64,000 nucleotides of DNA, taken from NCBI GenBank assembly GCA_947627615.1, contig CANQWS010000001.1, positions 1-64,000 on the forward strand, written 5' to 3'. This document shows, one piece after another, positions 1-64,000 of this stretch. The DNA comes from an uncultured Muribaculaceae bacterium (GTDB lineage Bacteria > Bacteroidota > Bacteroidia > Bacteroidales > Muribaculaceae). Position 1 is the first letter of the stretch. The number at the start of each line of letters is the position of its first letter. The translations under genes and the position numbers were made by a program. Below the pieces are notes generated by a model, which saw only the letters and a list, made by a program, of their open reading frames with translations, made no database searches and was not told the origin of the DNA.

Positions 1-25
1 TATTCCAAACTTTGAATTTACCCCA

Positions 26-79
26 TGCACACCTTGCACTTTTGCACACTCCCGACCGTGCAAGAGTGCAAGGAATGCA
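26..79. repeat. Large inverted repeat, candidate oriT or replication/regulatory site
   Basis: Two 22-base arms (26-47 and 58-79) match as reverse complements at 19 of 22 positions around a 10-base loop. Each arm carries two copies of TTGCAC, seen as GTGCAA on the other arm, so the site holds four copies of one hexamer. It lies about 310 bases upstream of the MobV relaxase. Position and symmetry suit an oriT or a binding site for a mobilisation or replication protein; the assignment is inference. Confidence 0.5.
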
Positions 80-300
80 CGGGGGTTATCCCTGAATTTG
101 AAATGATGACAACAGAGTTTTTTCCCGGTATACCACTATACTCATTACAGTGGTTTACCGCCCTGCGACCCATATCCGGGGAGCAGTTCCATCCGTGCTG
201 CCGCGCACGGAAATTACAGCCATGCGGGAAATTCCTTAGCATATTAGGGAATTTTCCGAGCCGCATATCGTTCCGATACGCTGAAAATGTCCCCAATATG

Positions 301-322
301 CCAAAGAGGTCAACCCCTTTGG
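301..322. repeat. Hairpin next to relaxase gene, possible nick region
   Basis: A 22-base imperfect palindrome: CCAAAG at 301-306 pairs with CTTTGG at 317-322, with two further G-C pairs inside one mismatch and a TCAA loop. It lies 67 bases upstream of the relaxase start. Relaxases usually recognise a hairpin beside the nick site, so this could be part of oriT. Bases 80-389 otherwise hold no convincing gene. Confidence 0.35.
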
Positions 323-389
323 AAACCCCGGAACGGCTTAACAGAAAGCCGTACACTCCGATTGCTCCGCAACTTAAACTCGTCCGCCT

Positions 390-1718
390 ATGAGCTACGC
401 AGTGTTACACATCATCAAGGCGAACTCGTCGCTGAACTCGATAGCCAAGCATATCGAGCGCACCGCCCATCCCGAAAACGCAGACCCGTCGAGGACGCAT
501 CTCAACCGCTACAATCTGGTAGAATATCCCGACGGGATAACCGGGCTTGCAGCGGCTGTCGAACACCGCATATCCAATGCCGGGATTACACGAAAAATCT
601 CCGACAGGCAGGTTCGGTGCCTCAACTTGGTTATGACCTCCGACAACGAGGGTATGCAGAAAATCATCGACAGCGGCAAGCTCGATGAATGGATTGCCGA
701 AAACATAAAATGGGCGCGCGACACATTCGGCGGCGACAATGTTGTCGGAGCCGCACTGCACATGGACGAGCGCACTCCGCATCTTCACATCGCCGTCGTT
801 CCGATAGTGACCGCCGAGAGAAAGAAGAAAGCGAGGGAGGCGACAGCAAAAAGGCGTTACCGCACCAAAGCCGCCAACCGTCCGAGGCTGTGCGCCGACG
901 ACATAATGGAGCGCGGAAAGATGAGCCGCTATCAGGACATCTATGCCGAGGCTATGGCGAAATACGGTCTGGAGCGTGGCATCCGTGGTTCCGAGGCGCG
1001 CCACATCGGACAGCACGAATATTACCGCGACTGCATGGTGAAGAAGAAAGGTCTTGAAGAAGACATCAGCAATCTCTCCATTGAGAAAAGGAAGCTCGAC
1101 AAAGAGAAAAGAACCCTTGAAAGCAAAGTCGAGCATCTTGAATGTAGTGCCATCGCTCTTGACAGCCGGAAGAAAATGCTCTCACAAGTAAACGAGCAAA
1201 TCAGGCAGCAGAACAGCGAACTCTTTTCCGAAAATTCCCGTTTGACCGAGGCTAATTCTTCTCTCGCCGCCGAAAACAAATCGCTTGTGGCAACATCTTC
1301 AAAACTGACAGATGATGTTGCCCGGCTCCAAATGCAAAAACTGAGCAGCGAGGCGGACGGAGATTTCAAGAAATTCAAGGCAGACATTGCCCGGTATTTC
1401 CCAGACCTTGAAGATTTGCTGAATTGGGGACGGTACTGCACCCATATCGGCTTCCCCGACAGCTTTACGCAGCGTATCCTTGCCCAAGAAAAGGTAGGAT
1501 TTGCCGGAGCGCTTTTCTCGTCGGAACACAATCAGACCTTTCGCACGGAAGGGTCGGTTGCCAAATTGGAAAGAGATCCGGAGAATAAGCACCGTTTCAT
1601 CTTGAATATTGACGGCGTGAGCGTATTCCAATGGTTCCGAGATATGGCTCGTAAGTTCCTTGAAAAACTCGGATTCAAACCTAAAGGGCCAACTCAATCC
1701 CACGGCATTAGACGCTGA
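390..1718 (+). CDS. MobV-family relaxase (Pre/Mob plasmid recombination enzyme)
   Basis: Predicted relaxase that nicks oriT and covalently leads single-stranded DNA into a recipient cell during mobilisation. The N-terminal half has the MobV signature: an asparagine/histidine-rich motif near residues 37-44 and the metal-binding motif HMDE (124-127) followed by PHLH (130-133). Residues about 220-330 form a long coiled coil, common in this family, and the C-terminus is a short unassigned domain. The 442-residue length is normal for MobV. Inverted repeats lie directly upstream and a terminator directly downstream. No integrase or replication gene is visible, so the rest of the element probably lies left of the window, or this is a remnant. 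The gene itself looks intact. Confidence 0.9.
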   Translation: MSYAVLHIIKANSSLNSIAKHIERTAHPENADPSRTHLNRYNLVEYPDGITGLAAAVEHRISNAGITRKISDRQVRCLNLVMTSDNEGMQKIIDSGKLDEWIAENIKWARDTFGGDNVVGAALHMDERTPHLHIAVVPIVTAERKKKAREATAKRRYRTKAANRPRLCADDIMERGKMSRYQDIYAEAMAKYGLERGIRGSEARHIGQHEYYRDCMVKKKGLEEDISNLSIEKRKLDKEKRTLESKVEHLECSAIALDSRKKMLSQVNEQIRQQNSELFSENSRLTEANSSLAAENKSLVATSSKLTDDVARLQMQKLSSEADGDFKKFKADIARYFPDLEDLLNWGRYCTHIGFPDSFTQRILAQEKVGFAGALFSSEHNQTFRTEGSVAKLERDPENKHRFILNIDGVSVFQWFRDMARKFLEKLGFKPKGPTQSHGIRR

Positions 1719-1739
1719 CATTAACACCACAACCACAAT

Positions 1740-1787
1740 GGCTATCTCTCCACAATTACCTCAATCGGAGGGATAGCCGTTATTTTT
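1740..1787 (+). terminator. Rho-independent terminator after the relaxase gene
   Basis: A stem of GGCTATC plus further pairs, starting at 1740, pairs with GGGATAGCC ending at 1777 and is followed by a T-rich run. It lies 22 bases after the relaxase stop codon. Confidence 0.7.
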
Positions 1788-1826
1788 ATCTTACATAATA
1801 TGAGTGCGTAGTACCTTGATTATTAC

Positions 1827-1834
1827 TAACTTTG
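1827..1834 (+). promoter_or_regulatory. Bacteroidetes -7 promoter box upstream of ECF sigma gene
   Basis: TAACTTTG fits the TANNTTTG consensus about 100 bases before the chosen sigma factor start at 1934. No good -33 box at the expected spacing was found. Confidence 0.45.
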
Positions 1835-1933
1835 CAGAGAGGAACAAAAAATCTAAAAAAAATATTCGCGTATATGAAACTTTCGGGGCTAAATCTGCAC
1901 CTAACGAGGCAAAGCAAACAAAACAAACGAAGT

Positions 1934-2425
1934 ATGACAGACCCACCAACTAACGAAAGGGATTTTGCCTCGCTCATAAAGCAGCACTCCCGAATTATCA
2001 ACAAGGTCAGCTATTTCTATGCTACCGATAAATTGCCGTTTGATGACCTCCGGCAAGAAATCTATGTCAATATCTGGCTTGGATTAAAACAGTTCCGAGG
2101 TGACAGCAAAATATCTACATGGATTTATCGGGTAGCAGTAAATTCGGCACTCATGGCCTTGCGTTCGTCAAAATCAAATATAGAAACCGTATCGGTTGAT
2201 TTTGGTCTACTCGACCTCTCTTCCGAGATTGACGATGCGCAAAAGGAGAATCTTCAAGTTCTGCACTCACTAATTAATAGACTTGAAGATATAGAGAAAG
2301 CTATAATACTCCTTTGGCTTGATGAGTATTCGTATGATGAAATAGCTGATACTCTAGGCCTTAAACGCAACACTGTTGCAGTTAAAATCCACCGTATTAA
2401 AGACAAACTCTCAAAACAGATGTAA
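1934..2425 (+). CDS. ECF-type RNA polymerase sigma factor
   Basis: Alternative sigma factor of the sigma-70/ECF class, expected to direct RNA polymerase to a small regulon. Region 2 covers roughly the first 80 residues (DLRQEIYVNIW, then STWIYRVAVNSAL), and region 4 forms the C-terminus with a helix-turn-helix around YDEIADTLGLKRNTVAVKIHR. I start at the ATG at 1934, giving 163 residues; a start at 1832 would add a lysine-rich, uncharacteristic extension that begins inside the promoter box. The next gene, a membrane protein, begins one base after this stop codon, so the two are almost certainly co-transcribed and the partner may control this sigma factor. The target regulon is unknown. Confidence 0.85.
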   Translation: MTDPPTNERDFASLIKQHSRIINKVSYFYATDKLPFDDLRQEIYVNIWLGLKQFRGDSKISTWIYRVAVNSALMALRSSKSNIETVSVDFGLLDLSSEIDDAQKENLQVLHSLINRLEDIEKAIILLWLDEYSYDEIADTLGLKRNTVAVKIHRIKDKLSKQM

Positions 2426-2426
2426 T

Positions 2427-2978
2427 ATGCAACTCAACGAACTTAAAAAAAGTATGTCAACGCTTGAGCAGGTGCTCGCAAAGACAAACTCTGACATCAA
2501 GATAGATGTGTCAACCTCCCAAACTGCCAAAACCAAGATACTCAAAAAAATCCGTCAAGGATTTGTATCCTGCATCATCCTCGCTATTGTTTTCACAGCA
2601 ATGGCACTCGGCAACATAGAGCCTCAATCCTTCCCCAACTATCTTAAAATCGGCATGGCAATTTGTCTTGCTGTTGGTGCGATGTGGTACATCTTTGTGT
2701 ACCTCCAACTAAACCGTATAGATGTGGCGGCTCTCTCTCCGGCCAATCTATTTTCCAAGACGGCAAACATAAAGCTGATGATGATTTCGGGAGAGGTGTT
2801 TTTCATTGTTTGCCTCGTCATCTTCTTTACACTCCTTTTCCAATCCTTTTGGAGTTATAACCAAACAGGTTTTTGGGCGATGGTTGCCACTATACTGTTT
2901 GCTATCGTTTACGGCATAGTCTATATGTGGCCGCAATACGTAAAACTATTCCGTGACCTCAATTCCATAAAGGAATAA
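2427..2978 (+). CDS. Four-helix membrane protein paired with the ECF sigma factor
   Basis: 183-residue protein of no recognised family. The first 45 residues are hydrophilic and probably cytoplasmic; four hydrophobic segments follow, starting with IILAIVFTAMAL and ending with ATILFAIVYGIVYMW. The start at 2427 is chosen because it follows the sigma factor stop by one base; an upstream ATG at 2376 would overlap the sigma gene. Translational coupling suggests it regulates the sigma factor, perhaps as a membrane anti-sigma factor holding it through the N-terminal tail. That role is inferred from position only, and no zinc-finger anti-sigma motif is visible. Confidence 0.7.
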   Translation: MQLNELKKSMSTLEQVLAKTNSDIKIDVSTSQTAKTKILKKIRQGFVSCIILAIVFTAMALGNIEPQSFPNYLKIGMAICLAVGAMWYIFVYLQLNRIDVAALSPANLFSKTANIKLMMISGEVFFIVCLVIFFTLLFQSFWSYNQTGFWAMVATILFAIVYGIVYMWPQYVKLFRDLNSIKE

Positions 2979-3004
2979 ATACAGCCTATTCATACACCTC
3001 AAGT

Positions 3005-3035
3005 AAGCCGCTCACAAATCCGGGCGGCTTTTTCT
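3005..3035 (+). terminator. Terminator after the sigma/membrane protein pair
   Basis: AAGCCGC at 3005-3011 pairs with GCGGCTT at 3024-3030, followed by a T-rich run. Bases 3036-3249 beyond it are AT-rich and hold nothing I can assign. Confidence 0.7.
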
Positions 3036-3249
3036 ATTACCATACAACAAGAAAACAAAGACAATTAAATATAACCAACACCCCTTAAAAATCCATAAAT
3101 CGCTTTATTCTATTTCCTCTAATTATCGCAATAAGTACATTTTTAGTACGCTTAAATTATACTTATCTACTGATATTCAGTATTATAAATATCATACATC
3201 AAAACATTCTTTTTTTTCCATTGGTGGGGTGGGTGTGAGGGTGATGGGT

Positions 3250-4596
3250 TCAGTTTATTATCCAGATTAGGAGGCTGAGGGCGAGCAGCACGCCGGCAAT
3301 GCGGTAGACTCGCCGCGCCAGCCGGCGGGACATATCCTCGTATTCCTTTATCTGCGAGGGGCTCATGAAGCCGTTGACTTCGTAGGCCTCGATTTTTCGG
3401 GCAAGGTCGGGGTAATCGTAGGTGGCGGTCCGGTAGGCCTCGGTGCGCCGCAGGATTTCATTGAAAATGGCCGCTCCGTTTCTTTTGGGCAAAACTGTGG
3501 GATTGCCGGATGAATCGAAGGCTATGACGCGGTTATCGCCGGGAAATGTCTGGGGAACGCGGAATCCTTTCCCGGAAATAAAACTGCTGAAGCCGGTCCA
3601 GCATGCTTTGAGGCGTTTGCGGGTGTCGAGGGGCGAGGTCCATTTCAGGAGAAGCGCCATCAGATTGCGCGAAAGGCCGTTGCCGGCACTTCCGTCAACA
3701 CACCATGCCAGTGTGCGGTAGCGGTTGGAGGGGATGTAGAAGAACACCTTGTCGGGATGCCGCCCGTAGATGCTCCGTATGCGTTCTATTTCCCAGCTCA
3801 GCCCCTCGGAATCGCCTTCGACAATGACGAGCGCGCGGCATGATTTCAGAAGCTCGTCAACAACGGTTTTCCAGTAATCGTCTTTCGACTGGATTTTAAG
3901 GCTTCCGCCGGTGGGGAGTATCTGGTCGGGGTCGGAGAGCGAGACTATGGGACACCGGTTGACGTCGATGTTGCCGCAGAGTTCTTCGTCGAAGGTCTTG
4001 TTGTTCCACCACGGATATTTGTCAAGTTCGAAAGAGCGCAACAGCACTATAGGCGGATTGTTGGACTCCAGCGACCGGAGCGAGCGCATGGCGGGCACCT
4101 TGATGCGGTCAAGCCTCGAAAGCTGCATGAAGATGAAGGCTATGCACATCAGGCAGAAAAACACAACGATACACATAATGGCCTTCACTTCCGACGGATC
4201 GGACCATCGCCAGGCCGAGTAGAGCACTACCGATTCCACAATCAGGGACGCGACGAGCCATGCGGATATTCCGAGGCCCAGAAGAGTGAAGTTCTCGTTG
4301 GATGGGAATTTCTTTATGGTCCTCAGATTCTGTTTTTTCAGCTTGAGATAGAGGGGTACAAGGATGATTCCGAGCAGGAGCATGCTTAATACCATGGCGG
4401 TGACCACATAGTCATCGGCGTCATGAAACAGTGGCAAGAGAGCGATTTTAATAAGAAAATCGCAGATTATGAAGGCCTTGCATATCCGGCATACCGCCCC
4501 CGGTGCCAGACATCCCTTGAACGACAGCGCTTTCTCGATGCCCATATAGGAGATTGCAGGCATCATCAGATAGATGGCAATGGCTAAGACGGGCAT
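3250..4596 (-). CDS. Polytopic membrane protein with TIR-like cytosolic domain
   Basis: 448 residues. The N-terminal half contains about five hydrophobic segments. A soluble domain of roughly 150 residues follows, opening with PPIVLLRSFELDK and including SLSDPDQILPTGGS, a DYWKTVVDELLKSCRALVIVEG stretch in shorter pieces, and GLSWEIERI. The last 20 residues are another membrane helix. The soluble part resembles a bacterial family with an LRSF-D strand, a GxP-like nucleotide-site loop, and a W-E helix reminiscent of TIR/SEFIR folds; this likeness is from memory and is not a family assignment. Last gene of the six-gene minus-strand cluster, starting 3 bases after its upstream neighbour, so translation is probably coupled. 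Likely role: membrane-bound effector or sensor working with the TIR and RyR proteins. Confidence 0.75.
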   Translation of the reverse strand: MPVLAIAIYLMMPAISYMGIEKALSFKGCLAPGAVCRICKAFIICDFLIKIALLPLFHDADDYVVTAMVLSMLLLGIILVPLYLKLKKQNLRTIKKFPSNENFTLLGLGISAWLVASLIVESVVLYSAWRWSDPSEVKAIMCIVVFFCLMCIAFIFMQLSRLDRIKVPAMRSLRSLESNNPPIVLLRSFELDKYPWWNNKTFDEELCGNIDVNRCPIVSLSDPDQILPTGGSLKIQSKDDYWKTVVDELLKSCRALVIVEGDSEGLSWEIERIRSIYGRHPDKVFFYIPSNRYRTLAWCVDGSAGNGLSRNLMALLLKWTSPLDTRKRLKACWTGFSSFISGKGFRVPQTFPGDNRVIAFDSSGNPTVLPKRNGAAIFNEILRRTEAYRTATYDYPDLARKIEAYEVNGFMSPSQIKEYEDMSRRLARRVYRIAGVLLALSLLIWIIN

Positions 4597-4599
4597 GGC

Positions 4600-4869
4600 T
4601 CAAACGTTCTTCCGGGCCTCTTTCGCGGCGAGTCTGTCGGACCATACGAGTTTGTAACGTCTTATTATCGCGTACATTACCAGCATGGCCAAGGTGCAGA
4701 TAATCATCTCGCCGGCATTCCCTACATCATCGAATATCAATATGAGAATCATGATTGTAGAGAATATGGCGAATATACGCTGAATACCGGCCAACGTGCC
4801 GCTGAGCATGGTGGCCAGCGGGCAGCCGGAATAGGATTTGTAGTGGTAGACCAGAGGGTTGAGGTTCAT
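4600..4869 (-). CDS. Small two-helix membrane protein
   Basis: 89-residue hypothetical protein with two predicted membrane helices (around RIFAIFSTIMILILIF and MIICTLAMLVMYAII) and a positively charged C-terminus, suggesting a cytoplasmic tail. I start at the ATG at 4869, because the longer reading from 4953 would overlap the upstream RyR gene and adds a basic, non-hydrophobic stretch. It lies between the RyR-only gene and the polytopic TIR-like gene, whose start is 3 bases downstream. No family recognised. It may be a subunit of a membrane complex with the 448-residue protein. Confidence 0.6.
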   Translation of the reverse strand: MNLNPLVYHYKSYSGCPLATMLSGTLAGIQRIFAIFSTIMILILIFDDVGNAGEMIICTLAMLVMYAIIRRYKLVWSDRLAAKEARKNV

Positions 4870-4933
4870 GGCGTGAGTGGGGGTGACAAATGATTGGCGC
4901 CGCCGCGTAACAGCGGTCAAGTGCAAATCTACG

Positions 4934-5224
4934 TTAAATTTTCGAGATTGCAAAGCCTGATTTCAAAATAAATTTCAGGGTTTCCTGCGATGTGGCGCGG
5001 TCATATTCCTTTTCGCTTTCAGTCAGTTGGTCGTAGGGCACAAGGCAGGGATGTTTCTTGGCGGCATCGTCGCGCACGGGGCCATAGGTCCATCCGTCGG
5101 TTATGCGGTTCTGCGCCCACACTTCATGCACATTTCTGGCCATCTCTTCGATAAGCGGTTTCAGTTCATCCGGCAGCTTCACGCTCTGAGTGTCCACCGG
5201 CTCGGGTCTGTATTCTTTTTTCAT
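4934..5224 (-). CDS. Stand-alone RyR domain protein
   Basis: 96 residues, nearly all one RyR domain, a fold first described as a repeat in eukaryotic ryanodine receptors and also found in bacteria. Signature segments are VHEVWAQNRI, DGWTYGPVRDD, LVPYDQLTESEKEYDR and the closing TLKFILKSGFAI. No signal peptide or membrane helix, so probably cytoplasmic. A second copy of the domain ends the protein encoded at 8451-9395, with the same WTYGPVRDD and ESEKEYDR motifs. Bacterial RyR domains have been proposed to bind nucleotide-derived ligands; if so, this could sense a product of the neighbouring TIR protein. Function here is inferred. Confidence 0.85.
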   Translation of the reverse strand: MKKEYRPEPVDTQSVKLPDELKPLIEEMARNVHEVWAQNRITDGWTYGPVRDDAAKKHPCLVPYDQLTESEKEYDRATSQETLKFILKSGFAISKI

Positions 5225-5270
5225 AATAATAGCGTTTACTGATAGAGATGCATCTAAAATTAAGAATCTA

Positions 5271-8200
5271 TCATCTGGCCTTTTTTATGGATGGAGTTTG
5301 TAGCGCTTTTTGAGCGTTTTTTATTGATGCATTATAAGACGGGAATGCATATTTTCTTATAGTCCCGTCAAACATAGCATAATAGATATAGCCGTTATCG
5401 CTTATCCGACCAAAATACGGAGGATTGTTGAATTTGTAAGATATTATTGGAGACAAATTTTTCGAATCCAATACCCAGCTTTGATAAATATCGCCATACA
5501 TAGTGCATAGTAACATGTTCTGACCGGAAGAATCAAATGAAATGTCATAAGTCCTCATCATACCCATATTAAAACGGTTAATCGGTTTGAGGTTCTTGTC
5601 ATACACTATAATTTCATTTTCTGCGGTCGCGCAGACAAGAGCGTTCTGATTCGGAATTTTTTTTACATAGGATATATCTTTAACCTCCGCGATTTTCTTA
5701 AAATGATTGTTCCTTATTTCCCATGTGGAGAGGTTGGCATCTGACAGGACTGCAAAGCAATTGTCGTCATTGATAAAAAATGCCCGCATAACGTCATTGT
5801 CGAATGATAGATCATTTCTTTTGTCCGGGTCGGCGAAGTCTGTAATCGTAACGGACTTGTTGTTCCAGTTTGCAGTGATAATCTTGTTATTATGCCCGAA
5901 ATTTGCCCGGGCGACATAGTTCCATGTGTTTGGTGACGCTAATAAATTGTATAGTAATTCCTTATCCTTATTCCATACTTTTGCCGTATTATCCATCGCG
6001 GATGTAAGTATCAAATCACCTCTTTTGGAAACTTCTATTGAAGAAATTGTGCTGGTATGTCCCTCCGGCCAGTGGGTTAATTTGTATGAAACAGGGTCAA
6101 TGGAGTGAATTTTCCCTTCGGAAGTGCCGATAATGAATGACTTGGTTTTCTCGTGCCATACAGCATGTTCAACAGGAGAGTTCAGTTTGAACTTTTTGAG
6201 AGTTTTGCCATTTAAATCAGAGAGAATTGCTGTGGAATCCTCACTTACAGTCAGGATTTTCCCAATGGATTCCGATATGGCCATATCATTTATTCTACCG
6301 GAGTGAACCGGAGTCCTCAATGCATTTTCAATACCGGTGTCCCATTGAATCAAGCGCCCTTTATCATCAGTGGTTATGATGCTACAGTCATTGCAAAGCA
6401 AATAACTATTTATGACATCAACATTAGTGTGAATTTTTGAAAGAAATTTTCCGCTTATGATACTCCACAAAGATATTAAGGAATTTGCCCTATCTGATGT
6501 AACGCATAAAAGCGCGTTGGAATTTACGCCTCTTATATTCAGCTTACGACCATCTGTTTTAAGTGAATTCTCGCCGAGGTCAATAGAAAACTGCAGCTCC
6601 TTTTCTCCCGAATCAAGGTTGTATTTTACTACTTCATTCCCATGTCTAACGCAAGTAAATACACTATTATCATAAAAAAATGGAGCATAAGTGTTTTTGA
6701 AGTTATAGACAGGTGTTGAAGATTCAAGATTAAGGATGTGGTGTCCGTTATTGTCCGAAAAAGAAAGCATCCGTCCGGTCGGATCAAAACACTGCATACT
6801 GATGAACTTTACGTCAGGGACTCCGTAACTGCCGAGCGTTTCGAGGCCCGAACTCATATCGTAGAACCGTATAATGAAAGAAGGCTCTGACGGACTTCCT
6901 TTGGTGGCTATGGCACATATCCCATCGGAGAAAGCTGATTGATAATAAGGCGCGCCGCTTTTCTCCCAGAGAATCCGGTTGTTCTTATAATCAATGCAAT
7001 ATATGTAATCAATATTATCACATAACGCAATGTGGTTGTTATCCACATATAGTAATTGAGATTTATTGACGCTTTTACGGGGAATCTGGTATCTATTCTG
7101 TTCTTCGGGGTCTATGACTATGATGCCATTATTATTTAACAATGCAATTTTATTATTATAATAGTTAACAATACAATCTTCAATGCCGGAGTATAGAAGA
7201 GATGTAGAGCCGTCAGACATCCGCAGGGAGTATAGATTTTTGTCGGTACCTATAAATAGTAAGTCTCCGGCTTTTGTATACATCAGCAGCTTGTCCGGCA
7301 TAACGTCTTCACCCGAAAAGTCAAAGCAGTTTCTCACAGATCCTTCCCCGTCAGAGGGTATTGTTAACCGATTTATTGCATAAATTATGTCTGAAATGTA
7401 CGGATTATCTTTATTATATGAATTCGTACATTTGTAAAGTGACTGCAGTATGTCGATATTGTCCGAGATGTCCTTATTGTTAATAGAAAGAGATGCCAAT
7501 AGTTTATAGGAATTAATTGTCTTTTCAATGGCTTCTTTCCTCACATTATCCCGTTCAATCATTATCTTTTTATTGGATTCGAGTAAAGCCTGATTCAAAT
7601 TTGTCAGACTATCCTTAGAGTTCCTTATTCTGATATTGTTGGCATAGATACTGTCGTAGGCGGCAACGAGTTCGTTCTTGGTAGTCTGGATGCTGTCTCG
7701 CTGTATTCTAATTGCATCATTCGCTTGCTCGAGCCTTATATTCTGGTTGGCAATGAAACCGGCCACTGCTAAAGATACGAGAATCAGGAGCGAGGCAACG
7801 GCCCCAATGAGCCATCGGTTCCTACGTTTGTCTTTTTCGTAGCGCTGCCAGAGGGTGTCGAAGCGGAGGTTGAACATGCGTGCCACCACTTTGATGGCTG
7901 CGGCGTCGCGCCCCATTTCGTTGATGTTGGCTCCAAGAAGTTCTTTTTCACCTGCAAGTTCCCGGAGGCCCTCAGGGAAGCATTCGTCTTTAGGATCTGA
8001 CGCATTGGGCGTGCCGCCTATTATGAACGGTATGATTTGATTCTCCCGTCCGCTGCTGATGAATGATTTGACTTCCTTGCTGACCCATACGGAATTTGCC
8101 GAACGCGGTGAGCATATCACAATAAGAAACTTCGATGAATCGAGTGCATCCTGAATTTTCTGTGCGAGAACTCCCGGTTCCAGGTCGGTCGTGTCCTTGA

Positions 8201-8357
8201 ATACGGGGCGTATTTTGTCGGGCAGCTCCGGATTATTCCTGCGAACAGATGTAGGCAGTTTATAGTATTCCAGTTTTCGCTGAAGCCATCTGGCCCATTT
8301 CTCATCCTCACGTTTGTAGCTGATGAAAGCGAAATACTCGTATCGGTTCGATTGCAT
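5271..8357 (-). CDS. TIR domain - transmembrane - beta-propeller (WD40-like) protein
   Basis: 1028 residues with clear modular order. Residues 5-165 are a TIR domain: FAFISYKRED at 9-18, a central VFKDTTDL loop, and SVWVSKEV at 89-96, where Glu95 sits at the catalytic glutamate position of TIR NADases. Residues 182-203 form one membrane helix. Residues 205-285 are a coiled coil. From about 320 to the end there are repeated beta-propeller blades of WD40 type (for example ISSIEVSKRGDLILTSAMD). The TIR part would be cytoplasmic and the propeller extracytoplasmic. Second-largest part of the cluster's logic: an envelope sensor coupled to a potentially NAD-consuming or scaffold TIR domain. The gene is AT-richer than its flanks, suggesting transfer. 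Confidence 0.9.
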   Translation of the reverse strand: MQSNRYEYFAFISYKREDEKWARWLQRKLEYYKLPTSVRRNNPELPDKIRPVFKDTTDLEPGVLAQKIQDALDSSKFLIVICSPRSANSVWVSKEVKSFISSGRENQIIPFIIGGTPNASDPKDECFPEGLRELAGEKELLGANINEMGRDAAAIKVVARMFNLRFDTLWQRYEKDKRRNRWLIGAVASLLILVSLAVAGFIANQNIRLEQANDAIRIQRDSIQTTKNELVAAYDSIYANNIRIRNSKDSLTNLNQALLESNKKIMIERDNVRKEAIEKTINSYKLLASLSINNKDISDNIDILQSLYKCTNSYNKDNPYISDIIYAINRLTIPSDGEGSVRNCFDFSGEDVMPDKLLMYTKAGDLLFIGTDKNLYSLRMSDGSTSLLYSGIEDCIVNYYNNKIALLNNNGIIVIDPEEQNRYQIPRKSVNKSQLLYVDNNHIALCDNIDYIYCIDYKNNRILWEKSGAPYYQSAFSDGICAIATKGSPSEPSFIIRFYDMSSGLETLGSYGVPDVKFISMQCFDPTGRMLSFSDNNGHHILNLESSTPVYNFKNTYAPFFYDNSVFTCVRHGNEVVKYNLDSGEKELQFSIDLGENSLKTDGRKLNIRGVNSNALLCVTSDRANSLISLWSIISGKFLSKIHTNVDVINSYLLCNDCSIITTDDKGRLIQWDTGIENALRTPVHSGRINDMAISESIGKILTVSEDSTAILSDLNGKTLKKFKLNSPVEHAVWHEKTKSFIIGTSEGKIHSIDPVSYKLTHWPEGHTSTISSIEVSKRGDLILTSAMDNTAKVWNKDKELLYNLLASPNTWNYVARANFGHNNKIITANWNNKSVTITDFADPDKRNDLSFDNDVMRAFFINDDNCFAVLSDANLSTWEIRNNHFKKIAEVKDISYVKKIPNQNALVCATAENEIIVYDKNLKPINRFNMGMMRTYDISFDSSGQNMLLCTMYGDIYQSWVLDSKNLSPIISYKFNNPPYFGRISDNGYIYYAMFDGTIRKYAFPSYNASIKNAQKALQTPSIKKAR

Positions 8358-8450
8358 GTCTGTTCTTGTCAGAGTAATTAAGTGATTCGATTTTCAACTT
8401 TACCGAAATATTGCCACTACGCACTGTCTGCTGCGTTTTAGACGCTGTTC

Positions 8451-9395
8451 TTAGTCGTTGAGGTTGGTGAGGGAGAAGCCGAGGCGGCGGACGAGGCGGA
8501 GAGTGTTCATGGCCATCAGGCGGTCATATTCTTTTTCGCTTTCCGGCAGGCGGGAGTAGGGCACAAGGTCGGGGTGCTGTTTGAGGCTGTCATCGCGCAC
8601 GGGGCCGTAGGTCCATCCCTCGTCCATGCGTGCGCGGGCCCAAATGTCGTGTGCGTTCTCGGCTATGGCTTCTGTCAGGTCCATCAGATCGGCGTCGAGG
8701 TCAATGTCTTCAACCGAGATGGGCTGCGGGTCATATCCGTCGGATTCCGCCGAAACCGTCACCATGTAGTTGCCGCTGCATTTCCATGCGTCGAGGAAAT
8801 CCCGTATTTCTATGCTTTCCTCTTCCAAAGTGTCAAGGTCAAGATAGTCAACGGATTCATCGTCAATGCCGGTCAGGTATATGGCGTGGTGGGCCGGAGA
8901 GTGTTCATCCGGTTCCTTGTCATTTAGAATGGAGCCGTCAATCACCGCCATGATTTCAAGGCCATTGCCGAGTGCGGTTTCAATGTCGCGGACCGATGCG
9001 TCATAGCGGCGGTCTACGTGCATCCCTTTCAGCTCGAGAAGGCGTCCAACGTGGTGGAGCGGCGTCCCTTCCTCGCGGAGCCAGTTGTTAGCCTTGGCGG
9101 TCTCGAGAAGTGACCAGCGGTCCATGTCCATGTCGTGACGCTGCATGATGAATGTCTCGCAGTCAAATGAGCAGAGGTTCTCGGGATTTGCCGCGGCGAG
9201 GGCGTGCATCGGTATTATCCGGCATTCCTGTTCCTTCAGGTCATGGTCCACAGCCGAAGATACCGACAGTATTTCCGCCACTTCGCCGTCGGCCGACATG
9301 GCCGAAATGATTTCTGCCATTTCCTGTCCGCTGACATTGCCGTCAAGGAAAGCGGCTATGTCTTCGTCGGTGATGTTCCTTCTGTTATTGTCCAT
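8451..9395 (-). CDS. Anti-sigma-like N-terminus + C39-like papain fold + RyR domain
   Basis: 314 residues in three modules. Residues 8-50 resemble the N-terminal module of anti-sigma factors (DEDIAAFLDGNVSGQEMAEI) without zinc ligands. Residues 70-215 look like a C39-type papain-fold domain: candidate Cys75 or Cys79 in NLCSFDCE, His169/His170 in HHAIYLTGID, and Asp187. Residues 225-312 are a RyR domain (DEGWTYGPVRDD, LPESEKEYDR). The start overlaps the upstream ECF sigma gene by 11 bases, so the two products are translated together. A plausible role is ligand- or protease-controlled regulation of that sigma factor; activity of the papain-like domain is not established. Confidence 0.8.
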   Translation of the reverse strand: MDNNRRNITDEDIAAFLDGNVSGQEMAEIISAMSADGEVAEILSVSSAVDHDLKEQECRIIPMHALAAANPENLCSFDCETFIMQRHDMDMDRWSLLETAKANNWLREEGTPLHHVGRLLELKGMHVDRRYDASVRDIETALGNGLEIMAVIDGSILNDKEPDEHSPAHHAIYLTGIDDESVDYLDLDTLEEESIEIRDFLDAWKCSGNYMVTVSAESDGYDPQPISVEDIDLDADLMDLTEAIAENAHDIWARARMDEGWTYGPVRDDSLKQHPDLVPYSRLPESEKEYDRLMAMNTLRLVRRLGFSLTNLND

Positions 9396-9942
9396 TGTGG
9401 TAATATTTTATGGCAATGTGCATGAAGGTGGCCATTGCACGTCGTTTTATATTGTAGAGATTGCCCACGGTGACGCCTGTTTCGGCGGCGTAGCGTTCAG
9501 GCTCTTCGTCATTGAGCACGAGATGGCGAATGGCGTCGGCATAGCGCCGGTTCTCCATCATGCCGAGCATCAGCTCTATGTCTATGCGCCGGGCTATCAG
9601 CGCAGATGTGTCGGACAGTCCTTCGGTCTCCGTCTGTTCATAAAGAGGTTCTCCGGCACGGTCTTCTATCATGGAATCGCGATGGCGGATGAAGAACCGG
9701 ATGGCCACTATCTTAAGCCACTGGCAGACTGTGCTGCGGTATTCGAACTGGCGGAGCCTGGCCGCGTCGTCGGCCATGATATGGGCATAGAGTTCGTTGA
9801 CAAGCTCGTCATAGTTGACCGGATAGCTGAACACGTTTCTTATGATTGCGGTCAGGAGCGGTCGGCATTTGACAAAGAAAAACTGTTCCGTGACGCGGTT
9901 GTCACGGTCAATCAGTCCTTTTATGATTTCCCTGTCGGTCAT
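9385..9942 (-). CDS. ECF-type sigma factor heading the TIR/RyR cluster
   Basis: 185-residue sigma-70-like factor. Region 2 runs through RNVFSYPVNYDELVNELYAH and TVCQWLKIVAIRFFIRH; region 4 is YAAETGVTVGNLYNIKRRAM near the C-terminus. First gene of the six-gene minus-strand cluster and overlapping the C39/RyR gene by 11 bases. A -7 promoter box lies about 57 bases upstream. It probably activates its own cluster in response to whatever the downstream RyR, C39 or TIR proteins sense; autoregulation is inferred. Confidence 0.85.
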   Translation of the reverse strand: MTDREIIKGLIDRDNRVTEQFFFVKCRPLLTAIIRNVFSYPVNYDELVNELYAHIMADDAARLRQFEYRSTVCQWLKIVAIRFFIRHRDSMIEDRAGEPLYEQTETEGLSDTSALIARRIDIELMLGMMENRRYADAIRHLVLNDEEPERYAAETGVTVGNLYNIKRRAMATFMHIAIKYYHNGQ

Positions 9943-9998
9943 TTCGGAATTGTTACCGTTAGCAGATTTTCCATGCGTATCGATGGGTTATTAAGTCA

Positions 9999-10006
9999 CA
10001 AAGTTA
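9999..10006 (-). promoter_or_regulatory. -7 promoter box of the sigma/TIR/RyR cluster
   Basis: Minus-strand TAACTTTG fits TANNTTTG and would give a leader of about 50 bases before the sigma factor start at 9942. No -33 box at ideal spacing. The rest of 9943-10266 holds only this and the opposite promoter. Confidence 0.5.
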
Positions 10007-10167
10007 ACGTTTATTGATGACAACATCACTACTTTAACCTGCTTTTTTTGATTGAAACAGGTGGCTTTTTGTGGTTTTTCTTAGCTTTTGATACTGACGG
10101 TGATAGATTGAGGCGGCGAAGGGGCTCTTTGCTATAAAGCAATTATGAGATGGCGCGAAAAGTTTGC

Positions 10168-10175
10168 TATATTTG
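10168..10175 (+). promoter_or_regulatory. -7 promoter box for the 141-residue gene
   Basis: TATATTTG, a perfect TANNTTTG match, about 92 bases upstream of the start at 10267. Confidence 0.5.
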
Positions 10176-10266
10176 CAGACGGAGCCGGACACCATGTCAG
10201 AACCGGAGTGCCGGATAAGAAAAATTGAATTCGGAATTTGTTTAACAACTTAACAGGTAAAAAATT

Positions 10267-10692
10267 ATGGGTATACTGATCAGCGAAGTCCCCGTCAACA
10301 AGAGAATCGAGATTCTGGGGCGTATGTTCAACGGTCTGCGCGAAATCCGCAATGCGGTGGAGGTGAGAGCCCGCGTAGAAAACTCAATATTCGGAGGTCG
10401 CAGCATCTGGCGTACCGGTCCGCGTAAGGAAATTCCGGGAATTCACGTTCTGGAGCTTTACGAGCCGTATCCTTGTTTTGATTCGGAGGATTATGCTTCG
10501 GAGAACCGTCAGTACAGCAATTTCTTCTTTTCGGAGAAGCCTTTCACGGATGCCGATATCAACCGCCTTGCCAAGCTTGACCACCGGTGCAACTACAGGA
10601 TTGTCAAGGCGGGCATTCAGGAATCGGCACTTCCTGCGGTATATTATGTGGGCGAGGGCAATATGATGACGGTCGCCTATCCAGAGCCATAA
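10267..10692 (+). CDS. Hypothetical 141-residue cytoplasmic protein
   Basis: Not recognised. The protein has no signal peptide or membrane helix and is mixed alpha/beta in character, with arginines in the N-terminal part (KRIEILGRMFNGLREIRN), an aromatic central stretch and a hydrophobic end. It is preceded by its own -7 promoter box and followed directly by a strong terminator, so it is a single-gene transcription unit. It is divergent from the TIR/RyR cluster and could be regulated with it, but nothing in its sequence points to a function. Confidence 0.65.
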   Translation: MGILISEVPVNKRIEILGRMFNGLREIRNAVEVRARVENSIFGGRSIWRTGPRKEIPGIHVLELYEPYPCFDSEDYASENRQYSNFFFSEKPFTDADINRLAKLDHRCNYRIVKAGIQESALPAVYYVGEGNMMTVAYPEP

Positions 10693-10693
10693 A

Positions 10694-10725
10694 AAAGGGG
10701 CAGTTCACAATTGAGCTGTCCCTTT
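10694..10725. terminator. Bidirectional terminator between convergent genes
   Basis: AAAGGGGCAG at 10694-10703 pairs with CTGTCCCTTT at 10716-10725 (one G-T pair), with A-rich and T-rich flanks on the two sides. It can end both the 141-residue gene and the leucine-rich-repeat gene on the other strand. Confidence 0.75.
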
Positions 10726-10747
10726 AAATATGCGGTATTATTTCAAA

Positions 10748-12529
10748 TTATTTGGAAATCAGGACCTTCTTTGAACTCTTTCCATCGGTGACTATATACA
10801 TTCCCGGTTCGAGAGAGTCCAGATTGTCGGCTTTGCCCGTGTAGACCAGTATGCCGGAGATGGTCCATACGGAAATAGTGGCGTTGTCCATGTCCGATTC
10901 AATACCATCGATGGCTGAGAAATCAGATTCGGCAATTGACTGGAACTCGCTCCACACGGCGGCCGTGGCGTAGCTGTTTTTTGACCCTTCCGGAACGAGC
11001 AGTTCTGCTGTGGGATAGATTGCGGCTGCGAAACTCCTTTCGTTGGCTGCGGGAGCCGCGGTTGCCTTGCATATTATGGTGGCTATGGCCGTGCAGTTGC
11101 CGAAAGCGTTGGCATCGATGGAGGTCACGGTCGACGGTATCGATACAGTCACGAGTTTATCGCAATTGAGGAAAACATTGTAGCCTATTTTTGTAAGGTC
11201 CTCGGGCAGGTAGGCGGATTCCAGAGCCGTTCCCTGGAAAGTATAATCGCCCAGAGAGGTCATCTTTTCCGGAAATGAGACCGATGCGAGGCCCGAGCAG
11301 TTCTGGAATGCCTTGTTGCCTATCTTTGCGGTCTTGTCAGGAATTATGATGGATTCGAGTTTCGCGCAGTTGATGAATGCATTCTGCTTTATTTCGGTCA
11401 GATTCTCGGGAAGCGTGACGCTCTTAAGCGATTTGCAGCCGTTGAACACGGCCTGGTCAATGAGGGTGACTCCTGACGGAATGGTGATTTCGCTGAGTCC
11501 CGTGCAGCTGGCGAAAGCCGAACTTCCTATTGTGGTGACGGTTTCGGGAATCTCAATGGTTTTCAGCCCGGTACAATTGTAGAATGCATAGCGTCCGATT
11601 GATCCGAGCGTCGACGGCAGTTTCATCGATGAGATGGAGGCGCATCCGCTGAACACGTACTGCTTGATGGTTGTGGCTCCTTCCGGAATTGTAACCTCCG
11701 AGAGTTCCTGTCCGTTGATTTTCAGCGTGTGGCATGTTGTGACCGGGTTTGAGGTGCTGGTGCTGAAGTTGATGTCGCACCATGCTGCAAGGTCGTTGGT
11801 GTTTACGGCCTTAAGCGATGAGCATCCGGTGAATGCCTGAGAGCCGAAAGTCTTGACTGTCGACGGTATTGTGACCTCGGTGAGGGCGCTGAGACCGTAG
11901 AATGCGTAGGGCTTGACTTCCGTGATTCCTTCGGGGATTACCAGTTCTTTAAGCTCTTTGCCGCCGATGAAGAGCGAGTGGGATTTTGATACGGGGTTCG
12001 ATTCGGCATCGTTGAAACTGATGCCGCACCAGGACGAGAGATCCGCTGCATTGACGCGGTTCATGGCGTCACATCCGTAGAAAACCGAAGTGCCGGTCGT
12101 GGTAAGCGTTGACGGAACCGTCAGTTCTTCAAGGGCGGTGCAGTTGTTGAATGAATACGAATCTATTGAAGTCACACCTTCCGGAATTATGAAAGATTTG
12201 ATGGCGGTGCATCCGTCGAAAGCATTGCGTCCTATTGATTTCAATGACGTGGGCAGGGTCACTTCGGTGAGAGCTGTGCGGTCCTTGGCGGCGTCGTTGC
12301 CTACTGATGTGACCTGATATTCGGATGTCCCTATGGTCACCGTTGACGGAACGGAGATGGAGGTGGCGGTTTCCGATACTGATGAGAGCGCGCACTCTGT
12401 TCCTGACTTGGTCCTGAAGGTCATGCCTTCGATTGTTACGGTGTTCTGCGCGATTGCGGCTAAAGAGACTGACGCTGTTGTTACGAGGATGGATAGAAAT
12501 CGTTTGACTGATAGAGTAGAATAGCCCAT
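10748..12529 (-). CDS. BspA-type leucine-rich repeat surface protein with T9SS-like tail
   Basis: 593 residues. A signal peptide of about 28 residues ends near SLAAIAQ. Residues 70-520 are tandem LRR_5/BspA-type repeats built around blocks such as FDGCTAIKSFIIPEGVTSI. The last 70 residues (ISVWTISGILVYTGKA, then LEPGMYIVTDGKSSKKVLISK) match the C-terminal type A sorting domain of type IX secretion substrates. Probably exported and surface-attached, binding host or bacterial ligands. Two segments of about 80 residues containing DLSSWC and DLAAWC are a clear internal duplication. A -7 box lies at 12593-12600. Confidence 0.88.
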   Translation of the reverse strand: MGYSTLSVKRFLSILVTTASVSLAAIAQNTVTIEGMTFRTKSGTECALSSVSETATSISVPSTVTIGTSEYQVTSVGNDAAKDRTALTEVTLPTSLKSIGRNAFDGCTAIKSFIIPEGVTSIDSYSFNNCTALEELTVPSTLTTTGTSVFYGCDAMNRVNAADLSSWCGISFNDAESNPVSKSHSLFIGGKELKELVIPEGITEVKPYAFYGLSALTEVTIPSTVKTFGSQAFTGCSSLKAVNTNDLAAWCDINFSTSTSNPVTTCHTLKINGQELSEVTIPEGATTIKQYVFSGCASISSMKLPSTLGSIGRYAFYNCTGLKTIEIPETVTTIGSSAFASCTGLSEITIPSGVTLIDQAVFNGCKSLKSVTLPENLTEIKQNAFINCAKLESIIIPDKTAKIGNKAFQNCSGLASVSFPEKMTSLGDYTFQGTALESAYLPEDLTKIGYNVFLNCDKLVTVSIPSTVTSIDANAFGNCTAIATIICKATAAPAANERSFAAAIYPTAELLVPEGSKNSYATAAVWSEFQSIAESDFSAIDGIESDMDNATISVWTISGILVYTGKADNLDSLEPGMYIVTDGKSSKKVLISK

Positions 12530-12592
12530 GGGCGATAATTATTATGTGTTGATAAAAATGCAATAAATATTGCAAAATGATAACTAATTGTG

Positions 12593-12600
12593 CAAATATA
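12593..12600 (-). promoter_or_regulatory. -7 promoter box of the leucine-rich repeat gene
   Basis: Minus-strand TATATTTG, 64 bases upstream of the start at 12529. Confidence 0.5.
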
Positions 12601-12736
12601 AAGAAAAATTCTTTTAAAAATGAAAAATATGCGACAATTTTATTGCGAGCGCACCGCGGTTGATTGCAGAGAATAATAACGAGGGGGAATTGGAGACTTC
12701 CGGAGACAGCCGTTTGGGGCAGGGGATGAATTTTTT

Positions 12737-12897
12737 GCCGGAGGGTGATAGATTTTCGTTTTCATGACGGGAAGCCTCTTACTCCGCCGCTCTATGACCG
12801 GATAGAATGCCTGTCGCCGAATCTGTTCCACTGCAGTGTGCCGGGTACGGAATCGGCCATACTCTTTGATGGCAAGGGCATGAAACTCAACGGCTAA
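12737..12897 (+). pseudogene. Possible 3' remnant of a WG-repeat-like gene
   Basis: No ATG-started gene fits here, but one plus-strand frame is open for about 54 codons ending with TAA at 12895-12897. It reads sensibly, with KPLTPPLYDRIECLSPNLF and then ESAILFDGKGMKLNG, recalling WG-repeat proteins (YDxI...L..G.GK.I). It runs into an in-frame TGA upstream, and the gene would collide with the converging truA end. I take it as a decayed C-terminal fragment; it could be chance. The rest of 12530-12922 has only the promoter noted above. Confidence 0.3.
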
Positions 12898-12922
12898 TGT
12901 GGAGCTATTATGCTTCCGTGAT

Positions 12923-13672
12923 TCAGAAGCTGAAGGGGTAGGTGATGTCCCAGAGATACAGGGCCTGGGGAGGCATGGATGTGCCGGCCGAGCATCGGTC
13001 GCGGGCATCGATGACTGTGCGGAAGTCTTCGACCGACAGTTTGTGGCGTCCCACATCAACGAGTGTCCCGACGACGGCCCTTACCATATTGCGCAGAAAG
13101 CGGTCGGCTGTGATGACGAAAACATGGCCGTCAGTGCCGGTTACGGGGTGCCAGCAAGCATGGGTCACTTTGCAGATGTTTGTTTTGGTGTCAGTGTGCA
13201 GTTTAGCGAACGATGTGAAATCATCGGTCTCAAGAAGAATCCGTGCGGCCCGGTTCATGATTTCGTAATCGAGATTCGGAGGCGCCTGCCATGACAGCTG
13301 ATGGAAAAACGGCGATTTACCGGCAATAGCGTAATAATGGTAGGTGCGTGAAGTGGCATCGAACCGGGCATGGGCGTCGGCGTGGACCGGAGAAATCCGT
13401 TCAATGGCTATGTCGCGGCCCACAAGGGTGTTGAGCGAGCGGATCATTCCGTTGGCCCGGGCGGGCGTAATGTCGGCGTCGAAATGCGCTATCATGCGCC
13501 GGGCGTTCACTCCGGTGTCGGTCCGGCCCGCTCCGGTGATCGGCACAGGTGCGCGGAGTATCGTGGCCAGAGCTTCCTCTATGATCTGCTGCACGGACGA
13601 CGCGTTTGGCTGACGCTGCCAGCCGTGAAACGGTTCGCCGCGATAGGCAAGCTGCATGAAATAACGCTGCAT
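12923..13672 (-). CDS. truA: tRNA pseudouridine synthase A
   Basis: Converts uridines 38-40 in the anticodon arm of many tRNAs to pseudouridine. 249 residues, normal length. The catalytic motif GAGRTDTGV is at residues 47-55 with Asp52 as nucleophile, and the N-terminal MQRYFMQLAYRGEPFHGWQ is typical. Its stop lies just beyond the putative WG-like remnant. It lies 28 bases downstream of speA on the same strand, so the two may share a transcript. Confidence 0.95.
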   Translation of the reverse strand: MQRYFMQLAYRGEPFHGWQRQPNASSVQQIIEEALATILRAPVPITGAGRTDTGVNARRMIAHFDADITPARANGMIRSLNTLVGRDIAIERISPVHADAHARFDATSRTYHYYAIAGKSPFFHQLSWQAPPNLDYEIMNRAARILLETDDFTSFAKLHTDTKTNICKVTHACWHPVTGTDGHVFVITADRFLRNMVRAVVGTLVDVGRHKLSVEDFRTVIDARDRCSAGTSMPPQALYLWDITYPFSF

Positions 13673-13700
13673 GTCGGTTCCGTCTGGGGTGTGTGGCCTG

Positions 13701-15599
13701 TCAGTTCTTTTCGAGATAGGTGTAGCCGTAAAGGCCGGAGCGGTATGTTCCGAGGAACTCGCGGCCTTCTTCCGTAGTTATGTGTCCGGCCTTTGTTGAG
13801 GCAGCCACCCATTTTTCCACGTTTCTTACCAGTTTCTTCGGGTCATACTGCACGTAATCCAGCACCTCGGCCACGGATTCGCCGTCAATGACGCGGTCAA
13901 TCTCGTAGCTGTCCTTGTAGACGCTGATGTGAACGGCATTGGTGTCGCCGAACAGATTGTGCATGTCGCCGAGAATTTCCTGATAGGCTCCGACGAGGAA
14001 CACGCCGAGATAGTAGGGCTCGCCGGGTTTCACGGTATGGACCGGAAGCGAGCTTGACACACCCTGCATTGATATGAAGTTGGCGATTTTTCCGTCGCTG
14101 TCGCAGGTTATGTCCTGAATTGTACAGTTGCAGTTGGGCTTCTCGTCAAGACGGCTCAGGGGTACAATGGGGAATATCTGGTCTATGGCCCAGGAGTCGG
14201 TCAGTGACTGGAACAGGGAGAAGTTGCAGAAATATTTGTCGGGAAGCATTTTTGAAACTTTTCTCAGCTCGTCGGGCGCGTGTTTGAGCGACGATGCAAT
14301 CTCGCCCACCTCGCGGGCTATGGACCAGAAGAGTTTCTCTATGTTGGCGCGTGTGCGCAGGTCGAGCATGCCGAGGTTGAACAGGTCAAGGGCTTCCTCG
14401 CGAATCTGCAGGGCGTCATGCCAGCTCTCGAGAAGGCGGGGCTGGTTCAGGCGGTCCCATATCAGGTAAAGCTCACGTTCGAGTTCGTGGGCCTCGGACG
14501 GTATTTCCTCATTGTCGTTCCATTTGGGCAGGTGGGCGGTTTCCAGAGCCTCGAACACGAGCACTGAATGATGGGCAGCGAGCGAGCGGCCGCTTTCGGT
14601 GATTATGTTTGGCTGTTTCAGCCCGTTTTTGGCGCAGACGTCAACGAGTTGCGACACGGCGTCGTTGGCATATTCCTGAATGGAATAATTCATGGAGCTC
14701 TCCGACAGCGAGCTGCGGGTGCCGTCATAATCCACTCCGAGTCCGCCGCCGATATCGACGAAATCAATGTCGAAACCGAGTTTCGAGAGCTGTACGTAGT
14801 ATTGCGTGGCCTCGCGAAGCGCATTCTTGATGCGGCGTATCTTGGTGACCTGACTGCCGATGTGGAAATGGATCAGCTTGAGACTGCGTTCCATGTTGTT
14901 GCTCCGCAGGAAGTCTATGGCCTCAAGCAGTTCGCTGGAATTAAGTCCGAATTTCGAGCGGTCGCCGCCTGATTCCTCCCATTTGCCGGAGCCTGACGAC
15001 GAGAGCTTTATGCGGATACCTACGTTAGGTTCTATTTTCAGACGTTTGGCAACCTCGAGTATGAGCCTAAGCTCGTTGAGCTTCTCCACCACAAGATAGA
15101 TGCGGCGTCCCATCTTCTGGGCCAGCAGGGCCAGCTCAATGAAGTTCTGGTCCTTGTAGCCGTTGCATATTATAAGGGCGTTGTCGGCGATGTTGGTGGC
15201 CAGAACAGCATGGAGTTCCGGCTTGGAGCCGGCTTCGAGACCGATGTTGAACTTGCGGCCGTGGCTCACGAGTTCCTCCACCACGGGCCTGATCTGATTG
15301 ACCTTGATGGGATAGATCAGATAGCTCTGGGCATTGTAGTCATATTCTTTGGCGGCGCGTTTGAAGCAGTTGCTTATCTTTTCGATGCGGTTGTCAAGAA
15401 TGTCCGGGAATCGCAGAAGCACCGGAGCGCTGACATCGCGGATCTGCAGCTCGTCCATGACCTCCTTGAGATCGACCGAGGCATAGCCTTCGCGCGGGGT
15501 TACCGACATGTGACCTTTGTCATTGATTGAAAAATAGGAGCGGCCCCATCCGGTGATGTTGTAAAGCTCCGCGCTGTCTTCAATGCGCCATTTTCTCAT
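13701..15599 (-). CDS. speA: Biosynthetic arginine decarboxylase
   Basis: PLP-dependent fold-III decarboxylase turning arginine into agmatine for polyamine synthesis. 632 residues. The PLP lysine is Lys99 in LIYPIKVNQ; the phosphate-binding glycine run VDIGGGLGVDYDG and the C-terminal catalytic cysteine region (LPDKYFCNFSLFQS) are present. A complete promoter lies upstream: minus-strand TTTG, 19 bases, TAATTTTG. Followed by truA. Confidence 0.95.
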   Translation of the reverse strand: MRKWRIEDSAELYNITGWGRSYFSINDKGHMSVTPREGYASVDLKEVMDELQIRDVSAPVLLRFPDILDNRIEKISNCFKRAAKEYDYNAQSYLIYPIKVNQIRPVVEELVSHGRKFNIGLEAGSKPELHAVLATNIADNALIICNGYKDQNFIELALLAQKMGRRIYLVVEKLNELRLILEVAKRLKIEPNVGIRIKLSSSGSGKWEESGGDRSKFGLNSSELLEAIDFLRSNNMERSLKLIHFHIGSQVTKIRRIKNALREATQYYVQLSKLGFDIDFVDIGGGLGVDYDGTRSSLSESSMNYSIQEYANDAVSQLVDVCAKNGLKQPNIITESGRSLAAHHSVLVFEALETAHLPKWNDNEEIPSEAHELERELYLIWDRLNQPRLLESWHDALQIREEALDLFNLGMLDLRTRANIEKLFWSIAREVGEIASSLKHAPDELRKVSKMLPDKYFCNFSLFQSLTDSWAIDQIFPIVPLSRLDEKPNCNCTIQDITCDSDGKIANFISMQGVSSSLPVHTVKPGEPYYLGVFLVGAYQEILGDMHNLFGDTNAVHISVYKDSYEIDRVIDGESVAEVLDYVQYDPKKLVRNVEKWVAASTKAGHITTEEGREFLGTYRSGLYGYTYLEKN

Positions 15600-15637
15600 C
15601 GTGAATATCTGTAGTCTGGGTTAATAATATAATCGTG

Positions 15638-15668
15638 CAAAATTACACATTTTTTTATCGTTGCCAAA
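15638..15668 (-). promoter_or_regulatory. Complete Bacteroidetes promoter of speA
   Basis: Reading the minus strand: TTTG at 15668-15665, a 19-base spacer, then TAATTTTG at 15645-15638. This matches the sigma-70 consensus of the phylum and puts the transcript start some 30 bases before the ATG at 15599. Confidence 0.7.
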
Positions 15669-15792
15669 CAAGCGCCACGAAACTGTGTCAAAATATAGCC
15701 GTCATCACTTGCGAGGCTGATGAAACAACGGATAAAACAACGAAAGTGTTGAAAATATAAAATTATTGGATGGTTAATTCAGAAAAATGATG

Positions 15793-15800
15793 TAAATTTG
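15793..15800 (+). promoter_or_regulatory. -7 promoter box of the OmpA/TPR lipoprotein
   Basis: TAAATTTG, 76 bases upstream of the start at 15876. A TTGG at 15766-15769 is a possible -33 with slightly long spacing. The rest of 15600-15875 has no gene. Confidence 0.5.
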
Positions 15801-15875
15801 CCGATAATCACATTTCACCACTGAAAACGATATTTATTACTTAAAGAAATCAATACTCAATACCTAAAATTCATT

Positions 15876-17564
15876 ATGAAAAAAATTCTTTATTCATCAT
15901 TGGCTCTTGGAGGATTGATGCTTCTTACCGGCTGTAACGGCAAGATGAATCAGTTTAAGGCTGACTACTTCACAACCAATCCCAATCCTCTGGAGGTTGT
16001 GGGTGAAAATGTTCCCGCTACAGTTACTGGTAATATTCCTCCCAAATTTTTCAAGAAAAATGCTTCTGTGACCATCACACCTGTCCTCGTCTATGGCGGA
16101 CAGCAGACCGCTTCGACCCCTGTGGCCTATCAGGGCGAGAAAGTTGCCGGAAACAATCCTGTTGTCAATTTTGAAAGAGGCGGCGTGCTGACAATCCCCG
16201 TGAACTACGTCTACACTCCTGACATGATGAAGAGCGAGCTCTATCTCACTTTCAACGTTCAGCAGGGTGGAAAGCAGTATGTGCTTCCTCAGGTGAAGGT
16301 GGCCAACGGCGTTATCGCAACAGCAGCTCTCGCAGACCCCGCCACAGTCAACCCCGCAACCGCCAACGATAAGTTCCAGCGCGTTATCAACGAAAAGTAC
16401 ACCGCCGATATCCGCTTCCTTATCAATCAGGCCAATATCCGCAAGGGCGAACTGGAATCTCAGGGCGTGAAAGACCTCAACACCCAGCTCCGCGAAGCTG
16501 CCGAGGCTCCCAACCGCGAAATCACCGAAATCAACATCTCTTCCTACGCTTCTCCCGAAGGTGCTTACGATTTCAACCAGCAGCTTGCTGAAAAACGTGA
16601 GCAGAACACCACTTCTTATATGGAGGGTCAGCTCAAGAAAGATAAAATCACCGAATTCGGCGAACTCACCAAGCAGTTCACCGCCGAGGACTGGGAAGGC
16701 TTCCAGAAACTCGTCGCTGCAAGTGACATTCAGGACAAGGATCTTATCCTCAGCGTGCTCTCCAACGTGAAAGATCCCGAAGTCCGCGAACAGGAAATCC
16801 GCAACCTCGCAACTGTGTTCGAGACTCTCGCTGACCAGATTCTTCCTCAGCTCCGTCGCAGCCACATCACCGCTTCTGTCAACATCATCGGCAAGAGCGA
16901 CGAGGAACTTGCAAAACTCGCCCAGACCAACCCCAAAGAACTTTCGGTCGACGAACTTCTCTATGCTGCCACCCTTACCGACGACAACAACCGCAAGGCT
17001 CAGATCTACGAGCAGGTTACACGTCTCTATCCCAACGACTACCGCGGATATAACAACCTCGGCAAAGCCCAGTACATCAACAAGGACTACACCGCCGCTC
17101 TCGCCAACCTGAAGAAAGCAGCCCAGCTCGCTCCCAACAGCTCTGAAGTAGCCATGAACCAGGGTCTTATCCAGCTCGTGAACAAAGACTACTCTGCTGC
17201 CAACCGCAGCTTCAGCAACGCTGCCGGCCTCGACGGTCTCGGTGACGCTCTCGGCGTTTACTATCTGACTCAGGGTGACAACGCTGCCGCCGTCAAAGCT
17301 TTCGGCTCAAGCAAGACCAACAATGCAGCTCTCGCTCAGATTCTGACAAAGAACTATGCCGCTGCCAAGAACACTCTCGGTGCAATCGCCAATCCTGACG
17401 CTACAACCTACTACCTCAGCGCTATCCTCGGTGCACGTACCAACAACGATTCAATGGTTACCTCAAACCTCGCAAAGGCCATCCAGCTTGACAACTCTCT
17501 TGCCAACATGGCTCTCAACGACCTTGAGTTCGCTAACTACAACCTCAGCAACGTAATCAAATAA
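15876..17564 (+). CDS. Outer-membrane lipoprotein with OmpA-like and TPR regions
   Basis: 562 residues. The signal peptide ends in a lipobox, LMLLTGC, with the lipidated cysteine at 20. A beta-rich N-terminal part is followed by an OmpA-like segment (ITEINISSYASPEGAYDFN, with QLAEKREQN) and then TPR-like helical repeats from about residue 370 (YRGYNNLGKAQYINKDYTAAL). Probably an abundant periplasm-facing outer-membrane lipoprotein that touches peptidoglycan. Codon use is strongly biased to a few codons (CTC, AAC, GCC), unlike neighbours, which suggests very high expression. Followed by a strong terminator. Confidence 0.85.
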   Translation: MKKILYSSLALGGLMLLTGCNGKMNQFKADYFTTNPNPLEVVGENVPATVTGNIPPKFFKKNASVTITPVLVYGGQQTASTPVAYQGEKVAGNNPVVNFERGGVLTIPVNYVYTPDMMKSELYLTFNVQQGGKQYVLPQVKVANGVIATAALADPATVNPATANDKFQRVINEKYTADIRFLINQANIRKGELESQGVKDLNTQLREAAEAPNREITEINISSYASPEGAYDFNQQLAEKREQNTTSYMEGQLKKDKITEFGELTKQFTAEDWEGFQKLVAASDIQDKDLILSVLSNVKDPEVREQEIRNLATVFETLADQILPQLRRSHITASVNIIGKSDEELAKLAQTNPKELSVDELLYAATLTDDNNRKAQIYEQVTRLYPNDYRGYNNLGKAQYINKDYTAALANLKKAAQLAPNSSEVAMNQGLIQLVNKDYSAANRSFSNAAGLDGLGDALGVYYLTQGDNAAAVKAFGSSKTNNAALAQILTKNYAAAKNTLGAIANPDATTYYLSAILGARTNNDSMVTSNLAKAIQLDNSLANMALNDLEFANYNLSNVIK

Positions 17565-17594
17565 GTCACGGACTTACTGATATACTTAAATGAC

Positions 17595-17621
17595 AAGGGC
17601 TGTGCCTCAGGCACGGCCCTT
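17595..17621. terminator. Bidirectional terminator
   Basis: AAGGGCTGTGCC at 17595-17606 pairs with GGCACGGCCCTT at 17610-17621 around a TCA loop, followed by T-rich sequence. It separates the lipoprotein gene from the converging permease gene. Confidence 0.75.
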
Positions 17622-17640
17622 TGTTATTATCGGGTGTCAG

Positions 17641-18777
17641 TCAGATGTCGTGGGGCTTGGGGTCAGGAGGCTCGGCGATGTTAGGCGGCAGCTTTGACGG
17701 GATGGGCTGCTGGAGAATTACGTAACGCTCGTAATATGATATGATCAGGGTGGTCAGAGGCAGAGCTATGAGCATGCCGAGAATGCCGAACAGTGAGCCC
17801 CACACTGAAAGAGAGAGCAGAATGAGCGCCGGATTCAGTCCCATGACCTTGCCCATGATTTTGGGCGTCAGTATGTAATCGCATGTGCACTGGCTGACTA
17901 CGTAGACCAGCAGACACTCGCTCCACACGGTCCAGAAATGGGCTTCGCCGCCCATGGAGTAGATAATGCACACTATGGTGACAGGGATGAGCGTGATATA
18001 CTGGAAGTAAGGTATGAGATAGAGAATGCCCACGCACACACCCAGGACAATGGCGAGCGGAATGCCCACGATTGAAAAACCTATACAGTAGAAAACCGCC
18101 GCGCAGAGCGCGAGCACTGACTGGCCTCTGAAATAATGGTTCATGGAGAGGCGCATGTCATTGAACAGCTGATAGACCACCGGCCTGTGCTTCTTGGGCA
18201 CCATCATGCGGAATCCCGTGAAGAGATAGTGGTAGTCAATCATTATGAATATCACGTAGATGAACATGAGCAGCCACTCAACAAAACGCATCAGGAAGTC
18301 AATCGATTCCGAGAGCAGTGACGTGCCCTTGTCAAGCAGTGCGGAGATGTGGTTCATGTCAAGATACTTGTCAAGGCGCTCCGGATTGAGATAATGCCTC
18401 AGGAACGTGTGGACCTCCTGGGGAATCAGCGGCAGTTCCACATCGGAATCATAATATTGCTTCACCAGGGCCATCATCTGTTCAATCTCCTTGAGTATGG
18501 ACGGAATGAAAAGATAGGCTAAAATCCCAATTAAAAAGGTGAGTTCGGAAAGAGTGATGAAGGTGGCTATGACGCGCCCCTTGAGATGCAGGAGCTTCTG
18601 GTTGAATTCCAGCGCTGGCTCCAGCAGATAGGCTATGAGGCAGGCCACGGCAAACGGCAGCAGCACATTCTTAAGTTCATAGATCAGCCAGATGGATCCG
18701 GCTGTTATGGCCAGCGATATGACCATACGGACCACGCGGTCAAAAGTGTAGGGGCGGTGTGTTGAAGTCTCGGCCAT
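17641..18777 (-). CDS. AI-2E family transporter (PerM-like permease)
   Basis: Polytopic inner-membrane protein of the AI-2 exporter/PerM family; substrates vary and are rarely proven. I use the start at 18777 (MAETSTHRPYTFDR), giving 378 residues, because the possible extension to 18846 is cysteine- and arginine-rich and does not look like a membrane protein N-terminus; the longer form cannot be excluded. Hydrophobic helices occur in the family's pattern: two near the N-terminus, a long periplasmic/amphipathic region, then a block of helices with GIPLAIVLGVCVGILYLIPY and the conserved GLNPALILLSLSVWG. Confidence 0.85.
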   Translation of the reverse strand: MAETSTHRPYTFDRVVRMVISLAITAGSIWLIYELKNVLLPFAVACLIAYLLEPALEFNQKLLHLKGRVIATFITLSELTFLIGILAYLFIPSILKEIEQMMALVKQYYDSDVELPLIPQEVHTFLRHYLNPERLDKYLDMNHISALLDKGTSLLSESIDFLMRFVEWLLMFIYVIFIMIDYHYLFTGFRMMVPKKHRPVVYQLFNDMRLSMNHYFRGQSVLALCAAVFYCIGFSIVGIPLAIVLGVCVGILYLIPYFQYITLIPVTIVCIIYSMGGEAHFWTVWSECLLVYVVSQCTCDYILTPKIMGKVMGLNPALILLSLSVWGSLFGILGMLIALPLTTLIISYYERYVILQQPIPSKLPPNIAEPPDPKPHDI

Positions 18778-18862
18778 GACTGATGCTCTCTGCTTGAATA
18801 GATGAATCCTTCGGGGCATACGGGATGCCTCACAGATAGAATGCATCAGCGCCGCTTATTGT

Positions 18863-20167
18863 TCAGCTTCTGGCGCGCGGCGACGGCAGGAGTATGGCCA
18901 TTGTGACGCAGAGCGTAAGCGCCCAGGGATAGAACAGATAGGGCCACGGCGCCGCGGGTGATATTCCGGCCAGACCGGTGGCCAAAAGTGTCTGGGCGCC
19001 GTAGGGAATCATGCATTGAACTATGCAGGAGCAGGTGTCGAGAACCGATGCCGTGCGCCGGGGAGCTATGTTGTAACGCTGCGATATGGATCGGGCTATG
19101 GACCCCACCGAGATTATGGCTACTGTGTTGTTGGCCGTACACAGGTTGACCAGACTTACCAGTGCCGCTATGCAGAACTGGGCGCCCCGGCGTCCGCTGA
19201 CATGGGCGGTCAGGCGCTGGAGCAGATAGTCAATTCCTCCCATGGCTTTTATCAGGCCGAGCAGACCTGCGGCCACGAGGGTGATGACAATCAGCTCGCC
19301 CATAGAGCCCACACCCTCGCCCATCAGCCGGCAGCATTCAAGCAAAGTGATGTCAGTGCGTGCGAGGGCTGCCGCTATGGCAGCCGCTATTCCGGAGGTC
19401 AGCACTATGAGCACGTTGATGCCTGCTAGTGCTGTGGCTATAATGACAAGATAAGGCACTATGAGCCAGGCGTCGGATTGCACGGGCACTATCGAAATGT
19501 CGGTCTCGCGTCCTATTATGAAATATGTGGTGAGTGCTATGAGCGCCGCCGGAAAGACTATGCGGAAATTGGCCTTGAACTTGTCGGCCATGGAGCAGCC
19601 CTGGGTTCGGGTGGCGGCAATTGTGGTGTCGGATATGAACGACAGATTGTCGCCGAAAAAGGCACCGCCAAGAGCCGTGGCCACGAACAGCGGCACGGAG
19701 CCGCCTCCCGCCTGGGCAAGCTCGACAATGAGCGGCACTATGGCCACTACCGTTCCGACGGATGTGCCTATTGACAGCGAGATGAAGCATGCCGCCACGA
19801 AGATGGCCGGCAGCATCAGATGGGGCGGGAATATCTGCATGGTGAGCTGGACCGTAGCGTCGATGGCCCCGATTCCTTTGGCAAGCGCCGCGAAAGCTCC
19901 GGCCATAATGAAGATCCACACCATGTAAAGTATGTTGGAATGGGCGGCGGCTTTGGAGAACCGTTCTATGCGTTCGGCGAAAGTGGGCCCGCGGAAAATC
20001 GCCACCGCCCAGGCCGATGACGCTATGAGGGCCACAGTTATGGGCATGACATAGAAATCGCCTATGGCAAGCGAGACGGCCACGTAGAGCGTGAGGAAGA
20101 CCGCTGCCGGTGACAGTGCCAGCAGACCGCGGCGGTTGGATACGGGCGATGTGGTTTTTTCTTCCAT
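18863..20167 (-). CDS. Na+/H+ antiporter, NhaC family
   Basis: Inner-membrane transporter with about 11 hydrophobic segments, 434 residues. Family hallmarks are SIGTSVGTVVAIVPLIVELAQ, GGAFFGDNLSFISDTTIAATR and a C-terminal SVLDTCSCIVQCMIPYGAQ. Likely exchanges protons for sodium or an organic substrate, since NhaC relatives also carry malate/lactate or amino acids. Its stop lies close to the permease start and its start abuts the next gene by one base, so this is an operon with the small membrane protein and the M18 peptidase. Confidence 0.9.
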   Translation of the reverse strand: MEEKTTSPVSNRRGLLALSPAAVFLTLYVAVSLAIGDFYVMPITVALIASSAWAVAIFRGPTFAERIERFSKAAAHSNILYMVWIFIMAGAFAALAKGIGAIDATVQLTMQIFPPHLMLPAIFVAACFISLSIGTSVGTVVAIVPLIVELAQAGGGSVPLFVATALGGAFFGDNLSFISDTTIAATRTQGCSMADKFKANFRIVFPAALIALTTYFIIGRETDISIVPVQSDAWLIVPYLVIIATALAGINVLIVLTSGIAAAIAAALARTDITLLECCRLMGEGVGSMGELIVITLVAAGLLGLIKAMGGIDYLLQRLTAHVSGRRGAQFCIAALVSLVNLCTANNTVAIISVGSIARSISQRYNIAPRRTASVLDTCSCIVQCMIPYGAQTLLATGLAGISPAAPWPYLFYPWALTLCVTMAILLPSPRARS

Positions 20168-20168
20168 T

Positions 20169-20399
20169 TTATTGAAACAGACGGCTCAGCACCGAGAGCG
20201 AGTTATGCATCTCGGCTGCGAGAACCAGATAAAGACCGGCTGTGCACAGTGCGAGTATCGCGCTCTGGTTTATTATGGCGCGGTCGTTACGCTCGCGGAC
20301 AGCCTTGTAAAGCCTGATTGAAGCCTGAACTATAACCCACAGTATCAGCAGGACAATGATACCGTAGAATATTATGCCGAATATCTCCTTGCGGCTCAT
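20169..20399 (-). CDS. Small two-helix membrane protein
   Basis: 76 residues with two predicted membrane helices (IIFYGIIVLLILWVIV and SAILALCTAGLYLVLAAE) separated by a basic loop. No family recognised. Start overlaps the stop of the M18 aminopeptidase gene by four bases, and its own stop is one base before the NhaC gene start, so translation is coupled on both sides. Could be an accessory to the antiporter. Confidence 0.65.
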   Translation of the reverse strand: MSRKEIFGIIFYGIIVLLILWVIVQASIRLYKAVRERNDRAIINQSAILALCTAGLYLVLAAEMHNSLSVLSRLFQ

Positions 20400-21700
20400 T
20401 GACAGAGAGGTCCGTAGAATGTGGTGAACGCCTTGATTATATGGTCCACATCGGCTGTCGAGGCTGTTTCACGTACCGAGTGCATTGCCCATATCGCGGC
20501 ACCCATGTCAACTCCCCGCAGGTCAATCTGCGAGGTCAGGATGTTGCCGAGGGTGGAGCCGCCGGCCACATCGCTGTGGTTCACGAAGTACTGCACGGGA
20601 ACTCCGGCGCGTTCGCACACGGACCGGAACACGGCCGACGAATCGGCATCGGTCATGTATTTGCAGTTGGCGTTGATTTTTATTACGGGACCGCCGCCGA
20701 GAGCCGGATGGTTGGTCGGGTCCTGCTTTTCGGGATAGTTCGGGTGCAGTGCGTGTCCGTTGTCGGCCGAAATCATGAATGATGCTGCAATGGCACGCTG
20801 ATAGTCCTGCTCTGTTCCGCCGAGGCACTCGTTGATTCTGCGCAGCAGATTCATGAGCAGGGGAGATGCGGCTCCCTGTTTGGTTCCGGAACCGGTTTCC
20901 TCGTTGTCGAAAATGGCCATCACGCGCGTCATCCCGGCATCTTTTTCCGATTCAAGAAGCGCTGTCAGGGCAGCATGGGCCATCGAGAGGTCGTCGAGTC
21001 GTCCGGAGGTGATGAATTCGTTGTCAAGGCCTACGAGGCAAGCGCCGGTGGTGTCGTAAAGCGAGAGGTCGAAGTCAAGTATGTCATCTATGCCGACGTT
21101 CAGTTCCGAGGCTATGAGGTTGAGAAGCAGGTTGCCGTGTTCGAAAGTGTCGTTGACAATGGCTATGACCGGAAGCATGTCCTTCTGCTTTGAGAGAGGG
21201 TTGCCCTCGTTGACGCCGCGGTTGAAATGGATGGCGAGATGCGGTATGGTCAGCAACGGACGGCGGAAAAACACCGTGCGGCTTTCCGGGTGAAGCACGT
21301 CCGCTCCACGGAGAATCACGCGTCCGGCAAGTGACAGCGGACGGTCAAACCATGTGTAGAGTATCGGACCGCCGTACACCTCTGTGTTCAGCTTCACCAC
21401 TCCGTTTTCGCAACGCATCTCGCTGTGGGGCTTGATGCGGAAACCGGGTGAGTCGCTGTGGGCCGAAATTATTTTGTATCCGGCCTGCGGACCTGCCTCT
21501 GAAAGCTCGAATGCCATCACCGCAGAGCCGTTTTTCGTTATGTAGTATCTTCCTCCCTGATTCAGCGTCCAGATTTCAGCAGGATTGAGCCGCGTAAAGC
21601 CGGCTTCATCGAGGCGGCGTGTTATTTCTTTGGCTGCAAGGAAGTTGACGGGCGATTCGTCAAGAAACTTCATCAGGTCATGGACATGGCTTTTCATCAT
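20396..21700 (-). CDS. apeB: M18 family aminopeptidase
   Basis: Cytoplasmic zinc aminopeptidase of the M18 (aspartyl aminopeptidase) family; removes N-terminal acidic or other residues from peptides. 434 residues. Metal and catalytic motifs: ISAHSDSPGFRIK, FDNEETGSGTKQGA, SADNGHALHPNYPEK and HSDVAGGSTLGN. It precedes and overlaps the small membrane gene by four bases. Confidence 0.93.
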   Translation of the reverse strand: MMKSHVHDLMKFLDESPVNFLAAKEITRRLDEAGFTRLNPAEIWTLNQGGRYYITKNGSAVMAFELSEAGPQAGYKIISAHSDSPGFRIKPHSEMRCENGVVKLNTEVYGGPILYTWFDRPLSLAGRVILRGADVLHPESRTVFFRRPLLTIPHLAIHFNRGVNEGNPLSKQKDMLPVIAIVNDTFEHGNLLLNLIASELNVGIDDILDFDLSLYDTTGACLVGLDNEFITSGRLDDLSMAHAALTALLESEKDAGMTRVMAIFDNEETGSGTKQGAASPLLMNLLRRINECLGGTEQDYQRAIAASFMISADNGHALHPNYPEKQDPTNHPALGGGPVIKINANCKYMTDADSSAVFRSVCERAGVPVQYFVNHSDVAGGSTLGNILTSQIDLRGVDMGAAIWAMHSVRETASTADVDHIIKAFTTFYGPLCQ

Positions 21701-21730
21701 GGTCTTTATTTTGAGGTATAATTGTATTGT

Positions 21731-22249
21731 TCAATATTCATCTTCTTCAAGTGCGCCGCTGTAGTTCAGGGCGTTGAGGGCGCGCAACTGGTTGCACAGG
21801 ATGCGGCTCCAGTAGTTGCGGAAGTCCTCGGCGACGGCGGCGACGGCCGATTTTATCAGCTCGTCGGGTGCGTCTCTGACCACTTCCACGAAATTGTAGA
21901 ACACCTGCGTCAGGTCGGCGAGACCTTCGGCTATGCTCGCGGCAATGGGTGTGTCGCTGAACTTCATGTCTTCCTCGAACACTTCCAGATAGGTGTCGTG
22001 CGCGCCAAGGAGAGCTGCTATGCCGGACCGGATTACCTCGTACTGGTCCTCGTCCATCGACGGGTCTATATAGTCATGGCCGAATGATTCGCAGTTAAGG
22101 TCGGCGGCCGAGATATAGATTCGGGGAAGAATCCGGGTCATTGCCGCTACGAATTCCGCCGGGGTACTCTCGGCAGCGTGTTCTGCCGCCGCGCAGAATT
22201 CATTGCACAGGGCTATGAAGGCAAGTTCGTTTGGAGTTAGATTTGACAT
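21731..22249 (-). CDS. DUF5063 family protein
   Basis: 172-residue helical, acidic protein of the DUF5063 family (LTPNELAFIALCNEFCAAAE; AAMTRILPRIYISAADL). Cytoplasmic; function unknown. In Bacteroidales this family commonly sits near nadD and gmk as here, with the nadD stop 21 bases upstream. Confidence 0.85.
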   Translation of the reverse strand: MSNLTPNELAFIALCNEFCAAAEHAAESTPAEFVAAMTRILPRIYISAADLNCESFGHDYIDPSMDEDQYEVIRSGIAALLGAHDTYLEVFEEDMKFSDTPIAASIAEGLADLTQVFYNFVEVVRDAPDELIKSAVAAVAEDFRNYWSRILCNQLRALNALNYSGALEEDEY

Positions 22250-22270
22250 TGCGGATATATGGTGTTTGAA

Positions 22271-22861
22271 TCACTTAAGATACAGTTTATGGCCGGTTAT
22301 GTAATCCCAGACGCCTGCCGGCAGATAGAGCCGCATGTCGTGGCCGTCGGCTATGGCCCGGCGCAGGAAAGTGCTGGAGATGTCAAATGTAGGAGCGTCG
22401 GCCGCCGTGACGTTGGCCGGAAGCGTCCCGCGGTCCAGCGGATAACCGGGGCGCGGATAGACAATGGGGCTGAACCGTTCTATTATTTTGCGGTAGTCTT
22501 TCCAGTTGTGGAATATATTCCAGTTGTCGGAGCCTATTATAAGGCTGAATTCCGCATCCGGAACTATGCGGGCGAGTTCCGAGAGGGAATTTATGGTGTA
22601 GCTCGGACGCGGCATTGACAGCTCTATGTCGCATACCGCCAGTCCTGACGCCGATTCAGCGGCTATCCTGAGCATTTCGAGCCTGTGGTGGTCCTCTATC
22701 AGTTCCTCGGGGTTGGATTTCAGGGGGTTGAGAGGCGAAAGCATGAACCACACCTCGTCAAAGCCATGGAACTGACGCAGATAATCGGCGAGAAGAACGT
22801 GGCCTATATGAACGGGGTTGAACGAGCCGCCGAGCACACCTATGTGGCGTCCGGCTTTCAT
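22271..22861 (-). CDS. nadD: Nicotinate-nucleotide adenylyltransferase
   Basis: Forms deamido-NAD from nicotinate mononucleotide and ATP, a late step of NAD synthesis. 196 residues. The nucleotidyltransferase motif GGSFNPVHIGH is at residues 11-21 and the C-terminal signature DISSTFLRRAIADG is present. The start overlaps the gmk stop by four bases (ATGA). Confidence 0.95.
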   Translation of the reverse strand: MKAGRHIGVLGGSFNPVHIGHVLLADYLRQFHGFDEVWFMLSPLNPLKSNPEELIEDHHRLEMLRIAAESASGLAVCDIELSMPRPSYTINSLSELARIVPDAEFSLIIGSDNWNIFHNWKDYRKIIERFSPIVYPRPGYPLDRGTLPANVTAADAPTFDISSTFLRRAIADGHDMRLYLPAGVWDYITGHKLYLK

Positions 22862-23427
22862 TTCGCTGTGAAATTCATTATTTTGGACTCCGTCTCGGCT
22901 ATGGCCGCCGAAAGGTCATCGTTGACCACGCATGTATCGTAGCGCGGGGCGAACGACAGTTCGTATTCAGCCTTGCTGACGCGTTGGTCAATGGCTTCGG
23001 GCGAATCCGTGGCACGGCCTTCGAGACGCCGGCGGAGTTCTTCGACTGACGGCGGCATTATATAGAGGCTGAGAGCGTCGTCGCCGAACATCTCCTTGAC
23101 TCTTATGCCCCCCTTGACATCTATGTCAAGCACCACGGTCTCCCCGGCCTCGCAGCGGTGGATTATCTCGCTCTTGAGGGTGCCGTAGAACCGTCCGGGA
23201 TAGACCTCTTCGTATTCCACGAAATCGCCGCGCTCAATCGCGTCCTGAAATTCCTCCGTTGATATGAAATGATAGTTTACTCCGTCGGTCTCTCCGGGCC
23301 GCGGCGGCCGGTTGGTCGCGGATACCGAGAAACTGAGGTTGACATTGCCGCGTTCCATAATGGAACGGATAATGGTTGACTTGCCGCATCCGCTCGGGGC
23401 CGATATGATTATGATTTTTCCTTTCAT
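22858..23427 (-). CDS. gmk: Guanylate kinase
   Basis: Phosphorylates GMP to GDP. 189 residues. P-loop APSGCGKS at residues 10-17, GMP-binding segment TNRPPRPGETDGVNYHF, and VLDIDVKGGIRVKE. Operon with yicC upstream (37-base gap) and nadD downstream (four-base overlap). Confidence 0.96.
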   Translation of the reverse strand: MKGKIIIISAPSGCGKSTIIRSIMERGNVNLSFSVSATNRPPRPGETDGVNYHFISTEEFQDAIERGDFVEYEEVYPGRFYGTLKSEIIHRCEAGETVVLDIDVKGGIRVKEMFGDDALSLYIMPPSVEELRRRLEGRATDSPEAIDQRVSKAEYELSFAPRYDTCVVNDDLSAAIAETESKIMNFTAK

Positions 23428-23464
23428 TGCACTTGGGTGGATTGGTTTGCGGTGGGTATTCGGG

Positions 23465-24340
23465 TCAGAGAACGTTGAGAACCTGTTCCTTTATCTGTTC
23501 CAGCTCGTCCTTCATCCTGACAACGAGCTTCTGCATCTCGGCATGGTTGCTTTTTGAGCCTAAGGTGTTGATTTCGCGGCCCATCTCCTGACTAATGAAT
23601 CCGAGTTTCTTTCCTTGTCCGTGTGACAGTGAAAGGGTCTCCATGAAGTAGTTGAGATGCTGTGTCAGACGCTGCTTCTCTTCGTTGATGTCAAGTTTCT
23701 CAATATAGAAAATCATTTCCTGCTCGAGACGCGAGCGGTCATACTCGGCCTGAGGCAGCTGCGAGAGGTTGTCGATGATGCGGGCGCGTATGCGCTCCAC
23801 GCGTTCCACCTCGAAGCGCGGAATCTGAGCCAGAAGGTTGCGTATGTTCTCTATTCTGATGGAGAAGAAATCCTCCAGTTTGGCGCCTTCGGCCGAACGG
23901 TACTGAAGCAGGGAGTCAATGGCTTCGTTGACCGCACGCACGGCAGCTTCATAGTCCTCGTCGGTGCCTGATGTGGCGCTTTCGGTCTTCAAGGTCTCGG
24001 GAAAGCGCAGCAACACCGAATACCAGTCATCGGGCGTGGCTATGCCCAGTTCACGTGCCATTTCCTCAATCTGTGCCTTGTAGGCTTTGATTACGGGAAC
24101 GTTGAACTGCATCGAGGCCTCGGGCTGGAGCATTTCCACATAGACTGATGCCTCTACCTTGCCGCGTTCCACACGGCGCGCTATTATGTTGCGAAGCTCC
24201 ATCTCTTTCTCTCTGAAGAGCGGGGCCACACGGAGTGACATGTCAAGTTGCTTGCTGTTAAGCGATTTGAGTTCTACTATTACTTTCTTGTTGGGTAGCT
24301 CGACAATGGATTTGCCGAAGCCTGTCATTGATAGAAGCAT
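23465..24340 (-). CDS. YicC family protein
   Basis: Member of the YicC/YloC family, which in E. coli has been linked to RNA decay as an endoribonuclease-like factor. The start is placed at 24340 (MLLSMTGFGKS), the usual family beginning, giving 291 residues; a longer reading to 24364 would start inside the -7 promoter box at 24362-24369. Conserved features are the N-terminal SMTGFGKS, LKSLNSKQLDMSLR, and the C-terminal SQEMGREINTLGSKSNHAEMQ segment. Leads the yicC-gmk-nadD-DUF5063 operon. Confidence 0.9.
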   Translation of the reverse strand: MLLSMTGFGKSIVELPNKKVIVELKSLNSKQLDMSLRVAPLFREKEMELRNIIARRVERGKVEASVYVEMLQPEASMQFNVPVIKAYKAQIEEMARELGIATPDDWYSVLLRFPETLKTESATSGTDEDYEAAVRAVNEAIDSLLQYRSAEGAKLEDFFSIRIENIRNLLAQIPRFEVERVERIRARIIDNLSQLPQAEYDRSRLEQEMIFYIEKLDINEEKQRLTQHLNYFMETLSLSHGQGKKLGFISQEMGREINTLGSKSNHAEMQKLVVRMKDELEQIKEQVLNVL

Positions 24341-24361
24341 GTGCTGTTGATATATTTTTCG

Positions 24362-24369
24362 CAAAATTA
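24362..24369 (-). promoter_or_regulatory. -7 promoter box of the yicC operon
   Basis: Minus-strand TAATTTTG, 22 bases before the chosen yicC start; it decides that start against the upstream ATG. Confidence 0.6.
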
Positions 24370-24391
24370 CTAATTAAGGGAGGAAAAACCG

Positions 24392-24399
24392 TAACTTTG
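24392..24399 (+). promoter_or_regulatory. -7 promoter box of tsaB
   Basis: Plus-strand TAACTTTG, 20 bases before the tsaB ATG, back to back with the yicC promoter. Confidence 0.6.
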
Positions 24400-24418
24400 C
24401 ACCAAATATTTCACTTTT

Positions 24419-25108
24419 ATGGCTGTAATTCTCAACATCGAAACCTCAACCGAGGTATGTTCGGCCGCTCTGACCGCCGAAGGTATGGTGCTTTGTCACT
24501 ATGAAGATTTTCACGGACGCAATCATGCGGCTCTGTTGAGCTCGTTTGTCAAGGCCTGTCTCGACCATTTGCGTGAGCACGAAATGACGCTCGATGCGGT
24601 TGCCGTAAGTATGGGGCCGGGAAGTTATACGGGGCTGCGCATAGGACTTTCCGAGGCGAAGGGACTGGCTTATGCCCTCGATGTGCCTCTGATCGGTGTA
24701 TCCACGCTTGAATTGCTGGCCGTGAGCGCTATGTTCGGCGGCGAGGTGGAGCCGGAATGGATGCTGGCCCCCATGATCGACGCCCGCCGCATGGAGGTCT
24801 ACACCGCTGTCTATGACTTCGCTCTTTCTCCGGTAATGAAACCTCAGCCGCTCATTCTTGACGAATCTTCCTATTCCGATATTCTCGCCGACAACGTCGT
24901 AGCCTTTTTTGGGAACGGTAGCGAGAAATCGCGTCAGGTCATCACATCGCCCAACGCGCGTTTCATTCCCGGCATAGTTCCTCTCGCCACAGACATGCTC
25001 GCTCTTGCCGAGCGCAGCTATGCCCGCCGCGAGTTCATCGACCTGGCTTACTCCGTGCCGGAATATCTCAAGGATTTTCAGGCCACAAAGCCCCGCAAGC
25101 TCATTTGA
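24419..25108 (+). CDS. tsaB: tRNA threonylcarbamoyladenosine (t6A) synthesis protein TsaB
   Basis: Partner of TsaD and TsaE in making t6A at position 37 of ANN-decoding tRNAs. 229 residues, ASKHA fold. N-terminal ILNIETSTEVCSAAL, and MGPGSYTGLRIG at residues 65-76, are diagnostic. Single-gene unit whose stop is only 6 bases from the end of the converging fkp gene, with no obvious terminator between. Confidence 0.95.
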   Translation: MAVILNIETSTEVCSAALTAEGMVLCHYEDFHGRNHAALLSSFVKACLDHLREHEMTLDAVAVSMGPGSYTGLRIGLSEAKGLAYALDVPLIGVSTLELLAVSAMFGGEVEPEWMLAPMIDARRMEVYTAVYDFALSPVMKPQPLILDESSYSDILADNVVAFFGNGSEKSRQVITSPNARFIPGIVPLATDMLALAERSYARREFIDLAYSVPEYLKDFQATKPRKLI

Positions 25109-25114
25109 GCCCGT

Positions 25115-27922
25115 TTATGAGCGGCTCACCTGAAGGCCGGTATCGCTGACGCGCATCTCGGCAAAACGAGCCGTGCCGTTGCCTGACAGACGGCGCCTTA
25201 TAATGGCGGCCGCTTCGGGGTCTTTGGCCACTATGTAGAGATAACCGCCTCCACCGGCTCCGGGAAGCTTCATGCCCAGAGAGAGGTCGGCTATGGACGA
25301 GATTATGCTCCGGACCTTTTCGGGACAAGTGCCTGCGTCAAGCATTTTGTTCTGCTCCCATGATTTGCCTACAAGAGAGCCGTAACGCGTGAAATCGCGG
25401 TGCTGAATCGCATCGGCCATGTCGAGGGCATGCTCTTTCATTGATGCGAGCAGACGCAGCGAGGGCCCGTGATTGAGAAACATCCGTTTGACTATCTCGG
25501 TCAGTATTCCTTTGGCGGTCCGTGTCAGGCCCGTGTAGTATAGCAGATGGCACGGAGCATACTCCGCATCCGTCAGCAGACCGTCATGCAGCCAGTTCAC
25601 ACCCGGCGTCTGCTTCAGCCCGGGATCCGTGTTGAGAAGTTTGATGCCCTGAAGCACACCTCCGTACTGGTCCTGCCAGCCACCGCCCGAGGTGAGAAGC
25701 TGTTCAACGGCAAGCACCCGCTCGCATATTTCGTCGGCGGTCCATGCAAGTCCGCAGAAATCGCTCAGCGAGCCGAGAATTGCGGCTGCGAGAATGGAGC
25801 TGGTCCCCATGCCTGAGCCGGCCGGAAGGGCCGACAGGAGCGTTATTTCAATTCCGCAGCCGAATTCCCTGAGCTGGGCTTCAAGCGAGGGATATGGTTC
25901 CGGTGTGAATCCGGGAGCGAATCCGGCTATGGCCAGCGCTGCTTTAGGCAGCGAGAATGGCGAACCTATCCGGTTGAAATCCGTAAGCGTATTGAAGTCC
26001 GATATGGTTTCCGATGCCCCCATGTCAATGGATCGCAGCAGTATGTGGTGCTTTTCCGATGGCTTGATGAAAACCTGCAGCGGCGGCTGGCTGTTGAGCT
26101 CCACGGCCATGTTCACCACTGTTCCGCCGTTGAGCAGGGAGTAGGGCGGGGTATCGGTCCATCCTCCGGCAAGGTCTATGCGCACCGGGCTGCGGCCCCA
26201 GACAATCTGGTCGGGGTAAACGTTCATTCGTGGCACCGAGCGCTCTATGTCAATGGCGGAAAGTATGGCATCCCGCATGATTCCGAATGCCTTGTCCTCT
26301 TCCCCGATGTACGGTTTCCCGGATAGCTGGGCCACACGGCTGCGGAACATCCGGCTGTGGAACTGCCGCGCCGTAGGGCTGCCGGCCGCTGGTGCTTCGG
26401 GAACTTCCAGACCCATTTCATGATACTTCTGTGCCGTGTCGTCAAGGTCAAGCTGATAGAACACGCTGCGGGGATTCGATGCAAGCACCGGCAGGTCTCT
26501 GCGCAGAAAACTTTTCCTCATCTCAAGCAGCCTCCCGAGGCTGGCGCGTTCCATTATTCCGTCGGCGCTGACTTTCTCTGCGTCGAGCCATATTTTCCGG
26601 CCCTCGTCGAGTTCCGGTTCCGAAAGCATCCACCGCGCCGTCATCTCCATTTCGTGGATTGTGGTGACTATAGGAAACAGGGGAGTCTGCTGGATATCGT
26701 TACCTGACGGGCATTCGAGTCCGCGTTCAGCGAACCATTCCCTTGCGGGACGTCCCAGAAACAGGGTGGATTCCATGTCGGTCATGCCCCGCATGGGGTC
26801 ATCGAATCCGTAGGGTCTTATTGCGAACTTGTCGGAATCCACCGGGACTATGTCAAGGCAGTGTCCCGGATGCAGAGTCAGCGGCCAGTCGTTTTCCGGG
26901 ACGCCGGTGACCACATTCCCGCGGGTCAGCGTCCAGCGGCTTCCGATGAACGAGTTCTCGATCCACACGTTGTCATTCTCACTGCCGAGGCGCCGCCCCA
27001 TTATGCAGTTCTGGACAAAAAGAGCCGGATTCGGTTTTGCCGGTATGTGAAGTATACGGCGCTGGTCGGCCACTATGTTCTGCAGACTGAGTGTGCTTGA
27101 AAGCAACTGTCTCGTTGTCCCGAAATGATAGAATTCTCCGTTATGCAGCGGGACAATCGCCACGCTGAGGCTGTTGACCTCCGCGTCCGTTTCCGACGGA
27201 TTCGCGCCCAACGCACACCCGAACTGCGAGTAAAGGTCATAGAAATGGTAATTCCCGTCGCGGTCGGTCGACCTTTCATGCAGAAGCCGCATAGCGCGTT
27301 CGCTCAGGAGCCACAGGCCTATGTCCATGAGGTAATAATGGCTCCGGTTCAGTTCCGCAAGCTGTTCAATGGTCGGTTTCTGCAGCATGAAATCAAGCGA
27401 ATGACGCTCCGACCCGCTGCGGGGAGCGAAAAACACGCCGTGGTTGCAGGCCTGTGTAGGTTCGGCCCACATTCCGAAACACACAACATCGGCCCGGGGT
27501 ATGTCCGGCAGCTTGCCCTCGCACCGTATCAGCACGTCTCCGCTGGCCACCAGGGTGTCAAGCCCTTCCGGGGCTTCGGCCACTATTCTTTCCAGCAGCG
27601 GCAGCTGTGCGTCAAGCAGTGTTTGGTCAATTTTTTCACCTACGGCCCATCGTAGCACCGGCAGCGGCGTGAGTGATTTTCCGGTTGCCGCGTAGGCGGG
27701 AAGCCTCCGGCTCTGTCCGCCGGCATGAATGATGACGGTCCGGCCTTTGCTGCCGGGGTATGCGTCCCTGAATCTGTCGGCAATCCATGCGGTGCCGCCT
27801 CCGGAACCGAGTTTGCAGCCGGGCGGGTCGGAATCGACGTATGTTACAGTGTCCCGGCGGTCCAGCGGCAGTGAGGTGGCATTGCGGGCAACGTTCGGCG
27901 GTAGCGAAAGCAGTAGGTTCAT
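25115..27922 (-). CDS. fkp: Bifunctional L-fucokinase / GDP-L-fucose pyrophosphorylase
   Basis: Salvages free L-fucose to GDP-fucose for capsule and glycoprotein fucosylation, as shown for Fkp of Bacteroides fragilis. About 935 residues: the N-terminal half is the pyrophosphorylase (GSGGGTAWIADRF; HAGGQSRRLPAYAATGK), the C-terminal half a GHMP kinase (PVRIDLAGGWTDTPPYSLL; LPAGSGMGTSSILAAAILG; GAGGGGYLYIV). I start at 27922 (MNLLLSLPPN), since the upstream ATG at 27961 falls inside the promoter box. Single-gene unit. Confidence 0.93.
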   Translation of the reverse strand: MNLLLSLPPNVARNATSLPLDRRDTVTYVDSDPPGCKLGSGGGTAWIADRFRDAYPGSKGRTVIIHAGGQSRRLPAYAATGKSLTPLPVLRWAVGEKIDQTLLDAQLPLLERIVAEAPEGLDTLVASGDVLIRCEGKLPDIPRADVVCFGMWAEPTQACNHGVFFAPRSGSERHSLDFMLQKPTIEQLAELNRSHYYLMDIGLWLLSERAMRLLHERSTDRDGNYHFYDLYSQFGCALGANPSETDAEVNSLSVAIVPLHNGEFYHFGTTRQLLSSTLSLQNIVADQRRILHIPAKPNPALFVQNCIMGRRLGSENDNVWIENSFIGSRWTLTRGNVVTGVPENDWPLTLHPGHCLDIVPVDSDKFAIRPYGFDDPMRGMTDMESTLFLGRPAREWFAERGLECPSGNDIQQTPLFPIVTTIHEMEMTARWMLSEPELDEGRKIWLDAEKVSADGIMERASLGRLLEMRKSFLRRDLPVLASNPRSVFYQLDLDDTAQKYHEMGLEVPEAPAAGSPTARQFHSRMFRSRVAQLSGKPYIGEEDKAFGIMRDAILSAIDIERSVPRMNVYPDQIVWGRSPVRIDLAGGWTDTPPYSLLNGGTVVNMAVELNSQPPLQVFIKPSEKHHILLRSIDMGASETISDFNTLTDFNRIGSPFSLPKAALAIAGFAPGFTPEPYPSLEAQLREFGCGIEITLLSALPAGSGMGTSSILAAAILGSLSDFCGLAWTADEICERVLAVEQLLTSGGGWQDQYGGVLQGIKLLNTDPGLKQTPGVNWLHDGLLTDAEYAPCHLLYYTGLTRTAKGILTEIVKRMFLNHGPSLRLLASMKEHALDMADAIQHRDFTRYGSLVGKSWEQNKMLDAGTCPEKVRSIISSIADLSLGMKLPGAGGGGYLYIVAKDPEAAAIIRRRLSGNGTARFAEMRVSDTGLQVSRS

Positions 27923-27958
27923 GGGCTTGTTTTGCGGTGATTGAATATATGGGTGACG

Positions 27959-27966
27959 CAAATTTA
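27959..27966 (-). promoter_or_regulatory. -7 promoter box of fkp
   Basis: Minus-strand TAAATTTG, 37 bases before the chosen fkp start. Confidence 0.55.
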
Positions 27967-28108
27967 CTCATTTCGGTCCATGCAGCAAAAGCATCCCGGC
28001 ATAGTCCGGCCGCTTTTCTGTAAAAAATACTAAAATATTACGCCGGATTACAAACCCGGACACCTGACGGTTGTTGCTATTCGTAGAATTTTAATTTTAC
28101 ACACAGAT

Positions 28109-29041
28109 ATGGAAAGACACATCAGCCTCTCTGAAATCGAGGCAGCAGTGAAGGAAGTTTACGAAAAGTTCAAGGATTACGAAGTGGACGGTGAGGTTGA
28201 TCCCCGTCTGCATGACGTTGACCCGGATAAATTCGGTATTGCCGTGATGCTTACTGACGGCCGTACGGTCAAGGTCGGTGACACGGATGTGGCCGCTCCT
28301 ATGGGCACCATTGTCAGAATGCCTGTCTATCTCGAACACAGGCTGCAGAAGCTTGACGAGACCAAGAAAGTCCATTTTGACAAGCGTTCCATCCGTAACC
28401 ACGGGGGCGGACCGCGTCCCGAAGGACTACCGATAAGTGCCAACGGAATCCGTCTTGTCAGCAAGATTCAGCCTACCGGCGATGCCGACGGAAAATATGC
28501 CGTTATCTCTGACCGTATCCTCGACATGATGGGGAGCGCTCCGGTGCTTGATGACACTTTGTATGAATCCATGACCAAGACCAACGAGGCGGCCGATGTG
28601 GAAAACATGATAGCCCGCTCGGATTATCCGCTCTATGACGACGCGCCCATAGCCATTGACATCTACACCCGTCTCGTCGCCCTGCAGGCCTCGGCCTCTC
28701 AGCTTGCCGTGATGGGCGCCACACTTGCCGCCGACGGCCGTAACCCGCTGTCGGGAGAGTATGCATTTGACGGAATTGTGGCTCCGCGAGTTGTCGCATA
28801 CATGGCCGCCAAGGGGCCGCATCACCTCGCCCGTCCGTGGCTCATCAAGAGCGGTCTGCCGGCTCTTAGCAGTTTCGGCGGCTCCATGCTCGGAGTGCTT
28901 CCGGGAGTGATGGCCGTGGCCGCATATTCGCCCGTTGTCAATGACGACGGCGTTTCCGTCAGGGCCTACAAAGCCATGTCGCATCTGATGAAGCGTCTTG
29001 GCATAAGCGTGTTCGGAAGTGAAAAGGTGGTCGTTGACTGA
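28109..29041 (+). CDS. Glutaminase-family protein lacking the catalytic Ser-x-x-Lys
   Basis: 310 residues, homologous to serine-dependent beta-lactamase-fold glutaminases. N-terminal GIAVMLTDGRTVKVGDTD matches GIAxxxxDG..xxxGD of the family, and the C-terminal half is close: LAVMGATLAADGRNPLSGE, LIKSGLPALSSFGGS, LGVLPGVMAVAAYSPVVND. At residues 65-72, where family members have SIQSISK, this protein reads MGTIVRM, so both the nucleophilic serine and its lysine partner are gone. Either a pseudoenzyme or a protein with a changed activity. Ends in a terminator. Confidence 0.75.
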   Translation: MERHISLSEIEAAVKEVYEKFKDYEVDGEVDPRLHDVDPDKFGIAVMLTDGRTVKVGDTDVAAPMGTIVRMPVYLEHRLQKLDETKKVHFDKRSIRNHGGGPRPEGLPISANGIRLVSKIQPTGDADGKYAVISDRILDMMGSAPVLDDTLYESMTKTNEAADVENMIARSDYPLYDDAPIAIDIYTRLVALQASASQLAVMGATLAADGRNPLSGEYAFDGIVAPRVVAYMAAKGPHHLARPWLIKSGLPALSSFGGSMLGVLPGVMAVAAYSPVVNDDGVSVRAYKAMSHLMKRLGISVFGSEKVVVD

Positions 29042-29099
29042 TCATTGCCTTTACGTTGATATTTACCGGATGCCTCACCGCACATAACGGGGGGCTGAG

Positions 29100-29140
29100 C
29101 CGGGAGCGGAGCAGTCTCTGTTCTTCTCCCGGTTTTATTT
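29100..29140 (+). terminator. Terminator after the glutaminase-like gene
   Basis: CCGGGAG at 29100-29106 pairs with CTCCCGG at 29126-29132 and is followed by TTTTATTT. Confidence 0.8.
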
Positions 29141-29154
29141 CGGGCAATTGCATA

Positions 29155-29190
29155 TAACAAAAAGAGCCACCCTTGTCAGAGTAGCTCTTT
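29155..29190 (-). terminator. Terminator of the rpmB-rpmG operon
   Basis: AAAGAGC at 29161-29167 and GCTCTTT at 29184-29190 form the stem; on the minus strand the hairpin runs into a T-rich stretch. Confidence 0.75.
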
Positions 29191-29227
29191 CCTTATATAG
29201 AGATTGATTGATTCTTATAAGGTGGAA

Positions 29228-29377
29228 TTATTTGAGTGCGTCCTTAACGGCATCGTTGGGCACCATTTGTTCCTGGAATGTATAAGCACCGGTCTTGGGC
29301 GATTTAACCACTTTGATTACCTTGCTGTAGGTGCGGCCTTCACCCTTCTGAAGCGATGCAACTGTTTTCTTTGCCAT
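29228..29377 (-). CDS. DUF4295 family small basic protein
   Basis: A 49-residue protein. It begins MAKKTVASLQKGEGRTYSKV and ends NDAVKDALK. This DUF4295 family is Bacteroidetes-specific and typically follows rpmB and rpmG, as here, which points to a ribosome-associated role. 15 bases separate it from the rpmG stop. Very basic N-terminus suits RNA binding. Confidence 0.85.
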   Translation of the reverse strand: MAKKTVASLQKGEGRTYSKVIKVVKSPKTGAYTFQEQMVPNDAVKDALK

Positions 29378-29392
29378 ATCTCAGAGGTGTTA

Positions 29393-29581
29393 TTATTTGA
29401 TTTCTTTGTGAACGGTTACTTTCTTCAGAATAGGATTGTATTTCTTCAGCTCGAGACGCTCGGTGGTGTTCTTGCGGTTTTTGGTGGTGATATAGCGCGA
29501 AGTTCCGGGCATTCCGCTGGCTTTGTGTTCGGTGCATTCGAGAATTACCTGCACGCGATTACCTTTAGCTTTCTTTGCCAT
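29393..29581 (-). CDS. rpmG: 50S ribosomal protein L33
   Basis: 62 residues, basic: [20 protein letters not shown] and [20 protein letters not shown] are the L33 pattern. Cysteine use is limited to one residue, so this looks like a zinc-free form. Between rpmB and the DUF4295 gene in the ribosomal operon. Confidence 0.95.
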
Positions 29582-29585
29582 CTTC

Positions 29586-29843
29586 TTAGAATTCTAAATA
29601 TTTGATTTCAGTTAAATAACCCTTCTTAACGGCTTCTTTGATAGCTGCGTCAAGTCCATTTTTGTTGATGGTGCGAAGTCCGTTGGCCGAGATGGTCAGG
29701 GAGATCCACATGTCCTGCTCTACCCAATAGAATTTCTTATTGAAGAGATTGACATTGAATTTTCGCTTTGTACGGCGCTTGGAGTGGCTCACATTGTTGC
29801 CACCCATAGCTTTCTTGCCTGTAATTTGACAAATCTTTGACAT
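29586..29843 (-). CDS. rpmB: 50S ribosomal protein L28
   Basis: 85 residues: [20 protein letters not shown] and [11 protein letters not shown] are diagnostic. First gene of the rpmB-rpmG-DUF4295 operon with the next start 4 bases away. A promoter lies about 140 bases upstream, leaving a long leader in which autoregulation could act. Confidence 0.96.
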
Positions 29844-29984
29844 GGCTGTTGCTTGTTACTTAGCTCTATTAAACTTTAATTTCTTTTCTTTTCAGACTCG
29901 CTTTGTGGCCGCCATCTCAGTCTCATATCACTGCTAAGCGCATCTTTTTTAACAGCTTTACAGGATGAGCCACAAAACAGAGTG

Positions 29985-30016
29985 CAAAGTAACAACTTTT
30001 TCCGTTAATACCCAAA
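29985..30016 (-). promoter_or_regulatory. Promoter of the rpmB operon
   Basis: On the minus strand TTTG at 30016-30013, a 20-base spacer and TTACTTTG at 29992-29985, one base off TANNTTTG. The leader to rpmB is about 135 bases and AT-rich. Bases 29844-30171 otherwise hold only this and the next promoter. Confidence 0.5.
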
Positions 30017-30145
30017 TTTTTCAGTCCTTTTTCGCTTTTTGTTCCGCTTTATGCATTTTTTGGACGGTTTTCAGCCGAATTCCTGTTGCCATAACTTCGA
30101 AGCATTTTGTAGCCGCCTGGCAGCCACAGTTTCACAAATATTGCT

Positions 30146-30153
30146 TACTTTTG
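30146..30153 (+). promoter_or_regulatory. -7 promoter box of the SecD-like lipoprotein
   Basis: TACTTTTG, 19 bases before the ATG at 30172. Confidence 0.5.
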
Positions 30154-30171
30154 CAATAAAGACTACACAAT

Positions 30172-30831
30172 ATGAGGGTTCATAAACTTGTTCTATTTAG
30201 CGCAATCTCACTTATCTTATTTGCATCATGCAAATCAGCAGGAAAAAGAAATGATAACACCGTTCATGATGTGGATTGGAATTTGACGGTGAGAGCCGTT
30301 CCCTCGGTCGGAAGCTTGCCACGCGATGTCATGGACCGGTTCGGGGCTGCGATAAAGGAGCTGCAGTCATATATCGGAGCAGACAGTGTGATTCAAATGT
30401 CTGATACCGATGTTACATGTACTTTCAGTAATCCTGATGCCGACAGCAGTGAACTTTACGGAATTGTCAGCAGGATGAACAATGGGCTTCCGCAGGATTA
30501 TCGCTTTTTCATATTCAGGGATATAATCGGAGACTGGACCTTCGGGGTCTCCACGGACGAGGACTCTTTCAAGGCTGAGATAAAGTCCGTTGTCATCAAT
30601 GTGATTGACGAGTCTGGGCCTGTCATAGGACTTGATTTTTATTTCAACCGCACCAATGGCGACGCCGAGGAATGGGCCCGGTTCACCGAACGCAATATCG
30701 GACGTAGAGTGTTGCTGGAGATTAATGGGGTGGCGGTGATGGCTCCGTCAGTCAACACTGTAATGACCGGCGGCGCATGTCAGATCACCGTCTATTCAGC
30801 CGACAAAGTCAAGCAGATGCTGGAGCTCTGA
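30172..30831 (+). CDS. Lipoprotein with a SecD-like periplasmic segment
   Basis: 219 residues. Signal peptide with lipobox LFASC (lipidated Cys20). The C-terminal part contains FTERNIGRRVLLEINGVAV followed by MAPSVNTVMTGGACQITVYS, which closely recalls the SecD periplasmic element (A-x-V/L-DG-x-V-x-SAP-x-I...GG...I-G). No membrane helices other than the signal, so it is a free-standing SecD-like lipoprotein rather than a translocase subunit. Function unknown; it could interact with SecDF or be a repurposed domain. Single-gene unit. Confidence 0.7.
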   Translation: MRVHKLVLFSAISLILFASCKSAGKRNDNTVHDVDWNLTVRAVPSVGSLPRDVMDRFGAAIKELQSYIGADSVIQMSDTDVTCTFSNPDADSSELYGIVSRMNNGLPQDYRFFIFRDIIGDWTFGVSTDEDSFKAEIKSVVINVIDESGPVIGLDFYFNRTNGDAEEWARFTERNIGRRVLLEINGVAVMAPSVNTVMTGGACQITVYSADKVKQMLEL

Positions 30832-30889
30832 AATTCAAAGCAGGTTCCGCTTCGTCAGGTATTCTGAAATGACCGGACTGTGCGGGGGC

Positions 30890-31339
30890 TCAGGGCATGG
30901 GGCTGAGGTTCACCTGCCGGGCGAGGTCGGAGAGCTGCCGGGCATTGTCAACGGCCGGATAGACATTAAGCTCCATGAGAGAGTTGATGGTGGCGTCAAT
31001 GCCTTCGGGCTTCTCGCCTGAGGTTTCAAGGCTCTTTTTCATGCTGACTTCCATTATGGAGCGGAGCGAGGCCTTGATGGCTGCTTTGTCATCGGGCGTG
31101 AGCTCATAATCGGGATTCTGCTCTATTATGGAGTTGATTCTGTCAGTGAGCGGACGGCTCTCGTGTTCTATGGCTTCGTGGGCCTGCTGTATGTCCGGAG
31201 CCTTGTCAATGCTGGCTGCAATATCGTTCAGCGCTCCGGCAATGTCGAGTGCCGGCGAGTGCCGGTTGCATGAAGCGAAGGCGAGGGCGGTTGCAAATGA
31301 CAGTGCAAGAAGTGTCAGGCGGATAACGGAGGATTTCAT
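30890..31339 (-). CDS. Small helical lipoprotein
   Basis: 149 residues with signal peptide and lipobox AFASC (Cys24). The mature part is predicted almost entirely helical, with EIPD-type heptads (LNDIAASIDKAPDIQQAHE). No family recognised. Divergent from the PKD-like lipoprotein gene, the two -7 boxes lying 22 bases apart. Confidence 0.65.
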   Translation of the reverse strand: MKSSVIRLTLLALSFATALAFASCNRHSPALDIAGALNDIAASIDKAPDIQQAHEAIEHESRPLTDRINSIIEQNPDYELTPDDKAAIKASLRSIMEVSMKKSLETSGEKPEGIDATINSLMELNVYPAVDNARQLSDLARQVNLSPMP

Positions 31340-31370
31340 GGGTTCAGAAAGGTTACGTCGGTTTTTTCGG

Positions 31371-31378
31371 CAAAGTTA
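31371..31378 (-). promoter_or_regulatory. -7 box of the small helical lipoprotein
   Basis: Minus-strand TAACTTTG, 32 bases upstream of the start at 31339. Confidence 0.5.
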
Positions 31379-31400
31379 TTAAATTTGTTGGAAATATAGG

Positions 31401-31408
31401 TAAATTTG
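31401..31408 (+). promoter_or_regulatory. -7 box of the PKD-like surface lipoprotein
   Basis: TAAATTTG, 5 bases before the ATG at 31414, so the transcript would be nearly leaderless. Confidence 0.5.
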
Positions 31409-31413
31409 CAGCC

Positions 31414-33159
31414 ATGAAACAATTCCATGCCATAAAACTGCTGTTACTTCTGGCTGTGTCCGTGATGACTGCAGCGTGTAATTCCGACAATGACCTGATT
31501 CCGGGCCGTCGTCCAACAATTGAATTCGATACCCCCGACGGAGTCTACACCGTGAAAATAGGCCATGAGCTCAGGATCGCTCCGCTGATTGGCAACGGCG
31601 AAGGAGCGTCATACGAATGGACCATGGACGGGAATATCATTTCGCATGACCGTGACCTCATAATGTCATGGCCCAGACTCGGCAGTTTCTATGTCATGCT
31701 GACTGTGACTACTCCGGCCGGGACCGCGAGCGAGGAAGCTCGCGTAGACGTGCTCGACAAGACACCTCCCGTAATCGATTTTGCCGTACCCGAAAGCGGA
31801 ATCTATATTCTGCCGGATCAGGAATATGTGATAGCGCCCCGGTTTCAGCATTCCGAGGCCGACGACGGATTCCGTGTCCGGTGGTCGGTCAACGGAGTTG
31901 AGGTATCGAATGAAATGGCGCTCCGGTTCAGGGAATCTGAAACGGGAGTCTACCGCGTTAAGGTAGTTGCCGAGAACGAGGACGGCACCGACGAGCTGAA
32001 TCTGGAAGTCAACGTTGTTGACAGACTGCCGCGCTCGCTCTCGTTCCGCTCTCCGTCACTGCTGGAGAAAAGCACCGTGCGCTACACGTTTGCCGGCCGT
32101 CCCGTGGTGCTTCGCCCCGATGCATTCAATATCGATGCGGGGGCAGCGTACGAATGGAGCGTCAACGGCAGGAAAATTGATGGAGTTTCGGGCAGGGAAT
32201 ATGTTTTCACTCCCGTTGCGGCCGGAGCATATAATGTGGTGGTCTCAGCCGATGGCGTGCAGGCCTCGGTTGAGGTGGTTTGTGTTGACGCCACGGAAGA
32301 ATCGAGGCGCCGCAACAATCCGGCCTCGGCCTATCCCGACAAGGTCTGGGAGTATATCCCCGCGCCGGGACAGTTCATAGGCGATTACAGTTCCGAAGGT
32401 GGAATGCCGGAATCGGTCGACACCCCGGAGGCGGCCGCCCTGTGGGCTAAGGACCGCATGGACAAGCGCCTTTTTGTGTCGCTCGGCGCATGCGGCGGAT
32501 ACATCATAGTTGGGTTCGGCCATAGCATTCCGGCAGGAAAGGCCGCCTACGATATTGCCGTGTGGGGCAATTCCTACGACAGCTCCAACGAGCCGGGAAC
32601 GGTGTGGGTCATGCAGGATGTCAACGGAAACGGACGTCCGGATGATGAATGGTATGAACTTAAAGGCTCGGAATATTCCAATCCGCTGACGCGGACCGAT
32701 TATGCCGTCACGTATTATCGTCCCGCCGGAACCGGAATGGATGTGGAGTGGAGCGATAACCGCGGCGGCCGCGGACTCATTGACTTCATGAAATCCTACC
32801 ATGACCAGAAGAGCTATTATCCTGCCTGGATAACCTCTTCGACCTACACCCTCTACTGTACGCGGCTTCCCGAAAACGGAGTCCGTGACAAGGTGACGGG
32901 GCAATGGCACACCAATGCGTTTGACTGGGGATATGCCGATAACAACGGCTCCGATTCCTTCGGCGGTACTTCTGTGGACGGCACCGGTCAATGCACCGGC
33001 CTGAAGATAAGCAATGCGGTGCTTGCCGATGGCAGCCCCATAAAGCTTCAGTACGTGGATTTCGTCTGCATCCGCTCCGCCGTGATGCAGCAGCTGGGCA
33101 TTCTCGGCGAGTCATCCACGGAAGTGCTCTCAGTTGCCGATTATTCGCTTGTGAAATAA
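31414..33159 (+). CDS. PKD-like surface lipoprotein next to the cobalamin locus
   Basis: 581 residues. Signal peptide and lipobox MTAAC (Cys22). Three PKD-like immunoglobulin repeats follow (YEWTMDGNIIS; VRWSVNGVEVS; YEWSVNGRKID), then a C-terminal domain of about 270 residues with GFGHSIPAGKAAYDIAVWGN and WVMQDVNGNGRPDDEWYELKG, a beta-sandwich often encoded beside cobalamin transport genes in Bacteroidetes. Likely exposed on the cell surface. It stands before the riboswitch with its own promoter, so it is not under that switch unless another exists. A role in cobalamin or cobinamide capture is inferred from position. Confidence 0.8.
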   Translation: MKQFHAIKLLLLLAVSVMTAACNSDNDLIPGRRPTIEFDTPDGVYTVKIGHELRIAPLIGNGEGASYEWTMDGNIISHDRDLIMSWPRLGSFYVMLTVTTPAGTASEEARVDVLDKTPPVIDFAVPESGIYILPDQEYVIAPRFQHSEADDGFRVRWSVNGVEVSNEMALRFRESETGVYRVKVVAENEDGTDELNLEVNVVDRLPRSLSFRSPSLLEKSTVRYTFAGRPVVLRPDAFNIDAGAAYEWSVNGRKIDGVSGREYVFTPVAAGAYNVVVSADGVQASVEVVCVDATEESRRRNNPASAYPDKVWEYIPAPGQFIGDYSSEGGMPESVDTPEAAALWAKDRMDKRLFVSLGACGGYIIVGFGHSIPAGKAAYDIAVWGNSYDSSNEPGTVWVMQDVNGNGRPDDEWYELKGSEYSNPLTRTDYAVTYYRPAGTGMDVEWSDNRGGRGLIDFMKSYHDQKSYYPAWITSSTYTLYCTRLPENGVRDKVTGQWHTNAFDWGYADNNGSDSFGGTSVDGTGQCTGLKISNAVLADGSPIKLQYVDFVCIRSAVMQQLGILGESSTEVLSVADYSLVK

Positions 33160-33173
33160 TTTAACAGAATTTA

Positions 33174-33206
33174 TTGATGGGTGCGGAGATTTTTTATATA
33201 TCTTTG
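33174..33206 (+). promoter_or_regulatory. Promoter of the cobalamin uptake operon
   Basis: TTG at 33174-33176 and TATCTTTG at 33199-33206, 22 bases apart, place the transcript start at the beginning of the riboswitch. Confidence 0.6.
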
Positions 33207-33212
33207 CACTCC

Positions 33213-33382
33213 GAAACAGGTGTGTTCCGTCATCCGACGGAGCAGACAAGAGAGAACACGGTGAGAATCCGTGACAGTACCCGCTGCTGTAAATCCCGTA
33301 ACGAGTGCTTCCGAACATGCCACTGGACAAGAGTCCGGGAAGGCCGGAAAGCATGGGATAAGTCAGAAAACCTGCCTGTTTC
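33213..33382 (+). ncRNA. Cobalamin (AdoCbl) riboswitch
   Basis: The closing P1 stem pairs GAAACAGG (33213-33220) with CCTGTTTC (33375-33382). Between them are the conserved core elements: GGTGAGAATCCGTGACAGT, a CCCGCTGCTGTAA segment, the B12 box GCCACTG at 33319-33325, CGGGAAGGCCGG and AAGTCAGAAAACCTGCC. It senses adenosylcobalamin and should repress the downstream btuH/btuG/btuB operon when the vitamin is plentiful. It is followed by a long structured leader. Confidence 0.95.
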
Positions 33383-33394
33383 ATGACTGAAGGT

Positions 33395-33555
33395 GTCCAC
33401 GGGCCTATGGACTTGTCTGGTATAACGGATGGGATACTATTATATGTGTATTCAATGAGGTTTCCCTGATATCGGCAGATTCCATAGCGTTTTCACGGCA
33501 CCCCGGTGACATTGGAATCTATCTGATATGTAAAACGAAATTAAATAACCTCATT
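33395..33555 (+). promoter_or_regulatory. Structured expression platform between riboswitch and first gene
   Basis: Three stems can form: GTCCA/TGGAC around 33395-33412; AGATTCCA at 33477-33484 with TGGAATCT at 33513-33520; and a perfect long-range 9-base stem, AATGAGGTT at 33454-33462 with AACCTCATT at 33547-33555, closing around the second. The outer 3' arm ends 17 bases before the ATG at 33572. There is no T-run, so control of translation initiation is more likely than termination. Confidence 0.5.
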
Positions 33556-33571
33556 AAAAAAGTATTCTGTT

Positions 33572-34489
33572 ATGATTAGATCAGAAATCCGTTATGCCTG
33601 CATGGCAATGGCCGCACTGGCAGCCGGTTCTTTCTTCACTTCCTGCTCCGATGACGATGACAATACTCCCAAAAAGGAGATTGTGACAATAGGTTTCGAG
33701 AATACGGGCATCACGCTGGCCGGTCCCACCTCTTACGGGGCTAATCTTTACAATGGTTATGAAGGCACCCAGTTCACTTCCGGTGAGATAGCCGTGACTC
33801 CCTCGGTTAAACTTCACTTCGGCTTAAACGAGAGCATGTTCACTGATGAGATAGACTTCTATGGAGGCGGAATGGCTCTGTCGCAGTGGAACTATCGCTC
33901 CAACCCCGCCGGTCAGGGCGGTGTTGACTGGTGGTACAGCTATCACAACCAGTGTTCGGTCTACAATGTCAACTCCACCGATGGCGCGAATCAAGGCGCC
34001 GGTGCCGACGGTTCCAACACTTTCGGTATATGCTTCGGCTACAAGGACAACAATTCCATGAGCGGCCGTTCACGTCTGAGTTTCACCAACAGGGCAGAGT
34101 TTCCGCTTGTATCGGTTGATTTCTGCAACTCAAGTTATGTGTATGGCACTCTGATGGAGGGCAATCCCTTCGGTTCGCACCCTGACAAGAACATCAAGGA
34201 GGCCAAAGGCTGGTTCATGGTCGAGGTCTACGGTTTCGATGCCTCCAACAATCCTGTCAACGGCGGCAAACCCGTACAGTTCTATCTCTGTGACTATCGC
34301 GACGGCTCTGCAACAGCCACCGAAACCATAAGCACCTGGAAGACCTGCGACCTCTCGGCCCTCGGCAAGGTCAATGCCATAGAAATAGACCTCAAGGGAT
34401 CAGACTACGGTACCTACGGCCTCAACACTCCGAGCTATGTGTGCATAGACAATCTGCGCATAGACGTTACTCCCGCACCCGCAAAATAA
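33572..34489 (+). CDS. btuH: DUF4465 cobalamin-binding surface lipoprotein (BtuH-like)
   Basis: 305 residues. Signal peptide with lipobox FFTSC (Cys25). The mature part is a DUF4465 domain: SYGANLYNGYEG, FEN/GFAIS-type strands, SVDFCNSSYVYGTLMEGN, and TPSYVCIDNLRID at the end. Surface B12-binding lipoproteins of this family have been named BtuH in Bacteroides. Directly behind the cobalamin riboswitch and first in the operon with btuG and btuB. Confidence 0.8.
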   Translation: MIRSEIRYACMAMAALAAGSFFTSCSDDDDNTPKKEIVTIGFENTGITLAGPTSYGANLYNGYEGTQFTSGEIAVTPSVKLHFGLNESMFTDEIDFYGGGMALSQWNYRSNPAGQGGVDWWYSYHNQCSVYNVNSTDGANQGAGADGSNTFGICFGYKDNNSMSGRSRLSFTNRAEFPLVSVDFCNSSYVYGTLMEGNPFGSHPDKNIKEAKGWFMVEVYGFDASNNPVNGGKPVQFYLCDYRDGSATATETISTWKTCDLSALGKVNAIEIDLKGSDYGTYGLNTPSYVCIDNLRIDVTPAPAK

Positions 34490-34535
34490 TCCGACTCTTT
34501 ATATTCTGTCAAACCATATCGTAATCCTGAAAGCT

Positions 34536-35600
34536 ATGAAATCCCGCTCTGCGCTCTTCGTGATTCCCGTTCTGCTTGCGGCTTCGGCCTCATGCATGAA
34601 ATGGGATTACGGGGAACCGGAGGATTTCACGGCCCATGGAGAGGGCCTGTTCATAGTGTGCGAGGGCAATTTCCAGTACGGTAACTCGTCGCTCTCATAT
34701 TATGACCCCCAAACCCGCACCGTGATCAACGATGCCTTCTACAGGGCAAACGGATACAAGCTCGGTGACGTGGCCCAGTCAATGACATGTTATGACGGGC
34801 GCGGCTGGATTGTGGTCAACAACTCCCATGTCATCTTCGCCATTGATCCCGTGACATTCAGGGAGACCGGCCGAATCACCGGCTTCACGTCGCCGCGTTA
34901 CATCCATTTCATTTCACCTGAAAAAGCCTACGTGACCCAGCTGTGGGACAACCGCATTTTCATAGTCAACCCCAGCACGTATCAGATTACCGGATACATC
35001 ACGGTGCCCGACATGACAATGGAGCAGGGTTCCACGGAACAGATGGTGCAGTGGGGCGATTACGTGTACTGCTGTTGCTGGAGCTATCAGAAACGCATAT
35101 TGCGTATCGACACCCGCACTGACCGAATAGACGCGCAGTTCGAGACCGGGGTGCAGCCTGTGTCGCTCTCCCTTGACCGTTTCGGGAAGCTGTGGATACT
35201 GACCGACGGCGGATATGACGGCAATCCGGCGGGATATGAGAGCGCATCTCTCTACAAGGTGGATGCGGCCACCCTTGAGGTCGAGCGCCAGTTCCAGTTC
35301 CGCCGTTCCGATACTCCGTCGGAGCTGCAACTCAACGGCACGCGCGACACCCTTTACTGGCTCAATAACGATGTTTGGCGCATGGATGTCCGTTCAACGC
35401 GTCCGCCCGTGCGCCCTTTCCTAAAGGAGCGTGACACCAGATTCTATGGCCTGACAGTTGACCCTGTGCGCGGCGATGTCTATGTGGCCGATGCCATAGA
35501 CTATCAGCAGCAGGGAATGATTTACAGATTTACGTCCGATGCCGCTCCGGTCGACTCGTTCTATGTGGGAGTCACGCCGGGGGCTTTCTGCTGGAACTGA
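34536..35600 (+). CDS. btuG: BtuG-like surface B12-binding propeller lipoprotein
   Basis: 354 residues. Lipobox SASC near residue 20. The protein is a seven-bladed beta-propeller of YncE type (GEGLFIVCEGNFQYGNSSLS, FIVNPSTYQITGYITVPDM). BtuG binds cobalamin with very high affinity at the surface and forms a lid on the BtuB channel. The btuB start follows its stop by 5 bases. Second gene of the riboswitch-controlled operon. Confidence 0.88.
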   Translation: MKSRSALFVIPVLLAASASCMKWDYGEPEDFTAHGEGLFIVCEGNFQYGNSSLSYYDPQTRTVINDAFYRANGYKLGDVAQSMTCYDGRGWIVVNNSHVIFAIDPVTFRETGRITGFTSPRYIHFISPEKAYVTQLWDNRIFIVNPSTYQITGYITVPDMTMEQGSTEQMVQWGDYVYCCCWSYQKRILRIDTRTDRIDAQFETGVQPVSLSLDRFGKLWILTDGGYDGNPAGYESASLYKVDAATLEVERQFQFRRSDTPSELQLNGTRDTLYWLNNDVWRMDVRSTRPPVRPFLKERDTRFYGLTVDPVRGDVYVADAIDYQQQGMIYRFTSDAAPVDSFYVGVTPGAFCWN

Positions 35601-35605
35601 AGCCT

Positions 35606-37630
35606 ATGAAAAAGACGCTTTTCCTCATAATACTGGCATTCTCGCTTATGACATCGGCTCAGAAATCGCGTAATCTGGGCAATGTCACGGTGACGGCTTC
35701 GCGCCCCATGAAGGAAATAGGGGTGCAGAAAACCTCCTTTGACTCCACCCAGCTCAAGGAAAGCATAGCGCAGTCCATGGCCGACATTCTCGCGTTCAAT
35801 TCCTCGGTCTATGTCAAGTCCTACGGCCGTGCCGCATTGTCGACAGTGGCGTTCCGCGGGACTTCGCCGTCGCACACTCAGGTCACATGGAACGGAATGC
35901 GCATCAATAACCCTATGCTCGGAATGACTGACTTCTCTACTATTCCCGCATTCTTCGTGGACCGCGCGTCGCTGCTCCACGGCTCGTCGTCGGTCAACGA
36001 GGCCGGAGGCGGCCTCGGCGGCCTCGTCAGGCTCGGAACCGCTCCCGACATGCCTGAAGGTTTCGGCGCCCAGTATGTCCAGGGCATAGGCTCTTTCCGC
36101 ACTTTCGACGAGTTCGCCCGGTTCACCTACTGCAATGACCGGTGGGCGTCGTCGACACGCGTGGTCTATTCCTCATCGCCCAATGACTTCAAGTATGTCA
36201 ACCATGACAAGAAACTGAACATTTACGATGACGAACATAATATAATCGGACAGTATTTCCCCACGGAGCGCAACCGCAGCGGAGCCTATAAGGACCTGCA
36301 TCTGCTTCAGGAAGTCTACTACAACAATCAGCGCGGTGACCGGCTGGGTTTCAACGCCTGGTTCATTAATTCGAACCGGGAGCTGCCCATGCTGACCACG
36401 GACTATGCCGATGACACGGATTTTGACAACCGGCAACATGAACGGACGTTCCGCGGCGTTGTTTCCTGGGACCACAGCCGTAGCAGCTGGAAAACGGCTC
36501 TGCGCGGCGGATATGTCAACACTCTGGTCAAATATGACTACAGCCGTCAGGTGGCGCCGGGCGCTCCCATGGCAGCCATGACCCGTTCGCGCTCCCGAAT
36601 CCACACCCTCTACGGGCAGGCCGAGGGCGAGTTCACGCCTTCGCGCAAATGGTATTTTACAATGGGGCTTGCCGCTCATCAGCATTTCGTGAAAAGCATT
36701 GACCGGAAAGTGGCCGATGCAAACGGCGGTGACGGACTGGTGGGCTATGACAAGGCGAGGATTGAACTGTCAGGCTCCGCGTCAGTGAAATGGCAGCCTG
36801 TGGAGCGGATGGGGCTGTCGCTGGTTCTGCGTCAGGAAATGTTCGGTGACAAATGGTCGCCTCTGATTCCGGCTTTTTTCATTGACGGCGTCATTTCCCG
36901 CTCCGGAAACATCACGGCCAAGGCGTCAGTGACAAAGAACCATCGTTTCCCCACGCTCAATGACCTTTATTTCATGCCCGGAGGCAACCCGGACCTCAGG
37001 GACGAGGACGGCTTCACGTACGATGCCGGACTGAGTTTCGATGTAGGCAAGTCGGACCGTTTCAGTCTCGGTGGAAGCGTCACGTGGTTTGACTCGCGAA
37101 TCGATGACTGGATTATCTGGCTCCCTACCACCAAGGGCTTCTTTTCGCCGCGGAATGTGAAGCGGGTCCATGCCTACGGCATAGAGACAAAGCTGAATCT
37201 CGGCGTGCAGCCGTTCAAGGGCTGGTTTCTTGACATCAACGGCTCCTATTCCTGGACGCCGTCGGTCAATGACGGAGACAGAATATCGGCCGCCGACATG
37301 TCGGTAGGGAAGCAGTTGCCCTACGTGCCCCGCCATTCGGCCGCCGTCACCGGACGGATAGGATGGAAGTCATGGGCTTTCCTGTACAAATGGTGCTTCT
37401 ATTCCGAGCGATTCACTCAGTCAAGCAACGAGAACAGCATCAGCGGGCATCTTCCGGCCTATTTCATGAACAACGTGACTCTGGAAAAGGGGCTGCGTTT
37501 CAAACCGTTGGACCTGTCGCTGAAATTCGCCGTAAACAATCTCTTCAACGAGCAGTATCTCTCGGTACTGTCCCGTCCCATGCCGGGAATCAATTTTGAA
37601 TTTTTCATTGCCGTAACTCCGAGGTTCTGA
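35606..37630 (+). CDS. btuB: TonB-dependent cobalamin receptor (BtuB-like)
   Basis: 674 residues. Signal peptide, then a plug domain (NLGNVTVTASRPMKE; VAFRGTSPSHTQVTWNGMRI; NEAGGGLGGLVRLGT) and a 22-strand beta-barrel ending in the aromatic sequence FEFFIAVTPRF. Imports cobalamin through the outer membrane using TonB energy. Co-transcribed with btuG and controlled by the cobalamin riboswitch, which supports the substrate. Confidence 0.9.
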   Translation: MKKTLFLIILAFSLMTSAQKSRNLGNVTVTASRPMKEIGVQKTSFDSTQLKESIAQSMADILAFNSSVYVKSYGRAALSTVAFRGTSPSHTQVTWNGMRINNPMLGMTDFSTIPAFFVDRASLLHGSSSVNEAGGGLGGLVRLGTAPDMPEGFGAQYVQGIGSFRTFDEFARFTYCNDRWASSTRVVYSSSPNDFKYVNHDKKLNIYDDEHNIIGQYFPTERNRSGAYKDLHLLQEVYYNNQRGDRLGFNAWFINSNRELPMLTTDYADDTDFDNRQHERTFRGVVSWDHSRSSWKTALRGGYVNTLVKYDYSRQVAPGAPMAAMTRSRSRIHTLYGQAEGEFTPSRKWYFTMGLAAHQHFVKSIDRKVADANGGDGLVGYDKARIELSGSASVKWQPVERMGLSLVLRQEMFGDKWSPLIPAFFIDGVISRSGNITAKASVTKNHRFPTLNDLYFMPGGNPDLRDEDGFTYDAGLSFDVGKSDRFSLGGSVTWFDSRIDDWIIWLPTTKGFFSPRNVKRVHAYGIETKLNLGVQPFKGWFLDINGSYSWTPSVNDGDRISAADMSVGKQLPYVPRHSAAVTGRIGWKSWAFLYKWCFYSERFTQSSNENSISGHLPAYFMNNVTLEKGLRFKPLDLSLKFAVNNLFNEQYLSVLSRPMPGINFEFFIAVTPRF

Positions 37631-37715
37631 CATCACGATTGGCCCAAAAGGTCAAAATCGTGCTATGTTATTACATATATAATCGCTAAAACGCTGATTA
37701 ATGGATAAAAATGCG

Positions 37716-37723
37716 TAATTTTG
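37716..37723 (+). promoter_or_regulatory. -7 promoter box of the PCMD-domain gene
   Basis: TAATTTTG, 42 bases before the ATG at 37766. Confidence 0.5.
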
Positions 37724-37765
37724 TATTACGATATAGTATCTATGAAAATTTTAAACTATTAATCT

Positions 37766-38722
37766 ATGAAACTTAACAGGTTGATGTCGGTCACTTTCCT
37801 TGCCATTCTTGGCCTCTCGGAGGCCGGCGCCACAGTGGAAGCTATAAAATACGGCAACTTCAACACATGGGTCACCCGACACCTGAAGGAATCGGGCATA
37901 ATAGGCGGAAATGAAAAGACTGTCTATGAAATTGGCCCCGAACAGACCATAAACGGAAATAAAGCCTATACTCCGCTCGGCGGCTCGCCGTGGGCCACCA
38001 GCAATGTCTATGCAAAGGTGAAGGGCGTGGAGAAATGCTCCAATGCCGTTTTCCCCGCCATTCGTGGCAACGCCTCCAATAAATGTGCCAAGCTGTCTTC
38101 CCGTCTGGAAACCGTGAGCGTTCTCGGAATCATTGACATGAAGGTGATGGTTGCGGGTTCCATATTTCTGGGACGCATGTTCGAGCCTATAACGAGCACA
38201 TCCAATCCTTATTCAAAAATGGAGATGGGCGTGCCCTACAACAAGCGGCCCAAAAATCTCGTGTTTGACTACAGGGTGGAGATGCCCAATGTCAATACCC
38301 GAACAAAAGCCACCGGATTCGGCTCGCCCAAAACGCTTCCCGGACGTGATGCCGCCGTTGCGTTTGTGATGTTGCAGCACCGCTGGGAGGACGCCAAAGG
38401 CAATATTCATGCAAAACGTGTGGCCACCGGAGGTGAGAAATACACTCGTGCCACCAACTGGGTCAACGGACACAGACTTCCGCTTGTCTATGGCGATGTG
38501 TCCAAAAAGGCCGGCTGGGGATGGCTCGGCCTCCGCGGCAAGAAGAATGCCTATTATGCCCGCAACTCCAAGGGCAAGATGGTGCCTGTGATTGAAGAGG
38601 GATGGGACGCTAATGCTACGCCCACACATGTGATAGTGGAAATGAGTGCCGGCAGCGGAGAGCCCTACGAAGGTACCGAAGGCCTCACCCTCTACATTGA
38701 CAACGTAGGCTTCGAACTCTAA
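37766..38722 (+). CDS. PCMD-domain exported protein
   Basis: 318 residues with a signal peptide ending near EAGATVEA; no clear lipobox. The rest matches the PCMD beta-sandwich (putative carbohydrate metabolism domain): YGNFNTWVTRHLKES, PWATSNVYAKVKG, AGSIFLGRMFEP, RPKNLVFDYRVEMPN and LTLYIDNVGFEL. Such proteins are usually outer-surface glycan-associated or appear beside TonB systems. It stands alone with its own promoter. Confidence 0.8.
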   Translation: MKLNRLMSVTFLAILGLSEAGATVEAIKYGNFNTWVTRHLKESGIIGGNEKTVYEIGPEQTINGNKAYTPLGGSPWATSNVYAKVKGVEKCSNAVFPAIRGNASNKCAKLSSRLETVSVLGIIDMKVMVAGSIFLGRMFEPITSTSNPYSKMEMGVPYNKRPKNLVFDYRVEMPNVNTRTKATGFGSPKTLPGRDAAVAFVMLQHRWEDAKGNIHAKRVATGGEKYTRATNWVNGHRLPLVYGDVSKKAGWGWLGLRGKKNAYYARNSKGKMVPVIEEGWDANATPTHVIVEMSAGSGEPYEGTEGLTLYIDNVGFEL

Positions 38723-38779
38723 CCCCCGTCCATCTCTGGCTGTAGATTTATTGCTGCCAAAACAGTCATAAAAATCGGT

Positions 38780-38831
38780 GAGTGATTGAAAGATTACGTC
38801 TGTTGGATTGTTATAGACTTATCAATCACTC
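38780..38831. repeat. Perfect 10-base inverted repeat before the DUF3943 gene
   Basis: GAGTGATTGA at 38780-38789 and TCAATCACTC at 38822-38831 are exact reverse complements around 32 bases, ending 6 bases before an ATG at 38838. It may be an operator or an mRNA hairpin hiding the start. Confidence 0.4.
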
Positions 38832-38837
38832 CTTGAT

Positions 38838-40438
38838 ATGACTATAACAAGAATTTTTCTGACAGCTATGGACATGGTGGCATGTTGCATGGATGTGCCG
38901 GTATATTCTCAGAATGACTCGGCAAGCATAGCGGCTGTCGATTCGGACTCTACGGCTGTTTTCCCTTTACCGCGTTTAAAAGAGAACCATAAAATATCGG
39001 GTCCAGTACTTCCTGATAGTGCGGACCTGGAAAGAAACTCAAAGAAGCATTTCTGGCGTGCGGCATCGGAAACTGTCGGTTTTAATATAGGATTGTGGGC
39101 GTTTGATCGCTATGTCCTTGACGGCCATTATGCCTATATATAATGGAATTCAATAAAAGAGAATTTCAGGCATGGCTTTGAGTGGGATGACGACCATCTG
39201 CATACCAATATGTTTGACCATCCTTACAACGGCTCCATATTTTTTAATGCAGGACGTTCAAACGGTTTTATTTCTGGCAGTCAGAGCTGTTTGCCATCGG
39301 TGGTAGCGCCATGTGGGAAATGATCATGGAGTGTGAGTATCCTTCCACCAATGACATAATTGCCACCCCGATAGGCGGAGCGGCAATAGGAGAGGTCCTG
39401 TACAGAGCATCTGACCTGATTCTTGATGATCGGTCAACCGGCGGAGAAAGATTCGGCAGAGAATTTGCGGCCTTTCTGGTCAATCCTATGAGAGGACTAA
39501 ACCGAGTTATCACGGGCGATGCATGGCGCAAGAGGATAACCTCCGGACGTACTTTCGGTATTCCTCCGATTAGTATGGAACTCTCTTTAGGGGGTAGACT
39601 GCTTACCCTTTGGGACAATGATGAAGGGACAAAAGCAGGTGTGGCTGCGGAGATAAACATTGAGTATGGTGACAAGTTTTCAGAGACTACACGGGCACCA
39701 TACGATTATTTTTCCTTCATGCTTGAGTTGCAGGGAATAAAGTCACAGCCACTTCTAAGCAGAGTTGAGATTGTGGGACGACTCCTTTCGAAGGAAGTTG
39801 TAGGCAGGCCGGATTTCAACCTCAACGTGGGTCTGTATCAGCATTTCGATTTTTTTGACTCTGATACTATTCGTGAAGAGAGAAATTCATCACATCTCTT
39901 CCCATGTGCCGTACCCTACAAGTTGGGCGCTCCGGCAGCCGTGGGCGGAGGGTTGATGTTCAGATACAAACCATTGCCCATGCTGAATATAGAAGGATTC
40001 TTTCATCTCAACGGGGTTGTCCTTGCAGGAATCCTCACCGATTTTTACAGGGACTATCACCGCAATTACAACTGGGGCTCGGGATTTGCCATCAAGGCCG
40101 GTACTAAAATCCGTCTATGGGATGACCGCCTTTCATTGAATCTCGCGGATCAGTTCTATAAAGTATATACATGGAACGGCTATGATCCGAATTTTGATTG
40201 GTCAACAACGCCTGACGGTAAGCCTGTCAATGTTCAGGGAGATTCCTCCAACTCCACTTTCAATCATTTTGAGGCGTCGTTAAGCTACAGGCTTTGGGAG
40301 AAGCTTTACCTTTCTGGAGGATTCGACATGTATGTGCGCAATACTCATTATGATGGTCTGGCCGTAGATGGAAGTTATAATCCACGAATAGAGAGCAAGC
40401 AACTTGGTTTTCATCTGATGCTTATGTACAAGCTATGA
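38838..40438 (+). pseudogene. Broken DUF3943 family gene
   Basis: The whole stretch encodes one DUF3943-like outer-membrane protein, but in pieces. The first frame stops at TAA 39141-39143; read through, it continues sensibly (FEWDDDHLHTNMFDHPYNGS, then NAGRSNGF). Near 39268 the sense jumps to another frame (WQSELFAIGGSAMWEMIMEC), explained by loss of one T in GGTTTTATT, and then runs intact to 40438 with FDMYVRNTHYDG strands. Two independent lesions suggest decay and not programmed recoding. The N-terminal signal peptide is also poor. Confidence 0.8.
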
Positions 40439-40518
40439 CGGTGACGGGTTTTGCTACCGAATGATGTAGGTTCTGACAAATCGGGCTAATTTGGCTGGAC
40501 CGGTTGGTCCGCAGAGAA

Positions 40519-40552
40519 AGAGGCCGCACCGAAATGAATCGGCACGGCCTCT
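40519..40552 (-). terminator. Terminator of the thrS-infC-rpmI-rplT operon
   Basis: AGAGGCCG at 40519-40526 pairs with CGGCCTCT at 40545-40552 with further inner pairs. On the minus strand the hairpin lies 51 bases after rplT and is followed by TTTCTC. Confidence 0.6.
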
Positions 40553-40602
40553 GTAAGTTTCAGCTCCAGCGGGGTGGAGCGCAATTGTGGTTGTCGGTGG
40601 AA

Positions 40603-40953
40603 TCAGGCGCCTTTTACCTTGTCAACGATAGCCTTGAAAGCGGCGGGGTTGTTGAGGGCGAGGTCGGCGAGCACCTTGCGGTTGATCTCGATACCTGATT
40701 TGTGGATAAGGCCCATGAGTTTGCTGTAGGAAAGATCCTCCATGCGGGCTGCGGCGTTGATACGCTGAATCCAGAGAGCGCGGAAGTTGCGCTTTTTATC
40801 TTTGCGGTCGCGGTAAGCGTAGGTGAGACCTTTTTCCCAAGTGTTCTTGGCTACGGTCCACACGTTGCGGCGGCAACCGAAATAACCACGGGTGAGTTTT
40901 AAGATTTTCTTTCTGCGAGCTCGTGAAGCTACATGATTTACTGATCTTGGCAT
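40603..40953 (-). CDS. rplT: 50S ribosomal protein L20
   Basis: 116 residues. Begins [20 protein letters not shown], with [17 protein letters not shown] and [20 protein letters not shown], all typical of L20. Binds 23S rRNA early in assembly and in other bacteria represses rpmI-rplT. Last gene of the thrS operon, 122 bases after rpmI, a spacer that could hold an L20 binding structure. Confidence 0.97.
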
Positions 40954-41075
40954 TTTAGTAAATTGGTTGTGAAAGTTAGCGGCTAATGCTCTTGAGTGCT
41001 AAACATTCGGTTAGTAAAAAGTGGGTAATAAACACACACGAATTAAATGATTACGGTCAGAAGAAACCTTGGAGC

Positions 41076-41273
41076 TTATTTAAGTCCCAGCATTTCCTTC
41101 ACGCTCTTTTCGTTGGTCTTGTCAACGAGAGTAACGTGTGTAAGGTTGCGTTTCTGCTTTTTGGTCTTCTTGGTGAGAATGTGGCTCTTGAAAGCGTGTT
41201 TTCTCTTGATCTTTCCTGATCCGGTAAGGGCGAACCTCTTTTTGGCACCGGAATTAGTCTTAATCTTAGGCAT
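41076..41273 (-). CDS. rpmI: 50S ribosomal protein L35
   Basis: 65 residues: [20 protein letters not shown] and [20 protein letters not shown] are the L35 pattern. Sits between infC and rplT in the conserved order. Confidence 0.97.
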
Positions 41274-41324
41274 TTTAAAAAATAGTGTTAAAAATATAAT
41301 TCGAGTTAGTTCTCTTTTTCTTTG

Positions 41325-41918
41325 TTATTTCTTTTTGGGCGAAAGCATGAGAATCATGCGCTTGCCTTCAAGCACGGGCATCTGCTCTACTTTGCCGTAG
41401 TCCTCCAGATCGTTGGCGAAACGGAGCAACAGCACCTCGCCCTGCTCCTTGAACAGAATGGAGCGTCCGCGGAAGAATACGTAGGCTTTAACCTTGGCGC
41501 CTTCCTGAAGGAATCCCATGGCATGCTTCAGCTTGAAGTTGTAGTCATGGTCATCGGTCTGCGGTCCGAACCTGATCTCCTTGACCACCACCTTGGTGGC
41601 TTTGGCCTTCTGTTCCTTCTGGTGCTTTTTCTGCTGGTACAGAAATTTCTGATAATCCAGCACCTTGCACACCGGAGGATTGGCGGTAGGCGATATTTCA
41701 ATCAGGTCGAGGCCCTGGTCCTCGGCTATCTGAAGCGCTTCCTGAATGGAGTAAATCCCGGTGGTGACGTTATCGCCTACCAGACGCACTTCGCGGGCGC
41801 GTATCTGCTCGTTGGTGGCGTATTGGTCTTTGGCGGTTGCAGGTCCACGACGCTGCTGGGGCCGGTTAACTGGGTTGGGTCGGCGAGGTCCGCCGGGGTT
41901 GAAGGGTTTTTTCTGCAT
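41325..41918 (-). CDS. infC: Translation initiation factor IF-3
   Basis: 197 residues. An extended N-terminus of about 30 residues rich in proline and arginine precedes the IF3-N domain ([15 protein letters not shown]), then IF3-C ([20 protein letters not shown]). Controls start-codon choice and subunit separation. An ATG is available, unlike the AUU of E. coli; the prolonged N-terminus is usual in Bacteroidetes. Its start is 11 bases after the thrS stop. Confidence 0.96.
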
Positions 41919-41929
41919 TCAGTGAAGTA

Positions 41930-43867
41930 CTAATTATTAATCATATCATTGACTTCGCGAGTCAAATTTTCTGCAAAGGTAGCAATTTTCATCGTACCTT
42001 TATCACCTTCGCCCTGTTTTCTTACAGAAATTTCATCATTATTGGCTTCTTTTTCTCCAACAATGAGCAAATAGGGTATTCGTTTGAGCTCGTTGTCACG
42101 GATTTTCTTGCCGATTTTCTCGTTTCGGTCATCGACAACGGCGCGTACGTCGGCGGCTTCAAGCTCGCGGGCCACTTTGTAGGCGTAGTCATTGAATTTC
42201 TCCGAGATGGGCAGCACAACGGCCTGCTCGGGCGCGAGCCAGAGGGGGAAACGGCCGGCGGTGTGCTCGAGAAGTACGGCCACGAAACGTTCCATGGAGC
42301 CGAACGGAGCGCGGTGGATCATCACGGGACGGTGCTTCTGGTTGTCGGAGCCGGTGTATTCGAGCTGGAAGCGTTCGGGCAGGTTGTAGTCAACCTGGAT
42401 TGTGCCGAGCTGCCAGCGGCGTCCCAGAGCGTCCTTGACCATGAAGTCAAGCTTGGGTCCGTAGAAGGCGGCTTCGCCGAGTTCGGTGCGGGCTTTCAGG
42501 CCTTTTTCCTCGCATGCCTCTATGATGGCCTGTTCGGCGAGATGCCAGTTCTCGTCGGAGCCAATGTATTTTTCCTTGTTCTTGGGGTCGCGGAGCGAGA
42601 TCTGTGCCTCGTAGTTGTCAAATTTCAGAGCCTTGAAGATATAGAAAATGATGTCCATTACCTTGAGGAACTCTTCCTTGATCTGGTCGGGGGCGCAGAA
42701 AATGTGGGCATCGTCCTGCGTGAAGCCGCGCACTCGGGTCAGACCGTGGAGCTCGCCGCTCTGTTCGTAGCGGTAGACTGTGCCGAATTCCGCAAGACGC
42801 AGGGGCAGGTCACGGTAGCTGCGGGGCAGGGCTCGGAAAATCTCGCAGTGATGCGGGCAGTTCATGGGCTTGAGCAGATATTCCTCGCCTTCCTCGGGGG
42901 TGTGGATGGGCTGGAAGGAGTCTTTGCCGTACTTGGCATAGTGACCTGAGGTCACGTAGAGCATCTTGTTGCCTATATGGGGGGTGATTACCTGCAGGTA
43001 GCCGTATTTCTTCTGTATTTTGCGCAGGAACTGTTCGAGGCGGTCACGCAGAGCGGCGCCTTTGGGGAGCCAGAGCGGAAGTCCGGCGCCTACGTTGGCG
43101 GAGAATGCGAAGAGTTCCATCTCCTTGCCGAGCTTGCGGTGGTCGCGCTTCTTGGCTTCTTCGAGAAGTGTCAGGTATTCGTCGAGCATCTTCTGCTTGG
43201 GGAAGGTGATGCCGTAGACGCGTACGAGCTGATGACGCTTCTCGTCGCCGCGCCAGTATGCTCCGGCGAGCGACATTATCTTGACCGCCTTGATGGGGGC
43301 CGTGGTGGGGATGTGCGGTCCGCGGCAGAGGTCGGTGAAGCTGCCCTGGGTGTAGGTGGTGATGTGGCCGTCCTCAAGTTCGCTGATAAGTTCGCACTTG
43401 TATTCCTCGTTGCGGTCGCCGAAAAGCTTCAGCGCATCGGCCTTTGCGATGTCGGCACGCACAATGGGCTGCTTCTGGCGGGCCAGTTCGAGCATCTTTT
43501 TCTCGATTTTGGGGAAATCGGCCGAGGTGATTTCGTGTTCTCCCGGATCTATGTCGTAGTAGAATCCGTTTTCAACGGCCGGGCCAATACCGAATTTAAC
43601 GCCGGGATAGAGCTCCTGAAGAGCTTCGGCCAGAAGGTGGGCGGAACTGTGCCAGAACGCATGCTTGCCTTCCGGGTCGTCCCATTTGAAAAGTTTTATA
43701 TCGGCATCCTCGACAACGGGGCGGGTCAAATCCCACTCCTGTCCGTTGACGGAAGCTGCAAGCACGTCCTGTGCCAGACGCGGGCTTATGCTCTCCGCAA
43801 TCTGCAGGGGAGTGACTCCGCTTTCATACTGCTTTACCGATTTATCGGGAAATGTTATATTAATCAT
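41930..43867 (-). CDS. thrS: Threonyl-tRNA synthetase
   Basis: 645 residues, class II synthetase. TGS domain (residues 1-62), editing domain (HxxxH in [13 protein letters not shown]), catalytic core with the zinc-binding Cys/His set ([14 protein letters not shown]) and [10 protein letters not shown] motif 3, and the C-terminal anticodon-binding domain ([18 protein letters not shown]). A complete promoter is placed at 43934-43963. Leads the thrS-infC-rpmI-rplT operon. Confidence 0.97.
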
Positions 43868-43933
43868 ATAGTTTATAGTTATTTAGCGTGTCAATAGGCC
43901 TCGCTGTCGGTGACAGCGGGCCTTAAACGGATG

Positions 43934-43963
43934 CAAATTTACGTTATTTATTTGATATTTCAA
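43934..43963 (-). promoter_or_regulatory. Promoter of the thrS operon
   Basis: On the minus strand TTG at 43963-43961, a 19-base spacer, then TAAATTTG at 43941-43934, giving a leader of about 60 bases. Confidence 0.7.
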
Positions 43964-43966
43964 TGC

Positions 43967-45934
43967 TTACTCAGCATAATTCTTGACTGTCAGGTTGGTG
44001 ACTTTCGAGCGGAAGCCGCCGGCTTTGCCCAGCGGGAACACCAGAGTGCGCACTTCGGATATGAGATTTTTGCCTCCGTTGTAGCTCAGACGCCTGATAT
44101 TCATGTCGTCACAAAGCTGGCCGTCAACGTAGAATTTCACTCCTTTGTTGTCGCCGGTGATTTTTACGTGGCTCTTTTCTCCGGGGCGTATGTCGTGGCG
44201 CAGGTTGTAGAGCTTGTCCTCGCGGCTGTAGCCCATGGTGCCTGTTATGGGGTCGCTGAGCCAGAACACGGCGTAGGGTGACTCGAACAGTACGGTGCCT
44301 TTGTTCTCTTCGGCTCCTTCAATGTCGAATTCCACGGTGTAGTCATAGCCTATGTCTTCCAGGGGCAGCTGCATCCCGGGAGTCACCTCCGCCAGGGAAA
44401 GCACCTCGGAGCGTGACTGCGGATTGTGGCGTGACAGGTAGTTCACTCCCGGAGCTTCCGACAGCTTGCCGGTGTTCCCGGCAAATTCGCTGTAAGGCAC
44501 CGTCACCTTGTCGGCCGACCATGTCTTGGCTGCCATGACCGGAAGCGAATGCATCACGCGGTGGTGGATGTCCTTCACGGTTATTCCGTTGGTGGGATGG
44601 TCGTTCCACACCGCAAACATTCCGCCGAGCAGCTGCGGGTCGCCTTCCTGAAGCCTGACGCCGTTGATGTCGGCGGGCGTCCAGCTGTTGTAGAGGGCTT
44701 CGTTGTCAAGATAGTCATGGTAATAACCGGCCGCGGGCACAATGTAGTTGGTGCCGTCAGGTATGGAAATCATCTTGTAGCCCAGAGCGCGCATCTCGTC
44801 GGGCGCCGCATACTGGTTGCTCCACATGAGCATCTCCACGCCGTCAACCTTTACCGGCTGGCTGCCCTTGGCATGGGTGAGCGAGCCCCACACGAGCGGC
44901 GTCTTTCCATAGCGTTCGGCATGGCGGATGTAGCGGTCCGTGAGGTAACGGAATTTCTCTACCACCAGCGAGTCACGGTTGGAATATTCGTCGGTGCCTA
45001 TGTTGAATCTCGGGCCGGCGAACACGGGGTCGTCGCCTTCGAGATATTCCGTCAGAAGCGAATCCAGAAAACCGTAGGTCTCTTCTTTCATTATGTCGAG
45101 ATGGTCACGGCCGTATTCGCCGTCGGTGCTGCCTATTGAGGGCCGGAAACGGGTGAAAGCCAGCGCGTGGGCCGGAAAGTCAATCTCCGGAATGACGTCG
45201 ATGCCCTGCGAGGCCGCGTATTTCAGGAAGCGGCGGAACTCGTCCTTGGAGTATGAGCCGTCACGTGCCGTGAGTCCCGGGAAAGTCTCGCTCTCCAGAC
45301 GGAATGCTGCCTGAGTCTTGTCCCAGTCATCGTCATAGTAATATTTGAATCCATTGTCGTTCAGGTGCAGGTTGAGCTTGTTCATCTTGTAGTAGGCCAT
45401 TATGTCCACAAGCTTGTAGAGATAATCCATCGGTATGAACTTGCGGCCGGCATCGAGATGGAATCCGCGGAATCCGTAGGCCGGGCCGTCCTTCACCTTG
45501 CCCGCGGGCAGGTTGCCCGATGTCTCGCACATCTGCAGCAGAGTCATGGCACCCCATCTCAGCCCTGCCGCATCGTTGGCGGTTATGGTTACCCGTTTGG
45601 GGTCTATATCCATGAGATATTCTTCGGCGCCGGCTTTCTTGTCGCGGCGCATGACGAGAGCTATGCATCCGTCGGCCGGCTTGCCCTTTGCCGTCTCCGG
45701 CTTCATCCCGGTCAGCGCGTTGAAATCCTCGGCCAGACGTCGGGCCAGAGGCTCAAGCGAAGCGTCGGAGTAGACAATCTTTTTCAGAGCGTCGGTCGGC
45801 AGATGGCCTTCGCCGCCGCGCCATTCGCGGATTTCAGGTACGGTAAACGGTTTTTGGTTGGCTGCCGCCACCGGTTGCGCGGTCATCGGTAACGCACAGA
45901 AAACGGCAATCAGAAATGCGTGGATAGGTTTCAT
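43967..45934 (-). CDS. GH20 beta-N-acetylhexosaminidase
   Basis: 655 residues with a signal peptide ending near PVAAAN. A GH20b-like N-terminal domain is followed by the TIM barrel from about residue 150 (GFRGFHLDAGRKFIPMD) and the catalytic pair Asp315-Glu316 in FNIGTDEYSNR. The C-terminal 140 residues form a LamG-like beta-sandwich (YDYTVEFDIEGAEENKG; FYVDGQLCDDMNIRR). Releases terminal GlcNAc/GalNAc from glycans such as mucin or N-glycans in the periplasm or at the surface. Confidence 0.92.
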   Translation of the reverse strand: MKPIHAFLIAVFCALPMTAQPVAAANQKPFTVPEIREWRGGEGHLPTDALKKIVYSDASLEPLARRLAEDFNALTGMKPETAKGKPADGCIALVMRRDKKAGAEEYLMDIDPKRVTITANDAAGLRWGAMTLLQMCETSGNLPAGKVKDGPAYGFRGFHLDAGRKFIPMDYLYKLVDIMAYYKMNKLNLHLNDNGFKYYYDDDWDKTQAAFRLESETFPGLTARDGSYSKDEFRRFLKYAASQGIDVIPEIDFPAHALAFTRFRPSIGSTDGEYGRDHLDIMKEETYGFLDSLLTEYLEGDDPVFAGPRFNIGTDEYSNRDSLVVEKFRYLTDRYIRHAERYGKTPLVWGSLTHAKGSQPVKVDGVEMLMWSNQYAAPDEMRALGYKMISIPDGTNYIVPAAGYYHDYLDNEALYNSWTPADINGVRLQEGDPQLLGGMFAVWNDHPTNGITVKDIHHRVMHSLPVMAAKTWSADKVTVPYSEFAGNTGKLSEAPGVNYLSRHNPQSRSEVLSLAEVTPGMQLPLEDIGYDYTVEFDIEGAEENKGTVLFESPYAVFWLSDPITGTMGYSREDKLYNLRHDIRPGEKSHVKITGDNKGVKFYVDGQLCDDMNIRRLSYNGGKNLISEVRTLVFPLGKAGGFRSKVTNLTVKNYAE

Positions 45935-45976
45935 GGTTGATTCTGTCGGTTCGGTTTTTAGTTACGTAATTTCCCG

Positions 45977-45984
45977 CAAATGTA
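45977..45984 (-). promoter_or_regulatory. -7 box of the GH20 gene
   Basis: Minus-strand TACATTTG, 43 bases upstream of the start at 45934. Confidence 0.45.
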
Positions 45985-46094
45985 CTGAAAATATCTGACA
46001 TTACCTTTTGAATCCCAAATAAATATATTGAAATTGGTTAAGTTCCAATAATATAATGTGGCAGGAAAATTAAGGCGTAATTGTCACGGAGCGA

Positions 46095-46128
46095 AAAAAT
46101 GCCCTCCGTTCATAATGCTAAGGAGGGC
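46095..46128 (-). terminator. Terminator downstream of the hydrolase gene
   Basis: GCCCTCC at 46101-46107 pairs with GGAGGGC at 46122-46128; on the minus strand the hairpin ends in ATTTTTTCG. It closes the nifJ-hydrolase direction of transcription. Confidence 0.8.
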
Positions 46129-46172
46129 GTGTATATGGTTATTGTGCGTTAGAAGGGACGGCGATGGGTCGG

Positions 46173-47108
46173 TCAGAGTTTCTGGTCCTTGAGCCAGGAG
46201 AAGATTTCGGTGTAGACAACGGCGCGGATGTCGGGACGTGAGAGCATGACGTCATGCAGTCCGTTGTAGACAGTAAAATCCGTGACGTCGCGGCCCAGTT
46301 TGCGTCCGGCGCTGACCATTTTGTCAACATCGAGCACGGCGTCGGCCTGAGCGAATTTTTCTTTCGGATCGCCGGGGAATGCCGATTTATCGGAGTGCAG
46401 CAGCAGGACCGGAACCTTGACGGAGCCTTTTTCAAGCTCTTTCTGGGCTATTTCCACGGCGCGGACCCATGCGGCGTCAACGTCGGGCAGCGTGTCGGGC
46501 TTCCATTCCTTCCTGTAATGCCATTCACCCTCGCGGTCGGCGGCTATGGTGGCGCCGTAGTAGTCAGTGCCGTCGCTGGCTATGTGCATTTTGGGGAGGA
46601 CCTTTCCGGCAGCCGCTACGGCCGGTATGGCCACATTCTCCTTAAACGACGGCAGGTTCCAGCGCAGGAAAGGGCTGTTGAGAATGAGTGCCTTTATGGC
46701 GGCGTCAGGCTCAGTCTGCATGAACAGCGCACAGGTGAGACCTCCGGTGGAATGGCCCACAAGAATGATTTCATCCACTCCGTCGCGTTTCATCGTCTCG
46801 AGGCCGGCACGTATGTCATCGAAGTATTCGCGCAGGTCGCGCACCTCGAAACGGCGCTGCCCTTCCATGAGGCTGCGACCGTATTTGCGCAGGTCAACGG
46901 CATAGAAATTATAGCCGTGGCGGGCGAACATAAGGGCCATCTCTTTCTGGAAAAAATAATCGGAGAAGCCATGGATGTAAAGAATGCCTTTTTTCGAGGG
47001 TTTGCCGGAGGGCTTGCGGATAACGGTACACCGGACTTTTCCGGAATAATCCTGTCCCTGGTCAAATATCATCATGTCGAATCCGTGGCCCATCTCACTG
47101 TCGGGCAT
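46173..47108 (-). CDS. Alpha/beta hydrolase (monoacylglycerol lipase-like)
   Basis: 311 residues, Hydrolase_4/lysophospholipase type. The nucleophile elbow is GHSTGG in EIILVGHSTGGLTCALFM, with an oxyanion segment LYIHGFSDYFFQ and the catalytic His in TVYNGLHDVMLS. No signal peptide. Substrate unknown; probably a lipid or small ester. The start is the first ATG in frame; the gene lies 30 bases after nifJ and may be read with it. Confidence 0.85.
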   Translation of the reverse strand: MPDSEMGHGFDMMIFDQGQDYSGKVRCTVIRKPSGKPSKKGILYIHGFSDYFFQKEMALMFARHGYNFYAVDLRKYGRSLMEGQRRFEVRDLREYFDDIRAGLETMKRDGVDEIILVGHSTGGLTCALFMQTEPDAAIKALILNSPFLRWNLPSFKENVAIPAVAAAGKVLPKMHIASDGTDYYGATIAADREGEWHYRKEWKPDTLPDVDAAWVRAVEIAQKELEKGSVKVPVLLLHSDKSAFPGDPKEKFAQADAVLDVDKMVSAGRKLGRDVTDFTVYNGLHDVMLSRPDIRAVVYTEIFSWLKDQKL

Positions 47109-47138
47109 CCATTCGGACGAAGAAAGCGGGTTTGTGTG

Positions 47139-50100
47139 TCATTGTGGTGTGGAGAGTGATTTAAGTAATGAATAAATGTGTTCGCATCGGGTCTTCAGGT
47201 CGGGCTGAAGGATGGATGCCTCGTCGGGATCTACCATGCGCAGGTCGGCATAGCGGTCCTCGCCGTTGATAAAGGTTATGAGTGAACCGTCGGGAGCGGG
47301 ATAGTCAACTGTCAGTGGCTCCTTGTCGGCCGGATTATAGCGGTAGAGCTGCCAGTAGCCGGCTTTGACGGCAAGTTTCTGTTCGGCTATGGAGTGGCCC
47401 ATTCCGGAGCGGATACCGTGGTTTATACACGGGCAGTAGGCAATTACGATCGAGGGGCCGGGATAGGCTTCGGCTTCGGCAAGAGCCTTTATGGCCTGAT
47501 TGTAGTTGGCGCCGAGGGCTATCGAGGCCACGTAGATGTTGCCGTAGGTCATCATCATGCGCCCGAGGTCCTTCTTGTAGGTGCGTTTGCCGTCGGCCGA
47601 ATATTTCGTCACGGCGCCGAGCGGCGTTGCTTTCGAGGTCTGTCCGCCGGTGTTGGAATAGCATTCGGTGTCCATGACCAGAATGTTGATGTCGATGTTC
47701 TGGGCCAGCACATGGTCGAGGCCTCCGAAACCTATGTCGTAGGCCCAGCCGTCGCCGCCTATAGCCCAAACGGATTTCTTTCCGAGCATGTCGGCCGAGG
47801 CCGATATGGATTTTGCCGAGGCCGATTCCGGCTGAGAGGCTATGGCAGCGAGCAGCTCCTTGCCGGCTGAGGCCGATTCGGCCGGATTGTCAAAGGCGGC
47901 AATCCACTTTTGGGCTGCATCCTTGAGACCGGTGGGCGTCGTCGGGTCGGCGGCGAGGGCTTTCACCTGACTCAGAAGCAGGTCTCGGCGGGAGTTCACG
48001 GCGCATGCCATACCGTAGCCGTATTCGGCATTGTCCTCGAAGAGTGAGTTGCCCCAAGCGGGGCCTTGTCCACGGGAATTGGTGCAATAGGGGTTGCTCG
48101 GATAGCTTGCGCCCCAGATTGACGAGCATCCGGTTGCGTTGGCCACAATCATGCGGTCGCCGAACAGCTGGGTGAGCAGCTTCACGTAAGGCGTTTCTCC
48201 ACAGCCGGCACAGGCTCCCGAGAATTCCATCAGAGGCTGCTGCAGCTGGGAGCCGATGATGCTCGTTCGCGGCAACAGCGTGTCCTTGACCGTGACGTCT
48301 GACTGCAGATATTCGCACCATATCTTTTCCTGATCGAACACCGAATCTATGGGCGTCATTGTCAGGGCATGGCCGGGGCATATATCAGCGCAGTTGCCGC
48401 AGCCCACACAATCGGCCGGAAAGACCTGTATCCTGAACTTCAGTCCTTTGAGGGCCGGAATCCGGGTGCCGGCCATGGTCAGGCCTGACGGCGCTCCCGA
48501 GGCCTCGGACGAGTCCAGGAGGAACGGCCTTATCGCCGCATGGGGGCAACAAAGAGAGCATTCTGTGCACTGGATGCATTTGTCAACGTCCCAGACCGGG
48601 ATGTGGGTGGCTATTCTACGCTTCTCATAGGCCGCAGTGCCCATAGGCAACACCCCGTCGGCAGCGAAAGCCGACACCGGAAGTCCATTACCCAACAATT
48701 TCAGACATGGCATGGCCACGTCCCTGACAAATCCGGGTACTGTGGTTTCCGCTGCCTGAGTGTCGCCTATGGCAACCGAGGCCCATGATGAAGGATAGAT
48801 TATTTCTTTGACTGCCGATATAGCCGCATCGATCACAACCATGTTGTTGCGCACTACTTCCCCGCCTTCGTGCATGTAGGCGTCGCTGACATGCGCTTTC
48901 AGTGCGGCGAGAGCCTGCGCGTAGGGGAGATGGCCCGACATCAGATGGAGGAACACGGTGGTCATTATAGTGTTGACACGCGCGCCGAGTCCGTTGGCGC
49001 CGGCAAGCGCGTTTGCGTCTATATTGTAGAAGCGGATGTGTCGTGAGGCTATCTTACGCCGCATCTCCGCCGGAAGCCGGTGCTCCATATCCCCGGTGGT
49101 CCATGAGGAATTAAGCACGAAAATGCCGCCATCCTTAAGGCTGTCGAGCATTTCAAATTTCTTGACGTAGACGTCTTTGTTGCAGCCCACGTAATCGGCT
49201 TCAATAATCTCGTATTCGGAGCGTATGGGATGAGGCCCGTAACGCAGCTGGGAGATTGTGTAGCCGCCTGATTTCTTCGCCGAGTAATTGAAATAGGCCT
49301 GCGAGTATCCTCCGGTGGTCGATGCTATTATGTCGGCGAGCTGACGCGTGGCGCCCACCGTTCCGTCCGATCCCATTCCGTAGAAAATCACCTGAGTCAG
49401 TGACGGGTCTGTGTCAATGAAGTGGGCGCCGGAAATGTCAAGCGACAGTCCGGTGACATCGTCGTTGATGCCCACGGTGAATATGCGTCGGGGCGCCGGG
49501 CGGCCAATCTCGTCGAACACGGCCTTTACCATTACCGGATTGAAATCCTTGCTCGACAGGCCGTAACGTCCGCCGCAGACCTTGATTTCCCTGCCGGAGT
49601 CCTGAATGGCTGCGGCCACATCAAGATAGAGCGGCTCGCCGAAACTTCCAGGTTCCTTTGTGCGGTCAAGCACGGCTATGGCCTTTACCGTAGGCGGAAT
49701 GACATCGAGAAGCTCTTTTGCCGGGAACGGGCGGTAGAGATGGATCTTGACGGCTCCGGCTTTGTAGCCGTTTTTGTTGAGCCAGTCAACGGTCTCGTCA
49801 ATCACCTCGCATGATGACCCCATGGCCACTATCACGCGGTCGGCGCCAGGTGCTCCGTGGTATTCCACAAGATGATAGCCGCGGCCCGTTATTCCGGCCA
49901 CGCGGTCCATGGCCGCCTGAACAATTCCGGGCATAGCGTCGTATGCCGGATTGGCGGCCTCGCGCATCTGGAAATAGACGTCGGGTCCCTGGGATGTGCC
50001 TCTCAGCGACGGGTGCTCAGGGTTCAGGGCGGCATCGCGGAATGCTCTGACCTTGTCCATGTCCACGAGCGGCCTCATGGATTCATACGGAATGACATCA

Positions 50101-50651
50101 ATCGTGGCCATTTCGTTGGATGTGCGCCATCCGTCAAAGAAGTGAAGCACGGGCATGGAGCCGTCTATGGCCGCGAGATGGGCCACGAGGGCGAGGTCCA
50201 TGGTCTCCTGGACCGATGACGAGGCAAGCATTATGAAGCCGGTGGCCCTGCAGGCCATCACGTCCTGATGGTCGCCGAAAATACTCAGCGCGTGAGAAGC
50301 GAGCGAGCGGCATCCTACGTGGAACACTGCAGGAAGCTGCTCGCCGGCAATCTTATACATGTTCGGAATCATCAGCATCAGTCCCTGCGAGGCGGTGAAC
50401 GTGGTTGCCAGAGCGCCTGCGGCGAGAGCGCCGTGGGTTGCGCCTGCGGCTCCGAGTTCGCTTTCCATTTCCTTGACCTGCAGGATGGAGCCGAAAAGGT
50501 TCTTCCTGCCGGACATGGCCCATTTATCCGCCACTTCCCCCATGGAGGCCACAGGGGTTATGGGATAGATCGTAGCCACCTCGCTCAAGGCGTATGCCAC
50601 ATGGGTAGCGGCCGTGCAGCCGTCCATGTTGCGTAAATTTTTAGGGTTCAT
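47139..50651 (-). CDS. nifJ: Pyruvate:ferredoxin (flavodoxin) oxidoreductase
   Basis: 1170-residue single-chain enzyme that oxidises pyruvate to acetyl-CoA and CO2, passing electrons to ferredoxin; central to anaerobic energy metabolism. Order: N-terminal pyrimidine-binding domain (YPITPVASMGEVADKW), gamma domain, two [4Fe-4S] motifs (CIQCTECSLCCPHA and CVGCGNCADICPGHA), then the thiamine diphosphate domain (CAGCGETPYVKL; GDGWAYDIGFGGLDH). Directly downstream, on the same strand, of the oxalate operon, separated by a GC-rich hairpin. Confidence 0.96.
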   Translation of the reverse strand: MNPKNLRNMDGCTAATHVAYALSEVATIYPITPVASMGEVADKWAMSGRKNLFGSILQVKEMESELGAAGATHGALAAGALATTFTASQGLMLMIPNMYKIAGEQLPAVFHVGCRSLASHALSIFGDHQDVMACRATGFIMLASSSVQETMDLALVAHLAAIDGSMPVLHFFDGWRTSNEMATIDVIPYESMRPLVDMDKVRAFRDAALNPEHPSLRGTSQGPDVYFQMREAANPAYDAMPGIVQAAMDRVAGITGRGYHLVEYHGAPGADRVIVAMGSSCEVIDETVDWLNKNGYKAGAVKIHLYRPFPAKELLDVIPPTVKAIAVLDRTKEPGSFGEPLYLDVAAAIQDSGREIKVCGGRYGLSSKDFNPVMVKAVFDEIGRPAPRRIFTVGINDDVTGLSLDISGAHFIDTDPSLTQVIFYGMGSDGTVGATRQLADIIASTTGGYSQAYFNYSAKKSGGYTISQLRYGPHPIRSEYEIIEADYVGCNKDVYVKKFEMLDSLKDGGIFVLNSSWTTGDMEHRLPAEMRRKIASRHIRFYNIDANALAGANGLGARVNTIMTTVFLHLMSGHLPYAQALAALKAHVSDAYMHEGGEVVRNNMVVIDAAISAVKEIIYPSSWASVAIGDTQAAETTVPGFVRDVAMPCLKLLGNGLPVSAFAADGVLPMGTAAYEKRRIATHIPVWDVDKCIQCTECSLCCPHAAIRPFLLDSSEASGAPSGLTMAGTRIPALKGLKFRIQVFPADCVGCGNCADICPGHALTMTPIDSVFDQEKIWCEYLQSDVTVKDTLLPRTSIIGSQLQQPLMEFSGACAGCGETPYVKLLTQLFGDRMIVANATGCSSIWGASYPSNPYCTNSRGQGPAWGNSLFEDNAEYGYGMACAVNSRRDLLLSQVKALAADPTTPTGLKDAAQKWIAAFDNPAESASAGKELLAAIASQPESASAKSISASADMLGKKSVWAIGGDGWAYDIGFGGLDHVLAQNIDINILVMDTECYSNTGGQTSKATPLGAVTKYSADGKRTYKKDLGRMMMTYGNIYVASIALGANYNQAIKALAEAEAYPGPSIVIAYCPCINHGIRSGMGHSIAEQKLAVKAGYWQLYRYNPADKEPLTVDYPAPDGSLITFINGEDRYADLRMVDPDEASILQPDLKTRCEHIYSLLKSLSTPQ

Positions 50652-50681
50652 GATGTCTGATGGATTCTGGTTTTCAGATAG

Positions 50682-50712
50682 TCCGGTACCGGCGTTTTCG
50701 GCCGGTACCGGA
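50682..50712 (-). terminator. GC-rich hairpin between AEC carrier and nifJ
   Basis: TCCGGTACCGG at 50682-50692 and CCGGTACCGGA at 50702-50712 are exact reverse complements. No T-run follows on the minus strand, so it may be a pause, processing or protective structure and not a true terminator. Confidence 0.4.
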
Positions 50713-50736
50713 GAAAGGTAAATTAATTATTCGTTA

Positions 50737-51702
50737 TCAGAAAGCCTTGAGGCAAAGGTCGGTAATCCATATCCACAGCGGACAGAACCCGATGAACAGA
50801 ATCACACTCAAGGTCAGTGACGAGGTGCCGGTGGCAACGTAGGTGTCATATTCGTCGGCAATGATGATGCCAGAGAATGCCGGGGGAAGTGCACATGCCA
50901 CGATGAGCATCTTGAGGTTCAGAGGATCCATCTTGAAGATAAGACCGAGGATTAGAACCACTGCGGGCATTATGACCATCTTCATGATAGAGCCGAGGAC
51001 AACCTGCCAGTTGATGGAGACCTTGATTGAAGACAGGGTGATACCTGCTGAGAATACGGCCATGGAGGCGTTGGCCTTGGCGATAAGGTCAAATGACGGA
51101 CTCAGCTCTTTCGGCCATGGAATTCCAACGAGTACCCACACCACTGCAAGGATAGGGGCCCATGCCACAGGCTGTTTCAGGGCCTTGATCACAGGAGCCC
51201 ATGCGCTCTGTTTGGAGCCTGAACCGGGATTCTGTTTTTCGAGGGAGGCGTTCATCAGTGAAAGTCCAACCGGGATACCTACGGCATTCACGACGATACC
51301 GACGATGGCCACTACGAGAGCCACTGCCGGAGTTGTACCGAAGATAGGTTCCAGCACGGCGAATCCGAGGAAGCCGATGGTAGGCGAGCCGCTGATAAGT
51401 GCGGAGACTGCTGCGTCAGCGCCGGTGTTGGACTTGAACATGCGGAACACATAGTAGACCAGCATGAAGCAGAACATGATGCCCACCAGCGATATGATGG
51501 AAAGTTTCAGGTCATGGTAGAGCATTTCGCGGGTTGACTGCACTATTGATACGAACAACGCAGCAGGCAGGGCGAAATCAAGCACAACCTTGTTGAACTT
51601 CTTGGAATCTTCACCCGTGAAGGCTCCTTTTTTACCGGCTATGTAACCGGCAAGCATAACTACCACAATAGGGACTATGGCATATAGAATAACGTGGAGC
51701 AT
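50737..51702 (-). CDS. AEC-family carrier, probable oxalate transporter
   Basis: 321 residues with about ten hydrophobic helices of the auxin efflux carrier (AEC) fold, including a pair of broken-helix signatures and GSPTIGFLGFAVLEPIFG and VACALPPAFSGIIIADEY. The E. coli oxalate cluster contains an AEC carrier (yfdV) next to frc and oxc, exactly the partners found here, which makes oxalate uptake or oxalate/formate exchange the leading hypothesis. It lies 155 bases after oxc, behind a hairpin, so its expression may be reduced relative to oxc-frc. Confidence 0.8.
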   Translation of the reverse strand: MLHVILYAIVPIVVVMLAGYIAGKKGAFTGEDSKKFNKVVLDFALPAALFVSIVQSTREMLYHDLKLSIISLVGIMFCFMLVYYVFRMFKSNTGADAAVSALISGSPTIGFLGFAVLEPIFGTTPAVALVVAIVGIVVNAVGIPVGLSLMNASLEKQNPGSGSKQSAWAPVIKALKQPVAWAPILAVVWVLVGIPWPKELSPSFDLIAKANASMAVFSAGITLSSIKVSINWQVVLGSIMKMVIMPAVVLILGLIFKMDPLNLKMLIVACALPPAFSGIIIADEYDTYVATGTSSLTLSVILFIGFCPLWIWITDLCLKAF

Positions 51703-51797
51703 AATAATTGTTTGAAGGGGTTGTTAATAAATTCAAAGCGGTAGAGATGAGGATGATAGCTGCGTAGGCTACAAGCCCTATGGAAGAAACGGTAAAT

Positions 51798-51838
51798 AAA
51801 TTGTCCGGGAATGCCGGATGGGCATTTCCGGACAATTT
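51798..51838 (-). terminator. Strong hairpin between oxc and the carrier gene
   Basis: Nearly perfect inverted arms, AAATTGTCCGGGAATGCC beginning at 51798 and GGGCATTTCCGGACAATTT ending at 51838, followed on the minus strand by TTTATTTACC. It looks like a partial terminator (attenuator) inside the operon. Confidence 0.7.
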
Positions 51839-51856
51839 GGTTTCATGATTCAGAGA

Positions 51857-53596
51857 TCAGACGGTGAAAGGTATGAGTGTGGCCGGATTCAGATATCCTA
51901 TGTGACCGCTTTCCTTGCCGGAATCTGCGGCGAGCTGAACATCGATAAGCGACGGTTTCTTCGAAGCTATCGCTTCGGTCAGCGCTTTCAGCAGCTCATC
52001 GGGAGTGGTGACATAGTAGGTCTGTGCGCCAAAGGCGTCCCCGAGCTTGTCATAGCGAGCCTTCACATCGAGCGTCGTCGGAGCCGGATCGCCATTATTG
52101 CTCGGGTTGACACCTATGCCGTTATAGATTCCGCCGTTGTTGAAAATCACAACCGTACACGGCAGATTGAATCGACAGATTGTGGAGAAGTCCATACCGG
52201 AGAATCCGAACGCGCTGTCGCCCTCCACGGCCACTACGCTCTTGCCGGTGGCAATGGCGGCTCCTACGGTGGAGCCCATGCCCATGCCCATGATGGCCCA
52301 TGTTGCGCAGTCAATACGGTGACGCGGCAGGAACATGTCGATGGCGTCACGGGTATCGTCAAGAGTGTTGGCGCCTTCGTTGACAAGAATTGTGTCGGGA
52401 TGGGCCTCAAGCACTTTCTTTACGGCACTCAGGGCGCTCCAGTGAGTCATGGGCACGGTCTGGGGAACAAGTCTCTGGAGGAACTTCTCGTTCTTGGCCT
52501 TGCTTTCGGCCTGCAGTGACGGTACCCAGTCGGGATCCATGGCCATTTTCTTGCCCTGAAGTTTTGCGAGGATGGCATCAAGCGAACTTTCGATATCGCC
52601 TACGACCGGAGCCGCTATCGGGCGGTTGCAGTCAATTTCCTTCGGGTCTATCTCAAGCTGAATGAACTTGCCTTCGGGGTTCCACTTGCCGTGGCCGCGT
52701 GACAGCAGCCAGTTGAGGCGGGCGCCTATGAGCATCACCACGTCGGCCTTCTCCATGATTGTGGAGCGGCAGGAAATTGCGCTCTGCGGATGGTTGTCGG
52801 GCATAAGGCCCTTGGCCATTGACATGGGATAGAAGGGAACGCCGGTGGATTCGATGAGGGTCTTGATTTTGTCATCGACCTGAGCGTAAGCGGCTCCCTT
52901 GCCGAGAAGAATGCACGGTTTCTTTGCCGAAGCCAGCATTTCAACGGCTCTGTCCACCGATTCGGGCGAAGGTACCATTGCGGGGCAGACGTCTACGGGC
53001 TGGAAGAACAGCTTTTCGGCGTCGGCACGGTCCATTATCGCTCCGAGGCAGGGGGTGGTGACATCAAGATAAACTCCGCCGGGACGGCCGGATATGGCGG
53101 CTCTGTAGGCGCGGGCCACAGCCGTTGGTATGTCCTCGGGTTTGTTAACGCGGTATGCCGCCTTCACGAGTCCCTTCGCAACGTTGAGCTGGTCAAGGCC
53201 TTCGTAGGTCCCCTGGTCGAGATCGATAGGTTCGCGGACACTGGAGCCGGAAATCTGTATCATGGGATAGCAGTTGACGGTGGCGTTTGTTGTCGCTGTC
53301 AGACCGTTCATGAATCCGAGTGACGACACTGTCAGCAGCACGCCCGGTTTCTTGGTGAGAAAACCATGGGTGGCGGCGGCCATGCCTGCCTGCTGTTCGT
53401 GACGGAATCCTACAAACCGGATGCCCTCCATCTGGGCCAGATAGGCGAATTCCGTGATGGGAATGCCTACAAGACCGTACATGGTGTCTATGCCTAAGTT
53501 TTTGAGAGCCCGGGCCAGAATGTACATGCCTGTCACCTGATCGGGATAATGGGGTGCTTTGCTGTCAGGTGTGGGTGTTGTTGGTGTGGTTGACAT
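51857..53596 (-). CDS. oxc: Oxalyl-CoA decarboxylase
   Basis: ThDP-dependent enzyme turning oxalyl-CoA into formyl-CoA and CO2. 579 residues, family length. N-terminal ThDP/pyrimidine domain with FRHEQ at 64-68, middle domain, and the C-terminal ThDP motif GDSAFGFSGMDFSTI followed by FNNGGIYNG. Forms a two-enzyme cycle with the neighbouring CoA transferase. It lies 58 bases after frc. Confidence 0.94.
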   Translation of the reverse strand: MSTTPTTPTPDSKAPHYPDQVTGMYILARALKNLGIDTMYGLVGIPITEFAYLAQMEGIRFVGFRHEQQAGMAAATHGFLTKKPGVLLTVSSLGFMNGLTATTNATVNCYPMIQISGSSVREPIDLDQGTYEGLDQLNVAKGLVKAAYRVNKPEDIPTAVARAYRAAISGRPGGVYLDVTTPCLGAIMDRADAEKLFFQPVDVCPAMVPSPESVDRAVEMLASAKKPCILLGKGAAYAQVDDKIKTLIESTGVPFYPMSMAKGLMPDNHPQSAISCRSTIMEKADVVMLIGARLNWLLSRGHGKWNPEGKFIQLEIDPKEIDCNRPIAAPVVGDIESSLDAILAKLQGKKMAMDPDWVPSLQAESKAKNEKFLQRLVPQTVPMTHWSALSAVKKVLEAHPDTILVNEGANTLDDTRDAIDMFLPRHRIDCATWAIMGMGMGSTVGAAIATGKSVVAVEGDSAFGFSGMDFSTICRFNLPCTVVIFNNGGIYNGIGVNPSNNGDPAPTTLDVKARYDKLGDAFGAQTYYVTTPDELLKALTEAIASKKPSLIDVQLAADSGKESGHIGYLNPATLIPFTV

Positions 53597-53654
53597 ATAC
53601 TTTGGATTTTGGTTATGAGTTGATTTTATTTACCGGATGCTTTGAAGTGAAAAG

Positions 53655-54953
53655 TTATTTGGCTTCGGGTTTCGGTGCGGGCGCGGTGGTTCCGTTGGCT
53701 GCGAATTCCTTGATCTGGTCAGGAGTGTAGCCGAGGTTGCCGAGCACTTCGTCGGTATTGCCGCCGAGGGTAGGACACGGGCCGTAGGTAGGTGTGTATC
53801 CGCTGATGGTGAACGGACATCCCACAGTGACGAATTCACCGATTTTTCCGCCCTGATTGATTTTGACAAGCGAGTTGCCGTCATAGAGGCTCTCGTCGTC
53901 CATGATTTCCTTGGTGGAAAGAACAGGACCTACCGGCACTCCGGCCTTTGAAAGGAGTTCGGTCACCTCCATCTTATCCTTTGTGATGGTGAAGGATTCA
54001 ACACGTTTGTAGATTTCCTGTTTGTGGCGGTCACGGGCATCGGCGGTATTGAAGTCGGCGTTGGTCAGCCAGTCCTCGAAGCCGAGGGCCTTGCATGCGA
54101 GTTCAAACTGCTTGGCGCCGCGCTGCAGAATCACATAAACGTAGGCGTTGGGGTCAGTTTCCCATCCCTTGCACTTGTAGGTCCATCCGAGCACGCCGGA
54201 GCCTTCCTGGTTACCTGAACGGGGCACGAAATCTCCGAATTTCTCATTAGGATACTGCGGGAACTGGGTCAGTTCGCCGATACGGTCAAGGGTGAGCTGG
54301 TCACGGGTCTTGATACGGCACAGGTTAAGACATGCGTTGTGCATGGACTGATAGACGTAGGTTCCTTCGCCGGTGCGTTCGCGGAGCTGGAGCGCTGCGA
54401 GCAGACCGATCAGAAGGTGCATTCCGGAGTTGGAGTCGCCGAGGGCGGCGCCGCTCTGTGTAGGCACATTGTCGGGACCTGACCACCAGCCTGTGGTGGA
54501 GGCTGCGCCGGCAGTTACCTGTGCAACGGGTTCGTAGGCCTTGAGGTCTTTGAAACGCGATGAAAGAGGGAAACCCTTGATGGTACCGTAGATACATTTA
54601 GGATTGAGCTGATGAACCACTTCCCAGCTGAATCCGAGTTTGTCCATGGCTCCCGGGTGAAGGTTTTCTACGAAAATATCGGCTCCTTTAATCAGTTTTG
54701 TGAGGATTTCCTTTCCGTCAGGTGTTGCTGCGTCGAGGGTCAGAGATTTTTTGTCGGAGTTAAGCTGCAGGAAGTAGTAGCTTGGTTCGTCGGGCAGGAA
54801 CTGAAGTTCCTTACGTGTTGCGTCGCCTGAGCCGGGGCGTTCGATTTTGATTACTTCGGCTCCAAGCCATGCGAGCATCTGAGTACATGAAGGACCTGAC
54901 TGAACAGCGGTGAAGTCTACAACTTTAATTCCTTGTAGGGGTGCGGTTGACAT
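53655..54953 (-). CDS. frc: Formyl-CoA:oxalate CoA-transferase
   Basis: Class III CoA transferase moving CoA from formyl-CoA to oxalate. I place the start at 54953 (MSTAPLQGIKVVDF), giving 432 residues; an upstream ATG at 55028 adds an unlikely tyrosine-rich leader. The catalytic aspartate is Asp173 in AALGDSNSGMHL, matching Asp169 of the Oxalobacter enzyme, and the VDFTAVQSGPSCTQMLAWLG start is typical. First gene of frc-oxc-AEC. Confidence 0.93.
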   Translation of the reverse strand: MSTAPLQGIKVVDFTAVQSGPSCTQMLAWLGAEVIKIERPGSGDATRKELQFLPDEPSYYFLQLNSDKKSLTLDAATPDGKEILTKLIKGADIFVENLHPGAMDKLGFSWEVVHQLNPKCIYGTIKGFPLSSRFKDLKAYEPVAQVTAGAASTTGWWSGPDNVPTQSGAALGDSNSGMHLLIGLLAALQLRERTGEGTYVYQSMHNACLNLCRIKTRDQLTLDRIGELTQFPQYPNEKFGDFVPRSGNQEGSGVLGWTYKCKGWETDPNAYVYVILQRGAKQFELACKALGFEDWLTNADFNTADARDRHKQEIYKRVESFTITKDKMEVTELLSKAGVPVGPVLSTKEIMDDESLYDGNSLVKINQGGKIGEFVTVGCPFTISGYTPTYGPCPTLGGNTDEVLGNLGYTPDQIKEFAANGTTAPAPKPEAK

Positions 54954-55098
54954 AATAATAGGATTTAGATAATAGTAGTTAATATAATAATCTGTTAAAA
55001 GGGCGGTCCGGTGTCTCTCGGGCCACAAGTTATAAACATAACATCAGCGGGGACGAAAAGTTTGAAACCGCGGATTTTTATATTACACCGGCAATAGC

Positions 55099-55106
55099 TA
55101 TCTTTG
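55099..55106 (+). promoter_or_regulatory. -7 box of the TIGR04076-like gene
   Basis: TATCTTTG, 22 bases before the ATG at 55129. Bases 54954-55128 also carry the frc promoter region, where no clear box was found. Confidence 0.5.
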
Positions 55107-55128
55107 TGGTATAATAAGAACCGGAAAA

Positions 55129-55554
55129 ATGATTTCACGTAGAAAATTCTGTCAGATATCCGTGCTGGGCGCCATAGGCGCGATGTTCGCCCCGGGCCGT
55201 CTCATGGCCGGCGCAGGTAACAGGCTGTCGCTGTCCGGCAGGTGCAGGGTCGAGGTCATCCGCTGCCAGTGTTTCAGTGACCTGCAGGGCCGTTATCTCG
55301 AAGACCCCGATCCCGGTCCCTGCGGGCGGTTCAGGGTGGGCGACAGTTTTGAAATCACTCCGTCCAATTTCAGCGCTTTCTGTAAGGAAGGCAGGATGTG
55401 TCAGAACGCATGGCGGGTTCTTGAACCGTATGTTCTGGCGGCTCTTTCCGAAGGCGAGACCGTGGAATGCGCCTCGGCCATGTCCCGGAATCAGGCCGTG
55501 GTGTGTTGCCCCGACGGTACCCGCCCGGTTGTTTTCAAGGTCACTGCATTATAA
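55129..55554 (+). CDS. Tat-exported TIGR04076-like protein
   Basis: 141 residues. The N-terminus (MISRRKFCQISVLGAIGAM) is a twin-arginine signal, ending near GRLMAG. The mature part resembles the small TIGR04076 family (VEVIRCQC, CGRFRVGDSFEITP, CQNAWRVLEPYVLAALSEG) of unknown role. Tat export suggests it folds or binds a cofactor before crossing the membrane; many cysteines (about seven) may bind metal. Single gene. Confidence 0.75.
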   Translation: MISRRKFCQISVLGAIGAMFAPGRLMAGAGNRLSLSGRCRVEVIRCQCFSDLQGRYLEDPDPGPCGRFRVGDSFEITPSNFSAFCKEGRMCQNAWRVLEPYVLAALSEGETVECASAMSRNQAVVCCPDGTRPVVFKVTAL

Positions 55555-55571
55555 GAGCCGGCTCTAAGAAA

Positions 55572-57011
55572 TCAGGAATCCTTTTTCACAGGCTCCAGGC
55601 CCATTTCCGCGCCGAGTCTGAACATGTACTCCCGCGCGGCTTCATGGTTATTGGGGATGATGCCGTCAAGCACGGCCTCCTTTATGGCCGCTTTTATCGT
55701 CCCTACGGGTTGTGACGGCGGAAGTCCGAAGGCTTCCATAATTTCGGAACCGTCAATCGGGGGCTGGAAGTTGCGGAGATTGTCGCGTTCGGTGACGTCC
55801 TCCATTTTTGCGATCACATTGTCGAAGTTCTGCAGATGGGTCCTCACTTTTTCCGGATTGCGCGAGGTGATGTCGGCGCGGCATAGTGTCATGAGGTCTT
55901 TCAGGTCCGGTCCGGCATCGGTTATCAGCCTCCTGACGGCGGAGTCCGTAACCGTATCTTCAACGAGTGCTATCGGGCGCATGTGGAGTTCCACCATCTT
56001 CTGCACATATCTCAGCGGTTCGCCCATCGGGAGCCGGAGTTTGCGGAAAATCTGTTTCACCATTTTCGCTCCTATGAAGTTATGGTTGTGGAAGGTCCAT
56101 CCGATTCCGTCGGCCCATTTTTTTGTGACCGGCTTGGCTATGTCATGGAGCAATGCGCCCCAGCGCAGCCAGATGTCGCCGGAAGCGGCTGCAACGCGGT
56201 CAAGAACAAGCATGGTGTGCTCGAAATTGTCCTTGTGTCCGCGCCCGTGGACAACCTCCACGCCCTGCATTCGGGCAAGTTCCGGAAGGATATGGTCCAG
56301 TAGACCTGTGGCGGCCAGAAGTTTCCATCCGGTCGACGGTTTTTCTGACGCCATTATTTTGTTGAGCTCAACGGCAATGCGCTCAACGGTTATGATTTTT
56401 ATCCGCTCGGCGTTTCTCGTTATGGCATCAAGCGTTTCCCGGCATATAGAGAAATCCAGCTGGGTCGCAAAACGGATGGCCCTCATCATTCTCAGAGGGT
56501 CGTCACTGAAAGTTATGTCGGGGTCAAGGGGCGTGCGTATTATTCTGTCATGCAGGTCCTCGAGCCCGTTGAAACGGTCAATGAGGGTTCCGAACGAATC
56601 CCTGTTGATGCATATCGCCATGGCGTTGATGGTGAAGTCACGCCGCGAGATGTCATCGTCAAGTGTCCCTTGGTCCACGATTGGGTTGCGTGAGTCCTTG
56701 TTGTAGGATTCGCGGCGGGCAGCCACGAATTCAAGTTCCATGTCGCCGCGCCGGACCTGGGCCGTGCCGTAGGTGCGGAACACGCTGACATGCGCTCCGC
56801 GTCCCATCGTTGCGGCCACTTTGTGTGCTACGGCTATTCCGCTTTCAGGCCCTACGCACACGAAATCAATATCCTTGGAGTGGCGTCCGAGAAAGAGGTC
56901 CCGGACATATCCCCCAACCACGTAGCAGGGTATGCCGAGACTGTCGGCGGCTTCACCGACTGAGGTAAACGGTTTTCGATTTATCTTTTCAGTAAGGATT
57001 TCCGGATTCAT
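55572..57011 (-). CDS. cca: CCA tRNA nucleotidyltransferase
   Basis: Adds or repairs the 3' CCA end of tRNAs. 479 residues. Nucleotidyltransferase head with GGYVRDLFLGRHSKDIDFVC (Gly-Gly and Asp-x-Asp), RRDFTINAMA, and a C-terminal HD domain (GHKDNFEHTMLVLDRVA; LLHDIAKPVTKKW) that may have phosphodiesterase activity. The start overlaps the stop of the M24 peptidase gene by four bases. Confidence 0.94.
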   Translation of the reverse strand: MNPEILTEKINRKPFTSVGEAADSLGIPCYVVGGYVRDLFLGRHSKDIDFVCVGPESGIAVAHKVAATMGRGAHVSVFRTYGTAQVRRGDMELEFVAARRESYNKDSRNPIVDQGTLDDDISRRDFTINAMAICINRDSFGTLIDRFNGLEDLHDRIIRTPLDPDITFSDDPLRMMRAIRFATQLDFSICRETLDAITRNAERIKIITVERIAVELNKIMASEKPSTGWKLLAATGLLDHILPELARMQGVEVVHGRGHKDNFEHTMLVLDRVAAASGDIWLRWGALLHDIAKPVTKKWADGIGWTFHNHNFIGAKMVKQIFRKLRLPMGEPLRYVQKMVELHMRPIALVEDTVTDSAVRRLITDAGPDLKDLMTLCRADITSRNPEKVRTHLQNFDNVIAKMEDVTERDNLRNFQPPIDGSEIMEAFGLPPSQPVGTIKAAIKEAVLDGIIPNNHEAAREYMFRLGAEMGLEPVKKDS

Positions 57012-58183
57012 ATAAGGGATATGAGTTCTTCGGGAGAGTGTGTCAGCGGCTGCATTCCGTCAGCAGTCACCACGTATGTGTTCTCTATTCCGACCGCCCC
57101 GGTGTGGGGAATCACAAATTTCGGCTCCAGCGCTATGACATTGCCGGGCTGAAGGATGTCACGGCTGCGCGGCGCTATGACCGGGAGTTCGTTGATTTCG
57201 ATTCCAACGCCATGGCCTATGAAACCGGCTTTCTGTCTGTGGCCCATGAAGTAGTTCTCGAGGCCGGCATCTTTGGCCATTTCCATGGCTGTGTCGTAGA
57301 GGCTGCTCGCTTTGGTTCCCGGCGTACCTTCTTTAGCCAGTCTGTGGCATATATCGATTGAAACTTTGTGGGCTTTCTTTGCGAGTTCTCTGATTTCACC
57401 GATGTAGAACGTGCGGGTCATGTCAGTCATATAACCGGTGTAGTCACCGTTTATATCGGCCATTATCGTGTCGCCCGGTTTGATTAGAGTGCCGTTGCAG
57501 CCCACGGGCAATGAGGGGTTCATGCCCTCGCCGCCCATGGCGAAATCGTATGGGGTGGGGGTATCGGCGTTCTCGCCCACAAGAAGGTTGCCCATGTAGA
57601 GCTCCATGGAATCCCCGCTGATTCTGAATTGTCCCAGACAGCCTTCGAGGCGGCTCGCGCGCTCAATCTCCACCTGAAGCTCAATGTCAGTCATGCCCTC
57701 GGTGTAGAGCGACGGTATCAGGCTGTAGACATGGTCCTGCTTTACTCCTGAAAGCCTGATGCTTTCAAGTTCCGAGGCAGTCTTCACGGCCCTTGCTCCG
57801 CGCATCACGGCTGTGGCGTCGGCAAGGCGTGATTCAGGGAACTGGGTCATTATGCGGTTCACCATGTTGTAGGACATGATGTCGGTCTCGAGTCCCACGG
57901 TTGCGGGAACGTCAGGCCCGATATGCTCGCGTATCTGTTCGGGCTTGCGTATATAGGCTATTCCCTGTCCTTTCATCTCCACCGGACGACGCACAAGGTA
58001 GGTCACCTGGCCCTCCGCCGGAATATAGATATAGCCGGCGAACACACGTCCGGTAAGATAATACTTATTGGCATTGTCCGAGATGACAATGGCGTCGATT
58101 CCGTGACAGGACATTTCCTTGCGGACCTTTTCAAGACGAAGGGCGGCCTCGTCGGCGGAAAGCAATATCAGCTGAAGTTCCAT
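57008..58183 (-). CDS. M24 family aminopeptidase (Xaa-Pro type)
   Basis: 391 residues: N-terminal creatinase-like domain and C-terminal pita-bread metalloprotease fold. Metal ligands are seen in MADINGDYTGYMTDMTRT, HGVGIEINELP, LEPKF and GIENTYVV. Cleaves proline-containing peptides. Translationally coupled to cca (four-base overlap, ATGA). Confidence 0.92.
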   Translation of the reverse strand: MELQLILLSADEAALRLEKVRKEMSCHGIDAIVISDNANKYYLTGRVFAGYIYIPAEGQVTYLVRRPVEMKGQGIAYIRKPEQIREHIGPDVPATVGLETDIMSYNMVNRIMTQFPESRLADATAVMRGARAVKTASELESIRLSGVKQDHVYSLIPSLYTEGMTDIELQVEIERASRLEGCLGQFRISGDSMELYMGNLLVGENADTPTPYDFAMGGEGMNPSLPVGCNGTLIKPGDTIMADINGDYTGYMTDMTRTFYIGEIRELAKKAHKVSIDICHRLAKEGTPGTKASSLYDTAMEMAKDAGLENYFMGHRQKAGFIGHGVGIEINELPVIAPRSRDILQPGNVIALEPKFVIPHTGAVGIENTYVVTADGMQPLTHSPEELISLI

Positions 58184-58233
58184 AACTGTCTGTTAAAAAA
58201 TTAGTATCCGAATGTAATAACGGTTACGGGGTC

Positions 58234-58695
58234 TCAAGGTTTTTCAATTATTATGCCAATTTTGTTTATTCCGCGCAAAGTGTCGGTCCGCATGACGTGT
58301 CGCACGAAGATTTCGGAGCTGTCGCCTATCATGACTTTCGGCGAGACCGATGCCTCGGCCTGATATTCCGGACCGAGACCGCTCCCTTTCCATGCCCCGT
58401 AGGCATCGGCAAGTTCCAGGTCTATGGTGTCGCGCCGGATTCTGTTGCCTGTGCGGCATGTTACCTCAAGGACCAGATTCCGGAATTCGTAGTCATTGTC
58501 ATGAACCACTCCAATCCTGAAATTCTTGGGCGAGGCTACGGAATCCAGTCCGGAGGCGGTTATCCTCACGGTGTCGTTGTAAGCCCAGCCTTCCTCGGGC
58601 AGACGGGTGAACCTGCCGAAAGCGTCATGCCGGTCAGAGCATCCCGCGCTCAGGATCATGACCGCCAGTGCCATTATGAGGGCGCCCTTATTCAT
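58234..58695 (-). CDS. gldH: Gliding motility lipoprotein GldH
   Basis: 153 residues, lipobox ILSAGC (Cys19). The domain body has VRITASGLDSV, FRNLVLEVTCR and GINKIGIIIEKP, the GldH pattern. In gliding relatives GldH supports the type IX secretion/motility system; many non-gliding Bacteroidales keep the gene. The start overlaps the PSP1 gene stop by eight bases. Confidence 0.88.
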   Translation of the reverse strand: MNKGALIMALAVMILSAGCSDRHDAFGRFTRLPEEGWAYNDTVRITASGLDSVASPKNFRIGVVHDNDYEFRNLVLEVTCRTGNRIRRDTIDLELADAYGAWKGSGLGPEYQAEASVSPKVMIGDSSEIFVRHVMRTDTLRGINKIGIIIEKP

Positions 58696-60025
58696 TCTGA
58701 GGATTCTGCTGGCGTTCCGGTCCTTCTCCCGAGGGTTTCTTCTGGCCCTGGGGCTTCTGGCGGCGTTTGTCGTTGCGCTGTTTCGGCTGTTTGGGCTGAC
58801 TTTGTTGATCCTGTTTTGCCGGCTGCCGGTTGTCGTCCTTTTCCGGTTGCTGTCCGTCGGCTTTGGCCTTGGACTTGGATTTGCGTTTCTTCTTTTTCCG
58901 GTTGTTGTCGAAACGGGCTATGCTGTCCTGACCGAGCAGGTCGGCGTATGGTTTCTTTTCGGCGGTTTTCTCGTCCGATTCCGGCGTCAGGCTCAGAGGC
59001 TTCTCTCCGGCCTTGTTCATCGCTATCACCTCAAAGGCGCGGTCGGCGGAAATGGTCACCAGATTTGCCGGCATGGACTTGTCGGTGGAGTAGGTGATGG
59101 TGCGGTTGAATATGTCGTACTTGAAATGGAAATAGGTGTTGTCGGCGGTTTCAAGCCTTATGTCCTTGGGCGGGAGGTGCTTGATGCTCTCCACATACAC
59201 GTCCACTTCAAAGTTCAGGCAGCATTTCAGTTTGGCGCACTGTCCGGCGAGTTTCTGCGGATTCAGGGAAATGTCCTGAAAGCGGGCCGCGGCGGTGCCC
59301 ACGCTGACAAAGTTTGTCATCCATGAGGCGCAACACAGCGGACGTCCGCAAGGTCCTATGCCGCCTATGCGTCCGGCTTCCTGACGGGCGCCTATCTGCT
59401 TCATCTCTATCCTCACCCGGAATGTCTCGGCAAGAACCTTGATGAGCTGGCGGAAATCCACTCGCTCGTCGGCTATATAGTAGAATATGGCCTTGTTGCC
59501 GTCGCCCTGATACTCCACGTCGCCAATCTTCATGTTGAGTTTCAGTTCCTCGGCGATTTTGCGGGAGCGTATCATGGTGTCGTTTTCCTTTGCCTTCGCT
59601 TCCTCGAACTTGTCGAGATCGGCCTGACGGGCTTTCCGGAGCACTCTGCGCACTTCGGCGTTAGCTTTTGCATTGGCATGTTTCATCTGGCGCTTCACCA
59701 GGGCTCCGGTCAGCGTGACTTGTCCTATGTCGTGGCCCGGCGACGCTTCAACGGCCACCATGTCGCCGATTTTCAGGGGTATGTGCAGGGAGTTGAGATA
59801 AAATCCCTTGCGGGTGTTCTTGAACTGGACCTCGACCATGTCGCATCCTTCCGATGCGCCGGGAATGTCGGCCATCCAGTCATAGCATGTCAGTTTTCCG
59901 CGCGGAGGTTCGCGATGCTCGTTGCGGCGGCATCGGCTCAGTCTCTGCTCGTAGTCAGAGCCGAGCTGGGCTTCCGGTTCCTCGTTGCTGTTCTGGTCAA
60001 ACGGTTTCTGTGAATCCATAGGCAT
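58688..60025 (-). CDS. PSP1 domain protein (RicT/YaaT-like)
   Basis: 445 residues. The PSP1 domain (residues about 40-310) has the cysteine motifs GGIGPCGRPLCCASWMTNF and CAKLKCCLNFEV, matching RicT (YaaT), a component of the Fe-S containing RicAFT complex that affects RNase Y activity in Bacillus. Notably rny lies just upstream in the same operon. The last 75 residues are a low-complexity tail of Lys, Gln, Pro and Asn, unusual for PSP1. Confidence 0.88.
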   Translation of the reverse strand: MPMDSQKPFDQNSNEEPEAQLGSDYEQRLSRCRRNEHREPPRGKLTCYDWMADIPGASEGCDMVEVQFKNTRKGFYLNSLHIPLKIGDMVAVEASPGHDIGQVTLTGALVKRQMKHANAKANAEVRRVLRKARQADLDKFEEAKAKENDTMIRSRKIAEELKLNMKIGDVEYQGDGNKAIFYYIADERVDFRQLIKVLAETFRVRIEMKQIGARQEAGRIGGIGPCGRPLCCASWMTNFVSVGTAAARFQDISLNPQKLAGQCAKLKCCLNFEVDVYVESIKHLPPKDIRLETADNTYFHFKYDIFNRTITYSTDKSMPANLVTISADRAFEVIAMNKAGEKPLSLTPESDEKTAEKKPYADLLGQDSIARFDNNRKKKKRKSKSKAKADGQQPEKDDNRQPAKQDQQSQPKQPKQRNDKRRQKPQGQKKPSGEGPERQQNPQNE

Positions 60026-60050
60026 TTTGCGTTAGGTGACAGAAATGTTG

Positions 60051-61592
60051 TTATTTAGCGAAGCTTACGGAACGGGTCTCGCGGATCACGGTGATTTTCA
60101 CCTGTCCGGGATAGGTCATCTCATCCTGAATGCGTTTGGCTATTTCTGCAGAAAGTTTTTCGGTCTCCACATCGTCAATCTTGTCGGCTCCGACAATCAC
60201 GCGGAGTTCGCGTCCGGCCTGGATTGCGTAGGTCTTTATCACGCCCGGATAGCTCAGAGCCAGCTGTTCGAGGTCGTTGAGGCGCTTGATGTAGGCCTCA
60301 ACCATTTCGCGGCGTGCTCCGGGGCGGGCGCCTGAAATGGCGTCGCAGACCTGTACGATGGGGGCGAGCAGCGATGTCATCTCCACTTCGTCGTGGTGTG
60401 CGCCGATGGCATTGCATATCTCCGGCTTCTCCTTGTATTTCTCAGCCAGTTTCATGCCCAGCAGTGCGTGGGGCAGTTCGGGCTCTTCATCAGGCACTTT
60501 GCCTATGTCATGCAGCAGACCGGCACGGCGTGCCTTTTTGGGGTTGAGGCCGAGTTCCGAAGCCATCACGGCACACAGATTGGCTGTCTCGCGCGAGTGC
60601 TGCAGCAGATTCTGGCCGTAGCTGGAGCGGTATTTCATTTTGCCTACGAGGCGAACGAGTTCCGGATGCAGACCGTGGATTCCGAGATCAATGGCCGTGC
60701 GTTTTCCGGTCTCTATGATTTCTTCCTCCACCTGACGGCGTACCTTAGCCACTACTTCTTCAATACGGGCCGGATGGATACGTCCGTCGGTCACGAGCTG
60801 ATGGAGTGCCAGACGGGCTATCTCGCGGCGCACGGGGTCGAAGCCGGAGAGCACTATGGCCTCGGGGGTGTCGTCAACAATGATTTCTATGCCTGTAGCG
60901 GCCTCGAGAGCGCGGATGTTGCGGCCTTCGCGGCCTATTATGCGGCCCTTGATTTCGTCGGAATCAATCTGGAAAACGGTTACTGAGTTCTCGATTGCGG
61001 TTTCTGTAGCCACCCGCTGGATGGACTGGACCACAATGCGTTTGGCTTCTTTGTTGGCGGTCAGCTTGGCCTCGTCCATGATGTCGTTGATGTAGCTCTG
61101 GGCGGCTGTCTTGGCCTCGTCTTTGAGGGATTCTATGAGCTTTTCCTTCGCTTCCTCCGACGACAGCCCTGAAACGCGTTCAAGCTCTTCCTGAGCATGG
61201 CGTTTGAGCGCCTCGAGTTCGTCCTGGCGGCTCTCGGCAAGCGCTATCTGCTCCTGCAGGCGGGTCTTGGTCTGCTCGTTCTCGTTGCGTGCTCGCTGGT
61301 TCTCGCTCTGCTGCTGGTTCAGCTGAAGTTCGCGCTGTTTCAGGCGGCTTTCGTTCTGCTGCACGCGCTGCATGCGCTGTGATGCCTGCTTTTCAGCGTC
61401 GGCTACAATCTTGAGCTCTTCCTCGCGGGCTTCGAGAAGCTTGTTTTTCTTGATTACTTCGGCCTCGTTTCTGGCTTCTTCGAGAATTACGTTCGCACGC
61501 GAACGGGCCATGTTTCGCTGGATTATGAGTGTTGCCGCAATGCCTATCGCAAGGGCTATTACGGCTATCGAAACGTAGATTACTATTTCCAT
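60051..61592 (-). CDS. rny: Ribonuclease Y
   Basis: 513-residue membrane-bound endoribonuclease that starts mRNA decay. Order: N-terminal membrane helix ([20 protein letters not shown]), long coiled coil to about residue 190, KH domain ([20 protein letters not shown]) and HD domain ([12 protein letters not shown]). Downstream, the PSP1 gene begins 26 bases after this stop, a functional pairing known from RicT/RNase Y. Confidence 0.96.
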
Positions 61593-61624
61593 GAGTTATT
61601 TAATTGGCAGTTATGATGTTTTTA

Positions 61625-61774
61625 AGTTATAATTTAAAGTTAATCAAGCGACACAGGGCCTGATGACCGGCGGCTGACGTTGCCGGCAACGAGTCCTGCG
61701 CCGACAGATTCCGGATCTGTCAGCGGCCAATCAGTATGGGAAAGTGACTGTAATGATAAGAATGATACACTCTT
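61625..61774 (-). ncRNA. ssrS: Structured intergenic RNA candidate, possibly 6S-like
   Basis: The 182 bases between zapA and rny contain unusual structure: a perfect 14-base palindrome CGTTGCCGGCAACG at 61678-61691, a hairpin GACAGA/TCTGTC at 61703-61721, and an outer partial stem (GGCGGCTGA at 61669-61677 with TCAGCGGCC). Together they form a branched, rod-like RNA on the minus strand. In enterobacteria 6S RNA sits directly beside zapA (ygfE), which makes a 6S-like RNA plausible here; no conserved 6S core was verified. Alternatively it is a processing or terminator region. Confidence 0.35.
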
Positions 61775-62059
61775 TCAGTCATTGCGAAGGAGCCGCGAGA
61801 GCTCTTCGTCAAGACCTACAAGGGAAGAGTCCAGTTCGGCAACCTGCTGCTTCATCTGGAGAAACCCTTTTGCGAATAGGAGAGTCACCATGGCAAGAAC
61901 CTCTTCCGAGGACTTGTCGGCGAACATATCGCTGTATTTCATATAGGCATGGTTGACCTGTTTTGTCACGGCCCGGAGAAGCTGCTCTTCGTTCCGGTCA
62001 ATGCTGAGGCTGAGCCCCACACCTGCTATCTTGAGCGTTATATCAAGTTTATCTTTCAT
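61775..62059 (-). CDS. zapA: Cell division protein ZapA
   Basis: 94 residues: N-terminal ITLKIAGVGLSLSIDRNEEQ and C-terminal coiled coil (QMKQQVAELDSSLVGLDEEL). Cross-links FtsZ protofilaments at the division ring. The start lies 4 bases after the stop of the coiled-coil gene, so the two are coupled. Confidence 0.9.
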   Translation of the reverse strand: MKDKLDITLKIAGVGLSLSIDRNEEQLLRAVTKQVNHAYMKYSDMFADKSSEEVLAMVTLLFAKGFLQMKQQVAELDSSLVGLDEELSRLLRND

Positions 62060-62063
62060 TGCA

Positions 62064-62357
62064 TCAGTCTGTTAGTTCGGCGATGCATTTGTCAATGTCC
62101 CGTACTAATTGGGATAAAAAGGCACGACTGCGCTCCACGTCCTCCCGCTTGGGAGCAAGGGTGGTGACCACCTGAAGGTTCTCTATCTGTTGCTTCATGA
62201 TGGACATCTCCCGCTGCTGGCGTTGCAGCTGGGCGCGAAGCTCTGCGATTTGGGCTTCGGCGGCTCGTTTCTGTTCAAGCATCTCGCTGTAGCGCTCCGT
62301 CAGGAGTAGTGCTTTGCTTCTGATGCTGTCAAGTCGTTGCTGCAGATTGGCGGCCAT
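62064..62357 (-). CDS. Coiled-coil protein paired with ZapA
   Basis: 97 residues, nearly all one coiled coil (LEQKRAAEAQIAELRAQLQ). The start at 62357 (MAANLQQ) is fixed by the -7 box at 62375-62382; the upstream ATG at 62408 would lie before the transcript start. Co-transcribed with zapA, 4 bases apart; may be a ZapB-like or divisome partner, but there is no family match. Confidence 0.7.
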   Translation of the reverse strand: MAANLQQRLDSIRSKALLLTERYSEMLEQKRAAEAQIAELRAQLQRQQREMSIMKQQIENLQVVTTLAPKREDVERSRAFLSQLVRDIDKCIAELTD

Positions 62358-62374
62358 TTTTATATAAATTTCCA

Positions 62375-62408
62375 CAAAGTTAAACATTCTTTTGGTAATA
62401 TACTCCAA
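62375..62408 (-). promoter_or_regulatory. Promoter of the coiled-coil/zapA unit
   Basis: Minus-strand TTGG at 62408-62405 and TAACTTTG at 62382-62375, 22 bases apart. Confidence 0.6.
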
Positions 62409-62477
62409 TCCGGCCGTTTTTTTTGAGTGTCGTATAAAAAATCATTGGATTTCACGGTGTGGCATTGAATTATTTAA

Positions 62478-62485
62478 TAATTTTG
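62478..62485 (+). promoter_or_regulatory. -7 box of the DUF486 gene
   Basis: TAATTTTG, 33 bases before the ATG at 62519. Confidence 0.5.
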
Positions 62486-62518
62486 CACCCGGAAATTTTG
62501 AAAAAGACGTGATTTGAG

Positions 62519-62890
62519 ATGAATCCCGCATTATTGACTTTGCTGTTGCTCGTGGTGAGCAACATTTTCATGACCTTCGCCTGGTATGGCCATCTGAAAC
62601 TTTCTTCGGCAGGTATTTCATCATCCTGGCCTCTTTTCGTGGTTATCCTTTTTTCATGGGGTATAGCCCTGCTTGAATATTGTTTTCAGGTGCCGGCCAA
62701 CCGTATAGGTTTTCAGGGCAACGGAGGCCCGTTCTCGCTTATGCAGCTGAAAGTTATTCAGGAAGTGATCACTCTGGTGGTGTTCATAATATTCAGCCTG
62801 CTCGCATTTCAGGAGTTCAGTCTGAAATGGAACCATATTCTGGCCTGTTTCCTCCTTGTCGGGGCGGTCTGGCTCGTTTTTATGGATTAA
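62519..62890 (+). CDS. DMT family (DUF486) membrane protein
   Basis: 123 residues, four membrane helices. NIFMTFAWYGHLKL, FSWGIALLEYCFQVPANRIG and LMQLKVIQEVITLVVF are DUF486 hallmarks, a half-size DMT relative expected to work as an oligomer. Function unknown. Single gene. Confidence 0.88.
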   Translation: MNPALLTLLLLVVSNIFMTFAWYGHLKLSSAGISSSWPLFVVILFSWGIALLEYCFQVPANRIGFQGNGGPFSLMQLKVIQEVITLVVFIIFSLLAFQEFSLKWNHILACFLLVGAVWLVFMD

Positions 62891-62911
62891 AATGATTCAG
62901 CAGCCTTTGGG

Positions 62912-64000
62912 TTATCTTCGCCGGGCCACAATGATGATAGGGTGGTAGGTCAGGGTGTCCATTCCGCGTGAAATCAGCTGGCGGGCCGAGGTGACTCCTT
63001 CCGATGTGCCGCCCACGGCATTGACCCCTGTCAGTTTTATGTGACGCAGCATCTCTCTTGGCGATGCGAATTTCTGCGTGTGCAGATATTCCTCTTTGTC
63101 TATGGTGTCAAAGCCGTATTCTTCAAGCCATTGCATCAGTTGAGGCATGGAGGGATAGGCTGCATTCCTTATCTCGCGGAAATTCTCGGGGCCGAATGTC
63201 GAGAACACGAACCATCCACCTTTGCGAAGAGTCCGGGAGCACTGCCGGATGAACGCGCGCTGGGAGTTGAACCACTGTAAGGCCGATGCCGACATGATTG
63301 CATCAACTGATTCGGACCGGATTTCGCGTATGGCTGTCTCTGCATCGCATTGCCTGTGGATGCCGGGCAGATTCCCGGGAATCGGCGCGAGGTCCCAGAG
63401 TTCGAGTTCCTTTATCGAGGTCCATCCGGTGTAGTATCGGGTGAACAGACCTGTTCCCGGTCCTACTTCTATGGCTTTGTCAAGAACGCCTTCGCAATTG
63501 GCTCTCCACATTTCCGACAGACGCATGGCCACGTCATTCTGAAGTGTGGCGTTTTCCTCGTATGTCTCCGCCGCGCTGTCAAAACGCTCCGCCACGAGCG
63601 GCTTGTCGGTTATTATCGAATGCAGCAGGGTGTCGAAATCGGGGATATGGCTGCCTTCGGCTCTCCGGACCGCCACGCCTTCCTTCTCCCATGCCGCTAT
63701 CTGGTTCGCGGCGGGAATTATCTGGTCGTTTTCCGAGACCCATGCGAAATCCCAGCCGGAATGTGACGCTTCCATGCTTTCTATGGCGATTAGCTCGTCG
63801 CGCAGGGATTCCAGAGTCCGTTGCGGAAGGCGGGGAAGCAGGTCCGCCATGGCGCGTGTGCCCCCGCACATACGCCGCCGGAACTTCAGCAGCGATGATT
63901 CTGACAGCGTTTCAAGCGTCAGTCTGAATATCTTTTCGGGAATCCCGTAGCTGTCATGGACCGGATGGAGAGTGCCGTTGACGGCCACGCGGAGCGTTAC
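62912..64000 (-). CDS. bioC: BioG-BioC fusion (3' part), biotin precursor synthesis
   Basis: Partial gene: the reading frame stays open to the right edge, so the 5' end lies outside the window. The first about 100 residues present are the C-terminal part of a BioG (DUF452) pimeloyl-ACP methyl ester esterase (VAVNGTLHPVHDSYGIPE; FRRRMCGGTRAM). Then comes a BioC malonyl-ACP O-methyltransferase: AIEVGPGTGLFTRYYTGW as the SAM motif, and SASALQWFNSQRAFI. The fusion links the entry and exit steps of pimelate synthesis. The GTG at 63988 is an internal codon, not the true start. Confidence 0.88.
   Translation of the reverse strand, partial: VTLRVAVNGTLHPVHDSYGIPEKIFRLTLETLSESSLLKFRRRMCGGTRAMADLLPRLPQRTLESLRDELIAIESMEASHSGWDFAWVSENDQIIPAANQIAAWEKEGVAVRRAEGSHIPDFDTLLHSIITDKPLVAERFDSAAETYEENATLQNDVAMRLSEMWRANCEGVLDKAIEVGPGTGLFTRYYTGWTSIKELELWDLAPIPGNLPGIHRQCDAETAIREIRSESVDAIMSASALQWFNSQRAFIRQCSRTLRKGGWFVFSTFGPENFREIRNAAYPSMPQLMQWLEEYGFDTIDKEEYLHTQKFASPREMLRHIKLTGVNAVGGTSEGVTSARQLISRGMDTLTYHPIIIVARRR

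Follow-up and report, generated by a model that had tools for sequence, protein, structure and literature searches.

A divergent sigma factor and a likely anti-sigma/C39/RyR fusion protein form the core of a variable, TIR-associated gene cluster in Muribaculaceae

The core of a six-gene cluster on a Muribaculaceae contig is its first two genes. They encode a divergent sigma factor of predicted ECF fold (SIG) and a partner protein in which a likely anti-sigma segment is followed by a C39/papain fold and a RyR domain. The genes beyond this pair constitute a variable cassette that differs from locus to locus. We propose that a signal made by a TIR domain would be sensed by the RyR domain, that the C39 domain would then disable the anti-sigma segment, and that SIG would thereby be freed. 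We give this model as a whole a probability of about 0.5.

Composition of the locus

The cluster lies at positions 3250-9942 of the window, by which we mean the whole 64,000-nucleotide stretch of the contig that was analysed. The list of open reading frames bears out the six minus-strand genes of the initial annotation, at the coordinates below, and their spacing, which runs from an 11-base overlap to gaps of 93, 46, 64 and 3 bases.

9385..9942, minus strand: SIG, 185 aa, divergent ECF-type sigma factor by predicted fold; sigma2-like 1-91, sigma4-like 108-185
8451..9395, minus strand: fusion protein, 314 aa; anti-sigma-like segment (likely) 1-58, C39-papain fold 70-219, RyR 221-314; overlaps SIG by 11 bases
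5271..8357, minus strand: TIR-propeller protein, 1028 aa; TIR 1-140, single transmembrane segment ~184-202, linker, WD40 propeller
4934..5224, minus strand: free RyR protein, 96 aa; PF02026 at E 2e-38
4600..4869, minus strand: small membrane protein, 89 aa from an internal ATG; hydrophobic stretches ~28-50 and ~51-69
3250..4596, minus strand: MEM, 448 aa, polytopic; about six hydrophobic segments, soluble domain ~170-330

For the small membrane protein the longest version of the reading frame starts at a TTG at 4953, and 4600-4869 corresponds to the internal ATG start. No family matches this protein above cut-off in Pfam, NCBIfam or PADLOC. Both RyR domains, one fused and one free, are confirmed by PF02026, the second match having an E-value of 6.7e-31 (130.9 and 106.8 bits for the two window proteins, against a Pfam gathering cut-off of 27.4). 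The TIR-transmembrane-propeller architecture likewise stands: the 1028-aa protein matches TIR_2 (E 6.8e-14) and ThsB_TIR (E 2.5e-8), both above cut-off, as well as WD40 families of Pfam, and hydropathy gives it one transmembrane segment with six Lys/Arg residues before it and one after.

MEM is polytopic by hydropathy, as annotated, whereas the TIR-like domain also ascribed to it is not supported, with no Pfam match and a profile-profile (hhalign) probability of 2.6% (E 0.018 over 44 columns). A PDB profile search with MEM gave nothing convincing. The protein is present in three of the 297 genomes of the family search, the window's own included, always in a SIG or RyR locus, and its W268-E269 is found in all six aligned sequences.

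A PADLOC scan recognised no known defence system; its only good match was that of the SAVED_TIR model to the TIR-propeller protein (E 2.7e-8), and this covered the TIR domain alone. Among the ten window proteins scanned against Pfam, NCBIfam and PADLOC there was no convincing CRISPR match. No paper on such a cluster was found in the literature searched, which lay mostly outside subscription journals.

Conservation of the pair and variability of the cassette

The initial annotation had treated the six genes as one set. Conservation does not follow that boundary: the exact six-gene order occurs in no other locus examined, and only the first two genes are constant. Across 39 distinct loci SIG adjoins the partner every time. 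Of the 43 rows behind this count, 42 show SIG; four rows are genome copies of named loci, with contigs of the same length, and the single miss, L054, has SIG by tblastn. Because the search that gave these loci used the partner as query, the presence of SIG there is unselected. The two occur together in each of 13 genomes from the family search, and SIG accompanies each of the six full-length partners of the order search (E up to 1e-45), two of which are common to the family set.

Both this linkage and the association of TIR genes with the pair are beyond chance. Of 92 genes lying downstream of the pair, 26 carry TIR_2, against at most one of 92 control ORFs. The downstream genes were taken from 33 named loci, some of which nearly duplicate each other (L046 and L049), and perhaps include mere flanking genes. 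The control ORFs, each 120 aa or longer, were a fixed-seed draw from 20 control regions placed arbitrarily on contigs that also carry the genome loci, the named loci being matched only through the four genome copies. The control figure is an upper bound since TIR_2 is absent from the 25 families listed, and all families with at least two members were listed. Close-family TIR genes occur in 16 of the 39 pair loci, some of which are short, and free RyR genes in 18. In 16 there is a gene for a large membrane protein with RyR at its end, although not next to the window's pair; L035 encodes such a protein at 6017-8461. TIR and RyR genes adjoin even in loci that have no pair (L084, L086, L087 and L090).

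These counts bear on a different reading, which we regard as possible but doubtful: that the pair is self-contained and responds to a different metabolite of the adenine or ADP-ribose kind, and that the TIR, RyR and membrane genes are independent defence genes brought together in a variable island. Such a view would accommodate the changing downstream genes, the GC content of the TIR-propeller gene (0.41, where its five neighbours range over 0.50-0.56) and the ATP, ADP or AMP-PCP that, by their titles, crystals of human RyR3 Repeat12 contain. It sits poorly with the excess of TIR_2 over the controls, with the frequency of free RyR genes at pair loci and with the persistence of TIR beside RyR where the pair is missing.

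SIG

The assignment of SIG to the ECF sigma factors held at the level of structure but not at that of sequence models. Both halves of the predicted model match ECF sigma factor structures, and the layout is that of the class, with sigma2 and sigma4 folds, a short linker and no further domains. TIGR02937, on the other hand, scores 21.6 bits, under its cut-off of 42.9, Sigma70_r2 and Sigma70_r4 are each found in just one of 27 SIG family members, and a PDB profile search with SIG returned no match. By its predicted fold SIG is a divergent member of the ECF class, and a promoter-directing role is predicted for it. A match to PhiKZ_gp91 (E 1.4e-5; 25.5 bits, below the cut-off of 27; one of 27 members) was set aside.

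No target promoter of the sigma factor was found. A scan with the E. coli consensus gave 22 sites against a shuffle mean of 11.5 (sd 3.4), a figure given no weight because Bacteroidetes promoters differ from the E. coli type. In several loci, L035, L042, L051 and L076 among them, the SIG gene starts at, or a few bases from, the stop codon of an upstream membrane-protein gene.

The N-terminal segment of the partner

The 314-aa protein opens with a segment of about 50 residues, overlooked in the initial annotation, ahead of the C39/papain fold and the RyR domain. Distant SIG relatives are followed on the same strand by 18 genes. A profile of this segment built solely from RyR-type partners matches 10 of the 18 and, when refined on those ten, 15; neither version matches any other ORF at these loci (226 in total, SIG and followers included). 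Some of the matches are partial, that in L143 covering 13 residues, and three followers (L128, L131 and L133) lack the segment by profile. The distant followers carry no RyR domain, with the sole exception of a RyR-ended membrane protein in L128 which itself lacks the segment. Since the segment-bearing followers are without RyR, the segment goes with SIG. C39-RyR proteins that lack it (L042, L044, L045 and L063) have no SIG directly ahead.

This pattern, together with the linkage, makes the segment a likely anti-sigma domain. Its region has low confidence in the predicted model. The best PDB matches of the segment profile are calmodulins, from E 0.005, an identity set aside as a chance match of a short acidic stretch; behind them MucA (RseA-type) anti-sigma chains match the segment weakly and short of significance, at E 0.039 and 0.05. 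Locus L138 has what looks like a fission form of the pair, SIG being followed by an anti-sigma-like gene and then by C39 as a gene of its own.

The C39/papain domain

The papain-like fold first read from the sequence is supported by strong structural matches of the predicted model to C39/papain structures, though not by Pfam. C75 and H170 are invariant in all 41 aligned C39 domains, and position 186 is, by eye, Asp, Asn or Glu. The end points of the structural alignments set C75, if the alignments are gap-free between them, on position 17 of ComA and position 21 of PCAT1, which we take to be the catalytic cysteines of those proteins. A separate C39 gene lies within the fetched stretch of four of 19 distant SIG loci: it comes third in L138 and L142, lies at a distance of one gene in L143 and is about 9 kb off in L141.

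C39 peptidases carry an oxyanion glutamine six residues before the catalytic cysteine. The window protein has no Gln there, residue 69 being Ala, and C79 is replaced by Ser or Ala in 3 of the 41 domains, so that the domain could be a pseudo-peptidase. Its structural matches also include 3zua, a chain titled 'a C39-like domain' and presumably degenerate and inactive. Ligand binding by RyR might then simply reshape the protein until the anti-sigma segment drops SIG, with no proteolysis. We hold this to be rather unlikely, given the invariant cysteine and histidine with an acidic or amide residue at position 186, the strength of the fold match and the separate C39 genes at distant SIG loci.

The RyR domains and the TIR domain

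Residues H249, W252, H274 and D291 of the fused RyR domain, and H33, W36, H58 and D75 of the free one, are spaced like H75, W78, H100 and D117 of phage RyDEP, the mapping being one of identical spacing to the numbers in PMC13232231 rather than an alignment to the RyDEP sequence. In order, the four are retained in 43, 43, 27 and 43 of 43 fused domains and in 35, 35, 31 and 35 of 36 free ones. H274, the phosphate contact, is changed in 16 of the 43 fused domains, and the ligand may therefore vary from locus to locus. According to the RyDEP study, phage RyR-domain proteins bind 2'/3'cADPR and one cleaves it: RyDEP degrades the molecule and two relatives sequester it, while six of eight homologs tested bound signals and only DyoEdafos RyDEP showed cleavage (PMC13232231). 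The TIR domain retains its glutamate, E95, in 17 of 17 aligned sequences, which makes it a putative NADase/cyclase. The initial idea of a TIR signal read by RyR and passed to a sigma factor is strengthened by the RyDEP ligand residues and by the clustering of TIR near RyR genes in other genomes.

RyR domains of this kind are also found in phage records, 265 of which match the window's free domain with E-values of 0.01 or less. Two human-gut 'phage' records encode free RyR proteins 63% and 58% identical to the window's, and neither gave a profile match for TIR, SIG, the anti-sigma segment, C39 or MEM. For the fused gene at least nine viral contigs, among the matches listed, matched in RyR only, and of the five plasmids matched none covered more than 80% of the query.

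That RyR proteins bind or cleave the TIR product to protect the cell, the sigma pair merely tuning expression of the cassette, would fit the degradation and sequestration described for phage proteins in PMC13232231, and also the free domains, which keep the His and the Asp of the catalytic dyad of RyDEP in 35 of 36 cases each, but is improbable, as it leaves unexplained a RyR domain fused to a likely anti-sigma/C39 protein and another ending a large membrane protein, and as the homologs that bound signals there were, DyoEdafos RyDEP apart, without cleavage.

Proposed mechanism

In the model that we favour, of TIR signalling through the fused partner to SIG, the partner's N-terminal segment would bind SIG at rest and keep it inactive. 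A stress or phage event might be sensed by the propeller, which the topology would place outside the cytoplasm, and the TIR domain, to judge from its conserved glutamate, would convert NAD+ to a signal of the cyclic ADP-ribose type. The RyR domain of the partner would bind this signal through the residues that it shares in spacing with RyDEP. Binding would activate the neighbouring C39 cysteine-protease domain, and the anti-sigma segment would be cut or displaced; we infer this step because of the invariant Cys and His and the relatives in which the segment and C39 are encoded by separate genes near SIG. Freed SIG would alter transcription. The free RyR protein, able to bind the signal or to hydrolyse it, would most likely dampen the response, and the small membrane protein and MEM are probable effectors. 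The role of the cluster might be defence against phage.

A broader version is offered tentatively: Bacteroidales RyR domains may be general readers of a TIR-made cADPR signal, with three outputs side by side, namely the sigma-freeing chain, the RyR-ended membrane protein, perhaps a channel, and the signal-clearing free RyR.

Relation to known systems

The closest logic is that of CalpL/CalpT/CalpS of type III CRISPR, in which a second-messenger sensor activates a protease, the anti-sigma factor is cut and the sigma factor is freed (PMC12751052). The proposed cluster would share the sensor-activated protease acting on an anti-sigma and the release of a sigma. The parts are unrelated to those of Calp: sensor, protease fold and anti-sigma-like segment share one chain, RyR stands where Calp has SAVED, C39 replaces Lon, and a TIR domain is the likely source of the signal. 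The six genes gave no match to SAVED, Lon or Cas, save for the TIR part of the SAVED_TIR model. The likeness to Thoeris, a TIR protein with a cADPR-activated effector, consists in a TIR domain above the ThsB_TIR cut-off, with its conserved glutamate, near a protein of the domain family that binds 2'/3'cADPR (PMC13232231). The likely reader here is instead a RyR domain fused to a probable sigma regulator, and scans of the six genes with Pfam, NCBIfam and PADLOC found no ThsA-type effector; MEM may be an effector that does not match the ThsA type.

Phage RyDEP and the RyR sponges (PMC13232231) share PF02026 and equally spaced ligand residues with the window domains, whereas the RyR genes here are bacterial, lie in an operon and in one case are fused to C39 and an anti-sigma-like segment. 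ECF/RseA-type pairs resemble SIG and its partner in the sigma fold and in an overlapping partner gene with a short, putatively helical N-terminal segment. The window sigma is, however, divergent, and its partner lacks a recognised zinc motif or membrane anchor and adds a protease fold and a domain of nucleotide-sensor type. A 'putative ryanodine receptor' of Bacteroides thetaiotaomicron (3nrt, 6uag) is 52-56% identical to the fused RyR but is a stand-alone solved chain.

Significance

If the model is correct, the cluster would represent a new way of turning an immune-type alarm into gene expression, in which bacterial TIR signalling drives transcription through a compact sensor-protease-anti-sigma chain. 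In the literature found, CRISPR cyclic oligoadenylates (Calp) are the sole case for which comparable logic is described. Bacterial RyR domains would also gain a function in the host, the single study found on them being concerned with phage counter-defence (PMC13232231). Should RyR domains prove to be general readers, gating of the cADPR type by these domains would be placed in bacterial immunity. Gating of this kind has long been discussed for animal ryanodine receptors, and the bacterial proteins, if the model holds, would be small and tractable ones with which to address a standing question of calcium signalling, namely whether RyR Repeat12 responds to cyclic ADP-ribose.

Genomic setting of the cluster

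The window comprises bases 1-64000 of contig 1 in an assembly of 3.36 Mb and 118 contigs. Six ORFs, all on the minus strand, occupy 3250-9942, and their coordinates bear out the spacing in the initial annotation (an 11-base overlap, then 93, 46, 64 and 3 bases).

9385-9942 (-): SIG, divergent ECF-type sigma factor, 185 aa
8451-9395 (-): partner, 314 aa; anti-sigma-like segment (1-58), C39-papain fold (70-219), RyR (221-314)
5271-8357 (-): TIR-transmembrane-WD40 propeller protein, 1028 aa
4934-5224 (-): free RyR protein, 96 aa
4600-4869 (-): small membrane protein, 89 aa
3250-4596 (-): MEM, polytopic membrane protein, 448 aa
1832-2978 (+): canonical ECF sigma factor (Sigma70 r2 and r4 strong) together with an overlapping ORF
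390-1718 (+): MobV-family relaxase (NF041497, E 3.3e-57)

Pfam assigned RyR to two of the six genes and TIR_2 plus WD40 to the largest; the other three (sigma-like, small membrane and polytopic) matched no family above cut-off. The TIR protein gene has a GC content of 0.41 against 0.50-0.56 in the remaining five, as if it had been swapped in. The relaxase, near both the contig end and the cluster, may point to a mobilisable element. Adjoining the cluster, the canonical ECF sigma factor and its overlapping ORF (200 aa, membrane-bound-looking by eye) are both GC-poor (0.40-0.42) and are perhaps a second sigma/anti-sigma pair.

The Bacteroidetes -7 element is TAnnTTTG, to which TAACTTTG (9999-10006, minus strand; 56 bases ahead of the SIG start) is a candidate fit picked out by eye. 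Elsewhere in this genome, contig C94 carries one further SIG match at 5595-5753, a partial one (query 2-54), and contig C69 the sole other TIR_2 gene at 4236-4592.

SIG and its fused partner

The pair of SIG and partner is rare yet tightly linked. The 314-aa query matched 60 of 297 family genomes; in 13 of these the match spans the C39 part and extends into RyR, the remainder being partial and mostly RyR, and for each of the 13 C39-spanning cases an SIG-profile search of the 297 genomes located SIG as the neighbour. Scanning named genomes with the same protein yielded 39 loci, some not full-length. When named and genome loci are combined, a protein with N-terminal segment, C39 and RyR is present in 39 distinct loci, adjoined in 39/39 by a same-strand SIG that in most cases overlaps it. 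These derive from 43 rows, four being genome copies of named loci with contigs of matching length; SIG was called in 42 and recovered by tblastn in the other (locus L054). A gene-order search (E up to 1e-45) found the full partner in 6 of 393 genomes, two of them also in the family set, with SIG adjacent in 6/6. Record titles of the pair-search loci include Muribaculaceae, Prevotella, Paludibacteraceae, Rikenellaceae, Bacteroidaceae and others, with one Clostridiales. We regard the linkage and the domain make-up as firmly established.

The N-terminal segment was assessed in 20 regions around SIG relatives that do not adjoin a fused RyR protein, some of which are near copies of one another (L126 and L129). 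ORF picking recovered SIG in 19, missing it in L124, and a same-strand follower was present in 18. A segment profile built from fused partners only matched ten followers out of 18, at best with E 8e-17, and none of the other ORFs (226 in total, SIG genes and followers counted). After a single refinement round using these ten, the matches rose to 15 of 18 (weakest domain E 0.003), still with nothing outside the followers among the 226. Most segment-bearing followers are short and acidic, 88-180 aa long, and lack RyR. At L138 the order is SIG, an anti-sigma-like gene (165 aa) and a separate C39 protein (259 aa), and C39 proteins also occur at L142 (third gene), L143 (one gene away) and L141 (some 9 kb away), so that the fused protein looks like a union of parts found apart in other loci. 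Where a C39-RyR protein lacks the segment (L042, L044, L045, L063), no SIG lies directly ahead; three such proteins, of 216-219 aa, come from loci that also carry a fused partner:

L042:11149, shorter C39-RyR protein
L044:3563, shorter C39-RyR protein
L045:1000, shorter C39-RyR protein

Counting against an anti-sigma reading, the best PDB matches of the segment profile were calmodulins (from E 0.005); two MucA chains followed at E 0.039 and 0.05. On balance, an anti-sigma role for partner residues 1-58 is likely.

Two further arrangements were seen by eye beside distant SIG relatives. At L143:4950-7148 (-) an anti-sigma-like N-terminus, directly after the SIG relative, is fused to a dynamin-like GTPase; at L133:4524-6312 (+) the gene after the SIG relative encodes a protein that looks caspase-like from its SGHG and DACHSGD motifs and has an internal start resembling a signal peptide.

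RyR domains and their putative ligand

In the phage RyR-domain protein RyDEP, the catalytic dyad consists of H75 and D117, with W78 bracing the adenine and H100 coordinating the phosphates; six of eight homologs tested bound the signals and, apart from DyoEdafos RyDEP, none of these cleaved them (PMC13232231). Mapped by spacing to the published residue numbers rather than by sequence alignment, the RyDEP pattern (0, 3, 25, 42) recurs exactly in the fused protein (H249, W252, H274, D291) and the free RyR protein (H33, W36, H58, D75). The four residues are kept in 43, 43, 27 and 43 of 43 fused domains, 35, 35, 31 and 35 of 36 free domains, and 25, 26, 26 and 21 of 26 RyR ends of large membrane proteins. 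Binding of an ADP-ribose-type nucleotide is thus probable, and replacement of H274 in 16 of the 43 fused domains suggests that ligands may vary between loci. At least nine viral contigs (L115-L123) match the RyR part; profiles called an RyR gene in eight of the nine and SIG, anti-sigma segment, C39, TIR or MEM in none, in line with phage counter-defence.

Membrane proteins

Three of the 297 family genomes contain MEM, always within an SIG or RyR locus, as do three named pair loci; W268-E269 is kept in 6/6 aligned sequences. The TIR-like domain initially ascribed to it found no support. A different membrane protein, of 660-970 aa with a divergent C-terminal RyR domain, is present in 16 of the 39 pair loci, immediately upstream of SIG in several; loci that have RyR but not the pair also carry it (L084-L087, L090, L091, L093). 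Examples sharing loci with TIR and free RyR genes are:

L035:6017-8461, RyR-ended membrane protein
L034:6068-8443, RyR-ended membrane protein
L086:15953-18337, RyR-ended membrane protein

Of 19 such proteins, 11 match PF02026 at E 0.05 or better, and their profile matches 3nrt (E 9e-8). A mid-protein GFGEVG-type motif, of Rossmann type, occurs in 10 of 19; RCK and TrkA-N models each matched one of 19 (E 0.021 and 0.012), and TRPV6 and TPC2 pore-side regions matched the profile weakly (E 0.005-0.02). An ion channel is a plausible reading of these features, and gating by RyR a possible one. In the window's genome the profile gave RyR-end matches only, the window's free RyR among them.

TIR genes and the proposed mechanism

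All 17 aligned close TIRs, drawn from 28 found by profile after leaving out two copies, six from genome loci and three weak matches, share the TIR glutamate E95. Of the 39 named loci, 14 contain a close-family TIR gene, as do 7 of the 20 genome loci; the 20 control regions, taken from the genome-locus contigs, contain none. Among 92 genes (>=120 aa) downstream of the pair, 26 carry TIR_2, a family absent from the 25 listed for 92 random control ORFs, where it can have at most one member. Families of a conflict-system kind are also represented (nSTAND1 5, TPR_10 6, SIR2_2 4 of 92), as is a Fic protein in L036; PrsW (6), M48 (6) and LRR_5 (3) may only flank the system. The single transmembrane segment of the window's TIR protein has six K/R before and one after, which by the positive-inside rule indicates a cytoplasmic TIR and a non-cytoplasmic propeller.

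By our own estimates, which were not computed, the whole TIR-RyR-sigma chain, with either proteolysis or release, has a probability of about 0.5. Within it, we lean slightly towards the TIR of the same operon making the RyR-bound nucleotide, and ligand-triggered proteolysis by the partner is a tentative proposal. An anti-phage purpose, judged solely by the company of TIR, nSTAND and similar genes, is evenly balanced.

In the CRISPR CalpL/T/S (Calp) system, a messenger activates a protease and an anti-sigma factor is cut (PMC12751052). The proposed working of this cluster resembles it in having a messenger-activated protease act on an anti-sigma factor, but the cluster is not a member, since it has another sensor, another protease and another likely signal maker. 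With Thoeris it has in common a TIR and a cADPR-binding family, but a ThsA-type effector was not found in the cluster.
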